DNA from: an uncultured Holophagaceae bacterium
GTDB lineage: Bacteria > Acidobacteriota > Holophagae > Holophagales > Holophagaceae
NCBI GenBank assembly: GCA_903884655.1
Contig: CAISFO010000029.1
Coordinates: 1 to 64,000 of the forward strand
Reading direction: 5' to 3'
DNA: 64,000 nucleotides
Under the pieces are notes generated by a model. That model was not told the DNA's origin. It made no database searches and worked only from the letters and a program-made list of their open reading frames with translations. Shown in pieces: positions 1 to 64,000 of this stretch. Each line of letters opens with the position of its first letter. The stretch's first letter is position 1. The position numbers were made by a program, and so were the translations under genes.

Positions 1-141
1 CCTGGAATGGGGAAGTGTAATTGTCGTCGGGGCCAGACCCCATATTTTTCAGAAACTTGGTAAGGCCATCGGCTCCGCCTCAGCCCCTTAAATGCACATA
101 TCTAATTGTCGCTGGCGCACATTCCTAATTGACGTCGAGCA
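1..141. mobile_element. Probable terminal segment of an IS21-family-like insertion sequence (element body lies left of the window)
   Basis: Two 15-bp direct repeats GCACATATCTAATTG (94-108) and GCACATTCCTAATTG (117-131), 13/15 identical, 23-bp period, next to the point where kinase homology begins (142). Multiple terminal repeats are an IS21-family hallmark. Confidence 0.55.
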
Positions 142-671
142 GTCTGGGTCTCTCCGCGATGCTGGGCATCCTGCGGGGACACCGGGCCGGCATCAAGATC
201 TACTCGGAACCCGGCAAGGGCAGCACGTTCCAGGTCTACTTCCGGGCCACGGGTTCGACCCTCCCATCCCAGAATCCCCCACCTCAGGCGGTGAACGTTT
301 CCTTCCATGGGAAAGTGCTGGTGGTCGATGACGAACCGGACCTGCGGACCAGCATCGTGGGCATGCTTGAATACTTGGGCTTCGACGTGGAGACCGCCGA
401 AGATGGCCAGGAGGCCCTGGAGCGGTTCCGGCCGGGGCGCTACACCCTGGTCCTCATGGATCTCACCATGCCCCGCATGGATGGCAAGGAGGCCTTCCGC
501 CGGATGAAGGAAGCGGATCCGTCCGTGCGGGTGATCCTGTCGAGCGGCTACAACGAGCAGGAGTCCATCCAACAATTCCTGGGCCGCGGGCTGGCCGGGT
601 TCATCCAGAAGCCCTATCAGCTGAGAGCCCTGGTGGAGGCTCTGGAAAAAGCCCTGGGGATGGGTGGTTGA
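142..671 (+). pseudogene. 5'-truncated hybrid histidine kinase (end of HATPase domain plus receiver domain)
   Basis: Begins mid HATPase G2 motif: (S)LGLSAMLGILRGHRAG aligns to GRGLGLSAMLGILRGHHAG of the adjacent complete kinase. REC domain VLVVDDEPDLR...LMDLTMPRMDG...QKPY follows. No start or upstream domains. Confidence 0.75.
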
Positions 672-2778
672 GGTGCGGTCACCGCTGGAGGCCCTCGCCC
701 GCTGGATGCAGCTGGAGGAATGCGCCTCCGTCGAGCAAGGCCTGTTCCGGGGGCTCACGCTGGTCGGTGGGTCGCTGGCGATCCTGGTGGTCGTCCCCAT
801 CAACGCCCTCCAGGGTCTGCCCGCCTACGTCAACGTTTCAGTCTTCGCCTTCGGCCTGCTGTGCCTGCTGTTCTACCGGGCGACCTTCCGTGGCCACTAC
901 GGCACGATTCCCGTCTTCTTCCTCCACATGGCGAATCTTGACCTGATCTGGTTCGGAAATGCGGGTTCCCAGGGCAGCATCGGCTTCTTCTTCTTCACGG
1001 CGGGACTCTACCTGGTGATCTTTTTCGCGGGCCGCGACCGGTGGCTGGCGCTGGGTTTCTATGTGCTCGACGGCCTTGCCCTGCTGGTGGCCGAGCGCCT
1101 CTACCCGGCCCTGGTCCACCCCTTCGCCACAGCCGAGGCGCGCTTCATGGACCTGGTCACCGGCTTCGTCCTGGCGAGCGTGGTGTGCGTGCTGATCCTC
1201 TGGGTGGTGCTGGAAGGCTTCCACCGGGAGCGGGCGCGGCTCGTCATGGCCCTGGAGGCCCAGCGGGAAAGCGAGGCGCGGTTCAAGGCCCTGGTCATGA
1301 ACTCGCCGATTCCCACGTGCGTGGCGACCATGGGAGGTCAGGTGGACTACCTGAACCACGCCTTCGAGCAGGTGCTGGGCTACACGCGGGAGGACGTCCC
1401 TGATCTGGACGTGTGGTGGGGGAAGGCCTATCCGGACGCCTCATACCGGCAGGAGGTCATGCTTCGCTGGCAAGCGACCTGCAACTCCGCCCTGACCACC
1501 GGCCTGGCCACGCCGCCCGACGAGTTCTCCGTCACCTGCAAGAACGGCCGGGTGGCGCAGCTGGAACTGCAGGCCGCAGCGGTCGGGGACCGGTGGCTCG
1601 TCATGTTCAACGACATGTCCGAACGGCGGCGGGGGGAGCAGGCGCTCCGGCAGTCGCAGAAGCTTGAGAGCCTGGGGGTGCTGGCGGGCGGCATTGCCCA
1701 TGACTTCAACAACCTCCTGAGTTCGATGCTGGGCAACCTGAACCTGGCGCAGTTGAAGCTGACGCCCGGGGCCGCCTCAAGGCCCTACCTGGAGAACCTG
1801 GAAGGTACCATCGGCAAGGCGGCGGAACTCACCCGCCAGATGCTGGCCTATTCCGGCAAGGGCCAGTTCCTGGTGGAGCCCATGGACCTCAACCGGCACG
1901 TCACTGAAATCACCCAGCTGCTGGTGGTGTCCATTTCGAAGAAAGTCCGCCTGCAGTTCGAATTCGCCGAGCGGCTGCCGCCCATCGAGGCGGACTCGGC
2001 CCAGTTCCAGCAGGTGGTGATGAACCTGGTCACCAATGCTTCCGAGGCGATGGGGGACACGGGTGGTGTCATCACCCTCACCACGTCGGTCCGGGACATG
2101 GATGCCGAGGAGATCGACGCATGCTTCCCTGGGCAGGAGCTGGAGCCTGGCACCTACGTCACCTTGGGCGTGAAGGACACGGGCTGCGGCATGACGCCGG
2201 ACATCCTGGCCCGCATCTTCGATCCCTTCTTCAGCACCAAGGGCTCCGGCCGGGGTCTGGGCCTGTCCGCCATGCTGGGGATCCTGCGGGGGCATCACGC
2301 CGGGATCGAGATCCATTCGGTGCCCGGCGAGGGCAGCGAGTTCCGGATCCATTTCCGCGCGAGCCGGGGGGAGATCCCGGACTCGAGCCCATCCGATGCT
2401 GGAACCCACCAGGATCGGTTCCAGGGGAGGGTGCTCCTGGTGGATGACGAGGCGGAGCTTCGGTTCAGTTTTGGCAGCCTGTTCCAGCACCTGGGCTTCC
2501 AGGTCGTGGCCGCCCGCGACGGCTGTGAGGCGCTGGAACGCTTCCAGCCGGGCGAATTTGCGGTGGTCTTCATGGACCTGACCATGCCGAAAATGGACGG
2601 CAAGGAAGCCTTCCTCCAGATGAAGGCCCGGGACCCGGAAGTGAAGGTGGTGCTGACCAGCGGCTACAGCGAGCAGGAATCCATCGAGACCCTGGCTGGG
2701 CTGCGTCCCGCCGGATTCATCCAGAAGCCATTCAATTTGCAGGCATTGACGCGCGTCATCAAGCTGGCTTTGCGATAG
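664..2778 (+). CDS. PAS-domain hybrid sensor histidine kinase/response regulator
   Basis: N-terminal TM segments, PAS, GGIAHDFNNLL H-box, DTGCGM/GRGLGLS ATPase motifs, C-terminal REC domain. Confidence 0.85.
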   Translation: MVEVRSPLEALARWMQLEECASVEQGLFRGLTLVGGSLAILVVVPINALQGLPAYVNVSVFAFGLLCLLFYRATFRGHYGTIPVFFLHMANLDLIWFGNAGSQGSIGFFFFTAGLYLVIFFAGRDRWLALGFYVLDGLALLVAERLYPALVHPFATAEARFMDLVTGFVLASVVCVLILWVVLEGFHRERARLVMALEAQRESEARFKALVMNSPIPTCVATMGGQVDYLNHAFEQVLGYTREDVPDLDVWWGKAYPDASYRQEVMLRWQATCNSALTTGLATPPDEFSVTCKNGRVAQLELQAAAVGDRWLVMFNDMSERRRGEQALRQSQKLESLGVLAGGIAHDFNNLLSSMLGNLNLAQLKLTPGAASRPYLENLEGTIGKAAELTRQMLAYSGKGQFLVEPMDLNRHVTEITQLLVVSISKKVRLQFEFAERLPPIEADSAQFQQVVMNLVTNASEAMGDTGGVITLTTSVRDMDAEEIDACFPGQELEPGTYVTLGVKDTGCGMTPDILARIFDPFFSTKGSGRGLGLSAMLGILRGHHAGIEIHSVPGEGSEFRIHFRASRGEIPDSSPSDAGTHQDRFQGRVLLVDDEAELRFSFGSLFQHLGFQVVAARDGCEALERFQPGEFAVVFMDLTMPKMDGKEAFLQMKARDPEVKVVLTSGYSEQESIETLAGLRPAGFIQKPFNLQALTRVIKLALR

Positions 2779-2893
2779 CCCGGCAAGGCCCATCTGCAGA
2801 ACCGCGCCGCGGCGCTGCTCGACTCCCGGAAGGGCCACCCTCAACCAGGCAGCTGGTGGCCGGGTCTATTCTGTTCGAACGGGAGGTTCAAAC

Positions 2894-3541
2894 ATGCGCC
2901 CACGTCTGTTTCTGCCCTTGCTGCTCCTGGTGCCGGCCATCTCGGCGCCCGCCCAAGTAAGCGTCTCCATCGGCCTGCCCCACATGAACATCGGAATCAA
3001 CGTGCCGGTGATGCCGGACCTGGTGCCGGTGCCCGGCTCTCCGGCCTACTACGCCCCGGGGATGGATCAGAATTTCTTCTACTACGACGGCATGTACTGG
3101 GTGTTCAAGGATGACAGCTGGTACGCCAGCTCCTGGTACAACGGGCCCTGGTCGCCGGTCCATCCGGAGGCTGTGCCCTTGTTCGTGCTGCGCATTCCCG
3201 TGGGCTACTACCGCCGACCCCCGGTCTACTTCCGGGGCTGGCAGGCGGAAGGTCCGCCGCGGTGGGGCGAGCGCTGGGGGGCGGACTGGTCCCGGCGCCG
3301 CGCCGGCTGGGATCGGTGGGACCGCCACGCGGTGCCGCCTCCGGCCCGGCTGCCGGTCTACCAGCGGGACTACCGGGGGGAGCGGTACCCGGCACCGGAA
3401 CGCCAGCATGCGCTTCACGAAGAGAACTACCGCCACCAGCCCCAGGAGCGGGTGGTGCGCGACCACTATGCCGCCCAGGCCGAGCACAGTCGCAGTGCTC
3501 CCAGGGAAGGGCACCGCGAGGAAGAGCCCAGGCATCACTGA
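2894..3541 (+). CDS. Secreted/periplasmic hypothetical protein rich in Tyr/Trp/Pro
   Basis: Signal peptide MRPRLFLPLLLLVPAISAPAQ, YYAPG..FFYYDGMYWVF..W..PVGYYR..PPVYFRGW pattern. Confidence 0.65.
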   Translation: MRPRLFLPLLLLVPAISAPAQVSVSIGLPHMNIGINVPVMPDLVPVPGSPAYYAPGMDQNFFYYDGMYWVFKDDSWYASSWYNGPWSPVHPEAVPLFVLRIPVGYYRRPPVYFRGWQAEGPPRWGERWGADWSRRRAGWDRWDRHAVPPPARLPVYQRDYRGERYPAPERQHALHEENYRHQPQERVVRDHYAAQAEHSRSAPREGHREEEPRHH

Positions 3542-3566
3542 CGCAGGGTTGCGATCCCCGCTCTGC

Positions 3567-3920
3567 TCAGGACGATTGCGCCAGGTAGGTCGTTGGGTCT
3601 AGGAACGTTTTTCCCGGCTCCCCCCTGGGGGACTGGCGCTTCTCCTGGACGATGTCCGCCAGGCGGGCGATGTCCTGGTGGATGGCCTCCAGGAAGGCGG
3701 CGTCGGTCTCGCTGCAGCGATGCTCCTTGCCATGAAGGTCGATGCGCAACTGAAGGGTGGTCAGCAGGCTGCGGATCCGGGCAAACAGGTCCGGGGGACG
3801 GAATTCCAGGGGAGCTTGCATCGGGGCCTCCTGCATGCCCATCACCCGCAACATGTGTTCCACTCGCCAGGGCGGCCTTTGCCCGTTGGCGAGAGGGGCC
3901 CGAGGCGAGCCCTGAAGCAT
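3567..3920 (-). CDS. Hypothetical protein (true start may be internal)
   Basis: ORF with plausible helical composition (RIRSLLTTLQLRIDLHGKEHRCSETDAAFLEAIHQDIARLADIV). Confidence 0.45.
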   Translation of the reverse strand: MLQGSPRAPLANGQRPPWRVEHMLRVMGMQEAPMQAPLEFRPPDLFARIRSLLTTLQLRIDLHGKEHRCSETDAAFLEAIHQDIARLADIVQEKRQSPRGEPGKTFLDPTTYLAQSS

Positions 3921-4040
3921 GGCCGCTGGCCAGGGCTCGGGTTCCTGGGGGGCGGTACCTGATGGCCGTGCCGAGTGCCCCGAAGGGAAGACAAGCCTTC
4001 ACTTGGCTACAGCGACTATGATCAGCACAGGGAGTTCATC

Positions 4041-4208
4041 ATGACGCTCTGCCCCGTCGCACTGGCTGTTGGATGCAAGCGCTGCATCGCCTTCCCCGTC
4101 TGCCCGGTCAAGACCTTGATCGGGGACTATCAGGAGGTTCCGAAGGCCGCCCCAAAGAGCGCCCCGGCCCCCAACAAGACCCGCAAGAGGCCCAGGAAAT
4201 CGCGTTGA
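4041..4208 (+). CDS. Small Cys-containing hypothetical protein (56 codons)
   Basis: ATG with GGGAG upstream; MTLCPVALAVGCKRCIAFPVCPVKTLIGDY with four Cys, basic Pro/Ala tail. Confidence 0.55.
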   Translation: MTLCPVALAVGCKRCIAFPVCPVKTLIGDYQEVPKAAPKSAPAPNKTRKRPRKSR

Positions 4209-4366
4209 CCACGGATCCAGGAGGGGTGAGAGTCGCCAGATCCCAACCTTGACCCTGGGTGGTTCGGGCCCCCTGGGTGAGGTGCCACCGCGCCGGACCG
4301 GATGCGACCACTATAGGATCAGTCAACGGGTCCGTGGGCGACCCAGGCAACTCCGGGGGCTTCGCC

Positions 4367-5374
4367 ATGCGCGCACTCATCCGATCTTTCCTGACCTGGC
4401 TGCTGACCGCAGCCCAGACCTTCGCCTTCCAGGTGGGATGGCAGGAGCTCCACCTCCCCTGCGGCGAGCGGGACGCCACGGTGGCGCTGTACTACCCGAC
4501 CCAGGCGCCGCCGCACGCCATCGCCATGGGGCCTTTCACCGTCAACGCGGCCCTCTACGCGGCCCCGGAACCCATGTGCAAGGGCCTGATCCTGGTCAGC
4601 CACGGTGTTGGCGGTTCGGAACTCGGGCACGGCCGGCTCTGCGAGGCCCTCGCGAGCCATGGCTACCTGGTGGCGGCCCTGCGGCATCCGGGGGACAACT
4701 GGCAGGAGGACACCCTCCTGAAGCAGACTCCGGAACGGTACTGGTCCGTGCGGCCACGCCAGGTCTCCCAGGTCCTGGACGCGCTGCTGGCCCATCCCCG
4801 CTGGAAGGACCGCATTCTCCGCGATGCCCGTGGCCCCCGCGTCGGGGCCCTGGGCCATTCCGCCGGTGGCTACACGGTGCTGGCCCTGGCTGGAGGCAAG
4901 CCTAACCTGGCTCAACTGCGCCAGCACTGCCTCAAGGAGGGGGCGGAGGATCCGATCTTCTGCAGCATGGGACGCAGGACGCCTGAATCCGCTCCTGCGG
5001 CGGCGCCAGCCCCCCAGAGTGCGACACTGAAGGACCCACGGGTGCGGGCCGTGGCGGCCCTGTCGCCGGTGAGTGTCCTGTTCACCGCGGACTCCCTGGC
5101 GGCAGTGCGGACTCCGACCGCCATCTGGGTAGCGGCGAGTGATCGTTTCCTGGTACCGAAGTTTCATGCGGAATGGGTGGCCCGCAACCTACCCGGCGCA
5201 GAACTGCACCGGGTGCCCAACGCCTGGCACTTCGCGTTCATGGACACCCCGACCATGCCCATCACCACCCCGGACGGAGACATCGCGGCGGACCCGCCCG
5301 GGTTCGACCGGAAGACCTTCCTCGCCACCCTGGGCCGGGACCTCGCCGCCTTCTTCGATCGAACACTTCAATGA
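4367..5374 (+). CDS. Alpha/beta hydrolase (dienelactone-hydrolase/PAF-AH-like)
   Basis: LILVSHGVGGSELGH, GALGHSAGGYTVLAL nucleophile elbow, C-terminal His region (NAWHFAFMD). Confidence 0.8.
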   Translation: MRALIRSFLTWLLTAAQTFAFQVGWQELHLPCGERDATVALYYPTQAPPHAIAMGPFTVNAALYAAPEPMCKGLILVSHGVGGSELGHGRLCEALASHGYLVAALRHPGDNWQEDTLLKQTPERYWSVRPRQVSQVLDALLAHPRWKDRILRDARGPRVGALGHSAGGYTVLALAGGKPNLAQLRQHCLKEGAEDPIFCSMGRRTPESAPAAAPAPQSATLKDPRVRAVAALSPVSVLFTADSLAAVRTPTAIWVAASDRFLVPKFHAEWVARNLPGAELHRVPNAWHFAFMDTPTMPITTPDGDIAADPPGFDRKTFLATLGRDLAAFFDRTLQ

Positions 5375-5435
5375 TCGATCCAACAAGGAAACCGCTGTTG
5401 CCAGGGGTTCGTTAGCTGCTGGCGGAAAGAGACTA

Positions 5436-5480
5436 CGGAAGGCAATGCAGGCGGGGTTCGAGTTGAGCGAAGGGATAGGC
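5436..5480. repeat. 45-bp interspersed intergenic repeat, copy A
   Basis: CGGAAGGCAATGCAGGCGGGGTTCGAGTTGAGCGAAGGGATAGGC; 39/45 identical to 24641-24685. Confidence 0.85.
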
Positions 5481-5651
5481 CGGGACGGAAGCTCACGAAA
5501 CTGCCCTGGAGTAGATTCGTCGCCCGGCGACGGCGAAGAAAAAGAAGGAACTTGGGAGATGACCAACCTACAGATTGGGCTGTTCACAAGCCTCCTGCCC
5601 GGGCCGGGGCAGTTGTGGGATGATGCCCCCTTCGCAGCCTGAGGTGAGTCC

Positions 5652-7043
5652 ATGCATGAAGCTCTGCGTGTAGCTTTTGAAGCCTCCCTGGCCTTCCGTG
5701 AGGGCCTGCCCGACCGCCCCGTGGCCGTCCAGGCCACCCTGGCCTCGCTGCGGGCCAACCTCGGTCGGCCCCTGGGGGATGCGGGAGAACCGCCCGACCA
5801 AGTGATCGCGTCCCTGGTGCGCCATGCGGATCCGGGAATCATGGCCGAACCGGGCCCCCGCTACTTCGGCTTCGTGATCGGAGGCAGTTCCGATGCTGCT
5901 GTCGGCGCCGATTGGCTCAGCAGCGCCTGGGATCAGAACTGCGGACTCTACGCCACCTCCCCGGCCCTAGCCGTGGTGGAGGAAACCTGCGCCCGCTGGC
6001 TGGTAGAACTGCTGGGCCTGCCCATGGGCAGCGGTGTGGGCTTCGTCACCGGTTGTCAGATGGCCCACTTCACCTGCCTCGCGGCCGCCCGCCATGCCTT
6101 GCTGGCCCGCGTGGGGTGGGATGTGGAAGAGGAGGGCCTCCAGGGCTCGCCCCGCCTCCACATCGTGGTGGGCGAGGAGGTGCACGTTACCGTTCCCCGC
6201 GCCCTTCGCTTCCTGGGCCTGGGTGCGGGCCGCATGACCCGTGTCCCGGTGGATGCTCAGGGGCGGATGCTTGCCTCGGAACTCGCCAAGACCCTGAAGC
6301 ATCTGGAGGGCCCCACCCTCGTCTGCGCCCAAGTGGGCAACGTGAACACCGGCGCCATGGATCCCATGGCCGCCATCGCTGATATCTGCGAGACCCACCA
6401 CGCGTGGCTCCACGTGGATGGCGCCTTCGGCCTCTGGGCCGCCGCCGTGCCCGGCATGAGGGCCGCGCTCAAGGGCGTGGAACGAGCCGATTCCTGGGCT
6501 ACCGACGCCCACAAGTGGCTCAACGTGCCCTACGACTCGGGAGTTGCCATCGTGAGGGACGCCAGGGCTCACCGCGCCGCCATGACCGTTGCCGCCGCTT
6601 ACCTCATCCAGCAGGAGGGCGATGCCGCCCGGGATGCCGTGGATTGGGTGCCCGAGTTCTCGCGACGCGGCCGCGGCTTCCCCATCTATGCCCAGCTGCG
6701 CGCCCTTGGCCGCGATGGCCTGGCTGCCCTAATCGACCGCAGCTGCGCCCTCGCGCACCGCGCCGCGGAGGGCCTCGCCGTCATCCCCGGCGCCAGGGTG
6801 CTCAATGAAGTAGCGCTCAATCAGGTGCTCGTGCGCTTCACTCCGGCCGATGGCAGTGATGCCGACGCCTTCACCAAGCGCGTGGTCGAAGGCGTGCAGG
6901 CCGAAGGCACCTGCTGGCTCTCCGGCAGCACCTGGCACGGCATGGGCGTCATGCGCGTCTCAATCTGTGGTCAGGACACCACCGAGGACGACATCGACCG
7001 CAGCGTGGAGGCGATCCGCAAAGTGGTAACCGGGCTCGCTTGA
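5652..7043 (+). CDS. Pyridoxal-phosphate-dependent decarboxylase / aminotransferase-like protein
   Basis: HVDGAFGLWAA and DSWATDAHKWLNVPYDSG PLP-lysine motif. Confidence 0.85.
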   Translation: MHEALRVAFEASLAFREGLPDRPVAVQATLASLRANLGRPLGDAGEPPDQVIASLVRHADPGIMAEPGPRYFGFVIGGSSDAAVGADWLSSAWDQNCGLYATSPALAVVEETCARWLVELLGLPMGSGVGFVTGCQMAHFTCLAAARHALLARVGWDVEEEGLQGSPRLHIVVGEEVHVTVPRALRFLGLGAGRMTRVPVDAQGRMLASELAKTLKHLEGPTLVCAQVGNVNTGAMDPMAAIADICETHHAWLHVDGAFGLWAAAVPGMRAALKGVERADSWATDAHKWLNVPYDSGVAIVRDARAHRAAMTVAAAYLIQQEGDAARDAVDWVPEFSRRGRGFPIYAQLRALGRDGLAALIDRSCALAHRAAEGLAVIPGARVLNEVALNQVLVRFTPADGSDADAFTKRVVEGVQAEGTCWLSGSTWHGMGVMRVSICGQDTTEDDIDRSVEAIRKVVTGLA

Positions 7044-7207
7044 CCCGGCTCTGGCTTCAACACTTGGAACTTGGGGGCTGCATGGGGCCTGACGAATGTA
7101 GCCAAGCGGCTCCGCCTGCACCGAGGCGTTGAACGAAGCCGCGGAGGCGAGAAGTTGAATGAGAACGGAAACCTGCTGATGAAGGTCACAGGAAGCTCGA
7201 CACGAAA

Positions 7208-7231
7208 AAGCGGGACCCTGGGGTCCCGCTT
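7208..7231 (-). terminator. Perfect 10-bp stem hairpin followed by T-run on the minus strand
   Basis: AAGCGGGACC/GGTCCCGCTT with a 4-nt loop; on the minus strand followed by TTT (GCTTTTTCG). Confidence 0.45.
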
Positions 7232-8027
7232 CCCACTTGCAACTTCTTGGTCGAACTACGTGAGCATCCGAATCTGTCCGACCACTCCACCCAGCAACAA
7301 GAGTAGGTCTGAGGCAACTCAGGGTGGTGGTGCGGGTGTTAATTCTCTGCGACATCGACCTGTATGAGGGCGGCTCGTGCCTGTTACAAGACCGGATCAC
7401 TGACTTTTCAATACGAAGCTCAGAAGTCACACCGGCCTGTAAGACTGTCGGAGAGAAACCAACGTATTCAGATAAACGGGAGGGACCCTTGCCACCCGGA
7501 ACCTTAAGGCCCAGGCCCACGACTAGGGTTCTTGAAAAGGCCACTGTGAAAGCCTGTGTCGATATCGCCATGCGCGTCGAGCATGCTCTCGAACTGGCAG
7601 GAGATCGTGCTGGATCCGAAGCTGCTCGTCTTGTGGCCAGGTCTATCAAGGAAGCGTTGTCGGGTTGAAACCTGAACCTGCACGCCGAACAGTGGAAACC
7701 TTCCTGGTGACGATCTGCGGGGGCAAGTGCCTTGGTACAGATTCTTCCTGGCGTTCCATCCTCAAGACGCATTTGATATGCGGTGTTAGGGGTCCCCGGT
7801 TGTAAGTGAATCCTACGACCCGAACTGGATAGAACTTGGAGAAGCCTTCTGAACCTCTGGACTTCCGCCTTATGGCCATCGATATCAGGCGGGACCATCG
7901 CCATGTATTCAATTGCGCTTTGAGAAATTTGGACCATGAGGATTGCTTTTAGCTGATCTTGGACTCATCTTTGAGCCGAAAGAGCTATTGATAATTAGCA
8001 AGTTTTATTATTTCAACGGGAAAATCC

Positions 8028-8453
8028 ATGAGCCAGCTCGTTTGGAATCCAGAGTGGGACACAGGCTTCCCGACCATCGACGAACAGCATCGTCAGCTGC
8101 TGTCCCAGTTCAATGATTTCCTCAATGCCGTTCATGACGATTTCCACGGTCAGCATGTAAGGAACCTCCTTGAGTTCCTGATCGATTTTCTTGACGCCCA
8201 TTGCGAAGAGGAAGAGTTTCGGATGCGGGTGACAAGTTATCCAGGGCTGGAGGAGCACTTGAAGTTTCACGACCACCTGAGGTCCACGGCCAATACCCTG
8301 GCAGACCTCTCCAACAAGGACCCAGAGGATTTCAAAGCTGAGGTCACTGCCTTTGTGCAGGGTTGGATCGAGCAGCACATCATGGGCGAGGACAAGCTGA
8401 TGGCCAAGCACCTCATTCAATATTCTCGGAAAGAGGCCAGGCCCAATCCCTAA
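8028..8453 (+). CDS. Bacteriohemerythrin
   Basis: WNPEWDTGFPTIDEQHRQLL...FLDAHCEEEEFRM..YPGLEEHLKFHD...WIEQHIMGEDK hemerythrin metal-ligand pattern. Confidence 0.9.
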   Translation: MSQLVWNPEWDTGFPTIDEQHRQLLSQFNDFLNAVHDDFHGQHVRNLLEFLIDFLDAHCEEEEFRMRVTSYPGLEEHLKFHDHLRSTANTLADLSNKDPEDFKAEVTAFVQGWIEQHIMGEDKLMAKHLIQYSRKEARPNP

Positions 8454-8652
8454 GCGACAAACGCAAGGTGCAAGAAGGTGGGTCTCGGCCCGGCTTCAGC
8501 CTGGGCCACCCGCCGACCCTTCGCACCTTCCTAACCTTGTCCGCGCCTCCAGACCCTGGCTTTGTGGAACATCGTTGCGGCATCGTTTCCACCCGTTCAC
8601 GGGTCCGTCACGAGCCGGTCATGCCCGGCCTCCACCATGAGGAATGCCTTGG

Positions 8653-10396
<1,744 letters not shown>

Positions 10397-10403
10397 GGCT
10401 GCC

Positions 10404-11201
10404 GTGGACCAGCCCTTCGACGCCATCCTGCGCCATGACGGGCGGCGACGAATGCGCGCCATCGGTCTAGCCGCGGCCCTGGTTCTGGCGGTCCTCCTGG
10501 CCTTCAGGACCACGGGCCTGCTGGACCTTACCCGCCTGCGGGAAGGGGTGCCGTCGATGCTCGACCTGGTCAAGGAGATGTTCCCGCCGGATTTCACGTC
10601 CCTGCGCACCTGGTGGAAGCCTCTCCTGGATACATTGACGATGAGCGTGGCGGGAACGGCCCTGGCAGTGGGCTTCAGCCTGCCCCTGGCCTTCCTGGCG
10701 GCTCGGAACACCAGTCCCCATCCGGTGGTCTACCATGCCATCCGCAGCCTGCTTAGCGCGTTCCGTTCTGTCCCTGAGCTGGTGCTGGGGATCATCTTCG
10801 TGGCCGCCGTGGGCTTCGGCGCCCTGCCGGGAGTGCTAGCCTTAGGCCTTCACAGCATTGGCATGGTGGGTAAGCTTTTCAGCGAAGCCATTGAACACGC
10901 AGATCGGGAGCCCATCGAGGCCGTGGAGGCCGCTGGCGCCTCCCGCATCCAGGTCTACGTGCATGGAGTGCTGGGCCAGGTCTTTCCTCAGCTGGCGGAT
11001 GTGGTGGTCTACCGCTGGGAATATAATTTCCGGGCTTCTACCATCCTGGGCACCGTGGGAGCCGGTGGCATCGGCTTTGAACTGGTGGCCAGCCTCCGGG
11101 TGATGCGGTACCAGGAGATGTTCGCCATCGTGCTGGTGGTCTTCGCGGCCGTGCTGGTGGTGGACGGCCTGGGCGCCCAGTTGCGAAAGGCCCTGCGATG
11201 A
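10404..11201 (+). CDS. ptxC: Phosphite/phosphonate ABC transporter permease
   Basis: PhnE-like permease: LAFLAARNTSPHP, EAAGASRIQVYVHGVLGQVFPQ EAA loop, TILGTVGAGGIGFEL. Confidence 0.85.
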   Translation: MDQPFDAILRHDGRRRMRAIGLAAALVLAVLLAFRTTGLLDLTRLREGVPSMLDLVKEMFPPDFTSLRTWWKPLLDTLTMSVAGTALAVGFSLPLAFLAARNTSPHPVVYHAIRSLLSAFRSVPELVLGIIFVAAVGFGALPGVLALGLHSIGMVGKLFSEAIEHADREPIEAVEAAGASRIQVYVHGVLGQVFPQLADVVVYRWEYNFRASTILGTVGAGGIGFELVASLRVMRYQEMFAIVLVVFAAVLVVDGLGAQLRKALR

Positions 11202-12154
11202 CGAAAGTGGTGGTTACCCAGTGGATCCATCCCGAGGTGGCCGAGGAACTGCGGGCTTTTTGCAATCCGGTCCTGAACGAGAGCCGGGAACCGCTTCCCC
11301 CAGGGGAACTTGCCGCACGCTGCGTCGAGGCGGAAGGCATCATGGCCTTCATGCCCGACCGCATCGACCGCGCCTTCCTGGAAGGTTGCCCCTGGCTGCG
11401 AATCGTGGTGGCGACTCTCAAGGGTTTCGACAACTTCGATGTGGAGGCCCTGAAGGCCCGCGGAATCACCTTCCGTCTCCAGGAGGACCTGCTGACGGTC
11501 CCCACAGCGGAGCTGGCCTTGGGCCTGATGCTGGGCCTGGGCCGTCACCTCCTCCAGGGGGACACCCTGATCCGCAACGGAGCTTTTCGGGGGTGGCGGC
11601 CGACCCTCTACGGACTGGGCCTCCAGGGCCAGCGGGTGGGCATCCTGGGGTTCGGAAACGTGGGTCGGGCCCTGGCTGCGCGCCTGCGGCCCTTCGAGGC
11701 GGAAGTGCTCTTCCATGACCTAGCCCAGTACGGGAACGAGGCAGAGGACCACCATGGGGCCGTCTCCGTGGGCCTGGATACCCTGCTGGCCACATCCGAC
11801 TACTTGGTCCCGCTGCTGCCTCTGACACCAGAGACCCGCTGCCTGCTGAATCGCCAGGCGCTTTCCCGGCTCAAGCGTGGCTGCCTCCTGATCAACGTGG
11901 CTCGGGGCGGCCTGGTGGATGAGACGGCGGTCGCCGACCTGCTGGCCTCGGGCCACCTTGGTGGCTATGCTGCGGACGTGTTTGCCTTGGAGGACTGGGC
12001 CCTGGAGGATCGTCCCCAAAGGATCCCAGAGGCCCTCCTGGCGGACCGGACCCAAACCCTTTTCACACCCCACCTGGGGAGCGCGGTCCAGAAGACGAGG
12101 CTGGCCATCGAGCGCAGCGCTGCCCAGCAGCTGAGAGACTTCTTCAGCTCCTAG
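11198..12154 (+). CDS. ptxD: Phosphonate (phosphite) dehydrogenase
   Basis: D-2-hydroxyacid dehydrogenase fold with PtxD-like motifs MAFMPDRID, LKGFDNFDVEA, DLLTVPTAELALGL, YAADVFALEDWALEDRP, LFTPHLGSAV. ATG overlaps the stop of ptxC. Confidence 0.88.
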   Translation: MTKVVVTQWIHPEVAEELRAFCNPVLNESREPLPPGELAARCVEAEGIMAFMPDRIDRAFLEGCPWLRIVVATLKGFDNFDVEALKARGITFRLQEDLLTVPTAELALGLMLGLGRHLLQGDTLIRNGAFRGWRPTLYGLGLQGQRVGILGFGNVGRALAARLRPFEAEVLFHDLAQYGNEAEDHHGAVSVGLDTLLATSDYLVPLLPLTPETRCLLNRQALSRLKRGCLLINVARGGLVDETAVADLLASGHLGGYAADVFALEDWALEDRPQRIPEALLADRTQTLFTPHLGSAVQKTRLAIERSAAQQLRDFFSS

Positions 12155-12176
12155 TTACAGCTCCTGGCCTAGGCCG

Positions 12177-13991
12177 CTAGGCCAGCTTTCCCTGGGGGTA
12201 CCGCCGCTCCTGGAAGTAGCTGCATCCGGGCTGGCGCTTGGCCATCTTCTTCGCGGCGCTGGCGGCGGCAGCCACATCATGGATATTCGAGTAGACGCCG
12301 GGCCAGACCAGCACCACGCCCACCGAGAGCGATACGAGGGGATGGAACTCGAGCTCCCCGCGCCGGTTCTCAGACTCATAGCCCCCGCGTTCCAGATCCT
12401 CGGCGTTGAAGAGTCCCTTTCGTTCCACATCGAAACGGTTGAGGAGGCCGCAGACTTTGGGCTCCCATCCGGCTTCCGGATGGATGCTGATGAAGTCGTC
12501 GCCACCCACATGGCCCACGAATTCGTCCGGATCCCCGAAGCCCTCCTGCAGTAGCCGCCCGGTCCACTGGATCAGCTCATCGCCACGGCGGTAGCCGTAT
12601 ACATCGTTGTAGGGCTTGAAGTGATCGAGATCCCAGTAACACACCGCAAAGGGCTCCTGGGAATCCAGACGGGCATCCAGGTGCTCGTGAATGGGCACGT
12701 TGCCGGGCAGCTGGGTGAGCGGGTTCGCGTAGCGGGCAGCGGACAGCTGCATCTGGGTGATTTCCCGCATGAGATCATGGCCGGAGCCCATGCCGATGTA
12801 CCGGCCGCCCCGGGTGATGATGAAGCCGTGGAGGATGTGCCGGGGATCGGATTCCACCACCCGCTCGCTGAGGGCATGGATGGTGATGCTCTGGTCCACG
12901 ACCAGGAAATCCTGCTCCATGAACTGGACACAGGAACGCTTCCCATAGAGGTCCTGTGCATAGGGGCGGGACATCATGTCAGTGAAGGTGTAGCGGTTCA
13001 ACAGACCGATGGGCAGCCCCTCCTTCACCACCGGCAGGGACTGCAGCCCCGGCTGCCTGATGAACCGGGACAGGACCTCCAGGTTGTTCGTTTCGGGCCC
13101 GATCGGAAGGGTCGGGACCAGGAGCCGCTCAGCAGTGGCGCGACTGGTGGAGGCGTGGGAGCGCGACACCGACTGGTCCTGGCTGGGCCGGAGCCGGTGG
13201 ATCAGGGTGGGTGCAGGCCGGAACAGAGGCTGAGGGGCTGGACGCCCAAGGAGGAAGCCCTGACCAAAATCGATTCCAAGCTCCTGAATGACAGCCAGAT
13301 CGCCATCTGTCTCGATGCCTTCGGCAATGACCCTCGCGCCCGTGCGCACGGCCAGTTCATGGATGGAACGCAGGAAATGCAGTTTGAGCGGGTCCGACCC
13401 GACTCCCTGGACGAAATGCTTGTCCACTTTGATGAATTCCGGACGCAATTCGGACCAGAGGCGGAGGCTGGAGAAGCCTTCGCCAAGATCGTCCAGGGCG
13501 ATGGTGAAGCCCAGGGACCGCAGATATTCCGCAGCCTCCAGAAGGGGAGCGTAATTGAAGGTCGGCTGGCTTTCTGTCAACTCGATGACGACGTTCTCCG
13601 GCAGCAGGCCGAGTTGTTCCGCCAGGTGGGCGCCGCGGGCGGCCCGGCCCTTGGCGTCCAGCAGAGCGCTCGGGCTGAGGTTGATGAAGATCCGGTGATG
13701 CTGGGGCGCCTTGGCCCAGGTCCCCAGGATGGCTTCGATGCAGGAGCGTTCCAGCTCAGGCAGCATGCCGCCTTCCCGGGCTGTCCCCAGCAGGTTCATG
13801 GGAGCGTGTAGCACCGAATCGACAGGCCCACGGATGAGCCCTTCGAACCCGTACAGTTCCCCGATCCGCAGGTCCACGATGGGCTGGAAATGCGGGGTCA
13901 GAGCCTTCCGATCCAGGATGTTCCTGAGTTCCTCGAGCAGCACATTCGATTCGGACAGCGGGCTACTGGGCGCTTGGGTGAGGTGATTCAT
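12177..13991 (-). CDS. EAL - CBS - GGDEF c-di-GMP signalling protein
   Basis: EAL domain (FEGLIRGP variant, NLSPSALLD, IELTES, DDLGEGFSSL, KVDKHFVQG, AEGIE), CBS-like middle, C-terminal diguanylate-cyclase-like domain (LDHFKPYNDVYGYRRGDE). Confidence 0.85.
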   Translation of the reverse strand: MNHLTQAPSSPLSESNVLLEELRNILDRKALTPHFQPIVDLRIGELYGFEGLIRGPVDSVLHAPMNLLGTAREGGMLPELERSCIEAILGTWAKAPQHHRIFINLSPSALLDAKGRAARGAHLAEQLGLLPENVVIELTESQPTFNYAPLLEAAEYLRSLGFTIALDDLGEGFSSLRLWSELRPEFIKVDKHFVQGVGSDPLKLHFLRSIHELAVRTGARVIAEGIETDGDLAVIQELGIDFGQGFLLGRPAPQPLFRPAPTLIHRLRPSQDQSVSRSHASTSRATAERLLVPTLPIGPETNNLEVLSRFIRQPGLQSLPVVKEGLPIGLLNRYTFTDMMSRPYAQDLYGKRSCVQFMEQDFLVVDQSITIHALSERVVESDPRHILHGFIITRGGRYIGMGSGHDLMREITQMQLSAARYANPLTQLPGNVPIHEHLDARLDSQEPFAVCYWDLDHFKPYNDVYGYRRGDELIQWTGRLLQEGFGDPDEFVGHVGGDDFISIHPEAGWEPKVCGLLNRFDVERKGLFNAEDLERGGYESENRRGELEFHPLVSLSVGVVLVWPGVYSNIHDVAAAASAAKKMAKRQPGCSYFQERRYPQGKLA

Positions 13992-14248
13992 GTGCACGCA
14001 TCCCAGGTGAAAGGTCGCAGAAGGAGGAACGGCGTCCTTCACCGCTTTTCGACCGGTACAGCAGGATCGGGGAGGACAACTCTGTGACATTCCCGTAACA
14101 AGACGGATCAGGACAGGTCTGCGTCTCTGGAGGACCGGTCCGGGAGGCACCGCCTCTGCCAGGGCCACCCTTTGTTGCAGTGCTTTCACCCGGCCGTCAC
14201 GCCTGCCGACCATCGGCTAGGTCCAATGAAAGCTTCAAAGGAATGGCC

Positions 14249-14911
14249 ATGACCTCGGCCCCTACCCCCACCTCTGCGCCATGCCGTGCCCTCCCGGAAT
14301 CCTGGGTGGTCCGGCCTCGCCGGGTCGAAGACATCCCAGGAGTCATCGAACTCATGCGGCGGGTCTACGTCGAGCCCCATGGCCCCGAAGCGGTGTGGCC
14401 GGCGGAGACCCTGGAGCAGCATTTGAGGGTCTTTCCGGAAGGGCAGCTGCTGATCGTGGATGCCCAGGGCAAGGTGATCGCGGATTCCACGTCTATGATG
14501 CTGTCCCAGGAAAGGGCAGTGCGCCTCCACCGGTGGTCCGAGCTCACGGACCACGGCACCCTCTCCACCCATGATCCGGATGGCGACACGTTCTATGGTG
14601 TCGATCTGGCTGTGGACCCCGATTTTCAAGGCTTGGGCCTGGCCCACATCCTCTATGCATCCCGCATCGCCTTGGCGCTCCAGAAGGGCTGCAAGTGGTT
14701 CGTGGCTGGAGCCCGCATGCCGGGCTACCACCTGGCATCCGACCTTCTTACCCCCGAGAGCTACCTGGCGCTGGTGGAACGGGGGCTGCTCTTCGATCCG
14801 ACCCTCTCCAAGCAGCTGCGCCTGGGCTTCATCCTCCGCGGACTGCTGCGCGACTACATCACCGACCCCGAAAGCGCGAACTGCGCGGCCCTTATTTCCA
14901 TGGAGCTCTGA
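14249..14911 (+). CDS. GNAT-family acetyltransferase
   Basis: VRPRRVEDIPGVIELMRRVY, VDPDFQGLGLAHILYASRI acetyl-CoA-binding motif. Confidence 0.75.
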   Translation: MTSAPTPTSAPCRALPESWVVRPRRVEDIPGVIELMRRVYVEPHGPEAVWPAETLEQHLRVFPEGQLLIVDAQGKVIADSTSMMLSQERAVRLHRWSELTDHGTLSTHDPDGDTFYGVDLAVDPDFQGLGLAHILYASRIALALQKGCKWFVAGARMPGYHLASDLLTPESYLALVERGLLFDPTLSKQLRLGFILRGLLRDYITDPESANCAALISMEL

Positions 14912-15846
14912 TGCGCTTCTCGGCCCCGAAGCCGGTGTTGTCCCGCCCGGTGCGGGTCTGCGCCGTCCAGTACGCCCTCCGGACCATCTCCAGCTTCCAG
15001 GAGTTCGCCGACCATGTGGAATCCTTTGTGGACGTGGCCGACGATTACGACGCGGACCTCATCGTGTTTCCAGAGCTCCTGGGGGTCCAGCTCATGGGAC
15101 CCACCAGTGGCGAGGGCGAACCTTCCGATGTCATGCGGCGGCTTGCCTTCGAGCACACGGAACACTTTGACGCCCTCTTCATGCGGCTGGCCAAGGACTA
15201 TGAGCGCATCATCGTGGGCGGCTCCATGCCCCGGCTCGCCGGAGACCGGCTGCTGAATGTGGCCTCAGTCTACTTTCCGGAGGCCGAACCTCTCCACCAG
15301 GCCAAACTCCATCTGACCCCGGCGGAACGGAAGATCTGGAAGTTCTCACCGGGCCGAGACCTGCTCGTGGTCGACACGGATTTCGGGAAGTTCGCCGTGG
15401 CCATCTGCTACGACGTGCAGTTCCCGGAGCTCGTGAAGATTCTCTGCAACCATCATGGTGTGGAGCTGCTGGTGGTGCCCTACATGACCGACGATCGTCG
15501 GGGCACCTGCCGGGTCACCACCTGCGCCCGGGCCCGGGCCATCGAGAACCAGATCTACACGGTCACTGCGGGCATGGTCGGGAGCCTCCCTCTCATGACC
15601 GATCTCACGAGCCAGTACGCCCAGAGCGGGATCTTCACGCCCGCGGATCTGGCCTTCCCCATGGACGGCGTTGCCACGGAGGCTGCCGCGAACGTGGAGC
15701 AGGTCATCGTGGCTGATCTGGACCTCGCGATCCTCGACCGGGCCCGCAACCACGGCAGTGTCCAGACCTTCCGCGACAGTCAGGACGATACGCTGCACAC
15801 CCGCTTCGATGGGGATGTGAAGACCGAGATCCGCCGTTTCAGCTGA
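14911..15846 (+). CDS. Carbon-nitrogen hydrolase (nitrilase superfamily)
   Basis: VRVCAVQY, LIVFPELLG (Glu), KLHLTPAE (Lys), VAICYDVQFPE (Cys) nitrilase triad. Confidence 0.85.
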   Translation: MRFSAPKPVLSRPVRVCAVQYALRTISSFQEFADHVESFVDVADDYDADLIVFPELLGVQLMGPTSGEGEPSDVMRRLAFEHTEHFDALFMRLAKDYERIIVGGSMPRLAGDRLLNVASVYFPEAEPLHQAKLHLTPAERKIWKFSPGRDLLVVDTDFGKFAVAICYDVQFPELVKILCNHHGVELLVVPYMTDDRRGTCRVTTCARARAIENQIYTVTAGMVGSLPLMTDLTSQYAQSGIFTPADLAFPMDGVATEAAANVEQVIVADLDLAILDRARNHGSVQTFRDSQDDTLHTRFDGDVKTEIRRFS

Positions 15847-15866
15847 ATCCTGAAGATGGATGCAAA

Positions 15867-16775
15867 CTAGACGCCGGAAGTCTGCCGGCTCCAGTCCCAG
15901 AGCTCCCGGGCCATGACCTCCGGATCATCAACCAATCTGGGTTCGCCGAATTCGATCCGGGCCCGGATGGGACCAGCCTTGAGCAACCGGAAAAGGTGGG
16001 GCAGCAGGTAGTCCTGGCCGATGAATGCCGCCTTCTGCAGCGGCTGGTAGCTGAGCCTGAAAGGCTGGATTGGAAATCCTCCGAGCCGCGCGATTTTGAA
16101 AGCACCCGCACGCCAGGGACGCCCCTCATCGAGGGAGGTGGTGCCGGCGGGGAAGAGGCCGAGGCTCATGCCCCGGGACTTGAGACATTCCACGATGGCC
16201 AGGGCCGCGTCCTTCCGGGAGCCGTTCGACTCGCGCTTGACGAAGACCATGCCCGCCCGCCGTCCCGCCGCCCCGAACACCGGCCACCGGGCGATTTCCG
16301 CCTTGCCCAGGAAGACCACCGGCACCTGGCTCATGAGCACCGGGATATCCAGGTAGCTCAGGTGGTTCCCTACGAAAATGGCAGGTGTGGCCAGGGGAGT
16401 TATGGGACCTACACACTCGACCTGGAGACGAAGCATCGGCAGCACATCCCTGGCCCAGCCCGAGAGGAAGCTCTTCAGGTGTTCCAAGGGAATCGTTCCA
16501 CCGTGCGCTGATTCGCACCTAGCCGCCAGCCGATGGTAGCGGATGATGGAGGCTAGGACCCGGTAGATCCGCCCTGCGGCTGAACCGCCCAGGAAGGTAC
16601 TTTCCTCAGTGGGAGGCAGGATGTGGGAGAGTGACGCCTCTCCAGGTCCAATCTCCGCCAAAGACCCACCACCTTCGACCTCCGATTGGAATACCCCGGG
16701 CGAAGGCAATCCTCCTACAGGGGCGGACAGGACAGAGGCGCGGGATGGGATGGGCACAGCCAAACATGCCTCCAT
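15867..16775 (-). CDS. 1-acyl-sn-glycerol-3-phosphate acyltransferase (PlsC-like)
   Basis: FVGNHLSYLDIPVL (NHxxxxD-type), GRRAGMVFVKRES, LGLFPAGTTSLDEG motifs. Confidence 0.75.
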   Translation of the reverse strand: MEACLAVPIPSRASVLSAPVGGLPSPGVFQSEVEGGGSLAEIGPGEASLSHILPPTEESTFLGGSAAGRIYRVLASIIRYHRLAARCESAHGGTIPLEHLKSFLSGWARDVLPMLRLQVECVGPITPLATPAIFVGNHLSYLDIPVLMSQVPVVFLGKAEIARWPVFGAAGRRAGMVFVKRESNGSRKDAALAIVECLKSRGMSLGLFPAGTTSLDEGRPWRAGAFKIARLGGFPIQPFRLSYQPLQKAAFIGQDYLLPHLFRLLKAGPIRARIEFGEPRLVDDPEVMARELWDWSRQTSGV

Positions 16776-17085
16776 ATGCTCGTGCGGGGTTGAGGGGTCG
16801 GAATAGCTTTCCGCAGGAGCCTATCGTCTCGCTGGAAACAGCCTGTGAACCAAGAGTTGCCACTTTGTGTCCAGCGATATCTGCCCAAGGAAACACGAAC
16901 CTGGCGCCACGAGGATTACAGCCAAGCGTTTACAGAATTATTCCGGCTCTGCCATGTCGCGGACCCATGCGGATGGGAGCGTGGAATCTGACCGTTGGAT
17001 TCTGATCCATCGCCAGTGAGCCTCTGCAAGAGCCTCACCGGCCCGGGCGATACCCAGCGGTTGCTGCATCAGAAAAGCCTTCCCG

Positions 17086-17094
17086 CCCCCCCCC
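17086..17094. repeat. Homopolymeric C9 tract upstream of TonB-dependent receptor
   Basis: CG-CCCCCCCCC-GGG at 17084-17097, 36 bp before the ATG at 17131. Confidence 0.9.
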
Positions 17095-17130
17095 GGGAAC
17101 CATCAAGGGCCCCGAGCCCCGGAGACTCAC

Positions 17131-19518
17131 ATGAACGGAAGCACCAGGCGCGTCTTAGCGTTGACAGTACTTGCCTGCGCCGCTGCGGCCCAGGCCCAAA
17201 ATCCCTCAGCTTCCGTTCAGGGCGTGGTCCGCCTCCAAGGACGAAAGCCCCTCCCGGGTGCCTCGGTCCAGTTGCGGAACCTGGCAAGCGGAAAAACCAT
17301 CATCCAGGAATCTTCCGCCAATGGCGACTTCACTTTCCTGGGTTTGGCTCCTGGGGACTATGAAGTCACCGTGAATGCCACGGGCATGAAGGCTGTGAAA
17401 GTGCCACGGCTGAGCGTGATCGCGGGCCAGACGACCCATTCGAACATCAAGATGGACCGCGAGGATGCGACTGCCACGGTCAATGTTGTGGCGGTGGAAG
17501 ACACGGTTGCCGCCAAGTCAGCCCCTTCCCAGGGTTCCCTGACGGCCCGCTCAGCCCAGTCAGAGATCCGCGAGGAATTCGTCCGCAACTACGTCGGACC
17601 CGTGGCGGACTACACCCAGGTCGTGCAGATGGCCCCCGGCATGTTCAGCTACAGCCCCAACGGGCCTGGGCTCGGAGATACCAAGACCTTCTTCCGCGGG
17701 TTCGCGGATGGGGATTTCACCATCAGCTTCGATGGCATTCCCTTCCAGGACACCAACAGCCCCACGCATCACTCCTGGGCCTTCTTCCCCGGTCCCTTCA
17801 TCGGGGGGGCCGTGGTGGACCGCAGCCCCGGAACCGCCTCGAACATCGGACCCACCAACTATGGCGGCTCCATCAACCTGCTCTCCCGGGTGCTGGAGCC
17901 CGAGCAGCGCGTCAGCGTAAATGGTTCTTACGGTTCTTGGAACACCAAGGTCTACGGCCTGGAATACGAAAGCGGGAACGTGGGCCGGGGCAACCTGATG
18001 GTCAATGCCCAGGAGATGAAATCGGACGGCTACCAGACCTTCAATAAGCAGAAGCAGGACTCGGTTTCCGCCAAGTACCAGTTCGCACTCACGGACAACA
18101 CGCAGCTCACGGCCTTCGGTTCCTACATCGACCTGCGGGCAAACACACCCAACGTCAAGGGCGCCACCCGCGCCCAGATCGCCCAGTTCGGCGATAACTA
18201 CCTGCTCCAGAATACCGATCCGACGCAGATCAACTACGTCCCTTACAACTTCTATCATGTCACCACGGACTTTGAGTACCTGGGCCTGAACTCGAATCTG
18301 GGCGGCGGCTGGAAGTTGGAAGACAAGCTGTACACCTACGCCTACCACAACCAGCAGAACTACGACAACAGTGTGCCCATCAGCGTCAAGAGCGCCGTGG
18401 ACAAACTCAACGGCTACCGGACCACCGGAAACATCTTCCGCCTTAGCGATGAGATGGCGGCCGGGACCTTCCGCACGGGGCTCTGGTCCGAGTTGGCCCA
18501 CACCAACAGGTACCAGATCCCCGCGGACCCCCGGACCTGGATAGACCAGGCCCTGCCGAATTTCCACGAGACATTCACGACCACCCTGCTGCAGCCTTTC
18601 GCGGAGTATGAGTTCAAGGTCACGAATGACCTGAAGATCACGCCTGGCTTGAAATACAACACCTACAAACAGGATCTAACCCAGTTTGCCGACAACGGCA
18701 AGACGGTCGGCAGCCTTGGCGGCGCCCCTTCTGTCCAGCATTCGGCCACCTACTCCTCGGTGCTGCCCTTCTTCGACATCCACTACATGATGCAGAAGAA
18801 CTGGGCCCTCTACGCCCAATACGCCACCGGCGATGAGATCCCGCCCAGCAATGTGTTCGACGTGAAGAACGGGGCCGTGTCCGTGCTTCCAAAATCCACC
18901 CGGAATACGACTGTCCAGGTGGGTTCCGTATTCAAATCCGACGTCTTCACGTTGGACGTGGATGCCTACCATATCAACTTCGACAACGCCTACTCGGCCT
19001 ACACGGATCCCGTCACGTCCCTGGTCTCCTACTACGCCAATGGCAAATCGGTGAGCCAGGGCATCGAAGCTGAAAGCAACATCATTCTCGGTGGCGGGTT
19101 CAACCTCTACATCAATGCCACCGCAGGAAGCGCCAAGTACTCCAGCACTGGGCTTTGGATCGCCAACGCTCCCCGGGACACCGAAGCCATCGGGCTTTAT
19201 TTCCAGGAGGGCAGCTGGAATGTGGGACTGCTCGCAAAGCGCGTTGGGAAGATGTTCAGCGACAACGGCAGCACCCATGAGGCGGTGGCCATCGATCCCT
19301 TCGTCATCCCGAACCTGTTCATCAACTACACGGCCAGGAACCTCACGAGCTGGCTGAAGCAAGCCAAGTTCAAGATCAGCGTCAACAACCTCACGGACAA
19401 GCACAGCATCGTGTCGGTCTCCCCGGCGTCCACCGCGACGTCCGTCGCTGCACCTGGCGACATCCTGACCCTGCTGCCTGCCCGCAGCATCTCCCTGTCT
19501 GTCGGACTGGATTTCTAG
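17131..19518 (+). CDS. TonB-dependent receptor with N-terminal carboxypeptidase-regulatory-like domain
   Basis: Signal peptide, VQGVVRLQGRKPLPGASVQLRNLASG, plug and beta-barrel pattern, terminal aromatic (..VGLDF). Confidence 0.85.
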   Translation: MNGSTRRVLALTVLACAAAAQAQNPSASVQGVVRLQGRKPLPGASVQLRNLASGKTIIQESSANGDFTFLGLAPGDYEVTVNATGMKAVKVPRLSVIAGQTTHSNIKMDREDATATVNVVAVEDTVAAKSAPSQGSLTARSAQSEIREEFVRNYVGPVADYTQVVQMAPGMFSYSPNGPGLGDTKTFFRGFADGDFTISFDGIPFQDTNSPTHHSWAFFPGPFIGGAVVDRSPGTASNIGPTNYGGSINLLSRVLEPEQRVSVNGSYGSWNTKVYGLEYESGNVGRGNLMVNAQEMKSDGYQTFNKQKQDSVSAKYQFALTDNTQLTAFGSYIDLRANTPNVKGATRAQIAQFGDNYLLQNTDPTQINYVPYNFYHVTTDFEYLGLNSNLGGGWKLEDKLYTYAYHNQQNYDNSVPISVKSAVDKLNGYRTTGNIFRLSDEMAAGTFRTGLWSELAHTNRYQIPADPRTWIDQALPNFHETFTTTLLQPFAEYEFKVTNDLKITPGLKYNTYKQDLTQFADNGKTVGSLGGAPSVQHSATYSSVLPFFDIHYMMQKNWALYAQYATGDEIPPSNVFDVKNGAVSVLPKSTRNTTVQVGSVFKSDVFTLDVDAYHINFDNAYSAYTDPVTSLVSYYANGKSVSQGIEAESNIILGGGFNLYINATAGSAKYSSTGLWIANAPRDTEAIGLYFQEGSWNVGLLAKRVGKMFSDNGSTHEAVAIDPFVIPNLFINYTARNLTSWLKQAKFKISVNNLTDKHSIVSVSPASTATSVAAPGDILTLLPARSISLSVGLDF

Positions 19519-19540
19519 ACCTTTCGTACCTGGTTCCACA

Positions 19541-19574
19541 GCCGGTGCCTTACCAGCAGGCACCGGCATTTTTC
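19541..19574 (+). terminator. Rho-independent terminator
   Basis: GCCGGTGCC-loop-GGCACCGGC followed by ATTTTTC. Confidence 0.8.
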
Positions 19575-19764
19575 TTGTTGGCCATTGTCCAGGACCAGCC
19601 TCGTCGCAGCCCGCCGATCGGAAAACCAGGCAAGCGAGTTAGAAGTTACGAAATAGATTCTACCGAGACCCAAGAAAAGCACCTGCGGACCCCAGGCTCA
19701 GCTTTGAAGCGCGGACCTCAGCGGCGTTTGGCCGTTGAAGATCACATCTCCCTGAAATTACTCG

Positions 19765-19773
19765 CCCCCCCCC
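19765..19773. repeat. Homopolymeric C9 tract upstream of second TonB-dependent receptor
   Basis: CG-CCCCCCCCC-GGG at 19763-19776, 25 bp before the ATG at 19799; same 14-bp context as at 17084. Confidence 0.9.
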
Positions 19774-19798
19774 GGGTCAAAGCCACAGGAGAAAGTTC

Positions 19799-22567
19799 AT
19801 GCACAGATTTCGGAATCGGCTGGGCATCAGGTCGTCCATCACGCTGGTGTCGCTCCTGGTGGCGGGAACTTCCCTCATGGGTGCGGCCATGGAGAGCAAA
19901 GACGGCACCATCCGCGGCCGGGTGGTGAACGCCAGCGGCCGCGCCATCCCTGGGGCCTCCATCGCCATCAAGCCCGGCAACGCCACCGCGGTGACGGACC
20001 GGGAAGGTTTCTTCACCGCCAGCGAACTGCCTCCGGGCACCTACCAGGTCGAAGTGAACTACCTGGGCATGCAGTCCTTCCGTCAGACCGTCCAGGTCGA
20101 CATGGGCAAGGCGGCGGTCCTGAACGTCAAACTCCAGGAGGTCGCAGGCATCGTGGTCGAGGTGACCGATTCCCGTGTCACTGGTGAAGTGGAAGCGCTG
20201 AACCAGCAGAAGACGTCCATGGAAATCCTGAACATCCTGCCTGCGGAAGTCATCACGAGTCTGCCCAACGCCAACGTGGCGGACGCCATTGGCCGTCTGC
20301 CCAGCGTATCCCTGGAGCGGGACGAGGGCGAGGGCAAGTACATCCAGGTGCGCGGCCTGGAATCGCGCTTCACCAGCGTCTCCATCAACGGCACCCGGAT
20401 CCCCTCCGCCGAGGCCAGTGTGCGGCAGATCAAGCTGGATGCCTTTCCCTCAGACCTGCTAGGCAACATCGAGCTACACAAGACAGTGTCTGCGGACATG
20501 GAAGGTGATGCCATCGGCGGCGCCGTGAACATGGTGACCAAGAGCGCCCCCGATGGAGGGCTCCACAGCTTCGGCCTCGAAACCGGCTACAACCCCCAGG
20601 CCGGGGGCCGCTATTCCTCGCAGATCAACGGCACCTGGGGCCAACGCTACTTGACCAACAACGCGCTTGGCGTGGTCTTCGGCGCCACCTATGACACCAA
20701 CGGACGTTCCATCAATGACGTTGAACCCGGCCCGGATGTGGTGGGTGGGGTCAACCAGTTCACGGCCATCGATCTGCGGGAGTACCGGTACGACCGGAAG
20801 CGCTACGGGGCCGCCGGTGGGCTGGATTACCGCCTGGATGACAACTCCTCCATCTACCTGAAGGCCTTCTACTCCAAGTTCAAGAACTTCGGTGACCGCT
20901 GGGTGACCAGCATCGCCACGGATGGCGTGTCCGGCAATGTCCAGAACCGCCGGCCCGTGGAAGAGACCTATTCCTTTACTGCCGGAGGCAAGCACGACCT
21001 GGGCAGCCTCATCCTGGACTACAGCCTGTCCTACTCCCACGCCTCCCAAGACCGCAAGGGCCAGTTGCAGGCCGGCTACGATGGCGATCCCAATTCGACC
21101 TTCGTCTTCAATTCCAGCAACGGCCACTATCCCCAGTTCACCCAGACCGGTGGTGTCAGCTACCTGGATCCCACCCAGTGGACCGTCTCCAGCTTCAGGA
21201 CCTCCTACGAACTCGCCGCGGCCAAGTCCACTTCCTTCGAGGTCAATGCCCTGTTCCCATACGAGGGTGGGCTACTGAAAACAGGCGTGAAGTACCGCGA
21301 CGAGAACAAGAACAACTTCACCGACGACCACAAGTACTCCTACACGGGCTCCACGCCATTCAATCTTAGCCAGGGTCTCGATTCCTTCACCGACCCGAGC
21401 TACTACGGAAATCACTACAAGCTGGGCCCCATTGGCAACCTGTACGCCATTGCAAACTTCTTCTATGCGCATCCTGCGGACTTCACCGAAAAAACGGTAG
21501 ATTACCGGTTCGCCAACGATCCGAACATCTGGGATGCCAAAGAGAAGGTCACCGCCGCCTACGTCAAGAACACTTCCCAGCTGGCCTCGGCCCAGCTGGA
21601 GGCTGGCCTGCGCTTTGAGCGCACTAGCACCGGCTTCAACGCCAACAAGATCAATCTTGACCTGAGTGGGAACTGGATAAGCACCCAACCGATCAGCTCT
21701 TCCAAAGACTATTCGAATGCCCTGCCCAGCGTCTCCTGGCGCTACGAAGTCGACAAGGAAACGATCCTGCGGGCCGTGTATGGGTGGGCCATCGGCCGCC
21801 CCAACTACAGCCAGCTGGTGCCTTCCCTCATTGCTCAAGACATCACCGTTCCCAATCGGCAGGTCTTCTCGGGGAACCCCGACCTGAAGCCAACCAAGGC
21901 GGTCAACTATGATGTGCTCTTCGAGCGCTACCTGTCCACGGTGGGAATGTTCTCGGCCGGTGTCTTCTACAAGGACTTGACCGATCCCATCTACGATGGC
22001 TCTTCCACACCTGTGGTGAGTGGCCCCTACGCTGGCTACATGCTGGTCAAGCCCATCAACGGGCCAAAAGCCAACATCTACGGGTTCGAAGTGGCATGGA
22101 AGCAGCACCTCAGTTCCCTGCCGGGTGTCTGGAGCGGTCTGGGCATCGACACCAACTACACCCACACCACCTCCAAAGCCACCTTCGACGCCAGCACGGG
22201 ACGTTCTGGCACGGCGGCACTCCAGCGCACAGCACCGGATCTGGCCAACTTCGGAATCACCTACGATTGGGCCGGTTTCTCCACTCGGCTGGCGGTGACC
22301 TATAACTCCGAGATGATCTTCACCTATGCCTACCAGGATGGAAATCCGGGCGGACCCACTGGCCCCAAGGGTGACACCTACCTCTACCCTCACACGCAGG
22401 TGGATGCTGAAGCCAGCTACACCTCCAAGAGCGGTCTGAAACTGTCACTCAGCGTCCTCAATCTTACGAATGAAGTGTTCGGGTTCTACAACGGCAGTCC
22501 CCAGTGGAGCATCCAGCGTGAGTTCTACAATCGGACCTATACCGTGGGCCTGAAGAAGACCTGGTAG
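19799..22567 (+). CDS. TonB-dependent receptor with N-terminal carboxypeptidase-regulatory-like domain
   Basis: IRGRVVNASGRAIPGASIAIKPG; plug domain NVADAIGRLPSVSLERDEGEGKYIQVRGLESRF; C-terminal beta-barrel ending ..LKKTW. Confidence 0.88.
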   Translation: MHRFRNRLGIRSSITLVSLLVAGTSLMGAAMESKDGTIRGRVVNASGRAIPGASIAIKPGNATAVTDREGFFTASELPPGTYQVEVNYLGMQSFRQTVQVDMGKAAVLNVKLQEVAGIVVEVTDSRVTGEVEALNQQKTSMEILNILPAEVITSLPNANVADAIGRLPSVSLERDEGEGKYIQVRGLESRFTSVSINGTRIPSAEASVRQIKLDAFPSDLLGNIELHKTVSADMEGDAIGGAVNMVTKSAPDGGLHSFGLETGYNPQAGGRYSSQINGTWGQRYLTNNALGVVFGATYDTNGRSINDVEPGPDVVGGVNQFTAIDLREYRYDRKRYGAAGGLDYRLDDNSSIYLKAFYSKFKNFGDRWVTSIATDGVSGNVQNRRPVEETYSFTAGGKHDLGSLILDYSLSYSHASQDRKGQLQAGYDGDPNSTFVFNSSNGHYPQFTQTGGVSYLDPTQWTVSSFRTSYELAAAKSTSFEVNALFPYEGGLLKTGVKYRDENKNNFTDDHKYSYTGSTPFNLSQGLDSFTDPSYYGNHYKLGPIGNLYAIANFFYAHPADFTEKTVDYRFANDPNIWDAKEKVTAAYVKNTSQLASAQLEAGLRFERTSTGFNANKINLDLSGNWISTQPISSSKDYSNALPSVSWRYEVDKETILRAVYGWAIGRPNYSQLVPSLIAQDITVPNRQVFSGNPDLKPTKAVNYDVLFERYLSTVGMFSAGVFYKDLTDPIYDGSSTPVVSGPYAGYMLVKPINGPKANIYGFEVAWKQHLSSLPGVWSGLGIDTNYTHTTSKATFDASTGRSGTAALQRTAPDLANFGITYDWAGFSTRLAVTYNSEMIFTYAYQDGNPGGPTGPKGDTYLYPHTQVDAEASYTSKSGLKLSLSVLNLTNEVFGFYNGSPQWSIQREFYNRTYTVGLKKTW

Positions 22568-22649
22568 GGCGGTCACTTGATCGCGATTTCCTCTGATCCG
22601 AGGTCCCAGGGCAACTGTGTCCTCAGCTCCATTCCCACCGGGAGAATCC

Positions 22650-23597
22650 ATGGTTAAGTGCCTCATCCTTCTGTTGTCCTGGTGTGCATTCTCGGCGGTC
22701 AATCTTGGGGCCGGAACTCCTGCCCAGACCTCGAGGTCCATCGGAACTCCCATGGCCCAGTCGAAGGTCAAGGTGGCCCTCTGGGGGGACTCCCGCGAGA
22801 ACCTGGACAAGGCGTGTGAGAACATCGCCTCCGTGCTCCTGAAGGACATCACGGACTGGGATATCCAGGTCCACAGCGGCGACTTCACCCACCACGGGGA
22901 GGAGAAGGACTGGCAGCGTTCGCTGCAGGTCAAAGGCATGGACCAGCTCTTCGTGAAGGGCCGGTTCCTGATGACCACCAGCAACCACGATAGCGATGAG
23001 TCAGGTTCGCCAGGTTGCGGGGCCACTTATGACAAGTACACGAAGAATGTGCTACCGGTGAACGCCGTGGACCACACCACCCACTTCTATTCCTGGGACA
23101 AGGGCAATGTCCACATCGCCGTCTGCGACGGCTTCCTTACCGAGCCTGCCGTGATGAAAACCTGGCTCGAGAATTACGTCGCCAGCATCCCCAAGGGCGA
23201 CTGGCTCATCGGTGTCTGGCACGATCCGGCCTACGCGCTCACCTACAAAGAGAGCTATTTGGCGACCTGCCGCCCCTGGCTGGACATCCTCCACCGCCAT
23301 GGGGGGAGCTTCATCCTGAACGGGCATGCCCACGTCTACCTTCGCACCAAGCCCCTGCTACCAGACGGAACTGTGGATCTGAAATCCGGAATGGTCCACG
23401 TCATCAACGGCACAGGCGGAGCCAGCTGGAAGGACCCAGTTCCTGCTAGCGGCATGATCGCGTTCACACCCTCAGTGCGTTCCTTCCCGTGCATCACCTT
23501 CCTGACCTTCGAAGGGAACACGGCGACCCTCCAGACCGTGGACGCCCGGCCTGAATCCAGGCTCAAGGTCATCGACGAATTCACCTGGACGAAATAG
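22650..23597 (+). CDS. Calcineurin-like metallophosphoesterase (secreted)
   Basis: Signal peptide; ALWGDSREN, HSGDFTHHGEE, TTSNHDSDE, LNGHAHVYLRT metallophosphoesterase motifs. Confidence 0.8.
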   Translation: MVKCLILLLSWCAFSAVNLGAGTPAQTSRSIGTPMAQSKVKVALWGDSRENLDKACENIASVLLKDITDWDIQVHSGDFTHHGEEKDWQRSLQVKGMDQLFVKGRFLMTTSNHDSDESGSPGCGATYDKYTKNVLPVNAVDHTTHFYSWDKGNVHIAVCDGFLTEPAVMKTWLENYVASIPKGDWLIGVWHDPAYALTYKESYLATCRPWLDILHRHGGSFILNGHAHVYLRTKPLLPDGTVDLKSGMVHVINGTGGASWKDPVPASGMIAFTPSVRSFPCITFLTFEGNTATLQTVDARPESRLKVIDEFTWTK

Positions 23598-23619
23598 ACC
23601 CACTTCCTAGGAGAACGCC

Positions 23620-24612
23620 TTGAAACGATCCCTGGCACTTTGTCATGCAGTTCTGGTTCTGGCCTCTGGTGCGGTGATCCACGCCGAGGCCAAGCTTCCT
23701 TCCCTCGTTGCCACCATCGGCATCGGTGGCGCAGGGGGCTGGGATTACATTGCCGTCGACCCCGAGTCCCACTATCTCTACATCTCCCATTCGAGCCAGG
23801 TGCATGTGGTGGATCCAGGCGGCAAGAAAGTGGTCACCACCCTTCCAAATACGCCAGGCGCCCATGGCACTGCCTTCGCCTCTGGGCTGGGCCGTGCGTT
23901 CATCACCTGTGGCAAGGACGACACGGTGCAGGTCATCGACACCAGGACGTTCAAGCCAGTGACCACCCTCAAGGCCACGGGGAAGAAACCAGACGCCATC
24001 CTCTACGACGTTTTCACGAAGCGTGTCTTCGTCATGAACAACGGCGGGAACAACATCACGATCATCGATGCGGCAGCCTTGAAGGTGCTCGGGACCATCG
24101 CCCTTAGTGGAGCCCCGGAATTCGCGCAGGCCGACGGCAAGGGGCGAGTATTCGTGAACATTGAAGACAAGAATGCCGTCGCCGTAATCGACGCGGTATC
24201 GATGAAGGTTCTGACGGAATGGCCGCTGGCACCTCACGCTACGCCTACCGGCATTGCCATCGACCCGGTGCACCACCGCCTCTTCATCGGCTGCCGCAGC
24301 GGCCAGCTTGCCATCCTTGATTCGCTTTCAGGCGAGATCATCTCCGCTCAGCCGATCGGTACCGGTGTGGATGCCTGCTCCTACGATCCAGGGACCGGCC
24401 AGGTCTTCGCTTCCTGCAAGGACGGCAGCATCGCGATCATCCAGGCGGATTCCATGGGGAAATACTCCGTGGCGGGAACGCTCAAAACCGAAACCGGTTC
24501 AAAGACCATGGCTCTGGATCCTTCCACTCGGCTGATCTTTGTGCCCGCAGCTGGGGGCGTGGGCACGCCAGGGGATCCCAAGGCTGGATTCCAGGTGCTT
24601 ATCTATCGCTGA
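23620..24612 (+). CDS. YncE-family beta-propeller repeat protein
   Basis: Signal peptide, repeated IAVDPESHYLYISHSSQVHVVDPG / GRAFITCGKDDTVQVIDTRTFK blades. Confidence 0.8.
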   Translation: MKRSLALCHAVLVLASGAVIHAEAKLPSLVATIGIGGAGGWDYIAVDPESHYLYISHSSQVHVVDPGGKKVVTTLPNTPGAHGTAFASGLGRAFITCGKDDTVQVIDTRTFKPVTTLKATGKKPDAILYDVFTKRVFVMNNGGNNITIIDAAALKVLGTIALSGAPEFAQADGKGRVFVNIEDKNAVAVIDAVSMKVLTEWPLAPHATPTGIAIDPVHHRLFIGCRSGQLAILDSLSGEIISAQPIGTGVDACSYDPGTGQVFASCKDGSIAIIQADSMGKYSVAGTLKTETGSKTMALDPSTRLIFVPAAGGVGTPGDPKAGFQVLIYR

Positions 24613-24640
24613 GCCGAGGAATCGAGAAGTTGAGAGAGCG

Positions 24641-24685
24641 CGGAAGGCAATGCAAACGGGGTCCGAGTTGAGCTGAGGGGTAGGC
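24641..24685. repeat. 45-bp interspersed intergenic repeat, copy B
   Basis: CGGAAGGCAATGCAAACGGGGTCCGAGTTGAGCTGAGGGGTAGGC; 39/45 identical to 5436-5480. Confidence 0.85.
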
Positions 24686-24708
24686 AGCGCGGCGAACATC
24701 ATTACTGG

Positions 24709-26265
24709 TCACCCCATCCTGCTGAAGCCGCCCAAGGCAGTCTCAATCTCCCGTAAGGAGAATGGCTTGGCGATGATCCGAAGGAATGGATCATTCTCCA
24801 ACATCATCGATGCTGGGATTGCCTCAACATTGCCAGTAGCTAGAAGAACAAGTAGCTGCGGCCGATTCAGTCTCAGGAGCCTGAGCGTCTCCATGCCGTC
24901 CATTCCGGGCATGTTCTGGTCAAGGATGATGAGATCAACCTTAGGGTTAGCTGCGATCCAACCCAATGCCTCTCTTCCACTGGCGACTGAATCTACTAGG
25001 TGACCAAGGGTTGCCACCATGTCCGGGATAGAGGCACGAATCAGTTCGTCATCGTCCACAAGCAGGATCGACATGGCCCCGCATGAAGGTTCTGAAGGAA
25101 GTTTCTCGATGGGCTTGGCTATTTCTGCTGCCGACAATTCTGGCAACTGAAGCGTCACCTTGGTCCCCCTGCCTGGGGTGGAATCAATCAGAAGGCTGCC
25201 GCCATGGGATTTGGCAGTGGAGTAGGTAGTGGACAATCCGAGTCCGGTACCCTTCCCCAAGGCTTTGGTGGTGAAGAACGGGTCCATGGCTTTCTGAAGC
25301 ACCGATGGGGACATGCCTGTCCCCGAATCCTCAACGGTCAAGGTCACCGCAGGTCCGGGGATTCGGCCAGTGCGCAGGGTAAGTCTTCCACCGGATGGCA
25401 TGGCATCAATGGCATTGATGCAGAGATTCATGAGGGCCGCTGCAAGACGGTTTCGTTCCGCAAGGACAATGGGCGGGGGCTCCACGAGGTCGAGGGTGAA
25501 TTCGATCATCTGCAATGTAGATCGCTTGAGAAGGTCCACCTCTTGGTGCACCAGCGTGTTCAAGTCCGTTGGTTCCGGTTCCAGGAGGTCCTTCCGGGCG
25601 AAGGCCGTAAGCCCACACACTAGGTTCCGCCCTCGCTTAGTGGCTTTGGCAATGAGATCCAAGGAATTGAGCAAATCCTGGTCATGAATTGCCTTCAGGC
25701 TCTGGGTCTCTACTACGGCATAGATGGCGGCCAAGACATTGTTGATGTCATGGGCAATGCCAGCGGAAAGACTCCCCAGGCTCTCCAGTTTCTGGGCGTG
25801 GTGCATATCCGCTTCAAAGCGGCGGCGATCATCCTCTGCGCGTTTTCTCTCAGAGACATCCAGAACAGCAACCCGGCACTCTAAGTTGTTTGCAGCCCCA
25901 GATGCCTCAAGGCGGATCCAACCCGCTCGTCCTGGACCGGGCAGACAGGCCAGATCAGGCGAAGTGGCGGCACCTCTTCCTGCAAATCGCTCTGCCATGA
26001 AGTTCAGAAACGGCTTCAGACTGGCATCCGCCAAGCAACTGGCCATGGAACTATTCAACAAACGGGATCGTTCGATCCCGAGCATCTTGGAAGCGGTTAG
26101 GTTCGCCTGGAGGATGGTGCCGCCCGCCCCAAGGGTGAGGTAACCCACGGGTGCAAAATCATAGAGATCGGCATAGCTGTATGCGCGCGCGCCCGGAGGG
26201 GGAGGGCCTTGGACCCATGCGGGGGGCCTCCTAGCCAAAGGGGGGCTGCCCTGGAAACGAGGCAA
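24709..26265 (-). CDS. PAS hybrid histidine kinase with C-terminal receiver domain
   Basis: GIAHDINNVLAAIYAVVET H-box, VEDSGTGM / GKGTGLGLSTTY ATPase motifs, REC LLVDDDEL...ILDQNMPGMDG. Confidence 0.82.
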   Translation of the reverse strand: MPRFQGSPPLARRPPAWVQGPPPPGARAYSYADLYDFAPVGYLTLGAGGTILQANLTASKMLGIERSRLLNSSMASCLADASLKPFLNFMAERFAGRGAATSPDLACLPGPGRAGWIRLEASGAANNLECRVAVLDVSERKRAEDDRRRFEADMHHAQKLESLGSLSAGIAHDINNVLAAIYAVVETQSLKAIHDQDLLNSLDLIAKATKRGRNLVCGLTAFARKDLLEPEPTDLNTLVHQEVDLLKRSTLQMIEFTLDLVEPPPIVLAERNRLAAALMNLCINAIDAMPSGGRLTLRTGRIPGPAVTLTVEDSGTGMSPSVLQKAMDPFFTTKALGKGTGLGLSTTYSTAKSHGGSLLIDSTPGRGTKVTLQLPELSAAEIAKPIEKLPSEPSCGAMSILLVDDDELIRASIPDMVATLGHLVDSVASGREALGWIAANPKVDLIILDQNMPGMDGMETLRLLRLNRPQLLVLLATGNVEAIPASMMLENDPFLRIIAKPFSLREIETALGGFSRMG

Positions 26266-26353
26266 CCAGGAATGTGCATGGCCCCCCGTGAGATCGGGAC
26301 CTCCACCTGGGGGTTCTCAACCGCCGCTGTGGATTCCGGGCATCATGCTTCCC

Positions 26354-27019
26354 ATGTGTGGCCGCTACACCTTCACCTTCGACGCTCAGAGCCTGTCTGA
26401 AGCCTTCGGCATGGTCCCCTCGGGGTTCCACATCAACAAGGGCTACAACATTGCTCCAGGCCAGTACATGGTCATTGTGCGCCCCGAGAAGGGCCACCTG
26501 GTGCCGGACGTGGCCTTCTGGGGCCTCATCCCTGGCTGGGTGAAGGACCCGAATGTCTTCTCAAAACCAATCAATGCCCGTGCTGAGACGCTGGAGGAAA
26601 AGCCTTCCTTCCGCACAGCCTTCAGAAGGAAACGTTGCATCGTCCCGGCCTCCGGGTTCTACGAGTGGAAGGCCGAGGGGAAGGCAAAGGTGCCCTTCTA
26701 CATCCACCCCACCGAGGAGGACCTCTTTGCCTTCGCTGGCCTCATGGAGGACTGGCAGGGACCCAACGGCGAGATCATGGTCAGTGCCTGCATCATCACG
26801 ACCGAGCCAAACGAACTCATGGCCGGGATCCACAACCGGATGCCGGTGATCCCTCCGAAGGCATCCTGGGACCTCTGGATGGACCCATCGGCACAAACCC
26901 GCGAGGTCCAGCCCCTGCTGGTGCCTTACCCAGCCGAGTTGATGGCCGCGCACCCCGTGAGCAGCGCCGTGGGCAACGTCCGCAACGATGGCCCGGAGCT
27001 GATCCTGCCGGTGGCCTAG
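26354..27019 (+). CDS. yedK: SOS response-associated peptidase (SRAP / HMCES-YedK family)
   Basis: MCGRYTF N-terminus with catalytic Cys2; WGLIPGW, NARAETLEEKPSFR, RCIVPASGFYEWK. Confidence 0.92.
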   Translation: MCGRYTFTFDAQSLSEAFGMVPSGFHINKGYNIAPGQYMVIVRPEKGHLVPDVAFWGLIPGWVKDPNVFSKPINARAETLEEKPSFRTAFRRKRCIVPASGFYEWKAEGKAKVPFYIHPTEEDLFAFAGLMEDWQGPNGEIMVSACIITTEPNELMAGIHNRMPVIPPKASWDLWMDPSAQTREVQPLLVPYPAELMAAHPVSSAVGNVRNDGPELILPVA

Positions 27020-27402
27020 GTCAGGTCCTCGTCGAACAGGCTTGGTTGGCTGGCCTCCGTGGTGGGCTGCCGCTTGAGCGTGGGCTGCCTGCCAGGGTCG
27101 GGCCTGATGATCAGTAGGTCCTGGGCAGGGTCCATGGCGATGACCCAGCGCCTGGCCTTGGCGAAGCCGTGAAGGAAAGCCTCCACTGTCTCCCAGCGGC
27201 TGCCCCTACCGGCCTTGCGGGGTGCCTTGTTGGCCTTGCGCATCCCGTGGCGAGCTGCCTCCAGGACTTCCTTCAGGCTGCCCCGCCAGTGGGACTCGGG
27301 CGACACCTTCATCCGCCATTCCAGCTCAAGCTGTCCCCACGGTGTGGCCGGTGGCGGTTTCAGCTTCCTTGAAGAAAGCCCAGTCCAGTTGCCATGTCCC
27401 AT
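27016..27402 (-). CDS. Hypothetical protein
   Basis: ORF MGHGNWTGLSSRKLKPPPATPWGQLELEWRMKVSPE..., convergent 4-bp overlap with SRAP gene. Confidence 0.45.
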   Translation of the reverse strand: MGHGNWTGLSSRKLKPPPATPWGQLELEWRMKVSPESHWRGSLKEVLEAARHGMRKANKAPRKAGRGSRWETVEAFLHGFAKARRWVIAMDPAQDLLIIRPDPGRQPTLKRQPTTEASQPSLFDEDLT

Positions 27403-27510
27403 GCCCCGTCCTCCACCGCTGCGGGTGCACCTGGAAGGGGAGGACAGGCTAGCAGCTCGCTGCCTGCGACATGGATCCAAGGATGGGTATTGGTATGGGT
27501 AGGATAGAAC

Positions 27511-27542
27511 ACAAAAATTAAGCCCCTTGTTTTAAGGGGCTT
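27511..27542 (-). terminator. Rho-independent terminator downstream of tRNA-Ser
   Basis: Minus strand AAGCCCCTT-AAAAC-AAGGGGCTT followed by AATTTTTG. Confidence 0.85.
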
Positions 27543-27557
27543 AGCCGTATATCTGGC

Positions 27558-27643
27558 GGAGAGAGAGGGATTCGAACCCCCGAACAGGTTTCCCCGTCTC
27601 CGCATTTCGAGTGCGGTGCCATCAACCACTCGGCCATCTCTCC
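27558..27643 (-). tRNA. tRNA-Ser (anticodon CGA)
   Basis: Minus strand GGAGAGATGGCCGAGTGGTTGATGGCACCGCACTCGAAATGCGGAGACGGGG...GTTCGAATCCCTCTCTCTCC; 7-bp acceptor stem, CTCGAAA anticodon loop, long variable arm. Confidence 0.95.
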
Positions 27644-27695
27644 GGAACGCCTATTCTATCAAAGCGTTGGCTAGAATCCAGCACGAGGAGATTCC

Positions 27696-28811
27696 ATGAG
27701 GCCAGGTCGAGGGTTATGGGTGGGGATGGCGGCGGTTTCAGTGGCTCTGGCCCAGGCACCCGATCTGGCCCTCACGGATGCGGCGGCGGACCGGTTCGCG
27801 GCCCTGGCCCTCCGGTGCGTGCGGCAGGAATACCCCAACAAGCTGGACCACGTGATGAGCGGCGTGGGCGAGGTACAGGCCCCGAAGACCCTTCACCCGG
27901 CCTTCTACGGGTGCTTCGACTGGCATTCCTCGGTGCATGGACACTGGATGCTGGTGACCCTCCTGCGGAACCAGCCCCGCATGGCCAAGGCGGACGAGGT
28001 CCGCGCAGTGCTGGACGAGAACCTTGCTCCGGACCGCATCGCCGCGGAAGTGGCCTACCTGAAGCAGGACAACCGCCGCAGTTTCGAACGCACCTACGGC
28101 TGGGCCTGGCTGCTCAAGCTGGCCGCGGAACTGCGCTCCTGGGACGATCCCTCCGCCCGCCGCTGGGCGCAGGCACTGCAGCCCCTGGCCGAGGAACTGG
28201 CCACGCGCTTCCAGTCCTTCCTTCCCAAGCAGACCTATCCGATCCGCACGGGCGTCCATCCCAACACGGCCTTCAGCCTGGACCTGGCCCTGGACTATGC
28301 CCAGGCCGTGCAGGACACCCAGTTCGAAGCCCTGATCCGCGAGCGTTCCCTCGCCTGGTTCGGCAGGGACCGGCAGGGACCGCTGGCCTGGGAACCCGGC
28401 GGCGAGGACTTCCTCTCGCCCTGCCTGGAGGAAGCGGCGCTGATGGCGCGGATCCTCCCCCGTCCCGTCTTCCGGCGGTGGTTCAAGGCCTTCCTGCCGG
28501 GCCTGCCAGGGGGACTCGTCCCGGCCGAGGTGTCGGATCGCACGGACCCGAAGATCGTCCACCTGGATGGCCTGAACCTGAGCCGGGCCCGCGCCCTGCG
28601 CAGCATCGCAAGGGCCCTGAGCCCGAACGATCCGGCCGGGCCGGCGCTGGAGCACCTGGCCGAACGCCACCTGCGGGCTTCGTTGCCTCACCTCACGTCC
28701 GGGAGCTACGAAGGCGAGCATTGGCTGGCCACCTTCGCGGTGCGTTCCCTTCAGGCCTCGGCGCCGGGCGTCCCCCGGGGCCGCTCCGGCGGTCGCACAA
28801 AGGAGAAATAG
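27696..28811 (+). CDS. DUF2891-type protein
   Basis: YPNKLDHVMSGVGE, HPAFYGCFDWHSSVHGHWMLVTLLR, RTYGWAWLLKLAAEL. Confidence 0.75.
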   Translation: MRPGRGLWVGMAAVSVALAQAPDLALTDAAADRFAALALRCVRQEYPNKLDHVMSGVGEVQAPKTLHPAFYGCFDWHSSVHGHWMLVTLLRNQPRMAKADEVRAVLDENLAPDRIAAEVAYLKQDNRRSFERTYGWAWLLKLAAELRSWDDPSARRWAQALQPLAEELATRFQSFLPKQTYPIRTGVHPNTAFSLDLALDYAQAVQDTQFEALIRERSLAWFGRDRQGPLAWEPGGEDFLSPCLEEAALMARILPRPVFRRWFKAFLPGLPGGLVPAEVSDRTDPKIVHLDGLNLSRARALRSIARALSPNDPAGPALEHLAERHLRASLPHLTSGSYEGEHWLATFAVRSLQASAPGVPRGRSGGRTKEK

Positions 28812-30574
28812 CCCCGGTCCTCGGTGAGGATGTGACCTTTCACCAGCTCCAGGGCCAGGAAGCTCACCAGCCGGCCGAAGTCCAGCTTGCCGGCCTTGAC
28901 CTCCTCCTGGAGATCCCAGGCCTTTTTCAGCAGGTCGGCGTGGACCCCGGCATGGTCCGCCAGGCCGGGGTAGTGGACCAGCCGCAGCTCGGCCTCTTCG
29001 TCGTGGAAATGCTGGGCGGTGTGGGCCACCAGGGTTTCCAGGCGAAGGGACACTTCCGTGAGGGGGCGCTCCTGGGTCAGGGTGGACATGAGGGCGCTGG
29101 CCATGCGGAACAGCTGCTGGTGCTGCGTGTCGATGAGGTGATTGCCGCTGGCGTAGATATCTTCCCAGATCATCTCCAGGAGGGAGCCCCGGCTGGATGG
29201 CTCCAGGTTGGACGCCTCCGCGGGGGTGGCCACGACCACGCGGTTGCGGCCTTCGGCCTTGGCCCGGTAGAGGGCCTGGTCCGTCCGGTCGATCCATGCC
29301 TCGAGGCTCTCCCCGAGGGCGTATTCCGACACGCCCAGGCTCATGGTCACGTGGCCCACCCCGGGGAACTCCAGAGCCGCCATCGAGGTCCGCAGTTTTT
29401 CCGCGAGGCCCAGGGCCCCTTCGAGCCGCGTGGCAGGGGCCATCACCAGGAACTCCTCGCCGCCCCAGCGGACCAGGGAATCAGAGAGCCGCAGGTGTTC
29501 GCGGACGGCCTGGGCGGTGCCCGCCAGGACGGCGTCGCCGGCGCCATGGCCGTAGGTGTCGTTGACCCGCTTGAAGTGGTCGAGGTCGAACATGAGCAGG
29601 GAGAGGGGGTCCCGGCGCCGGTGGGCCAGGGCGATCTCGGGCACCACCGCCTCCTCGAAGCGACGCCGGTTCCAGGCGCCGGTCAGGCGGTCCGTGGAGG
29701 CGGCCTGCTCCAGCTGTTCCAGGGCCCGCTGCAGGCCATGGTTGGCCAGCTCCGCAGACCGCTTGGCCTCATCCAGGTCCCGCAGGCGTTCCGAAAGCTC
29801 CGCGTTGCGCTCCTGCACCATCCGCTCCAGGTGCTGGGACTGCTGCGCCGCCGCCGTCAGCTTGGCAGCCTGGGCGGCCTCCTTGCTCCGGCGCAGACCG
29901 CGCATGCGACGGAGCATGACCCAGCCCAGGGACATGGCCAGCACCAGCAGCGCGAGCTGCAGCACCACCAAGCTTGCCAAGCGGCTCTTCCAGCCCAGGG
30001 ACAAAGCCCCGAGGGAGAGGCAGCAGACCAGCAGGGCCAGGGCAGCGGCGGCCACTGCCCTGGCGCTGTCCAGGCCTTCCCGGTTAGCCCGCAGCCCGGC
30101 CAGGAGGGTGAGCACGGCCAGCAGGGGCGCCAGCAGGCTCAGCACCAGTTCGGATAGAAGGTGCAAGGGCTGCCAGGGCGACCAGGCGCCCAGAATGATC
30201 ACCAGGGCGCAGAGGAAGGTGAGGCGCCGGGAGACCACCAGGCGCCGGGCGCTTCGGGAGGAGGCCAGCAGGCCCGCCATGACGCGCTCCCACACGGCCA
30301 GGCTGAGGCCGGCCAGCGCCAGGGAGGTGGGGTGGATGTAGGGCATCAGGACCGCTGGAAGCAGGGCCGCCGCAATGTCGCTGAAGGTGATCCAGGTGGC
30401 GGCGACCACGAGCCCGAACAGGCCCGTCTTGCTGAGGATCCGGTCCCGGAGGGGGCCATAGGCCAGCATGGACAGGATGGCCAGGCCCACGAGGATGCCC
30501 GCCTGGAAGGACTGCAGGGCGAGGGGCAGGGCCGAAGACGCGGCCGGGATGGGCGGATTCATGGGTGCCAGCAT
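28751..30574 (-). CDS. Membrane-bound diguanylate cyclase (GGDEF) with C-terminal hemerythrin domain
   Basis: LDHFKRVNDTYGHGAGDAVL, RWGGEEFLVM; C-term LIDTQHQQLFRM...HTAQHFHDEEAELRLVHYPGLADHAGVH. Confidence 0.88.
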   Translation of the reverse strand: MLAPMNPPIPAASSALPLALQSFQAGILVGLAILSMLAYGPLRDRILSKTGLFGLVVAATWITFSDIAAALLPAVLMPYIHPTSLALAGLSLAVWERVMAGLLASSRSARRLVVSRRLTFLCALVIILGAWSPWQPLHLLSELVLSLLAPLLAVLTLLAGLRANREGLDSARAVAAAALALLVCCLSLGALSLGWKSRLASLVVLQLALLVLAMSLGWVMLRRMRGLRRSKEAAQAAKLTAAAQQSQHLERMVQERNAELSERLRDLDEAKRSAELANHGLQRALEQLEQAASTDRLTGAWNRRRFEEAVVPEIALAHRRRDPLSLLMFDLDHFKRVNDTYGHGAGDAVLAGTAQAVREHLRLSDSLVRWGGEEFLVMAPATRLEGALGLAEKLRTSMAALEFPGVGHVTMSLGVSEYALGESLEAWIDRTDQALYRAKAEGRNRVVVATPAEASNLEPSSRGSLLEMIWEDIYASGNHLIDTQHQQLFRMASALMSTLTQERPLTEVSLRLETLVAHTAQHFHDEEAELRLVHYPGLADHAGVHADLLKKAWDLQEEVKAGKLDFGRLVSFLALELVKGHILTEDRGYFSFVRPPERPRGTPGAEA

Positions 30575-30584
30575 GGCACTCCCC

Positions 30585-31043
30585 TCATCGACGCCGCTTG
30601 AAAAAAGCTTGGATTTGGGCCCGGCACTCCGGCTCCAGCAGGCCTCCCTGGAACTCGAAACGGTGGTTTAGGGCGGCCCCGTCCAGGGTGTCCAGCCAGC
30701 GGCTGACGCCCACCTTGGGGTCCGAGGCGCCGAAGACGACCCGGCCCACCCGGGCGTGGATGAGGGCCCCGAAGCACATGAGGCAGGGCTCCAGGGTCAC
30801 GTAGAGGGTGGCCCCGGCCATGCGGTAGTTCTTGGTCCAGGCGCCGGCGCTGCGCAGGGCCAGCACTTCCGCGTGGGCGGTGGGGTCGTTCAGCTTGATG
30901 GGGTGGTTGTGGCCCCGGCCCAGCAGGCAGCCCTCCGAAACCACCACCGCACCGATGGGAACCTCGTCCAGGCTGTCCGCCTTCTCGGCCTCTTCCAGGG
31001 CGAGCTTCATGAAGTAGATGTCATCGCCGGTCCACATGCACAT
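30585..31043 (-). CDS. tadA: tRNA-specific adenosine deaminase
   Basis: DPTAHAEVLALR and TLEPCLMCFGALIHARVGRVVFGASDPK cytidine/deoxycytidylate deaminase zinc motifs. Confidence 0.88.
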   Translation of the reverse strand: MCMWTGDDIYFMKLALEEAEKADSLDEVPIGAVVVSEGCLLGRGHNHPIKLNDPTAHAEVLALRSAGAWTKNYRMAGATLYVTLEPCLMCFGALIHARVGRVVFGASDPKVGVSRWLDTLDGAALNHRFEFQGGLLEPECRAQIQAFFKRRR

Positions 31044-31154
31044 AAGTGTGGCCGAAACAGCGATTCGTACATCTGATACAAAGGAGTAGTATGCCCGATT
31101 TTCCCTTGAATAAAAAGGCTGATCCTCGATTTTGCAAGTCGATACACTCAGTTT

Positions 31155-31215
31155 GGCCCTGAAGGGCCGAGTCATTCTCACGACCCCGCGAAGGCTCGGC
31201 TTTCGCGGGGTTTTT
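31155..31215 (+). promoter_or_regulatory. Putative carA leader attenuator: hairpin followed by intrinsic terminator
   Basis: GGCCC-TGAA-GGGCC hairpin (31155-31168), then CCCCGCGAA-loop-TTCGCGGGG-TTTTT terminator (31184-31215), 28 bp before the carA ATG (31243). Confidence 0.6.
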
Positions 31216-31242
31216 GCAAAGCCACCATGCCAAGGGAGGCCC

Positions 31243-32320
31243 ATGCGCGCGCACCTGATCCTGAAGGACGGGACCAACTTCCGGGGGCGGGCACCGTTGG
31301 GCTTCGGCGGCGGCGGCGGCGAGGCGGTGTTCACGACCGCCATGGCGGGCTACCAGGAGATCCTCACGGATCCCAGCTTCGCCGGCCAGATGGTCTGCAT
31401 GACCTTCCCCGAGCAGGGCATCTACGGCATCCACGCCGACCTGAACGAAGGCACCCGCCCCTGGGCCACGGGCCTGCTCTGCCGGCGCCTCACCTTCGCC
31501 CCGGACCACCACCGTTGCGAAGGCGACCTGCCTTCCTGGCTCAAGCGCCACCACATCCCCGTGATGACCGATCTGGACACCCGGGCCCTGACCCAGCACC
31601 TGCGGGACCAGGGCGCCCAGCCCTCCCTCATCTGGACCGAGCTGGACGGCAGTCTGGATGCCGGTGTGGCCAAGGCCAAGGCCCTGCCGGACATGACCGG
31701 CCAGGCCCTCTGCGGCGAGGTGAGCTGCAGGGACCGCTACGAGCTGAATCCCGGCGGCGCCTTCCGCATCGCGGTGCTGGACGGCGGCATCAAGCTGAGC
31801 ATCCTGAAGCAGCTGGTGGCCGCCGGATTGCACCTGGAGGTCTTCCCCTGGGACACACCTTCCACGGAACTGGCCCACAAGCGCTTCCACGGCCTCTTCC
31901 TCAGCAACGGTCCTGGCGATCCGGCGGCGCTGCCCGGCATGCAGGAAGAAGTCGAAGCCTGCCTCGGCCAGCTGCCCATCTTCGGCATCTGCCTGGGGCA
32001 TCAGCTGCTGGGTCAGGCCTTCGGGGCCCGTACCTTCAAGCTCAAGTTCGGTCACCGCGGCGCCAACCAGCCCGTGCACGACCTCATGACCGGCCGCATC
32101 GAGATCACCGCCCAGAACCATGGCTTCACCGTGGACGAGGCCAGCCTGCCCAAGGATGTGGTGGTGACCCATCGCCACCTCAGCGACGGGACGGTCGAAG
32201 GCCTGCGCCACACCAAGCTGCCGATCTTCTCGCTGCAGCACCATCCCGAAGCGAGCCCAGGACCCCACGACGCGCACCCGGCCTTCAACCGCTTCGTGGC
32301 GCTGCTCCAGGAGTTCCACC

Positions 32321-32328
<8 letters not shown>
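31243..32328 (+). CDS. carA: Carbamoyl-phosphate synthase small subunit
   Basis: [36 protein letters not shown] (GATase Cys), [10 protein letters not shown]. Start placed at ATG after GGGAGG. Confidence 0.95.
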
Positions 32329-35530
<3,202 letters not shown>

Positions 35531-35565
35531 ACCGGGCCAGTGCTTCCGGCCAGGAGGGGTGAAAA

Positions 35566-38500
35566 TTGCCATCGAAAGGGATCTCCACATCTCTTTCCAG
35601 GGCAGGGCGGCTACTATCTTGGGCGGGCCCGAGCCCCATCCAGAGGACGCCAGTGGCAGCCCCGTCACCAGGACATCGATGGCTGGACCGGCTGGGTCTT
35701 CTGAGCTGGTGGCCCTGGGCGATCCTGGTCGTGGGCCTGTCCTTGACCCTGCTGCGCTGGCAGATGCTGATCCGGGCCGACCGGGCCCACCTGGCCGCCC
35801 GGCACGCTCTCGAGGCTCATGCGATCGTGGACCGGCTCAACCGGCGCTTCGATGCCTTCACGTTTGTGCTGAAGGGAGCCTCCAGCTACGTGGCGCGGGT
35901 GTCCCGCCCCACGCGGTCCGAATGGCGCAGCTACGTGGAAGGCCTGGGCCTCTTCAAGTCCCATGAGTGTGTGCAGGCCATGAGCTTCGTGCCGTGGATC
36001 CCCCGGGCGGAGGTCGATGTGCACGTCCAGCAGATGAAGGCGGAAGGCTTTCCTGACTATGCCGTCCTCTCCGGTGGTTCCCTGCCGCCGGATCCGGAGG
36101 GCCTCAGCCCCATCACCCTGCTTGAGCCCATGAATGAGCGCAACCTGCGGGCCTTCGGCCGGGACATGTGGGAGGATCCCCTCCGGCGGGAGGCCATGGG
36201 CCAGGCCCGGGACACCGGGAACGTGGTCCTCTCCCGGAAGCTGACCCTGTACCAGGAAGCCAGCACCGACCCGCAGCCGGGCCTGGTCCTCTACGCCCCG
36301 GTCTACCGCTCCCAGGTTCCGCTCGACACGGTGGACCAGCGCCGGAGGGCCATGCTGGGCTGGACGACCCTGGTGCTGCGGATGGGGGACTTCCTGGAGT
36401 CGCTGCTCCACGAGGAAGCCGCCCGCATGGACATACACATCCGGGAGGGGGGCCCTTCGGATGGGGGGGCCGTGCTGTTCGATTCCGACGCGGCCGTTCA
36501 GGCCGCCCTGGGCCGACCGCCCCATGAGCGCGCCTTTGAGGTGGGAGGCCGCACCTGGACCCTCGAGCTCCGGTTGAACCCGAATCTCGTGCAGCTGTCG
36601 GATTCCCGGTTCCGGATGGAAGCCCTGGTTGGTGGGACCCTCATCACCCTCATCACCTGCCTGATAGCCATCCTCGTCACGGGTTCCGAGAAGCGGGCCC
36701 GGGACCTGGCCGAGGCCCGGGGGGAAGAGCTCCTGGCCACGGAATCCCAGTTCCGGGCCCTCTTCGAGAAGGCACCTTTCGGTATGGCCATCGTGAGCAG
36801 TGACAGTGGGCGATTCCAGGCTGCGAACCCCCGGCTGGGCGAGATCCTTGGATACACACCAGGGGAACTCCTGGAGCGCGATTTCCAGAGCCTCACCCAC
36901 CCTGACCATCTTGCCTCGGATCTGGGCTCTGTGCGGGAACTGGCTGGCGGGACCATTTCCGAGATCCACAAGGTGAAGCGCTATCTCCACAAGGATGGGC
37001 ACACCGTCTGGGCGCGCCTGAGGATGGTCAAGCTGCCGGGGTTGGAAGGGGAACCGCCCCGGCACCTTTCCATGGTGGAGGACATCACCGAGCGACGGCA
37101 GATGGAAGAGTCCCTGCGGCAGAGCGAGTCCCGGTTCCGGCTGCTGGCGGAGAATGCCCACGACCTCGTGTACTGGTACCGGTTCCTGCCAGAGCCGGGT
37201 TTCGAGTTCATCAGTCCCTCCTGCAAGGACCTCACCGGCTATTCCATGGAGGAGTTCTATCAGGACGGGAACCTCGCCATGAACATCCTCCATCCCGAGG
37301 ACCGGCTGTTCATCGAGGGGTTGTTGGCGAACCAGTCCTTCCCGGTCGAACCCATGCTGGTCAGGTGGATTCGCAAGGATGGCAGGCTGATCTGGATCGA
37401 GCAGACCTGCAGCTATCTGAAGGACCCCGAGGGACGGGTGACGGCCGTGCAGGCTGTGGCGCGGGATGTGACCGATCGGGTGCAAGCCGAGCAGGACCTT
37501 CTCGAGAGCGAAGCCCGCTTCCGCGGCGTGGTTGAGCAGAGCCCCGTCGCGATCTTCCTGCATGAAGGCGGGAACTTCACCTTCCTCAATCCGGCGGCCC
37601 TGCGGCTGTTCGGCACGGACCGGTCGGGGGATCTGCTGGGGACTCCGGTCCTGAGCCGGGTCCATCCTGAGGATCTGGAACTGGTCCGTCAGAGAATCGC
37701 CCAGGGGTTCGGGCAAGGCAGGCCCCATCCCATCCTGGAGCAGCGGCTCGTCGCCCTGGATGGAACCTGCGTGGAGGCGGAGGTCCAGTCGATCCCGGTG
37801 ACCTACTCGGGCCGGACGAACCTCATGGTTTTCGCCCAGGACATCGGCGAGCGGAAGCGGGCCATGGCGGCCTTGGCCCAGAGTGAATCGAACCTGGCCG
37901 ACGCCCAGAAGATCGGTCGCTTCGGAAGCTGGCGAGTGATCTACGGGGATGACCAGGAAGCCTGGTCCGTATCGGAGGGCCTCCGGGCGATCTATGGCTA
38001 CACACCGGACACGCAGATCACCATGGAGACGGGCCTGGAGATGATGCCTCCGGAGGATCGGGAGGCGGTCTGCGCCAGCTGGCAGGCCTCCATCAGGGGC
38101 TCGGGCCCCTGTGCCTGGGAGCACCGCATCCTGGTGGATGGCGACATCAGGTGGCTCTCCGTGCGGGTCAAGCACCTGTTCTCGGCGGAAGGCCGGCTGG
38201 TGGAGTCCTCTGGAATCATCCAGGACATCACGGAGAAGCGGGCCGCCGAGCAGGCCCTGCATGCCAACGAAGCCCGCCTGAGAATCCTCAGCGACCAGAT
38301 CCCGGACAGTTTCCTGTACCAGTTCTCCCTGGACCCGACGGGAACTCCTCGGTTCGGCTATGTCAGTGCCGGGGTGGAGCGGCTGTGCGGGGTGAAGGCC
38401 CAGGATGTGCTGCAGGATCCCAGTCAGCTGTTCGGCCAGATGGACCCGGCCATGCTCCCCGCCTATCAGGCCGCAGAAGCGGCCAGCGCCCGCAACCTCA

Positions 38501-39756
38501 CGTCGTTCACCTTCGAGTTCCGGAACCGCCGGGCGGATGGGGAATGGCGCTGGTTCCGCGTGCGCTCAGCCCCTCGGAAGACGCAGGACGGGGGCCTCTG
38601 CTGGGAAGGCATCGCCACGGACATCACCCAGCAGAAGCTGGATCAGTTGCGGCTGGAGGAGAGCGAGGCCCGGTTCCGGAGCGTGGTGGAACAGGCCAGC
38701 GACGCCATCTATTTGAATGACGAGGAGGGTCACATCATTCTCTGCAACCGTGCGGCCTGCACTAGCACGGGCTTCACCATGGAGGAGATGCTCCAGCTGC
38801 GCATCATGGACCTCGACGCCGAGTTCGTGGACCCGAAGAACCGCCAGACCGTCCGGCACCTGCGGCCTTTCGAGCGGGCCACTATCCTGGCCCGGCACAA
38901 GCGCAAGGATGGAACCACCTTCCCGGTGGAGATCCACTTGAGCTTGTTCAGGGAGGAGGAGCCCCGGCAGATCCTGGCGGTGGTGCGTGACCTCACCGAG
39001 CGAGGCCAGGTCCTGGAGGCTGAACTCCGCGCCCGCAAGGCGGAGAGCCTCGTCCTCATGGCCGGTGGCATCGCCCACGACTTCAACAACCTCTTCCAGG
39101 CGATCCAGGGCAACCTCGAGATCGCCAGCATGCGGGCCAAGGGGAATGGCCCCTTCACCCAGCCCCTGAACCAGGCCCTGGTCGCCCTGAACCGGGCCGT
39201 CAGTCTCTCCTGGAAGATGCTCGACTTCTCGGGTCATGGCCTCATGCAGATGCTCCCCATGAACCTGGAGGCCTGGCTGCCCGCCTACGTGGACACCCTG
39301 CGCCTGGAATTCCCGCCGACCTTCGCGCTGGAGGCGGTCTGTGAGCCCGTGCCTCCGGTCCTGGCCGATCGCTCCAAGCTGGAGCAGGTGCTGAAGGCGC
39401 TCCTGGACAATGCCCAGGAGGCGGCCCAAGCCCCCACCAGCCGGGTCCGACTGCGGCTGTATGTGGACTTCAGGGCGGACTGGCCGGGGCCGGATTCCCC
39501 GGGCACCTGGCCCCTGCAGCGGCCCGAGCTGCCCGCCACCGTCTGCCTGGAGCTGGCTGATGATGGTCCTGGCGTACCCTCGGAAAAGCTGGACCTGGTC
39601 TGCGATCCCTTCTACACCACGCGACAGCCGGGCCGGGGCCTGGGTCTGGCAGCGGCGGTGGGCATCCTCAGTGCCCACCGGGCGGGCTTCCACCTCTTCA
39701 ACGGGGAGGATGGCGGCCTGGTCCTGCGCATGCACTTCCCGCCAGGCCACGCCTGA
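35566..39756 (+). CDS. CHASE-domain, multi-PAS sensor histidine kinase
   Basis: N-terminal TM and CHASE-like segment (VQAMSFVPWIPRAEVD), multiple PAS/PAC repeats, GGIAHDFNNLFQAIQGN H-box, GRGLGLAAAVG. Confidence 0.88.
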   Translation: MPSKGISTSLSRAGRLLSWAGPSPIQRTPVAAPSPGHRWLDRLGLLSWWPWAILVVGLSLTLLRWQMLIRADRAHLAARHALEAHAIVDRLNRRFDAFTFVLKGASSYVARVSRPTRSEWRSYVEGLGLFKSHECVQAMSFVPWIPRAEVDVHVQQMKAEGFPDYAVLSGGSLPPDPEGLSPITLLEPMNERNLRAFGRDMWEDPLRREAMGQARDTGNVVLSRKLTLYQEASTDPQPGLVLYAPVYRSQVPLDTVDQRRRAMLGWTTLVLRMGDFLESLLHEEAARMDIHIREGGPSDGGAVLFDSDAAVQAALGRPPHERAFEVGGRTWTLELRLNPNLVQLSDSRFRMEALVGGTLITLITCLIAILVTGSEKRARDLAEARGEELLATESQFRALFEKAPFGMAIVSSDSGRFQAANPRLGEILGYTPGELLERDFQSLTHPDHLASDLGSVRELAGGTISEIHKVKRYLHKDGHTVWARLRMVKLPGLEGEPPRHLSMVEDITERRQMEESLRQSESRFRLLAENAHDLVYWYRFLPEPGFEFISPSCKDLTGYSMEEFYQDGNLAMNILHPEDRLFIEGLLANQSFPVEPMLVRWIRKDGRLIWIEQTCSYLKDPEGRVTAVQAVARDVTDRVQAEQDLLESEARFRGVVEQSPVAIFLHEGGNFTFLNPAALRLFGTDRSGDLLGTPVLSRVHPEDLELVRQRIAQGFGQGRPHPILEQRLVALDGTCVEAEVQSIPVTYSGRTNLMVFAQDIGERKRAMAALAQSESNLADAQKIGRFGSWRVIYGDDQEAWSVSEGLRAIYGYTPDTQITMETGLEMMPPEDREAVCASWQASIRGSGPCAWEHRILVDGDIRWLSVRVKHLFSAEGRLVESSGIIQDITEKRAAEQALHANEARLRILSDQIPDSFLYQFSLDPTGTPRFGYVSAGVERLCGVKAQDVLQDPSQLFGQMDPAMLPAYQAAEAASARNLTSFTFEFRNRRADGEWRWFRVRSAPRKTQDGGLCWEGIATDITQQKLDQLRLEESEARFRSVVEQASDAIYLNDEEGHIILCNRAACTSTGFTMEEMLQLRIMDLDAEFVDPKNRQTVRHLRPFERATILARHKRKDGTTFPVEIHLSLFREEEPRQILAVVRDLTERGQVLEAELRARKAESLVLMAGGIAHDFNNLFQAIQGNLEIASMRAKGNGPFTQPLNQALVALNRAVSLSWKMLDFSGHGLMQMLPMNLEAWLPAYVDTLRLEFPPTFALEAVCEPVPPVLADRSKLEQVLKALLDNAQEAAQAPTSRVRLRLYVDFRADWPGPDSPGTWPLQRPELPATVCLELADDGPGVPSEKLDLVCDPFYTTRQPGRGLGLAAAVGILSAHRAGFHLFNGEDGGLVLRMHFPPGHA

Positions 39757-39806
39757 ACCAGTCGTCACACAACGTTTGCGCCGCTCATCCTACAGCTGGA
39801 GGTTGC

Positions 39807-40217
39807 ATGCACCGTGTCCTGCCTGAGGCCATCACATCCTTCCTCGAATCCGGCCCTTTCGCCGTGGTGGGCGCCAGCACGGACCGTTCGAAGTACGGCA
39901 ACAAGGTGCTGCGCTGCTACCAGCAGCACGGGAAAGAGGTCTATCCCATCCATCCAAAGGCGGCGGAAGTGGAGGGACAGAAAGCCCATGCTGCTCTCGC
40001 CGACCTGCCGGTGAAGGTGAAAGCCATCTCGGTGATCACGCCGCCCGCGGTCACGGAAAGGGTGGTGCGCGAGGCGGCTGCGGCTGGCGTGCAGCACATC
40101 TGGATGCAGCCCGGGGCCGAAAGTGACGAGGCCATCCGCACGGCCGAGGCCCTTGGCATGTCGGTCATCGCGGGGGGTCCCTGTCTGCTGGTGGTGCTGG
40201 GCTACCGCGAGGCCTGA
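39807..40217 (+). CDS. CoA-binding protein (YccU-like)
   Basis: FAVVGASTDRSKYGNKVLRCYQQHGKEVYPIHPK; ISVITPP; WMQPGAES. Confidence 0.85.
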   Translation: MHRVLPEAITSFLESGPFAVVGASTDRSKYGNKVLRCYQQHGKEVYPIHPKAAEVEGQKAHAALADLPVKVKAISVITPPAVTERVVREAAAAGVQHIWMQPGAESDEAIRTAEALGMSVIAGGPCLLVVLGYREA

Positions 40218-40276
40218 GTCAGCTGCACAGGATCCAAAGTCGTTGCCGATGGAATTCGCGCGGCGAACTCAGTCCA

Positions 40277-40468
40277 CTAGGCGAGACCGAGGCTCCGCCG
40301 GACTTCCAGCCGATGCTCCTCATGGGCCTGGATCACCTTCGGCACCTCGTTCCGCCACAGCTTGGAAAAATCGGCGAAGGAGATGGTCGGCTTCGCTTCG
40401 GCGCCAAGCGTCGAGCGATCGGTTGAGTCCTGCGAGAACATCTCGCGGGTACCAGGCTTGGGGGTCAT
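40277..40468 (-). CDS. Small ORF (63 aa) overlapping the 3' end of the zeta-toxin-like gene in another frame
   Basis: ATG preceded by GAGGAAT; high GC3 codons (MTPKPGTREMFSQDSTDRSTLGAEAKPTISFADFSKLWRNEVPKVIQAHEEHRLEVRRSLGLA), in contrast to the overlapping toxin frame. Confidence 0.5.
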   Translation of the reverse strand: MTPKPGTREMFSQDSTDRSTLGAEAKPTISFADFSKLWRNEVPKVIQAHEEHRLEVRRSLGLA

Positions 40469-41291
40469 GGGTGGGATTCCTCAGGAGAGAAAGGTAAGCG
40501 GTTTGGAGCTGATAGGCAACCACTGATTCATCAGGTTTTTTCCTCGCGTTCACACTCTCCAGGGCCTCGGCGCCCTCGGTCATGCGGCCGGACCCCTCCT
40601 CGTCCACCTGGACGTGGTAGAGCTGCAGGCTGCGGCCCACCCGGGGGCCCAGGCCCAGGAAGGTGAAGGGGGCCCAGGCGTGGGCCCGGGCCATGCGGTC
40701 CAGGGGCACATAGCGACCCTCCCGTTCGGAGCGGGCCAGCATGGCTTTCAGGGAGTCCTGGGGATCCCGGTCCGTGTAGGCCAGGTGGATCTCGCTGCAG
40801 CCCGCCCGCTGGATGCGGCCCAGCAGGAAGGCCACGCCCTGGGGTTCGGTGTGGGGTGCGTCGAAGACGGCCCCGAAGGCGGGCCCCAGGGCCAGGGCGC
40901 CGGTGGTCTTGCCCGTGGCCTGGCCACCCATGAAGATGATCACGGGCTCGCGGCGGGCATAGGCCAGGGCCCGGTCCCGCAGGCGCTTGCCCAGGGCGTT
41001 CAGGTGCACCGCGGCGCGGCCCTCCGGATCTTCCAGAGCCTCGTAGCCCTGGGTGGGGTTGCGCCGCAGGCTGGGCAGGAGGGTGGCCAGGATGTCGCCA
41101 TTGACGAGCTGGCCATCCAGGGTGCCTTCCAGGTTGGCATAGTCCTCCAGGGCCCGGTCCGCATGCCGGGCGAGACCGGCGGCCTCCCGCTCCAGGGCCT
41201 CCCGCAGGTGGATGCGCTCGGCTTCCGCCAGCTCCCAGTAGGAGCGGCGCTCGTGCCAGGCCACGTGCATCCAGGAGGGGGCGGAGGTCAT
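40320..41291 (-). CDS. Zeta-toxin-like P-loop kinase
   Basis: REPVIIFMGGQATGKTTGALAL Walker A typical of zeta toxin/UDP-GlcNAc kinase-like proteins; C-terminus may be frameshifted. Confidence 0.65.
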   Translation of the reverse strand: MTSAPSWMHVAWHERRSYWELAEAERIHLREALEREAAGLARHADRALEDYANLEGTLDGQLVNGDILATLLPSLRRNPTQGYEALEDPEGRAAVHLNALGKRLRDRALAYARREPVIIFMGGQATGKTTGALALGPAFGAVFDAPHTEPQGVAFLLGRIQRAGCSEIHLAYTDRDPQDSLKAMLARSEREGRYVPLDRMARAHAWAPFTFLGLGPRVGRSLQLYHVQVDEEGSGRMTEGAEALESVNARKKPDESVVAYQLQTAYLSLLRNPTHDPQAWYPRDVLAGLNRSLDAWRRSEADHLLRRFFQAVAERGAEGDPGP

Positions 41292-41412
41292 CGGGACACA
41301 GTACCCGATCCCGAAGGCCGGTGCCGGGCCTGCGAGCCAGGCATGCGCTAGGAACCAGGGCGAGGGAAAGGTTAGACTCAAGGTTCGCCTTGTAACGAAC
41401 CCCTCCCCATGG

Positions 41413-44160
41413 ATGCTGATGCCCTTCAAGCCAGGTAGCGCCGTAGGTCCCTATACCATCCTGTCGCAGATCGGCGCTGGGGGCATGGGCGTCGTGTACA
41501 AGGCCAGGGATCCCAAGCTGGACCGCATGGTGGCCATCAAGGTGTTGCCGGACTCGATGGGGGAGGATCCGGTGCTGGTGGCCCGCTTCCGGCGGGAGGC
41601 CAAGGCCGTGGCGGCCCTTTCCCATCCCAACGTCCTGGGAGTGTTCGATTTCGGCCAGCAGGATGGCACTCTGTACACGGTGATGGAACTCCTGGAAGGG
41701 GAGAACCTCCGGGAGCGTCTCCGGGCGGGGGCCCTGCCCCTGCGGAAGGCCCTGGAGATCGCTTCGCAGGTGGCGCTGGGACTGGCCGCGGCCCACGAAA
41801 AGGGCATCCTGCACCGGGACATCAAGCCCGAGAACATCTTCCTCTGCAAGGACGGGCAGGTGAAGGTCCTGGACTTCGGGCTGGCCAAGACCCTGCCGAA
41901 ATGGAGCCCGGCCCTGCCGCACCTCGACGAGCAGCTCACCGCCGCCGAACCCTCCCCCAGGGACCTGGCCCCGAAACCCGACCCCGGGGCACCGGCGGGG
42001 GCCTCGGACTCGGGGACCCTCTCGGGCCTGACGGTGGGCACCCTCGGCTACATGAGCCCCGAGCAGGTTCGCGGGGTGGACCTGGACGCCCGCTCCGATA
42101 TCTTCAGCTTCGGAGTGGTCCTGTACGAGCTGCTCAGCGGCCAGCGGGCCTTCCGGCGGGACACGGCGGCGCTGACCTACCAGGCCATCCTGTCGGAGGA
42201 TCCTCCGGAGCTGCACACGTCCCGGGGTCCTCTGCCAGCGGCGGTGGAAAGCCTGGTCGCCCACTGCCTGGAGAAGCGCCTTGAGGCCCGGTTCCAGTCC
42301 ATGCGGGACATCGCCTTCGCCCTGCAGCACCTGGATGTCATCACCGTGGGCGGAGGCCATCCGGTCCACCGGCCGCGCCGGAAGGCGCTCCCCTGGCTGC
42401 TGGGGGTGGGCGCCGCCCTGCTGCTGGCCGCCGTGGTCCTGCGGCCGGCGCCTCCCCCGGCCGCGCCCGTCTTCCACCGGGTGAACACCGCCCAGGGCAC
42501 CCTGGAATCGGCCTTCTTCGGTCCCGATGGCAAGACGATCTTCTACTCTGAAAGGCTGCAGGGCCGCAAACCCGAAGTGTTCGTGCTGCATCCCGACAGC
42601 GACGGGCCCAGGTCCCTGGGCCTCCAGGACGCGCTGCTCCTGGGGGTCTCCGGCCAGGGAGAGCTGGCGCTGCTGCGGCATCCGCTCCGGCGTTTCGGGG
42701 GACGCTACAGCGGCCTGCTGGCCCAGGCTCCCGGGGGGGGTGGCAGCGTCAAGGAGATCCTCGAGGATGTCTGCGAGGCCGCCTGGGACGGGCGCAGCAT
42801 GGCCCTGCTGGCCGTGGACGACAAGGGCTGGATCCGGCTGGAATTCCCGTCGGGAAAGATGGTGCTGCAGGAGGACGGTGGCGCCACGGGGCTCCGCTGC
42901 CTGCGTCTGTCCCCGGATGGGGCCCGGCTGGCCATGATCCACAACGACAGCAACCTCGGGGCCTCCCACCTCCTTGTCTTTGACCGGCAGGGCGGGAAGA
43001 AGATCCTTTTCACCAAGGAAGGCGATTCTCTGGCCCAGAGCCTCACGGGCCTGGCCTGGGGCCCCGGCGGCGATCTGTGGGTCTCGGAATGGGAGGGGGA
43101 CCAGACCTCCCTCTGGGCCCTGACGAGCCGCGGCGCGAAGCGCCTCATCTGGCGCGGCGAGGGGGCCAAGCAGCTCATGGACATCTCGCCCGCGGGCAGG
43201 GTGCTGCTGGCCAGCCAGCGGGTGCGCCGGGGCGTCCTGGTCCAGAAGGAAGGCGCGACCCGGGAGATCTCCATCCTGGAAGGCACCCAGGGCGCGGGGC
43301 TCAGTGCAGACGGGCGCACGCTGCTCCTGCTGGAATCCCCGGCCATCGACGGCGGCACGGCCATGGACCAGGCCTTCGTCTGCCGGCTGGACGAGGATGC
43401 GCCCGTGAAGCTCGCCCGGGGCAATCCCATGTCCCTGACGCCGGACGGCGGCACCCTGCAGCTCGCCATGGATTTCCTGAAGCCGCAGGATCTGGACGGC
43501 GGCGCCACGGCCGCCTTCCAGCAGGCGGGCATGGACCCCGCCTCCATGTGGGAGGGCAAGTCGGACCCCTATGCCTATCTCTACTTCATGCCCACCGGTC
43601 CGGGTCGGCCCCGCGTCTTTCCCTTGCCCCGCCGCTTCCAGGGCCACGGCACAGCCTACCTCCTGGGTCCGGAGGTCATCTTCCAGGGCCAGGAGCAGGA
43701 CAAGCTGGCCTGGTACCGCTGGACGCCCGGCAAGGGGGAACCCCAGCCCTTCACCCCCGAGGGCCTCGGCGCGGTGGTGGCGGGTCTGACCCCCATCTCC
43801 CCCGACGGAACCCGCTTCATCGCCACGGGAAATGCCCGGGACTGGTTCATCGTCCCGGTCCGAGGCAGCTTGCCGGTGCAGACGGTTCGCGGACTGCAGA
43901 AGGGGGAGCGCATCATCGGCTGGGCCCAGGACGGCCGCAGCTTGTTCATCCGCACCGAGCTGGCCGCGCTGCCCGCCGAAATCTGGCGCCTGGATCCGAC
44001 CACCGGGGCGCGGTTGGCCCTGTACCGCTTCATGCCGCCGGATCCCGCGGGTCACCTGCAGGTCCGGAGCATCTTCATGACCCCCGACGCCAAGACCGTG
44101 GCCTACACCTACGACCGCAAGCTGAGCGAGCTGTTCCAGGTGGAAGGGCTGGCGCGCTAG
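41413..44160 (+). CDS. Serine/threonine protein kinase with C-terminal TolB/WD40-like propeller
   Basis: IGAGGMGVVYKARDPKLDRMVAIKVL, HRDIKPENIFL, DFGLAK, TLGYMSPEQVRG; TM; beta-propeller. Confidence 0.93.
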   Translation: MLMPFKPGSAVGPYTILSQIGAGGMGVVYKARDPKLDRMVAIKVLPDSMGEDPVLVARFRREAKAVAALSHPNVLGVFDFGQQDGTLYTVMELLEGENLRERLRAGALPLRKALEIASQVALGLAAAHEKGILHRDIKPENIFLCKDGQVKVLDFGLAKTLPKWSPALPHLDEQLTAAEPSPRDLAPKPDPGAPAGASDSGTLSGLTVGTLGYMSPEQVRGVDLDARSDIFSFGVVLYELLSGQRAFRRDTAALTYQAILSEDPPELHTSRGPLPAAVESLVAHCLEKRLEARFQSMRDIAFALQHLDVITVGGGHPVHRPRRKALPWLLGVGAALLLAAVVLRPAPPPAAPVFHRVNTAQGTLESAFFGPDGKTIFYSERLQGRKPEVFVLHPDSDGPRSLGLQDALLLGVSGQGELALLRHPLRRFGGRYSGLLAQAPGGGGSVKEILEDVCEAAWDGRSMALLAVDDKGWIRLEFPSGKMVLQEDGGATGLRCLRLSPDGARLAMIHNDSNLGASHLLVFDRQGGKKILFTKEGDSLAQSLTGLAWGPGGDLWVSEWEGDQTSLWALTSRGAKRLIWRGEGAKQLMDISPAGRVLLASQRVRRGVLVQKEGATREISILEGTQGAGLSADGRTLLLLESPAIDGGTAMDQAFVCRLDEDAPVKLARGNPMSLTPDGGTLQLAMDFLKPQDLDGGATAAFQQAGMDPASMWEGKSDPYAYLYFMPTGPGRPRVFPLPRRFQGHGTAYLLGPEVIFQGQEQDKLAWYRWTPGKGEPQPFTPEGLGAVVAGLTPISPDGTRFIATGNARDWFIVPVRGSLPVQTVRGLQKGERIIGWAQDGRSLFIRTELAALPAEIWRLDPTTGARLALYRFMPPDPAGHLQVRSIFMTPDAKTVAYTYDRKLSELFQVEGLAR

Positions 44161-45057
44161 ATGGACCTCCGACCTTCCATCCTCCTCTTCCCCGGCCAGG
44201 GCACGGAAGCCGTGGGCATGTCCGCGGGCTGGGAGCGCCAGGGGGCCTGGGTGGAGACGGTCCAGGCCGCTGAACGCCATTCCGGGTATCCCCTGCGGCG
44301 TCTGATGGCGGAAGGTCCCCTGGTGGACCTGCGCTTCCAGCGGCATGCGCCCTGTGTGGTGTTGGCCCATTCCGTGGGTGTCTACCGGGCCTGGCGCGAG
44401 GCTGGACTGCAACTCCCGGTGGCCGCAGCCGGCCACAGCATGGGGTTCTACTCGGCCCTCGTGGCTGCGGGCGTGGTGTCCATCGAGGACGCCCTGGATC
44501 TGCTGTCAGCGGTGGAAGACCTCAGTGAAGCGGCCTTCGCAGGCCGCCCCATGGGCATGGCCTTCATCATCGGTGTGCCGGAACTGGACGTGCGCCAGGC
44601 CCTGCTGGCCCATCCGGCCCTGGCCCTGTCAAACCGCAATGGCCAGGCGCAGTTCACCGTGTCGGGGCCCCGGGAGGACCTGGAGGCGCTGCTGGGCGTC
44701 CTGGGCCAGACGGCCTTCAAGTCTGGCCTGTTGCCAGTCCAGCACCCGCTGCATGGGCCGCACATGGCCGCGCTGCTGCCGGCCATCGCCCGGAGGCTGG
44801 CGGCCGTGATCCCGGCCCAGCCAGCCTTCCCGCTGGTGTCGCACTTCGATGGCCGGATGCTGGCCAGCGGCGCCGGGGCCTGGGACGAAGGCCTCGCCTC
44901 GGTGGCCCTGCCGGTGGATTGGCTGGCGGTGGTGGCTCAGTTCCGTGGCCTCGCCTCGCCGCTGGCCGAGTGCGGCCATGGCAGCCAGCTGGCCGGGCTG
45001 ACCCGCTGGGCCGAGCGGACCTTCCAGGTGTCCAGCCTGCAGGGGACTCCGTTTTGA
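44161..45057 (+). CDS. ACP S-malonyltransferase-like acyltransferase (standalone)
   Basis: LLFPGQGTEAVGM, AAGHSMGFYSAL nucleophile, SNRNGQAQFTVSG, PLHGPHM. Confidence 0.78.
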   Translation: MDLRPSILLFPGQGTEAVGMSAGWERQGAWVETVQAAERHSGYPLRRLMAEGPLVDLRFQRHAPCVVLAHSVGVYRAWREAGLQLPVAAAGHSMGFYSALVAAGVVSIEDALDLLSAVEDLSEAAFAGRPMGMAFIIGVPELDVRQALLAHPALALSNRNGQAQFTVSGPREDLEALLGVLGQTAFKSGLLPVQHPLHGPHMAALLPAIARRLAAVIPAQPAFPLVSHFDGRMLASGAGAWDEGLASVALPVDWLAVVAQFRGLASPLAECGHGSQLAGLTRWAERTFQVSSLQGTPF

Positions 45058-45131
45058 TCACTTTGCAGGTCCATGGGTAAAAAGCGTTCCCTGGCTGGTC
45101 GATTCACTGGCTCCACCCCCACGGGGCTGGC

Positions 45132-46991
45132 ATGATGAGGCTTTCCACCTTCCTGCGACCTGGATCCCCGACCCTCATGCTCCAACCCAACCTGATGCTC
45201 GGCGATGCCCTCGCCAACCGGTGTTCCCAGGTGCTCTACCGGTGCTTGGAGGAAGTGGGCAGCACCAAGGGCGCGCTCTACCTGCGGCCGCCCGGGCAGA
45301 GCAGCTTCGAGGTGGTGAGCTTCTTCGGCTGGCCCCGGGGCACGCGACCCCCCGTTTCCATTCCCGAGGATCATCCGCTGCTGGTCCGCACGCACCGCGA
45401 GCGGCGTACTTTCGTCGTGAATGATGCTTCGGAATCGCCGGAGCTGGCCGCTTTCGGCCAGGGCGGAGAATGGCCCCGGTACCTGATCTCCCCGGTCTAC
45501 CTCGCCGGTGACTGGGTGGGACTGCTGATCCAGCGGGATCGCATCAAGGGCGGCACCTTCGATGTGGAGCGGGATGAGCCGCCCACGCTGGCCATCTGCG
45601 GGGACCTGGTGCAGGCGCTCAGGGAGTTCGGGCTCTATGGCGCCCCTTCACGGCCCGATGAAGTGCCCCTGTCGCCCCATGTTCCCGATCCCGCCCCGTC
45701 TGCCCGCCGGACCGGTCCAGGAATGGTCCCCGTGGGTCTGCCCACGGCCTCCGCCATCATCGATGAAGTGGCGCCCGTGGCCGAGCGCCTGCTGCCGCCG
45801 GTGCCCACCACTCCGCCCATGCGGACCCAGGAGTCCCACATTCCCCAGGTGGGACCCGCCGCCCAGGAGCGCATGTATGGCTTCCCGGGCGGGAAGGATG
45901 GCTACACGGCCCTGCCCTGGGAGGCGGACCGCACCCTCAGCGGCTGGGTGGCGCCACCACCCAAGAATCCCGAGCGCAAGCGGGGCATGGTCCCTCCTGA
46001 ACAGCGGAATTTCTTCTGGGAGATTGCCGGGCTGCTCAGCCAGATCCTCACGGCGTCCGCGGTGGCGCTCTGGATCGAGGATGCGGAGGAGATCCGGCCC
46101 ATCCTCGCCTACAGCACGCTGCCCCTGTCCGCGGACCTCCAGCAGCAGATCCTGGCCCATGCCACCTTCCACCTGCCCTCGGTGCGGGAGCAGGACCTGC
46201 GCATCATCACCCGCGCCGAGATGACGGAGTCCCCCGAGATCACCGGGGCCTTCTCCACCTACATGCCGCTCCTGCTCAACGAGACCCTGCATGGCCACGA
46301 CCTGCTGCTGGTGTTCCGCCAGGAGGACCACTCGTTCTCCATCGCGGAGATCGAGGTCATCCAGAAGCTGGGCCGGATCCTGGGCCTGCACATGCAGGAA
46401 GCCCGGCTGCACGAGCGGTACCACCACGCCTTCCTGTCCGTGAGCCACCGGATCCTCCAGTCCAGCGAAAGCCGCCTGCCGAGCCTGCGTCCACACAGCC
46501 TGGCCACGGCCCGGCTGGCCCGGGATCTGGCCCTGAGGCTCGAACTGACCACGGAAGAAGTGGAGGCCGTCAGCATCGCGGCGATCCTCCATGATGTGGG
46601 ACTCCTGCTGCTGGATCCGGCGATGCTGAGCAAGCCCGCCCTGACCAGCGAAGAGCTGAAGAAGGTGCGCAACCATCCCGAGCTCGCGGCGGTGTTCCTG
46701 AAGGACCTCCGCTTCCCCTTCGATGTGGTGAAGATGATCCGCCACCACCACGAACGCTGGGATGGCCGGGGCTACCCGGAAGGCCTCCGGGAGACGGGCA
46801 TCCCCATCGGCAGCCGCATCATCGCCCTGATCGAAGCCTACGAGGTCATGACCAGCGGCAAGGGCTACCGGAACCCCAAGGGGCACCGGCAGGTCCTCGA
46901 AGAGCTGGAAAACGAGTCCGGAGCCCATTTCGACCCGAAAGTCGTGGAAGCTTTCAAGGAGCTCATGACACGGAAGGGTGGGGGGGAGTAG
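45132..46991 (+). CDS. GAF domain - HD-GYP domain protein (putative c-di-GMP phosphodiesterase)
   Basis: GAF-like segments; AAILHDVGLLLLD, VRNHPELA, IRHHHERWDGRGYPEGL HD-GYP signature. Confidence 0.88.
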   Translation: MMRLSTFLRPGSPTLMLQPNLMLGDALANRCSQVLYRCLEEVGSTKGALYLRPPGQSSFEVVSFFGWPRGTRPPVSIPEDHPLLVRTHRERRTFVVNDASESPELAAFGQGGEWPRYLISPVYLAGDWVGLLIQRDRIKGGTFDVERDEPPTLAICGDLVQALREFGLYGAPSRPDEVPLSPHVPDPAPSARRTGPGMVPVGLPTASAIIDEVAPVAERLLPPVPTTPPMRTQESHIPQVGPAAQERMYGFPGGKDGYTALPWEADRTLSGWVAPPPKNPERKRGMVPPEQRNFFWEIAGLLSQILTASAVALWIEDAEEIRPILAYSTLPLSADLQQQILAHATFHLPSVREQDLRIITRAEMTESPEITGAFSTYMPLLLNETLHGHDLLLVFRQEDHSFSIAEIEVIQKLGRILGLHMQEARLHERYHHAFLSVSHRILQSSESRLPSLRPHSLATARLARDLALRLELTTEEVEAVSIAAILHDVGLLLLDPAMLSKPALTSEELKKVRNHPELAAVFLKDLRFPFDVVKMIRHHHERWDGRGYPEGLRETGIPIGSRIIALIEAYEVMTSGKGYRNPKGHRQVLEELENESGAHFDPKVVEAFKELMTRKGGGE

Positions 46992-47013
46992 TACCCTGTC
47001 CTCTGGAGTGTGC

Positions 47014-47538
47014 ATGTCCTTCTCCGGTAGACAACGCGGATTCACCATGGCCCTGGCCCTGGCGATGGCCGTGGTGATGGGCCTGATGCTCATGAAGACG
47101 GCCCCGGCCGTGGGGGCCCAGGTGCAGCGGGAAAACGAGGCCGAGCTGATCTTCCGGGGAGAAGCCATCGCCGCGGCCCTCCAGATCTATTTCGCCAAGA
47201 CCGGACGCTACCCGACCAACCTCGAGGAGGTCATGAAGTTCCGACCGCGCATCCTGCGCCAGAACTACAAGGATCCGATGACCCGCGAGGGCGAGTGGGA
47301 GTTCGTCACCCAGGTCCAGCCCGGGGCCTCGGGCAACACCCAGGGGCTGCCCATTGTCGGCGTGCGCAGTCGGAGCCCGCTGAACAGCATCCGCACCTAC
47401 CAGAACAAGACGTTGGTGCATGACTGGCTGTTCAGCGCGAACCAGAACCTGCTGGGCGTCACCGACACGCTCGGCAAGGCCAAGGATCTGCTCAACGCCG
47501 CCCCTGCCGCCGCCCAACCCGCTGCGCCGAAGGAGTGA
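47014..47538 (+). CDS. Type IV pilin / type II secretion pseudopilin-like protein
   Basis: RQRGFTMALALAMAVVMGLMLMK N-methylation-like N-terminus, then AAALQIYFAKTGRYPTNLEEV. Confidence 0.7.
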   Translation: MSFSGRQRGFTMALALAMAVVMGLMLMKTAPAVGAQVQRENEAELIFRGEAIAAALQIYFAKTGRYPTNLEEVMKFRPRILRQNYKDPMTREGEWEFVTQVQPGASGNTQGLPIVGVRSRSPLNSIRTYQNKTLVHDWLFSANQNLLGVTDTLGKAKDLLNAAPAAAQPAAPKE

Positions 47539-48677
47539 AGGTGGCCTGGAAGATCCTGACTGCTGTCCTGGTTCCTGCCCTGGCCCTGGGCGCAGGCGAC
47601 TTCCAGGGCTGGGCGCGGAAGCTGGAAACCCGGGGCATCTCGGTGTCCGCCGGTCTCTGGGATGCGGGCACCGGCAAAGCCATCGAACGGTATCAGGATG
47701 ACCGGGCCCTGGTGCCCGCCAGCACCACGAAGGTGGTGTCGACCTATGCCCTCCTGAAGACGTTGAAGCCCGATTTCACCATCGAGACGGAAGTCTGGGG
47801 CGACCTGAGGGATGGCGTGGTCCAGGGCGACCTCGTGTTCAAGGGCGATGGGGATCCGCTGTTCACCAGCGAGCGCATCTGGCTGCTGGCCAAGAACCTG
47901 CGGAAACTGGGCCTGCAGCGGGTCACGGGCTCCATCCGGCTGGATCAGAGTGCCTTCGATGGCCAGCGGGAGCCCCAGGGCTGGGAGAACACCACGGTCA
48001 ACACCCTGCCTTCCGTCTGGGCGCTGTCCGTGAACTTCAACCGGGATGAGGAGGGCCGCCTGGTGGCGGATGCGGAGCGCCATTCCCGGGAGACCCTCTC
48101 CCGGATCCTCCAGGAAACGGGCATCACGATCGAGGGAAAACCGGCCCCGACTGGCAACCCGCGCAAGCTCCTGGGCTGGACCTCGCCGCCCCTGCGCGCC
48201 CTGGTACTGGATATCAACAAGTGGTCCAACAACTTCATGATCGAGATGCTGGTGCGGAAATTCGGCGCCGGATCCTGGCCCCGGGGCGTCAAGCGGATCC
48301 AGGAGTTCTACCGCACCGCCTTCGACCTGGGGCCAGACCTGGTGCGCATCACGGACGGTTCCGGGCTCAGCAAGGACAACCGCCTCTCGGCCCGCACCCT
48401 GGCCATCGTCCTGCGGGGGGCCTACTCCGACTTCGAAGTGGGCCCGGAGTTCGTGGCTTCCCTCAAGATCATCGGGGGTGAGCCGTGGAAGCTGAAGGTG
48501 AAGGACGCCAACCTCACCCGGCGCGTGCGGGTGAAGACCGGTCACCTGGACCGGGTCACCAGCCTCTGTGGCTACCTGCAGACCCTGGACGGCCAGGTGC
48601 GCGTCTTTGCCATCCTGCTCAACGGTCCCGCCCAGGACGAGGACATCTGGGAGCAGGTCTCCCGGTGGGCCAACTGA
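47535..48677 (+). CDS. dacB: D-alanyl-D-alanine carboxypeptidase / PBP4-type peptidase (GTG start)
   Basis: LVPASTTKVVSTYALL (SxxK), DGSGLSKDNRLSART (SxN region), RVKTGHLD (KTG). Confidence 0.85.
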   Translation: MKVAWKILTAVLVPALALGAGDFQGWARKLETRGISVSAGLWDAGTGKAIERYQDDRALVPASTTKVVSTYALLKTLKPDFTIETEVWGDLRDGVVQGDLVFKGDGDPLFTSERIWLLAKNLRKLGLQRVTGSIRLDQSAFDGQREPQGWENTTVNTLPSVWALSVNFNRDEEGRLVADAERHSRETLSRILQETGITIEGKPAPTGNPRKLLGWTSPPLRALVLDINKWSNNFMIEMLVRKFGAGSWPRGVKRIQEFYRTAFDLGPDLVRITDGSGLSKDNRLSARTLAIVLRGAYSDFEVGPEFVASLKIIGGEPWKLKVKDANLTRRVRVKTGHLDRVTSLCGYLQTLDGQVRVFAILLNGPAQDEDIWEQVSRWAN

Positions 48678-48751
48678 AGGTTGTGAGCTGTGATTCCGGT
48701 CAGTTGTTGATCCAGGCCTTCTGGAGGACGATAGGGAGTCGAGGAGGCTTC

Positions 48752-49123
48752 GTGGCCCGCATTGCCATCGTGGATGACAGCCGTCTGGTGCGGACCTTCG
48801 CGGCCGCGGCCCTGCGCAGCCAGGGCCATGAGACGGTGGAAGTGGAACCGACCTCCCTGTTCGAAGTCCTCAAGGTGCTGCGGGAAACCCCCGTGGATCT
48901 GCTGGTGGCGGATTTCCTCATGCCCGAATGCCCCGGTGAGAGCCTGGTGCGGGCCTGCCGGGAGGATGCGATCCTGCGGGACCTGCCGGTGCTGGTGGTC
49001 TCGGCCCATCGCGATGATGTCAGCCTCCAGCGCATGCAGCAGCTGGGCATCACCGGCTTCCTGTTGAAGCCCGTGGACGCCCCGACTCTGGCGGCCAAGG
49101 TGGCCGAGGCCCTGGCGGATTGA
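48752..49123 (+). CDS. Single-domain response regulator (GTG start)
   Basis: IAIVDDSRLVRTFAAAAL...LLVADFLMPECPGESL...VVSAHRDDV...LKPVD. Confidence 0.85.
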   Translation: MARIAIVDDSRLVRTFAAAALRSQGHETVEVEPTSLFEVLKVLRETPVDLLVADFLMPECPGESLVRACREDAILRDLPVLVVSAHRDDVSLQRMQQLGITGFLLKPVDAPTLAAKVAEALAD

Positions 49124-49208
49124 GTCCCTTCGGTATCACACCTTCGCGCGGGTTCCACGGTTACAAAGCATCCTTGGTAGCACCCCAGGAGTCCCGGGGC
49201 TGGGAGGC

Positions 49209-50090
49209 ATGAACACCCGGGAGGTGCCTGACCCCCAGGGCCTCGCTGCCCTGATCGTGGGCGCCTCCCTGCTGGGCTTTGCCGCCATGCTGGTGCGCTG
49301 GGCGGCGCCGGCGGGACCGCTGGCGGTGGGCTTCTACCGCATGCTCTTCGCGCTGCCCCTGGTGGCGTGGCTGGCCCAGGGCAACGCCCGCCCGTCCTCC
49401 GGCCGGGCCCGTCTCTGGGCGGTCATCGCTGGGGCCTGTTTCGTGCTGGATCTCTGGCTGTGGCACGCCGCGCTCCACTTCACCAGCGCGGCCAACGCCA
49501 CGCTCCTGGTCACCCTGGCTCCCATCTGGGTGGCGGTGGTTTCCGTGCTCTGGATGGGCGCCCACCTGCGCCGCCGCTTCTGGGCTGGAGTGCTGCTGGC
49601 CCTGGCGGGGGCACTGGTGCTGGGCCTGGCCAAGGGCGCCCGCTGGGGAACGGGCCTGGGTGAACTCCTGGGCGCCCTGGGCTCCCTCGCCTACGGGGCC
49701 TTCACCCTCGCCCTGGGCCGGGCCCGGAGGGAACTCAGCGCTCCCGAGGCCCTGTTCTGGGTGGTGCTGAGTGGCACCCTCCTGTTTGGCTGCCTGGCGC
49801 TGGTCCAGGGCGAGCCCCTCACCGGGTATCCCGCCAAGGCCTGGTGGGCGCTGCTCGGTCTCGGGGTGGTCGTCCAGGTGGGCGCCTGGTGGCTCATCAC
49901 CTGGGGCCTGGGCCACGTCCCCACGAACCTCGGCGCCATGGGCCTCATGATCCAGCCGGTGGCCACCATCATCCTCGGCTGGCTGCTGCTTTCGGAAGCC
50001 GTCCGTCCGCTCCAGGGTTTCGGCGCGCTCCTGGTGCTGGCGGGCATCGCCACCTGCGCCTTCGCGCCACCCCCGCGGAAGTCCGCCTAG
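49209..50090 (+). CDS. EamA/DMT-family transporter
   Basis: Ten hydrophobic segments, duplicated EamA pattern (SLLGFAAMLVRWAAPAGPLAVGFYRMLFALPLV). Confidence 0.85.
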   Translation: MNTREVPDPQGLAALIVGASLLGFAAMLVRWAAPAGPLAVGFYRMLFALPLVAWLAQGNARPSSGRARLWAVIAGACFVLDLWLWHAALHFTSAANATLLVTLAPIWVAVVSVLWMGAHLRRRFWAGVLLALAGALVLGLAKGARWGTGLGELLGALGSLAYGAFTLALGRARRELSAPEALFWVVLSGTLLFGCLALVQGEPLTGYPAKAWWALLGLGVVVQVGAWWLITWGLGHVPTNLGAMGLMIQPVATIILGWLLLSEAVRPLQGFGALLVLAGIATCAFAPPPRKSA

Positions 50091-50163
50091 AATCGATCCC
50101 CGGGCCCTCCGGCGCACCTGCTGGATGGACAAACCTCCCTTCAGGAAGTAGGGTAGGAAGCTT

Positions 50164-50249
50164 GCCGGAAAGGAGGTTGCGATGAAGACGATGTCCGTGA
50201 TCGCTGAACCTCCGTCGAGCGGCGCCCATCGGGCCTAGGCTCTTCCGGC
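50164..50249 (+). promoter_or_regulatory. Conserved leader element, copy 1 (upstream of porin)
   Basis: GCCGGAAAGGAGG...CCTCCGTCGAG...GGCTCTTCCGGC; nearly the same blocks as copy 3 on the minus strand at 59114-59197. Confidence 0.75.
50182..50238 (+). CDS. Putative leader peptide MKTMSVIAEPPSSGAHRA
   Basis: SD AGGAGG 10 nt upstream of ATG; (E/D)PPS at codons 9-12 as in the other two leaders; 138 nt before porin start. Confidence 0.7.
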   Translation: MKTMSVIAEPPSSGAHRA

Positions 50250-50376
50250 TGAACCTGAGGGTTTGGCAAACGAGCAGGCAGGGCCAGGTGGGTGGTTCCT
50301 GGCATCATCCAATCCGTCTCCGGGGCCGTTACGGTCCCGTCACCGCTTCGCCACACCTACATGTCACGGTGTTCCC

Positions 50377-51705
50377 ATGCGCACCCCTCGGACCCTGTTC
50401 CGCGCCTTGCTGGTCTTCACCCTGGTCGCCACCACGCCCGGCCTCCTCTGGAGCCAGGCCAGCGAACCTGCTCCTGAAGCCTGGAGCCTCCACGGCCAGG
50501 CGACCACGGTCACCCAGGGCCACGGCGCTTTCGGTGCAGCCTACTCGGGGGAGCACAGCTTCGAGCCCCGCAAGGAGATCCGGAATTCCTTCACCTCCAC
50601 GCTGTTCCTGGGGTTCCGCCCCTGGGAAGGGGCCGAGGTGTATGTGGACCCGGAGGTGTCGGGCGGGCAAGGCCTGAGCCATGTGGCCGGTCTCGGCGGT
50701 GCCCCCAATGGCGAGATCTCCCGGGTATCCAGTTCCGAATTGAAGCTGGCCCTCGCCAGGGTGTATCTCAAGCAGGTCTTCAGCCTCGGCGGGGAGATCG
50801 AAGCCGTCGCCGGGGACCAGAACCAGCTCGGCGGGTCCCGTAGCCGTCGGCGAGTGACCGTCACCGTGGGCAAGCTGGCCCTGGGGGACATCTTCGATGC
50901 CAACGCCTACACCCACGATCCCCGGTCCCAGTTCCTGAACCTGGCCCTGGTGGACAGTTCCTCCTGGGACTACCCGGCAGATACCAAGGGCTACAGCTGG
51001 GGTCTGGCGTTGGAGTTGAACTGGGACGATTGGGCCCTGCGCGCCGGCAGTTTCCTGGAGCCCTCGGAAGCCAATGGTCCCTACTTCGACCACCACGTGA
51101 GCCACGCCCACGGGGAGGTGGTCGAGGTGGAGCATGACCACGAGATCGGTGGACGGGTCGGCCATATCCGGCTCCTCGGCTTCGCGAACCGGGCGGACAT
51201 GGGCAGCTACCAGGAGAGCCTACAGGCTGCCCCCGTGGTGCCAGATGTGATGGCCACTCGCCAGCCGGGACGCCTCAAGTACGGGTGGGGTCTGAGCGCG
51301 GACCAGGCCCTGACCGGAGAGCTGGGGGCCTTCCTGCGGGCCGGCTGGAACGACGGTCGCACGGAGACCTGGGCCTTCACGGAGATCGACCGCACCATCG
51401 CCCTGGGCCTCGCCCTCACGGGGAGCGGCTGGTCCAGGCCCCAGGACCGGGTCGGGGTGGCCCTGGCCGCCGATGGACTGTCGCCCGAGCACAGGACCTA
51501 CCTGGCTGCGGGCGGGCTCGGCTTCATGCTCGGTGATGGTCGTCTGAACTACGGCCAGGAGCGCATCCTGGAAGCCTATTACGCCCTGGCGCTGGGCCGG
51601 TTCGTCACGGCCAGTCTCGATGCCCAGCGGATCCAGTACCCCGGCTACAACCGCGACCGAGGGCCTGTCGACATCTTCGCCCTGCGGCTCCACGCCCAGT
51701 TCTGA
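50377..51705 (+). CDS. Outer-membrane porin (carbohydrate-porin/OprB-like) with His/acidic-rich loop
   Basis: Signal peptide ..LLWSQA; beta-barrel pattern; YFDHHVSHAHGEVVEVEHDHEIGGRVGH loop; terminal LRLHAQF. Confidence 0.8.
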   Translation: MRTPRTLFRALLVFTLVATTPGLLWSQASEPAPEAWSLHGQATTVTQGHGAFGAAYSGEHSFEPRKEIRNSFTSTLFLGFRPWEGAEVYVDPEVSGGQGLSHVAGLGGAPNGEISRVSSSELKLALARVYLKQVFSLGGEIEAVAGDQNQLGGSRSRRRVTVTVGKLALGDIFDANAYTHDPRSQFLNLALVDSSSWDYPADTKGYSWGLALELNWDDWALRAGSFLEPSEANGPYFDHHVSHAHGEVVEVEHDHEIGGRVGHIRLLGFANRADMGSYQESLQAAPVVPDVMATRQPGRLKYGWGLSADQALTGELGAFLRAGWNDGRTETWAFTEIDRTIALGLALTGSGWSRPQDRVGVALAADGLSPEHRTYLAAGGLGFMLGDGRLNYGQERILEAYYALALGRFVTASLDAQRIQYPGYNRDRGPVDIFALRLHAQF

Positions 51706-51776
51706 GACTCGATGTGAATTACCATTCCCGCATTGATCCCGCATCCGAGTCCCGGTCATCCTGGGGTCGGACCTTG

Positions 51777-51855
51777 AAGAAGGAGGCAGCGATGGGCAAG
51801 CGCACCGCCCCGAACGACCCTCCGTCGTGGACAGGAACCGGCCGCTGATTTCTTC
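51777..51855 (+). promoter_or_regulatory. Conserved leader element, copy 2 (upstream of Nramp-related transporter)
   Basis: GAAGAAGGAGGCAGCGATGG...GACCCTCCGTCG...TTCTTCC. Confidence 0.7.
51792..51848 (+). CDS. Putative leader peptide MGKRTAPNDPPSWTGTGR
   Basis: AGGAGG SD 10 nt upstream of ATG; DPPS at codons 9-12; ends 62 nt before the transporter GTG. Confidence 0.7.
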   Translation: MGKRTAPNDPPSWTGTGR

Positions 51856-51910
51856 CCAGAGCCCAGGCTCTGTGGCGTCCAACCACTGACTCCTCCAGAC
51901 CGAGGTCCCT

Positions 51911-53512
51911 GTGTACCTGGTGAGTAAATCCATCCACCAGCTCGAGCGCTTCCGGCGCCAGCTGATGATCTTCTTCGCCGTGCTGGGGCCCGGCATCATC
52001 GTCATGATCGCGGACAACGATGCCGGCGGCATTGCCACCTACGCGTTCACCGGTTCCAAGTACGGGTTCAGCCTGCTCTGGATCTTCATCATCCTCGTGC
52101 CCATGGCCTATTACGTTCAGGAAATGACGGTGCGGCTGGGGGCGGTCACCAAGCGGGGCCACGCCGAGGCCATCTTCGAGGGCTTCGGGCCTTTCTGGGG
52201 CTGGTTCTCCCTGGCCGACCTGGCCATCGTGAACTGGCTCACCCTCATCACCGAGTACATCGGCATGATCATCGCCGGGCAGATGTTCGGCATCCCGCCC
52301 ATCTGGACCTTCCTGGGGGTGACGCTGATCCTCTTCCTGGTGGTGCTCACGGGCAAGTACTGGACCTTCGAGAAGCTGACCCTCTTCTTCTGCGCTTTCA
52401 ACCTGGTCTACATTCCGGCGGCCTTCTGGGCCATGAAGGCGCCCACGGCGCCTTCATGGGGGCTGGTGGGCAAGGGTCTCCTGGTGCCGAACCTGGGCGG
52501 AGGAGGTCTCTCGGGAGAGATCATTTTCGTCCTGCTGGCCAACATCGGCACCACCATCGCCCCCTGGATGATCTTCTTCCAGCAGAGCGCCGTGGTGGAC
52601 AAGGGCCTGGATATCCATGACATCAAGTTCGGGAAGATGGAGACCTTCGTGGGGTCGCTGCTGACCTGCATCGTGGCCGTGTTCATCATCATCACCACCG
52701 CTGCCGCGCTCCACCACCACAACCCTCCCATCGTCATGGAGAAAGTGAACGAGGCCGCCGCGGCCCTCACGCCGCTCATCCCCCATGGCGAAACCGCCCG
52801 GAAGCTCTTCGCCATCGGGCTCTTCGACGCGGGTTTCCTGGGGGCGCTGTGCATCTCCCTCTCGTCGAGCTGGGCCGTGGGCGAGGTGTTCGGCTGGGCC
52901 CACAGCCTCAACAAGAGTGTGAAGGACGCGCCCTGGTTCTACGTGGTCTACCTGGGGATGCTGCTGTCCTCGGGCTTCGTCGCCATGATCTCCTCCGACG
53001 CCACGCAGCAGATCATCACCATGTTCGTGCAGGTGGTGGCGGTGACGCTCCTGCCCACGGCCCTGGTGTTCCTCATTCTCATCCTCAACGACGAGCAGTT
53101 CATGGGCAAGCACGTGAACACGCGCTGGGAGAACATCGCCAACTGGTCCATTGTCATCTTCGTCACCTTCATGTCCACCCTCTTCGCGGTCTCGACGCTC
53201 TTTCCGGGCTTCCTTGAGGGTTTGCGGCCTGTCCCCAAACCCTCGGGTGCCGCGACGACGCAAGGCGGGATGCTCCGCCAGGAAGGGCCCGCAGGGCGAT
53301 GTAGTTCATCGTTCAAGGGCACTGACGCCGTGGAGCGCCCGCCTTGCGCCGTCCCTTCGGGCTGGGGCGGCGGGCGGCATCTCGCTGCGTCAGGCTCGGA
53401 TTGCTTAGAACCACTATGCTCACCTCGCCTTCCTTGCGGGACACCGCCCGGCGCTCCCAGCGCGGCGCGCGGGGGTTCGGGGACAGGCCGCTTGTTCCGG
53501 AGGGCCGCATGA
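51911..53512 (+). CDS. Nramp-family divalent cation transporter (NRMT-like; altered TM1/TM6 metal motifs); last ~97 codons derive from an inserted repeat element
   Basis: Nramp fold with ADNDAGGIATYAFTGSKYG in place of DPGN and IGTTIAPWMIFFQQS in place of ATVMPH; homology-like region ends at ~FPGFLEG (53222). Confidence 0.85.
   Translation: MYLVSKSIHQLERFRRQLMIFFAVLGPGIIVMIADNDAGGIATYAFTGSKYGFSLLWIFIILVPMAYYVQEMTVRLGAVTKRGHAEAIFEGFGPFWGWFSLADLAIVNWLTLITEYIGMIIAGQMFGIPPIWTFLGVTLILFLVVLTGKYWTFEKLTLFFCAFNLVYIPAAFWAMKAPTAPSWGLVGKGLLVPNLGGGGLSGEIIFVLLANIGTTIAPWMIFFQQSAVVDKGLDIHDIKFGKMETFVGSLLTCIVAVFIIITTAAALHHHNPPIVMEKVNEAAAALTPLIPHGETARKLFAIGLFDAGFLGALCISLSSSWAVGEVFGWAHSLNKSVKDAPWFYVVYLGMLLSSGFVAMISSDATQQIITMFVQVVAVTLLPTALVFLILILNDEQFMGKHVNTRWENIANWSIVIFVTFMSTLFAVSTLFPGFLEGLRPVPKPSGAATTQGGMLRQEGPAGRCSSSFKGTDAVERPPCAVPSGWGGGRHLAASGSDCLEPLCSPRLPCGTPPGAPSAARGGSGTGRLFRRAA
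53224..53491. repeat. 268-bp element with ~31-bp imperfect terminal inverted repeats (MITE/structured intergenic repeat)
   Basis: Left GCGGCCTGTCCCCAAACCCTCGGGTGCCGCG (53224-53254) versus reverse complement of right end GCGGCCTGTCCCCGAACCCCCGCGCGCCGCG (53461-53491), 27/31; inner inverted repeat 53256-53269 / 53338-53351 (13/14). Confidence 0.85.
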
Positions 53513-54786
53513 ATCAGGTCCACGCTCCCCAGGCCCCTATCCAGAACTCGAACGGCATCTTCTTCTCGAGGGTCTTCCGCAAGCCCGTGCGCATCGCCGG
53601 CCAAGGCCGGAAAGTGGGACCGGCCTCGGACATCGTCTTCGCCCTGGCCGAGCCCTTCCCCCGCGCAGTGGGCATCTTCATCGACCACGGCTGGGGCGTG
53701 CCGACGGAGTTCGTGTCCTGGGACAAGGTCGTGGACCTGTCGGACCAGGGCATCATCGTTCGCGGCCCCGATGCGGGGGACCAGTACCCGGCCTTCCAGG
53801 ACCAGCCGGGCTGGATCCTCGCCGACAAGCACCTGATGGGCCGCACCATCCTGGACATCGATGACCGCAAGACCGAGGTGGTGAACGATGTGCTGCTTCG
53901 CACGGACGACCATGGCTACTACCTGGCGGCGGTGGATGCCTCCTTCAACGGCTTCCTCCGCAAGTGGGGCCTGCTGAAGCTCACCACGCTGATCAGCGAG
54001 GACCTGATTCCCTGGAAGTTCGTCCAGCCGCTCTCTCTGGAGGACGCCATTGCCTCCGACCGGCTGCAGCTCTCCGTCACCAAGGAACAGCTGCATGACC
54101 TGCCCAAGGAGGACCTTGCCGATGCCCTGGAGGAACTGACGGGTCAGGAACAGGAAGCCCTGTTCTCAGCCCTGGAAACCGACAAGGCCGCAGCGACCCT
54201 GACCGAGGCCGAACCCAGAGCCCAGCGCCAGATCATCGCCAGCCTCCGCCAGGAGCGGGCCCAGAACATCCTTGCCCACCTTTCGACGCCTCAGCTGGTG
54301 GATCTGCTCGGCGTGCTGCCCCACGAGGATGCCGAGGAGATGTTGGCCCTGCTGCCGGAGGAGCGGCAGAAAAGGGTGAGGGCCCTGCTGTCCGCGCGCG
54401 AAGCCACGGCCCGCGACTTCATGTCGCCGGAGTACCTCACGGTGCCGCCGGATCTCACGGTGACCCAGGCCCGTGCCACCATTCGCCAGTCGGGGCTCGC
54501 CTACAACGGTATCTCATATCTGTACGTCAAAGGCGCGGACGGGAAACTGCAGGGGGCCGTGGATGCCCGGTTCCTGCTGGTCTCCGCGGACACCGCCCGG
54601 ATGGAGGACATCATGGACTCCCCGGCGGTCGCCGCAGAGGCCGACGACATCCGCGAGGACCTGGAAGCGCTCTTCGGGAAGTACCACTTCCGGATGGTCC
54701 CCGTGGTGGACCCCGAGGACCACATCCTGGGCGTCATCCGCTACAACGACATCATGCGGGGTGATGCCCCCCGACCCAAGGTCTAG
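53509..54786 (+). CDS. MgtE N-domain + CBS-pair protein with N-terminal PRC-barrel-like region
   Basis: EEMLALLPEERQKRVRALLSA MgtE_N repeats; ARDFMSPEYLTVPPDLTVTQA and FGKYHFRMVPVVDPEDHILGVI CBS motifs. Confidence 0.85.
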   Translation: MNQVHAPQAPIQNSNGIFFSRVFRKPVRIAGQGRKVGPASDIVFALAEPFPRAVGIFIDHGWGVPTEFVSWDKVVDLSDQGIIVRGPDAGDQYPAFQDQPGWILADKHLMGRTILDIDDRKTEVVNDVLLRTDDHGYYLAAVDASFNGFLRKWGLLKLTTLISEDLIPWKFVQPLSLEDAIASDRLQLSVTKEQLHDLPKEDLADALEELTGQEQEALFSALETDKAAATLTEAEPRAQRQIIASLRQERAQNILAHLSTPQLVDLLGVLPHEDAEEMLALLPEERQKRVRALLSAREATARDFMSPEYLTVPPDLTVTQARATIRQSGLAYNGISYLYVKGADGKLQGAVDARFLLVSADTARMEDIMDSPAVAAEADDIREDLEALFGKYHFRMVPVVDPEDHILGVIRYNDIMRGDAPRPKV

Positions 54787-54795
54787 GAGACTCGC

Positions 54796-54912
54796 ATGCC
54801 AAGGGTCAAACTCACGCCCAGCACCCGTTTCGCGCTCTACTTCCTGCGTTTCTACCTTGTGTTCCTGATGCTGCTGCTGGTGTTCCGGTTCATCAAGGCC
54901 TTCCATCATTGA
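54796..54912 (+). CDS. 38-aa single-TM membrane peptide (not in supplied ORF track)
   Basis: GGAGA then ATG: MPRVKLTPSTRFALYFLRFYLVFLMLLLVFRFIKAFHH*; fits exactly between MgtE_N/CBS gene and CDF gene. Confidence 0.6.
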   Translation: MPRVKLTPSTRFALYFLRFYLVFLMLLLVFRFIKAFHH

Positions 54913-54916
54913 TGCC

Positions 54917-55831
54917 ATGAACACAGAGATTTCCGCCTCCGACGAAAAATTCCGTGTGGCCATCACTTCGGTGGTGGCCGCCATCGGCCTGACAGCCATG
55001 AAGTTCGTGGTTGGCCTGATGACCGGCAGTCTCGGCATCCTGTCCGAAGCGGCCCACTCGGGCCTGGACCTGGTGGCCGCCCTGGTCACGGTTTTCGCGG
55101 TCCGAGCCTCGGCCTGGCCCCCCGATGCCGACCACCCCTACGGCCATGGCAAGGTGGAGAATCTCTCCGCCCTGTTCGAAACGCTGCTGTTGCTCCTGAC
55201 CTGCCTCTGGATCATCCGAGAGGCGGTGGAGCGGCTCTTCTTCCATCCAGTCCCTGTGAAGGCCAACCTCTGGGGCTTCCTGGTCATCGCCACCTCGATC
55301 ATCGTCGACATCGGCCGGTCCCGGGCCCTCATGAAGGTGGCGAAGAAACACCAGAGCCAGGCCCTCGAAGCGGACGCCCTCCACTTCAGCACGGATGTCT
55401 GGTCCAGTTCCGTGGTGCTGCTGGGCCTGGGTCTGGTGTTCCTGGCGGAAAGGATGGGGCTGCCCTGGCTGGTGAAGGCGGATGCCATCGCCGCCCTCTG
55501 CGTGGCGGGCATCGTGGTCTGGGTGAGCATCCGGCTCGGTCAGAAGACCCTGCGCGACCTCATGGACTCGGTGCCCAAGGATATGGTGGAGCGGGCCCAG
55601 AAAGTGGTGCTGGACATTCCCGGAGTCATGGCTGTGCCAAGGATCCGCATGCGCAAGACCGGAGGCGAGTGGTTTGCGGATGTGGTGATCGAGGTGCCGG
55701 GGGACCTCAGCTTCGAGGAGGCCCATGCGGTGACGGAGGCGGTCGAGGGCCATCTGGCGGAGCTCCTGCCCGGAGGTGACGTGGTCGTCCACGCTGAGCC
55801 CGCGCGGGTCCATCCACCTACTCGGGCGTGA
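54917..55831 (+). CDS. Cation diffusion facilitator (CDF) family transporter
   Basis: SEAAHSGLDLVAALVT, DADHPYGHGKVENLSALFE, EADALHFSTDVWSS, IRMRKTGGEWFADVVIEVPGDLSFEEAH. Confidence 0.92.
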   Translation: MNTEISASDEKFRVAITSVVAAIGLTAMKFVVGLMTGSLGILSEAAHSGLDLVAALVTVFAVRASAWPPDADHPYGHGKVENLSALFETLLLLLTCLWIIREAVERLFFHPVPVKANLWGFLVIATSIIVDIGRSRALMKVAKKHQSQALEADALHFSTDVWSSSVVLLGLGLVFLAERMGLPWLVKADAIAALCVAGIVVWVSIRLGQKTLRDLMDSVPKDMVERAQKVVLDIPGVMAVPRIRMRKTGGEWFADVVIEVPGDLSFEEAHAVTEAVEGHLAELLPGGDVVVHAEPARVHPPTRA

Positions 55832-55882
55832 TCATCTCCCGATCCTCGCGGTAGGCGAAGAGTTCACCGAAGCGGCCCCACG
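55819..55882. repeat. 64-bp direct repeat, copy 1 (residual 3' end of ABC-ATPase gene)
   Basis: TACTCGGGCGTGATCATCTCCCGATCCTCGCGGTAGGCGAAGAGTTCACCGAAGCGGCCCCACG; 61/64 identical to 55981-56044. Confidence 0.93.
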
Positions 55883-55919
55883 GGGCCCCCTCCGCGATCG
55901 AGCGCAGCGAGGAGCGGGA

Positions 55920-55942
55920 GCACGCGACTAAATGTCGCGTGC
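55920..55942. other. Perfect 9-bp hairpin between the two direct-repeat copies
   Basis: GCACGCGAC-TAAAT-GTCGCGTGC. Confidence 0.8.
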
Positions 55943-55979
55943 GATCGGGGGGTAGTCTGGGTGGGGCCTGGGCTGGAAC

Positions 55980-57281
55980 TTATTCAGGCGTGATCATCTC
56001 CCGGTCCTCGCGGTAGGCGAAGAGTTCACCGAAGCGGCCCCACGTGACCAGCGTATCGAAGGTCTGGTCCGGGTTCTCCATGGGCAGGCGCTGCTGCAAC
56101 TCGGAGCGCAGCTCACTTTCCTTCAGCTCGCCGTGGTGCAGCTCCACCAGCTCCATCACCATCTTGAACAGGCGGAGCTCCAGCAGCTGGGCTTTCCAGA
56201 TGTCCTTGCGGTCGTCCATGTTGGCGCGCACGAACTTCTGGCCGAGGGACGTGAGGAGCACCTGCCGCTTGGGGGTGTCCACGAAGTCCAGCATTTCCGC
56301 GCCCTTCACGGAAGCGAGGATCTTCTCGAAGGTGACATGGGTGGCGGCGGCCACCTGGAAGAGGTCCGCGGTGCCACCCTGAGTCTCCAGATACTCCAGC
56401 AGGCCCAGGATGTCTGAGGAAGGCGCCGGGGGCAGGGGCTCCACGAGGTCGGGCAGGAGGCTGGGTTCCGGAGCGCTCACTTCGATGTCGGGCAGTTCCG
56501 TGCTGGTGATGATGTCGTGCAGCTGGTCCACCAGGCGGAGGAACTCGGGACTGCGCATGTCCCGGGGCCGGGGCAGGGGGTTGTCCACGATGGTGCGCAG
56601 GCGGCCGGGGTTGGCGGACAGCACCACGATGCGGTCCGCCATGTAGACGACCTCCTTGATGTCGTGGCTCACCATGAGGATCGAAGATGGATTGCGCTCG
56701 GCGTCGTCCCAGATGTCGAGGATTTCCGCCCGGAGGCCCTCCGCCGTGAGGGCGTCGACATGGCTGAAGGGTTCGTCCATGAAGAGGATCTCGGGATCCA
56801 CGCTGAGGGCCCTGGCCATGCCCACCCGCTGTTTCATGCCGCCGGAGAGCTCGCGGGGGTAGGCCTCCTCGAACCCTTCGAGGCCCACCAGGCTGATGGC
56901 GCGATGGGCCTTGGCCTTGATGGTGGTCTCGTCCAGCCCCTGGGCCTGGAGCACGGTCTTCACGTTGGCTTCCACCGTCATCCAGGGGTAGAGGGCGAAA
57001 TTCTGGAAGACGATGGCCACGCCGGGGTTCAGACCCTCCATCTTCTCGCCGTGGTAGAAGGTCTTGCCCTTGGTGGGCTGGATCAGGCCGGCGAAGATCC
57101 GCAGGATGGTGGACTTCCCACAGCCCGAAGGGCCGATGAGGCAGACCACCTCGTTGGCCCGGATATCGAGGTTGATGTCCTCCAGCACCCGCAGGGGATG
57201 GCCGGTCTCCCTCTGGAAGGATTTCTGGATGCCCTTCAGCTCGCAGATGACGGTGTGATCGGCGTGGATGGCATGTTTCAT
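55980..57281 (-). CDS. ABC transporter ATP-binding protein with C-terminal AAA-associated domain
   Basis: LIGPSGCGKSTILRIFAGL, LSGGMKQRVGMARAL, ILFMDEPFSHVD; long C-terminal extension. Confidence 0.9.
   Translation of the reverse strand: MKHAIHADHTVICELKGIQKSFQRETGHPLRVLEDINLDIRANEVVCLIGPSGCGKSTILRIFAGLIQPTKGKTFYHGEKMEGLNPGVAIVFQNFALYPWMTVEANVKTVLQAQGLDETTIKAKAHRAISLVGLEGFEEAYPRELSGGMKQRVGMARALSVDPEILFMDEPFSHVDALTAEGLRAEILDIWDDAERNPSSILMVSHDIKEVVYMADRIVVLSANPGRLRTIVDNPLPRPRDMRSPEFLRLVDQLHDIITSTELPDIEVSAPEPSLLPDLVEPLPPAPSSDILGLLEYLETQGGTADLFQVAAATHVTFEKILASVKGAEMLDFVDTPKRQVLLTSLGQKFVRANMDDRKDIWKAQLLELRLFKMVMELVELHHGELKESELRSELQQRLPMENPDQTFDTLVTWGRFGELFAYREDREMITPE
55981..56044. repeat. 64-bp direct repeat, copy 2 (3' end of intact ABC-ATPase gene)
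   Basis: 61/64 identical to 55819-55882, 162-bp offset. Confidence 0.93.
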
Positions 57282-57288
57282 GGCGCCC

Positions 57289-59040
57289 TCACTTCGACAG
57301 GGAGTAGTTGGTTTCGGCGATCTTGTAGAGGGGCTTCCAGACCAGGCGGTTGAACAGGACCACCGTGGCCGCCAGCACCAGAGTGGAGGCCGCCAGCAGC
57401 GGGAAGTTCCTGGATTCACCGGCCTGGCTGACGATGGCACCGAGCCCGAAGGTCTGCAGGGTGGGGCCACTGATGTTGTAGTACTCGGACACGATGCTGG
57501 CGTTCCAGGCCCCGCCCGCTGCGGTGAGGCAGCCGGTCACCAGGTAGGGGAAGACGGCGGGCAGATAGAGATTCCGGAAGCGCTGCCAGCGGCTGAACCC
57601 GAAGGCGGTGCCCACCTCCCGCAGATCGCTGGGAATGGCGCTGGCGCCGGCGATGACATTGAACAGGATGTACCATTGGGTGCCCAGCAGCATGAGGACG
57701 ATGCTGCCCCAGCCGAGGCCGATCCTGAGGGAAGCCAGAACGGCGACCACCACCGGGAAGAGCATGGGCGCCGGGAAGGAGGCCGCCACCTGCACGATGG
57801 GTTGGAAGATCCGCGAAAGACGCTGGGAGAGGCCGATGGCGAGGCCCGCTGGCAGCGTCCAGCAGAGGCCGATGAGGATGGAGGCCATGACGCGGGACAG
57901 GGTGAGCCCGGCCGCCTTGAGCAGGGTCCACCAGGTCTGGGACGGGAGCTGATGCAGCAGGTGGAAGACGCCGAGTCCTCCCAGGACCAGGAACCCCGAA
58001 AGGACCACCAGGGCCACCATCGATAGCCAGGGCGCGGCATGGGCCGCCCGGTCGATGCCGGCCTCCGCCAGCACGACCGTGCGGATCGGGCGATGCTGCT
58101 GTGCTTTCCGCCGCCGCAGGGCGCGCCATCGGTCCCACCTCCTGATGAGGCGCGAACCCCGGATCAGGTTGAGGAACCAGCTTTGCGAGTCGGCCTGCTG
58201 GACCGTGTCCTCGATACGGAACCGCTGGGCCCACACCACGATGGGCCGCCAGAGGATCTGATCAAGCAGGACGATCATCAGGATCATCGCCAGCACGGCC
58301 CAGAGCTGGGCGCGAACATCCCCCTTCTCCACAGCCATGCTCATGTAGGAGCCCAGCCCTGGTACCCGGAAGTCCTTGTCTCCCAGCTTGAACGCCTCCA
58401 CCAGCATGAGGAAGAACCAGCCCCCGGCCATGCTCATCATGCTGTTCCAGGCCAGGCCCGTGGTGGCGAAGGGGAGCTCCACCCACTTGAAGCGCTGCCA
58501 CCAGTTGAACCGGTACACGGTACCGGCCTCGTGCAATTCGGCGGGCACGCTCTTCAGCGAGTGGTAGAGGCTGAAGGTCATGTTCCAGGCCTGGCCCGTG
58601 AAGATGGCGATGATGGCCGTCAGTTCGATGCCCACGTTGCTGTGGGGGAAGGCCGCCACCAGCGCGAGCATCAGGGGCACGATGAAGGTCATGACCGGGA
58701 TGCTCTGGAGGATGTCCAGCAGGGGTACCAGCAGCCGTTCAGAACGTGCGTCCTTGGCGGCCCAGTAGGCGTAGACCAGGGTGAAGAAGAACGACAGCAG
58801 GTACGCGGTCAGCCCCCGCATCATCGAGAAGAAGGTGTACTTGGGCAGGGCCCAGGGGGACAGGTCGATCTCCAGCACGGGCCGCTGGATGTCCGTCCAC
58901 TGCCGCCCCAAAAGGATGAGGCCGTACAGCATGCCGAAAGTGGCGGCGACGAGCAGGAGATCCACCCAGCGCCGCCGACGGAGGGGCGCGAACAGGGCGT
59001 TGGCCTGTCCCCACATGGTGTCTAGGAAGTGGTGCATCAT
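57289..59040 (-). CDS. ABC transporter permease, fused double-domain BPD type
   Basis: Two BPD-type permease repeats, EAGTVYRFNWWQRFKWVELPFA and EVGTAFGFSRWQRFRNLYLPAVFP EAA-like loops. Confidence 0.88.
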   Translation of the reverse strand: MMHHFLDTMWGQANALFAPLRRRRWVDLLLVAATFGMLYGLILLGRQWTDIQRPVLEIDLSPWALPKYTFFSMMRGLTAYLLSFFFTLVYAYWAAKDARSERLLVPLLDILQSIPVMTFIVPLMLALVAAFPHSNVGIELTAIIAIFTGQAWNMTFSLYHSLKSVPAELHEAGTVYRFNWWQRFKWVELPFATTGLAWNSMMSMAGGWFFLMLVEAFKLGDKDFRVPGLGSYMSMAVEKGDVRAQLWAVLAMILMIVLLDQILWRPIVVWAQRFRIEDTVQQADSQSWFLNLIRGSRLIRRWDRWRALRRRKAQQHRPIRTVVLAEAGIDRAAHAAPWLSMVALVVLSGFLVLGGLGVFHLLHQLPSQTWWTLLKAAGLTLSRVMASILIGLCWTLPAGLAIGLSQRLSRIFQPIVQVAASFPAPMLFPVVVAVLASLRIGLGWGSIVLMLLGTQWYILFNVIAGASAIPSDLREVGTAFGFSRWQRFRNLYLPAVFPYLVTGCLTAAGGAWNASIVSEYYNISGPTLQTFGLGAIVSQAGESRNFPLLAASTLVLAATVVLFNRLVWKPLYKIAETNYSLSK

Positions 59041-59113
59041 GGCCGGTCCGGAGGAGCGGATGCGACGCGGGTTAGCGGGCCGGCATCCCGTTCAGGGTGC
59101 GGATTCGGGGGAG

Positions 59114-59197
59114 CGGAAGAGCCGACTCAGCGGACGGCGCATCTCGACGGAGGTTCAGAGAGGTCGGATTGTCGTCCCATCGAACCTCCTTTCCGGC
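59114..59197 (-). promoter_or_regulatory. Conserved leader element, copy 3 (upstream of ABC permease)
   Basis: Minus strand GCCGGAAAGGAGGTTCGATGG...GAACCTCCGTCGAG...CGGCTCTTCCG; matches copy 1. Confidence 0.75.
59127..59180 (-). CDS. Putative leader peptide MGRQSDLSEPPSRCAVR
   Basis: AGGAGG SD before ATG; EPPS at codons 9-12; ends 86 nt before the permease start. Confidence 0.7.
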   Translation of the reverse strand: MGRQSDLSEPPSRCAVR

Positions 59198-59328
59198 GCC
59201 AGGGCCAAGGCCAGTCTGACCTTCGGCCGGGCCCCGGTCAACCCAGGGTAACTCTCTCGGGCAAGGCTGTGGGCAGCCCTCGACTCCCTTCACAAAGAAG
59301 TCACAGGTGGGGAGGTTCCGCCACTGCT

Positions 59329-60306
<978 letters not shown>

Positions 60307-60452
60307 CTTGACTCGAAAGCGGGACGCCCGGAATGCATCCGTTGACTTCTGGTAAGTCTCCTATGACCTAGGGTAAGTGGTTCCGGCCATCCTTCCGGAT
60401 GCTAGGCTCCTCTGAAACCTAGAGCCACAGTCACTTCCCTTCTGGAGGACCC

Positions 60453-61601
60453 ATGCGATCCGCAGTCATCGTCGAAGCCAAGCGAACCCCCATCGGCCGG
60501 GGCGTCAAGGGCGCCTATGCCGCCACCCGTCCTGAGCAGCTGGGCTCGGTGGTGATCGAAGCCATCAAGCCTCTGCTGAAGGACTGGTCGGGTCTCGAGG
60601 ACGTCCTGGTGGGCTGCGCCATGCCCGAGGGCGAGCAGGGCATGAACATGGCCCGCCTCATCAGCATCCGGGCTGGTCTGCCCCTCACCGCCGGCGCCGC
60701 CACCATCAACCGTTTCTGCGGCAGCAGCCAGGAGGCCATGCTCATGGCCGCCCGGGCCATCATGGCCGACCAGGGTGATCTCTTCCTCGCGGGTGGCGTG
60801 GAGAGCATGTCCAAGGTGCCCATGATGGGCTTCAACGTCAGCGTGGATCCCCACATCACCAAGAATTTCCCCAATGCCTATGTCTCCATGGGCATCACGG
60901 CCGAAAACCTGGCCAAGGAATACAAGATCACCCGTCGGGACCAGGACGAGTTCGCCTTCAACAGCCATCAGAAGGCTGCCGCCGCCTGGAAGGCCGGCAA
61001 GTTCGAGAACGAGGTCGTGCGCTTCGAGACCAAGGGGCTGGACGGCAAGCCCTTCACCCTGAAGCAGGATGAGTGCGTCCGCGCCGAGACCAGCCTCGAG
61101 AAGCTGGGTGAATTGAAGGCCGTCTTCCTGGCGGATGGCTGCGTCACTGCTGGCAACAGCTCCCCCATCACCGACGGCGCCGCCTTCCTGCTGGTGATGG
61201 AAGAAGGCCTGGCCAAGTCCCTGGGCCTGAAGGCCCGGGCCCGGATCATCGGCGGGGCCGTGGCCGGCGTGGAACCGGAGCGCATGGGCATCGGCCCTGT
61301 GCCTGCCGTCAAGAAGCTGCTGACCCGTTTCGGTCTCAAGCTCGACCAGATCGACGCCATGGAACTGAACGAGGCCTTCGCCGCCCAGAGCCTGGCGGTG
61401 ATCCGCGAAGGGGGCTATGACCCAGCCAAGGTGAATGCCTGGGGTGGCGCCATCGCCGTGGGTCATCCCCTCGGCGCCAGCGGCGCCCGCATCCTCACCA
61501 CCCTGCTCAACCGCCTGGAGACCGATGGCGGCAAGTACGGCATCGCCACCATGTGCATCGGTGGCGGCCAGGGCATCGCGTCCCTCATCGAGAAGCTGTA
61601 A
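60453..61601 (+). CDS. fadA: Acetyl-CoA C-acyltransferase (thiolase)
   Basis: TINRFCGSSQEAM active-site Cys, NAWGGAIAVGHPLGASGARI, CIGGGQGIA. Confidence 0.92.
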   Translation: MRSAVIVEAKRTPIGRGVKGAYAATRPEQLGSVVIEAIKPLLKDWSGLEDVLVGCAMPEGEQGMNMARLISIRAGLPLTAGAATINRFCGSSQEAMLMAARAIMADQGDLFLAGGVESMSKVPMMGFNVSVDPHITKNFPNAYVSMGITAENLAKEYKITRRDQDEFAFNSHQKAAAAWKAGKFENEVVRFETKGLDGKPFTLKQDECVRAETSLEKLGELKAVFLADGCVTAGNSSPITDGAAFLLVMEEGLAKSLGLKARARIIGGAVAGVEPERMGIGPVPAVKKLLTRFGLKLDQIDAMELNEAFAAQSLAVIREGGYDPAKVNAWGGAIAVGHPLGASGARILTTLLNRLETDGGKYGIATMCIGGGQGIASLIEKL

Positions 61602-61634
61602 TCCAACCACACGACATCGACCTGGAGGTTGGAC

Positions 61635-63998
61635 ATGAACATCAAGAAGATCGGCGTACTCGGTTCCGGTGTGATGGGCTCGGGCATCGCGGCCCATGTG
61701 GCGTCCGCGGGCTGCCAGGTGGAGCTGCTGGACATCGTCATCGACGACGCTGCCCCCGACAAGCTGGCGGAAGGAGCCCTGGCGGCCCTGGCCAAGTCCA
61801 GGCCCGCGTTGGCCATGCACGCCTCCTTCCTCAAGAAGATCCGGCCCGGCAACCTGCGGGATCACCTGGACCGCCTGTCGGACTGCGACTGGGTGGTGGA
61901 GGTGGTGAAGGAGGACCTGGGCATCAAGCGCGAGCTCTACACCCGGCTGGAGCCCAATCTCAAGGCCGGGGCGTGGATCAGCTCCAACACCTCGGGCATC
62001 CCCCTGAAGCTGCTGGTGGAGGGCCGCACGGACGCCTTCCGGCAGCACTTCGTCATCACCCACTTCTTCAACCCGGTGCGCTACCTGCGCCTGCTGGAAT
62101 TCGTGAAGGGCCCCGAAGTGGACGAGGCGGAGGCCATGGCCTTCCGCACCTGGCTGGAGGAGGGCCTGGGCAAGGAAGTGGTGCCCGCCTATGACAGCCC
62201 CACCTTCATCGGCAACCGCATCGGCATCCACGGCATCATGGCCACCCTGCACCTGGGCCTGAAGGAGAAGATCCCCTTCGAGGTGCTGGACCTGGTGCTG
62301 GGCGACGCCGCGGCCCGGGCCAAGAGCGCCGCCTTCCGCACCGCCGACCTGGCGGGTGTGGACATCCTCGCGGCCACCGCGAAGAACGTCTACGACCTCT
62401 GCCCCAACGATGAAGTCCGCGATGTCTTCAAGTTCCCCGAGTTCCTCCAGTGGATGCTGGACCACAAGCTCTTCGGCAACAAGGTCAAGCAGGGCTTCTT
62501 CAAGAAGGGCCCCAAGGACGAGAAGGGCAGGAAGACTTTCCTGGCCATCGACCCCGCCACCCGCGAGTACATCCCGCAGGTCAAGCGCGACTGGCCCATC
62601 CTCAAGGAACTGAAGGGCATCGATGATCCCGCCGAGAAGGTGAAGACCCTGCTCACCAGCGATACGGAGGCCGGCCGCCTAGCCTGGCGCTGCATCGCAC
62701 CCAACCTCACCTACGCCGTGAACCGGCTGGGCGAGGTGACCGATGGCCCCCTCAACGTGGATCGCGCCATCCGCAACGGGTTCGCCTTCGAGCTGGGGCC
62801 CTTCGAGCTCTGGGACACCCTGGGCGTGGAGCGGGTCGTGGCCCGCATGAAGTTCGAGGACATGCCCATCGCGCCCCTGGTCGAGCAAATGCTCGCCAAG
62901 GGCATCACCAGCTTCTACCGCTGGCAGCACGGCCTGCCGGTGGCCCAGCTGAATCCAAAGACCCTGGCCTTCGATCCGATCCTCGAAGACAAGCGGGTGA
63001 TCATCCTCAAGAGCCGGGAAGGCCAGGGCAAGGTGGTCGCCGAGAACGGCAGCTGCCAGCTCATCGATCTGGGCGACGATGTGGCCTGCCTCGCGTTCCG
63101 TTCCAAGATGAACGCCCTGGACGACGGCATCATCGGCCTCATGGAAGACACCGTGCAGAAGCATGTGCCCGGCCGGTTCAAGGGCCTGGTGGTGGGCAAC
63201 CAGGGTCAGCACTTCAGCGCCGGTGCCAACCTGGTGATGGTGCTGAACGCCGCCAAGGACAAGCAGTTCGACCTCATCGAGGAAGTGGCCCGGCGCCTGC
63301 AGTATGCCGCCCGCATGCTCACCTACGCGCCGTTCCCCACGGTGGCGGCGCCCTTCAACCTGGCCCTGGGCGGCGGCTGTGAGGTCACCATGGCCTGCCA
63401 GCGGGTCGTGGGTCACGCCGAGCTCTACATCGGCCTGGTGGAAGTGGGCGTGGGTGTCATCCCGGCCGGCGGCGGCTGCCTCCAGATGCTCCTCCGCATG
63501 GAGGACGCCCTGACCGCCAAGGGCGAGCTGGGTCCCATGCCCAAGGTGAAGGCCAGCTTCCAGGGCATCGGCACGGCCACGGTCCACACCAGCTTCGACG
63601 AGGCCCAGCGCAACGGCTACCTGCGCCGCACGGACCGCCGTGTGATGAACAAGGCCTTCCTGCTCAACGAGGCCAAGCAGGAGGTCCTCAAGATGGCCGC
63701 CGACTTCCAGCCCATCCAGGAGCGCACCCTGCGCCTGCCGGGCCTGGGGGGCAGCGAAGCCCTCAAGCTGGCCGTCAGAGACTTCCAGCTCCAGGGCCTG
63801 GCCAGCGAGCACGACGCCGTCATCATGGGCGAGCTGGCCAATATCCTCTGCGGCGGGGACGTGAGCCTGGTCCAGGAAGTCACCGAGGAGCGCATCCTCG
63901 AGCTGGAGCGCCAGGCCTTCGCCCGGCTCTGCAGCTACGAGAAGACCCAGGCCCGCATGGAGTCGATCCTGAAATCGGGCAAGCCGCTCAGAAACTAG
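61635..63998 (+). CDS. fadB: 3-hydroxyacyl-CoA dehydrogenase / enoyl-CoA hydratase fusion
   Basis: IKKIGVLGSGVMGSGIAAHVAS, HFFNPVRYLRLLE, FIGNRIG; C-terminal crotonase region AAPFNLALGGGCEVTMACQR. Confidence 0.9.
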   Translation: MNIKKIGVLGSGVMGSGIAAHVASAGCQVELLDIVIDDAAPDKLAEGALAALAKSRPALAMHASFLKKIRPGNLRDHLDRLSDCDWVVEVVKEDLGIKRELYTRLEPNLKAGAWISSNTSGIPLKLLVEGRTDAFRQHFVITHFFNPVRYLRLLEFVKGPEVDEAEAMAFRTWLEEGLGKEVVPAYDSPTFIGNRIGIHGIMATLHLGLKEKIPFEVLDLVLGDAAARAKSAAFRTADLAGVDILAATAKNVYDLCPNDEVRDVFKFPEFLQWMLDHKLFGNKVKQGFFKKGPKDEKGRKTFLAIDPATREYIPQVKRDWPILKELKGIDDPAEKVKTLLTSDTEAGRLAWRCIAPNLTYAVNRLGEVTDGPLNVDRAIRNGFAFELGPFELWDTLGVERVVARMKFEDMPIAPLVEQMLAKGITSFYRWQHGLPVAQLNPKTLAFDPILEDKRVIILKSREGQGKVVAENGSCQLIDLGDDVACLAFRSKMNALDDGIIGLMEDTVQKHVPGRFKGLVVGNQGQHFSAGANLVMVLNAAKDKQFDLIEEVARRLQYAARMLTYAPFPTVAAPFNLALGGGCEVTMACQRVVGHAELYIGLVEVGVGVIPAGGGCLQMLLRMEDALTAKGELGPMPKVKASFQGIGTATVHTSFDEAQRNGYLRRTDRRVMNKAFLLNEAKQEVLKMAADFQPIQERTLRLPGLGGSEALKLAVRDFQLQGLASEHDAVIMGELANILCGGDVSLVQEVTEERILELERQAFARLCSYEKTQARMESILKSGKPLRN

Positions 63999-64000
63999 AA

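Follow-up and report, generated by a model that had tools for sequence, protein, structure and literature searches.

Three short leader ORFs stand before transport-type genes in the window, the 64,000-nucleotide stretch of DNA analysed here, and belong to a wider family of such leaders with an acidic-Pro-Pro core. The pattern is genuine and stands out clearly from what chance would produce. Comparison among relatives supports translation of the leaders and selection on their E/D-P-P residues, and the same nucleotides are predicted to fold into a hairpin in which the ribosome-binding site of the leader is paired. The genes that follow probably make up a Mg2+ regulon, and the leaders may act as Mg2+ attenuators.

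Leader ORFs and their distribution

The original prediction had picked out three leader ORFs and their peptides from the letters of the sequence, and a re-reading bears out both:

50182..50238, + strand: leader ORF before the OprB gene, peptide MKTMSVIAEPPSSGAHRA and stop (from sequence; orthologues in Geothrix-like and g5 genomes)
51792..51848, + strand: leader ORF before the Nramp gene, peptide MGKRTAPNDPPSWTGTGR and stop (from sequence; orthologues in g1, g3 and g11)
59127..59180, − strand: leader ORF before the ABC permease gene, peptide MGRQSDLSEPPSRCAVR and stop (from sequence)

Codons 9-12 are GAA/GAC-CCT-CCG-TCG in all three, as predicted. Leader stop and main start are separated by 138 nt (OprB), 62 nt (Nramp) and 86 nt (ABC permease), in agreement with the 62-138 nt given earlier. 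An identical distance from SD to ATG had also been claimed; the GGAGG-to-ATG spacing of 5, 5 and 4 nt makes it only nearly equal. The SD-leader pattern, with one mismatch allowed, has two matches in the window compared with 0.00 expected in shuffled windows, the third site falling outside this count with its 4-nt spacer. Whole genomes contain about 1-3 matches each to the strict pattern, nearly all of them before the same three genes (OprB, Nramp and ABC permease), and almost none to a backwards control pattern.

The window forms part of a 3.9-Mb draft genome, which we infer to come from a Geothrix-like genus of a Holophagaceae-like family of soil bacteria. Searching related genomes, as had been proposed, by pattern and by protein recovered the leader upstream of orthologous ABC permease, Nramp and OprB genes. 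The resulting set, gathered by the E/D-P-P motif itself, spans nine genera and holds 69 distinct leaders, of which 51 precede the ABC permease, 11 precede Nramp genes and seven precede OprB. Protein search gave an independent set of permease loci; of the 20 that could be assessed in other genera of the Holophagaceae-like family, 15 have the leader and five lack it. Two extra OprB leaders in g5 (MQRETPIAEPPSPRRA and MSQPGECAPAHAEPPSGGLRDEA, each followed by a stop) came from a covariance model, and one further long-register case lies beyond the 69. Cultured Geothrix species are among the genomes with the leader.

The family appears to be narrowly distributed. Among roughly 270 sampled genomes that belong to the phylum but not to the window's family, covariance model R1 detected no member. 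Run on about 300 and 400 genomes of the phylum, R1 and the DNA pattern gave convincing members only within that family, and no such leader is present among the ORFs that lie upstream of over 60 permease homologues from elsewhere. Pattern matches in other families (L067-L076, for example) lie inside or beside unrelated genes, and the short E/D-P-P ORFs carried by L126 and L139 look like chance. No plasmid copies of the leader were found.

Peptide-level and RNA-level constraint

Early acidic and proline residues are characteristic of MgtL/CorL-type attenuators. Here E/D-P-P is kept before orthologous genes in nine genera, its codons and frame conserved, which the original prediction had set beforehand as its test. 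Outside the core the peptides diverge, as seen in those beginning MGRQADLSEPPS, MSNNSTIAEPPS and MCERPAIDEPPS and in MLNMNPVEEPPLCRP and MSSQRVIDEPPSPLS. The acidic residue follows the initiating Met after seven residues in 64 of the 69 leaders, six in four and 11 in one, always in frame, and the SD spacer is 4, 5, 6 or 8 nt, varying by single bases. The formula first proposed, M-x7-(E/D)PPS, therefore stands in its E/D-P-P core and gives way elsewhere, since position 12 is Leu in several members and x6 and x11 registers occur.

Variation within the core falls mostly on wobble bases. Among the 69 leaders, Pro11 is encoded by CCG (54), CCT (9), CCC (4) or CCA (2), and position 12 by the Ser codons TCG (59), TCA (2) and TCT (1) or the Leu codon TTG (7); in the Geothrix-like ABC leaders it is the second codon position that varies least. 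A stop codon lies no more than 11 codons after the core in the reading frame of all 26 representatives, compared with six and five of the 26 in the other frames. In L197 a 1-nt insertion destroys the ATG, and an in-frame TTG preserves the frame. The GA of the acidic codon is invariant despite pairing poorly in the hairpin described below, where its partner gives G.G in 25 of 57 leaders and the A is mismatched in 16 of 57. Taken together, the constant frame, wobble variation, stops, start replacement and unpaired GA codon support the view that the leader is a translated ORF under selection on E/D-P-P. Against a pause at the core, EPP stalls ribosomes less strongly than PPP does.

The leaders had originally been read as sensor peptides. 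A translated ORF family with an acidic-Pro-Pro core, in a small metal regulon that is likely to respond to Mg2+, survives from that reading; an RNA hairpin that shares its nucleotides with the first part of each ORF had been overlooked:

50166..50217, + strand: leader hairpin before OprB; 5' strand GGAGGTT-GCGAT (SD and start region), 3' strand ATCGC-TG-AACCTCC (E 3e-15 with R1, a model built with this leader included)
51776..51827, + strand: leader hairpin before the Nramp gene, weaker, SD:CCUCC core only (E 1.5e-9 with R1, likewise built with this leader included; P(SD:CCUCC) 0.83)
59145..59195, − strand: leader hairpin before the ABC permease, GGAGGTTCG region with CUGAACCUCC (R1 E 5e-15; P(SD:CCUCC) 1.00)

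The Pro-Pro codons CCU-CC lie opposite the leader's own GGAGG, so that the leader ribosome-binding site would be hidden once the hairpin forms. Many members pair the AUG as well, their 3' strand nearly matching the SD-AUG region read as its reverse complement. Partition function calculations put P(SD:CCUCC) near 1 for most members, the exceptions being mainly Nramp leaders. The pair adjoining the hairpin core changes from U-A to C-G or U-G among members. Where the spacer of an ABC or OprB leader is 5 nt long, the third base before the AUG covaries with the middle base of the pre-Glu codon, as G-C or U-A across genera and between the two g10 genomes. An alignment of 33 sequences has 86% of cells paired and 11 cells changed on both sides, a result reached in none of 500 shuffles, and slid versions of the pairing score worse on it. 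Covariation support for the hairpin is thus good, if not overwhelming, as relatedness weakens such counts. A competing fold, in which the leader 5' end would pair with the permease start region, is weakly indicated, 77 of 5000 permutations being as good.

Since the CCT CC codons double as the hairpin 3' strand, part of the conservation of the core reflects RNA and not peptide. Codon 10 is CCT in 68 of the 69 leaders and CCC in one, and CCT accounts for only 23 of the 232 Pro codons (10%) in the window's genes. The alternation of Ala and Asp at residue 8 is also partly owing to hairpin pairing.

Downstream genes and the likely signal

The three leaders precede the following genes:

50377..51705, + strand: OprB-family porin (PF04966, E 6e-38)
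51911..53512, + strand: Nramp-related transporter, assigned to the NRMT class, GTG start (PF01566; C-terminus lengthened by a repeat insertion)
53509..54786, + strand: cytoplasmic protein with MgtE_N and CBS domains, start at the ATG at 53509 (PF03448, PF00571)
after the Nramp and MgtE_N-CBS genes in the cluster: Cation_efflux gene (Pfam)
57289..59040, − strand: ABC permease, nitrate/bicarbonate type, in two halves (PF00528, BPD_transp_1)
55980..57278, − strand, approximate at the start-codon end: ABC ATPase with a C-terminal AAA_assoc_C domain (PF00005, PF09821)

By sequence criteria the Nramp protein belongs to the NRMT class. Its best match among solved structures is EleNRMT (7qia, E 2e-58; the next is 2e-18). 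NDAGG replaces DPGN in it and APW replaces MPH, the Met of MPH being absent, and its ADNDAGG and TIAPWM align with GNDAGG and TIAPWM of EleNRMT. NRMT genes that adjoin MgtE-like fragments and stand behind M-box riboswitches have been described (PMC4072509). An M-box also lies directly upstream of six homologues of the ABC permease (L101, L105, L109, L113, L114 and L118) in other phyla, on contigs of Clostridium (two), Pelosinus, Lucifera and Ktedonobacteria-like bacteria (two). These links point indirectly to Mg2+ transport by the genes under the leaders, which probably make up a Mg2+ regulon. The NRMT class with its MgtE-like partner, the M-box-linked permease homologues and the lack of an M-box in the relatives together make Mg2+ the likeliest signal.

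Could the same translated attenuator respond to something else, such as Mn2+, the charging or m1G37 status of tRNA-Pro, EF-P activity or polyamines? The NRMT of Acidobacterium capsulatum, from the same phylum and with an MgtE-like fragment likewise beside it, was better at complementing a Mn2+ defect than one in Mg2+ (PMC4072509), favouring Mn2+, and the Cation_efflux gene of the cluster also speaks for another signal; the permease homologues under M-box riboswitches point instead to Mg2+. Codon 10, as CCU (68) or CCC (1 of 69), is always one of the codons that depend on m1G37 (PMC6335274), but the hairpin also explains CCU, and since m1G37 is made by the Mg2+-dependent TrmD, a dependence on that enzyme would itself report Mg2+ (PMC6335274). 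On this evidence a different signal seems rather unlikely, while deserving serious consideration.

A possible mechanism and its known counterparts

What, then, would the peptide and the hairpin do? An element of RNA only, in which the hairpin hides the ribosome-binding site and E-P-P is a by-product of the anti-SD strand, would fit a 3' strand near the reverse complement of SD-AUG, the nearly fixed CCUCC and the compensatory exchanges (U-A to C-G, G-C to U-A). It is made improbable by stops that keep to the frame (26/26 vs 6/26 and 5/26), an acidic codon kept unpaired, wobble-biased variation and replacement starts that are in frame. A constitutive small ORF that protects the mRNA 5' end or feeds ribosomes to the next gene, sensing nothing, would suit the strong SD at the leader and the weak one at the permease start, but is improbable too: it would need neither a constant EPP core nor a hairpin that hides its own SD, coupling would have to reach across long spacers of 60-160 nt, and nearly all leaders stand before transporter or porin genes.

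We return to the Mg2+ attenuator. For the permease leader the region between the two ORFs bears on how it might work:

59041..59126, − strand: C-rich, G-poor spacer from the leader stop to the permease start, candidate rut region

C exceeds G in all 57 leader-permease spacers (mean 0.43 vs 0.28), compared with 15 of 24 of the window's other upstream regions, and no intrinsic terminator was found at the leaders. A sigma-70 consensus scan at the leaders gave no site. Promoter-like TTGAC boxes can be seen by eye shortly upstream, which suggests that the leader lies near the transcript 5' end.

The leader would be an attenuator that is translated, 13-23 codons long, and placed where the transcript begins or close to it; a ribosome would have to load on it before the hairpin 3' strand is transcribed. 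With sufficient Mg2+ the ribosome would pass E-P-P and complete the leader, the C-rich spacer would be exposed to Rho, and the transport genes would be off. When Mg2+ is low the ribosome would pause or drop off at (D/E/A/S)-E-P-P and the RNA would refold, allowing transcription to continue into the NRMT and MgtE_N-CBS, OprB or ABC transporter genes. We regard such an attenuator, working like MgtL or CorL through Mg2+ sensing, stalling and Rho termination, as about evenly poised between true and false. A broader proposal is a little more doubtful: that these leaders are a lineage-specific Mg2+ leader-peptide family within Acidobacteriota, independent of MgtL and CorL, that stands in for the M-box found in other phyla at the same transporters, with CCUCC serving both as pause codons and as a lock on the SD, and with the three operons forming one regulon. 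If it is true, Mg2+ sensing by acidic-proline leaders has evolved more than once, and beyond enteric bacteria; such leaders can control NRMT, ABC and porin genes; the M-box-linked nitrate-type ABC family would be suggested to take part in Mg2+ homeostasis; and a peptide pause and an RNA switch would share the same nucleotides in a compact natural system.

No leader match to Rfam was found in the window at gathering score, nor in the leader regions of 50080-52000 at E<=5. Two riboswitches that had been named for comparison were rejected as the identity of the leaders, the yybP-ykoY Mn2+ model having no match in the window and the M-box model (RF00380) none in the window or in 100 relatives, while control genomes responded. 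The M-box is one of the nearest known systems: homologues of the same ABC permease have it upstream, and NRMT operons are under its control (PMC4072509). It differs in being an aptamer, modelled over 169 positions, with no ORF.

No published account of the leader family was found in the open-access literature searched; the kind of device is known from MgtL and CorL. In enteric bacteria low Mg2+ leads the EPDP motif of MgtL to destabilise ribosomes, and Rho termination is prevented as a result (PMC11282234). MgtL is a short 5'-leader ORF before a Mg2+ transporter gene and shares an early acidic-Pro motif with the Holophagaceae leaders; its system has two alternative leader folds and, in Salmonella, Rho-dependent termination (PMC11282234, PMC11552253). 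The Holophagaceae peptide is unrelated, however, with its motif at codons 9-12 and not at the start, a distance of about 115-210 nt between the two start codons, of leader and main gene, and ABC, NRMT and porin targets in Acidobacteriota. Nothing points to descent from MgtL: the peptides are unalike on inspection, the targets are unrelated to MgtA, and the window's leaders have no Rfam match at gathering score.

MgtQ, before mgtB in mgtC-mgtB, is an 8-residue ORF behind an AGGAGG SD; its peptide has acidic residues, and its Pro codon forms part of a stem. It differs in being intergenic, in acting on mgtB translation and in having no Pro-Pro, and it is not reported to pair with its own SD (PMC8092293). 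The mgtA and corA leaders place the ORF inside a stem (stem A for CorL), and ribosomes are expected to load co-transcriptionally, before the stem 3' strand is made (PMC11552253), much as proposed here; CorL differs in its single proline, its peptide and its target. The Holophagaceae leaders are most likely Mg2+ attenuators that resemble MgtL and CorL in their manner of working, with no evidence of common descent.

Leader-associated observations

A GC-rich second hairpin overlaps the stop codon of the leader, the short ORF with a conserved E/D-P-P core, in several genera, as seen at loci L198 and L250 (genus g7) and in Geothrix-like ABC leaders. In genus g5, at locus L208 (G438:C213), the leader MENREQSEPPSCSLLPGS also stands before another Nramp-like gene, which is more divergent (41% identity) and has a permease without the leader nearby.

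An insertion between the NRMT and MgtE_N-CBS genes

The junction of these two genes in the window is occupied by a 268-nt insertion (53224-53491), which has terminal inverted repeats of 31 nt (87%) and lengthens the NRMT reading frame to 533 amino acids. There are ten matches in the genome, counting itself, and the insertion is thus a member of a small repeat family.

Other elements upstream of homologous permeases

Two Azospirillum genomes (L140, L148) share a different conserved short ORF, with the C-terminal end GDLRPPSR, ∼250 nt upstream of the homologous permease. In several phyla, a nitrate-type ABC permease is preceded by the Mg2+-sensing M-box riboswitch (RF00380), as in two Clostridium, Pelosinus, Lucifera and two Ktedonobacteria-like contigs (L101, L105, L109, L113, L114, L118). 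This arrangement of sequences suggests that the nitrate-type ABC family has a part in Mg2+ homeostasis.
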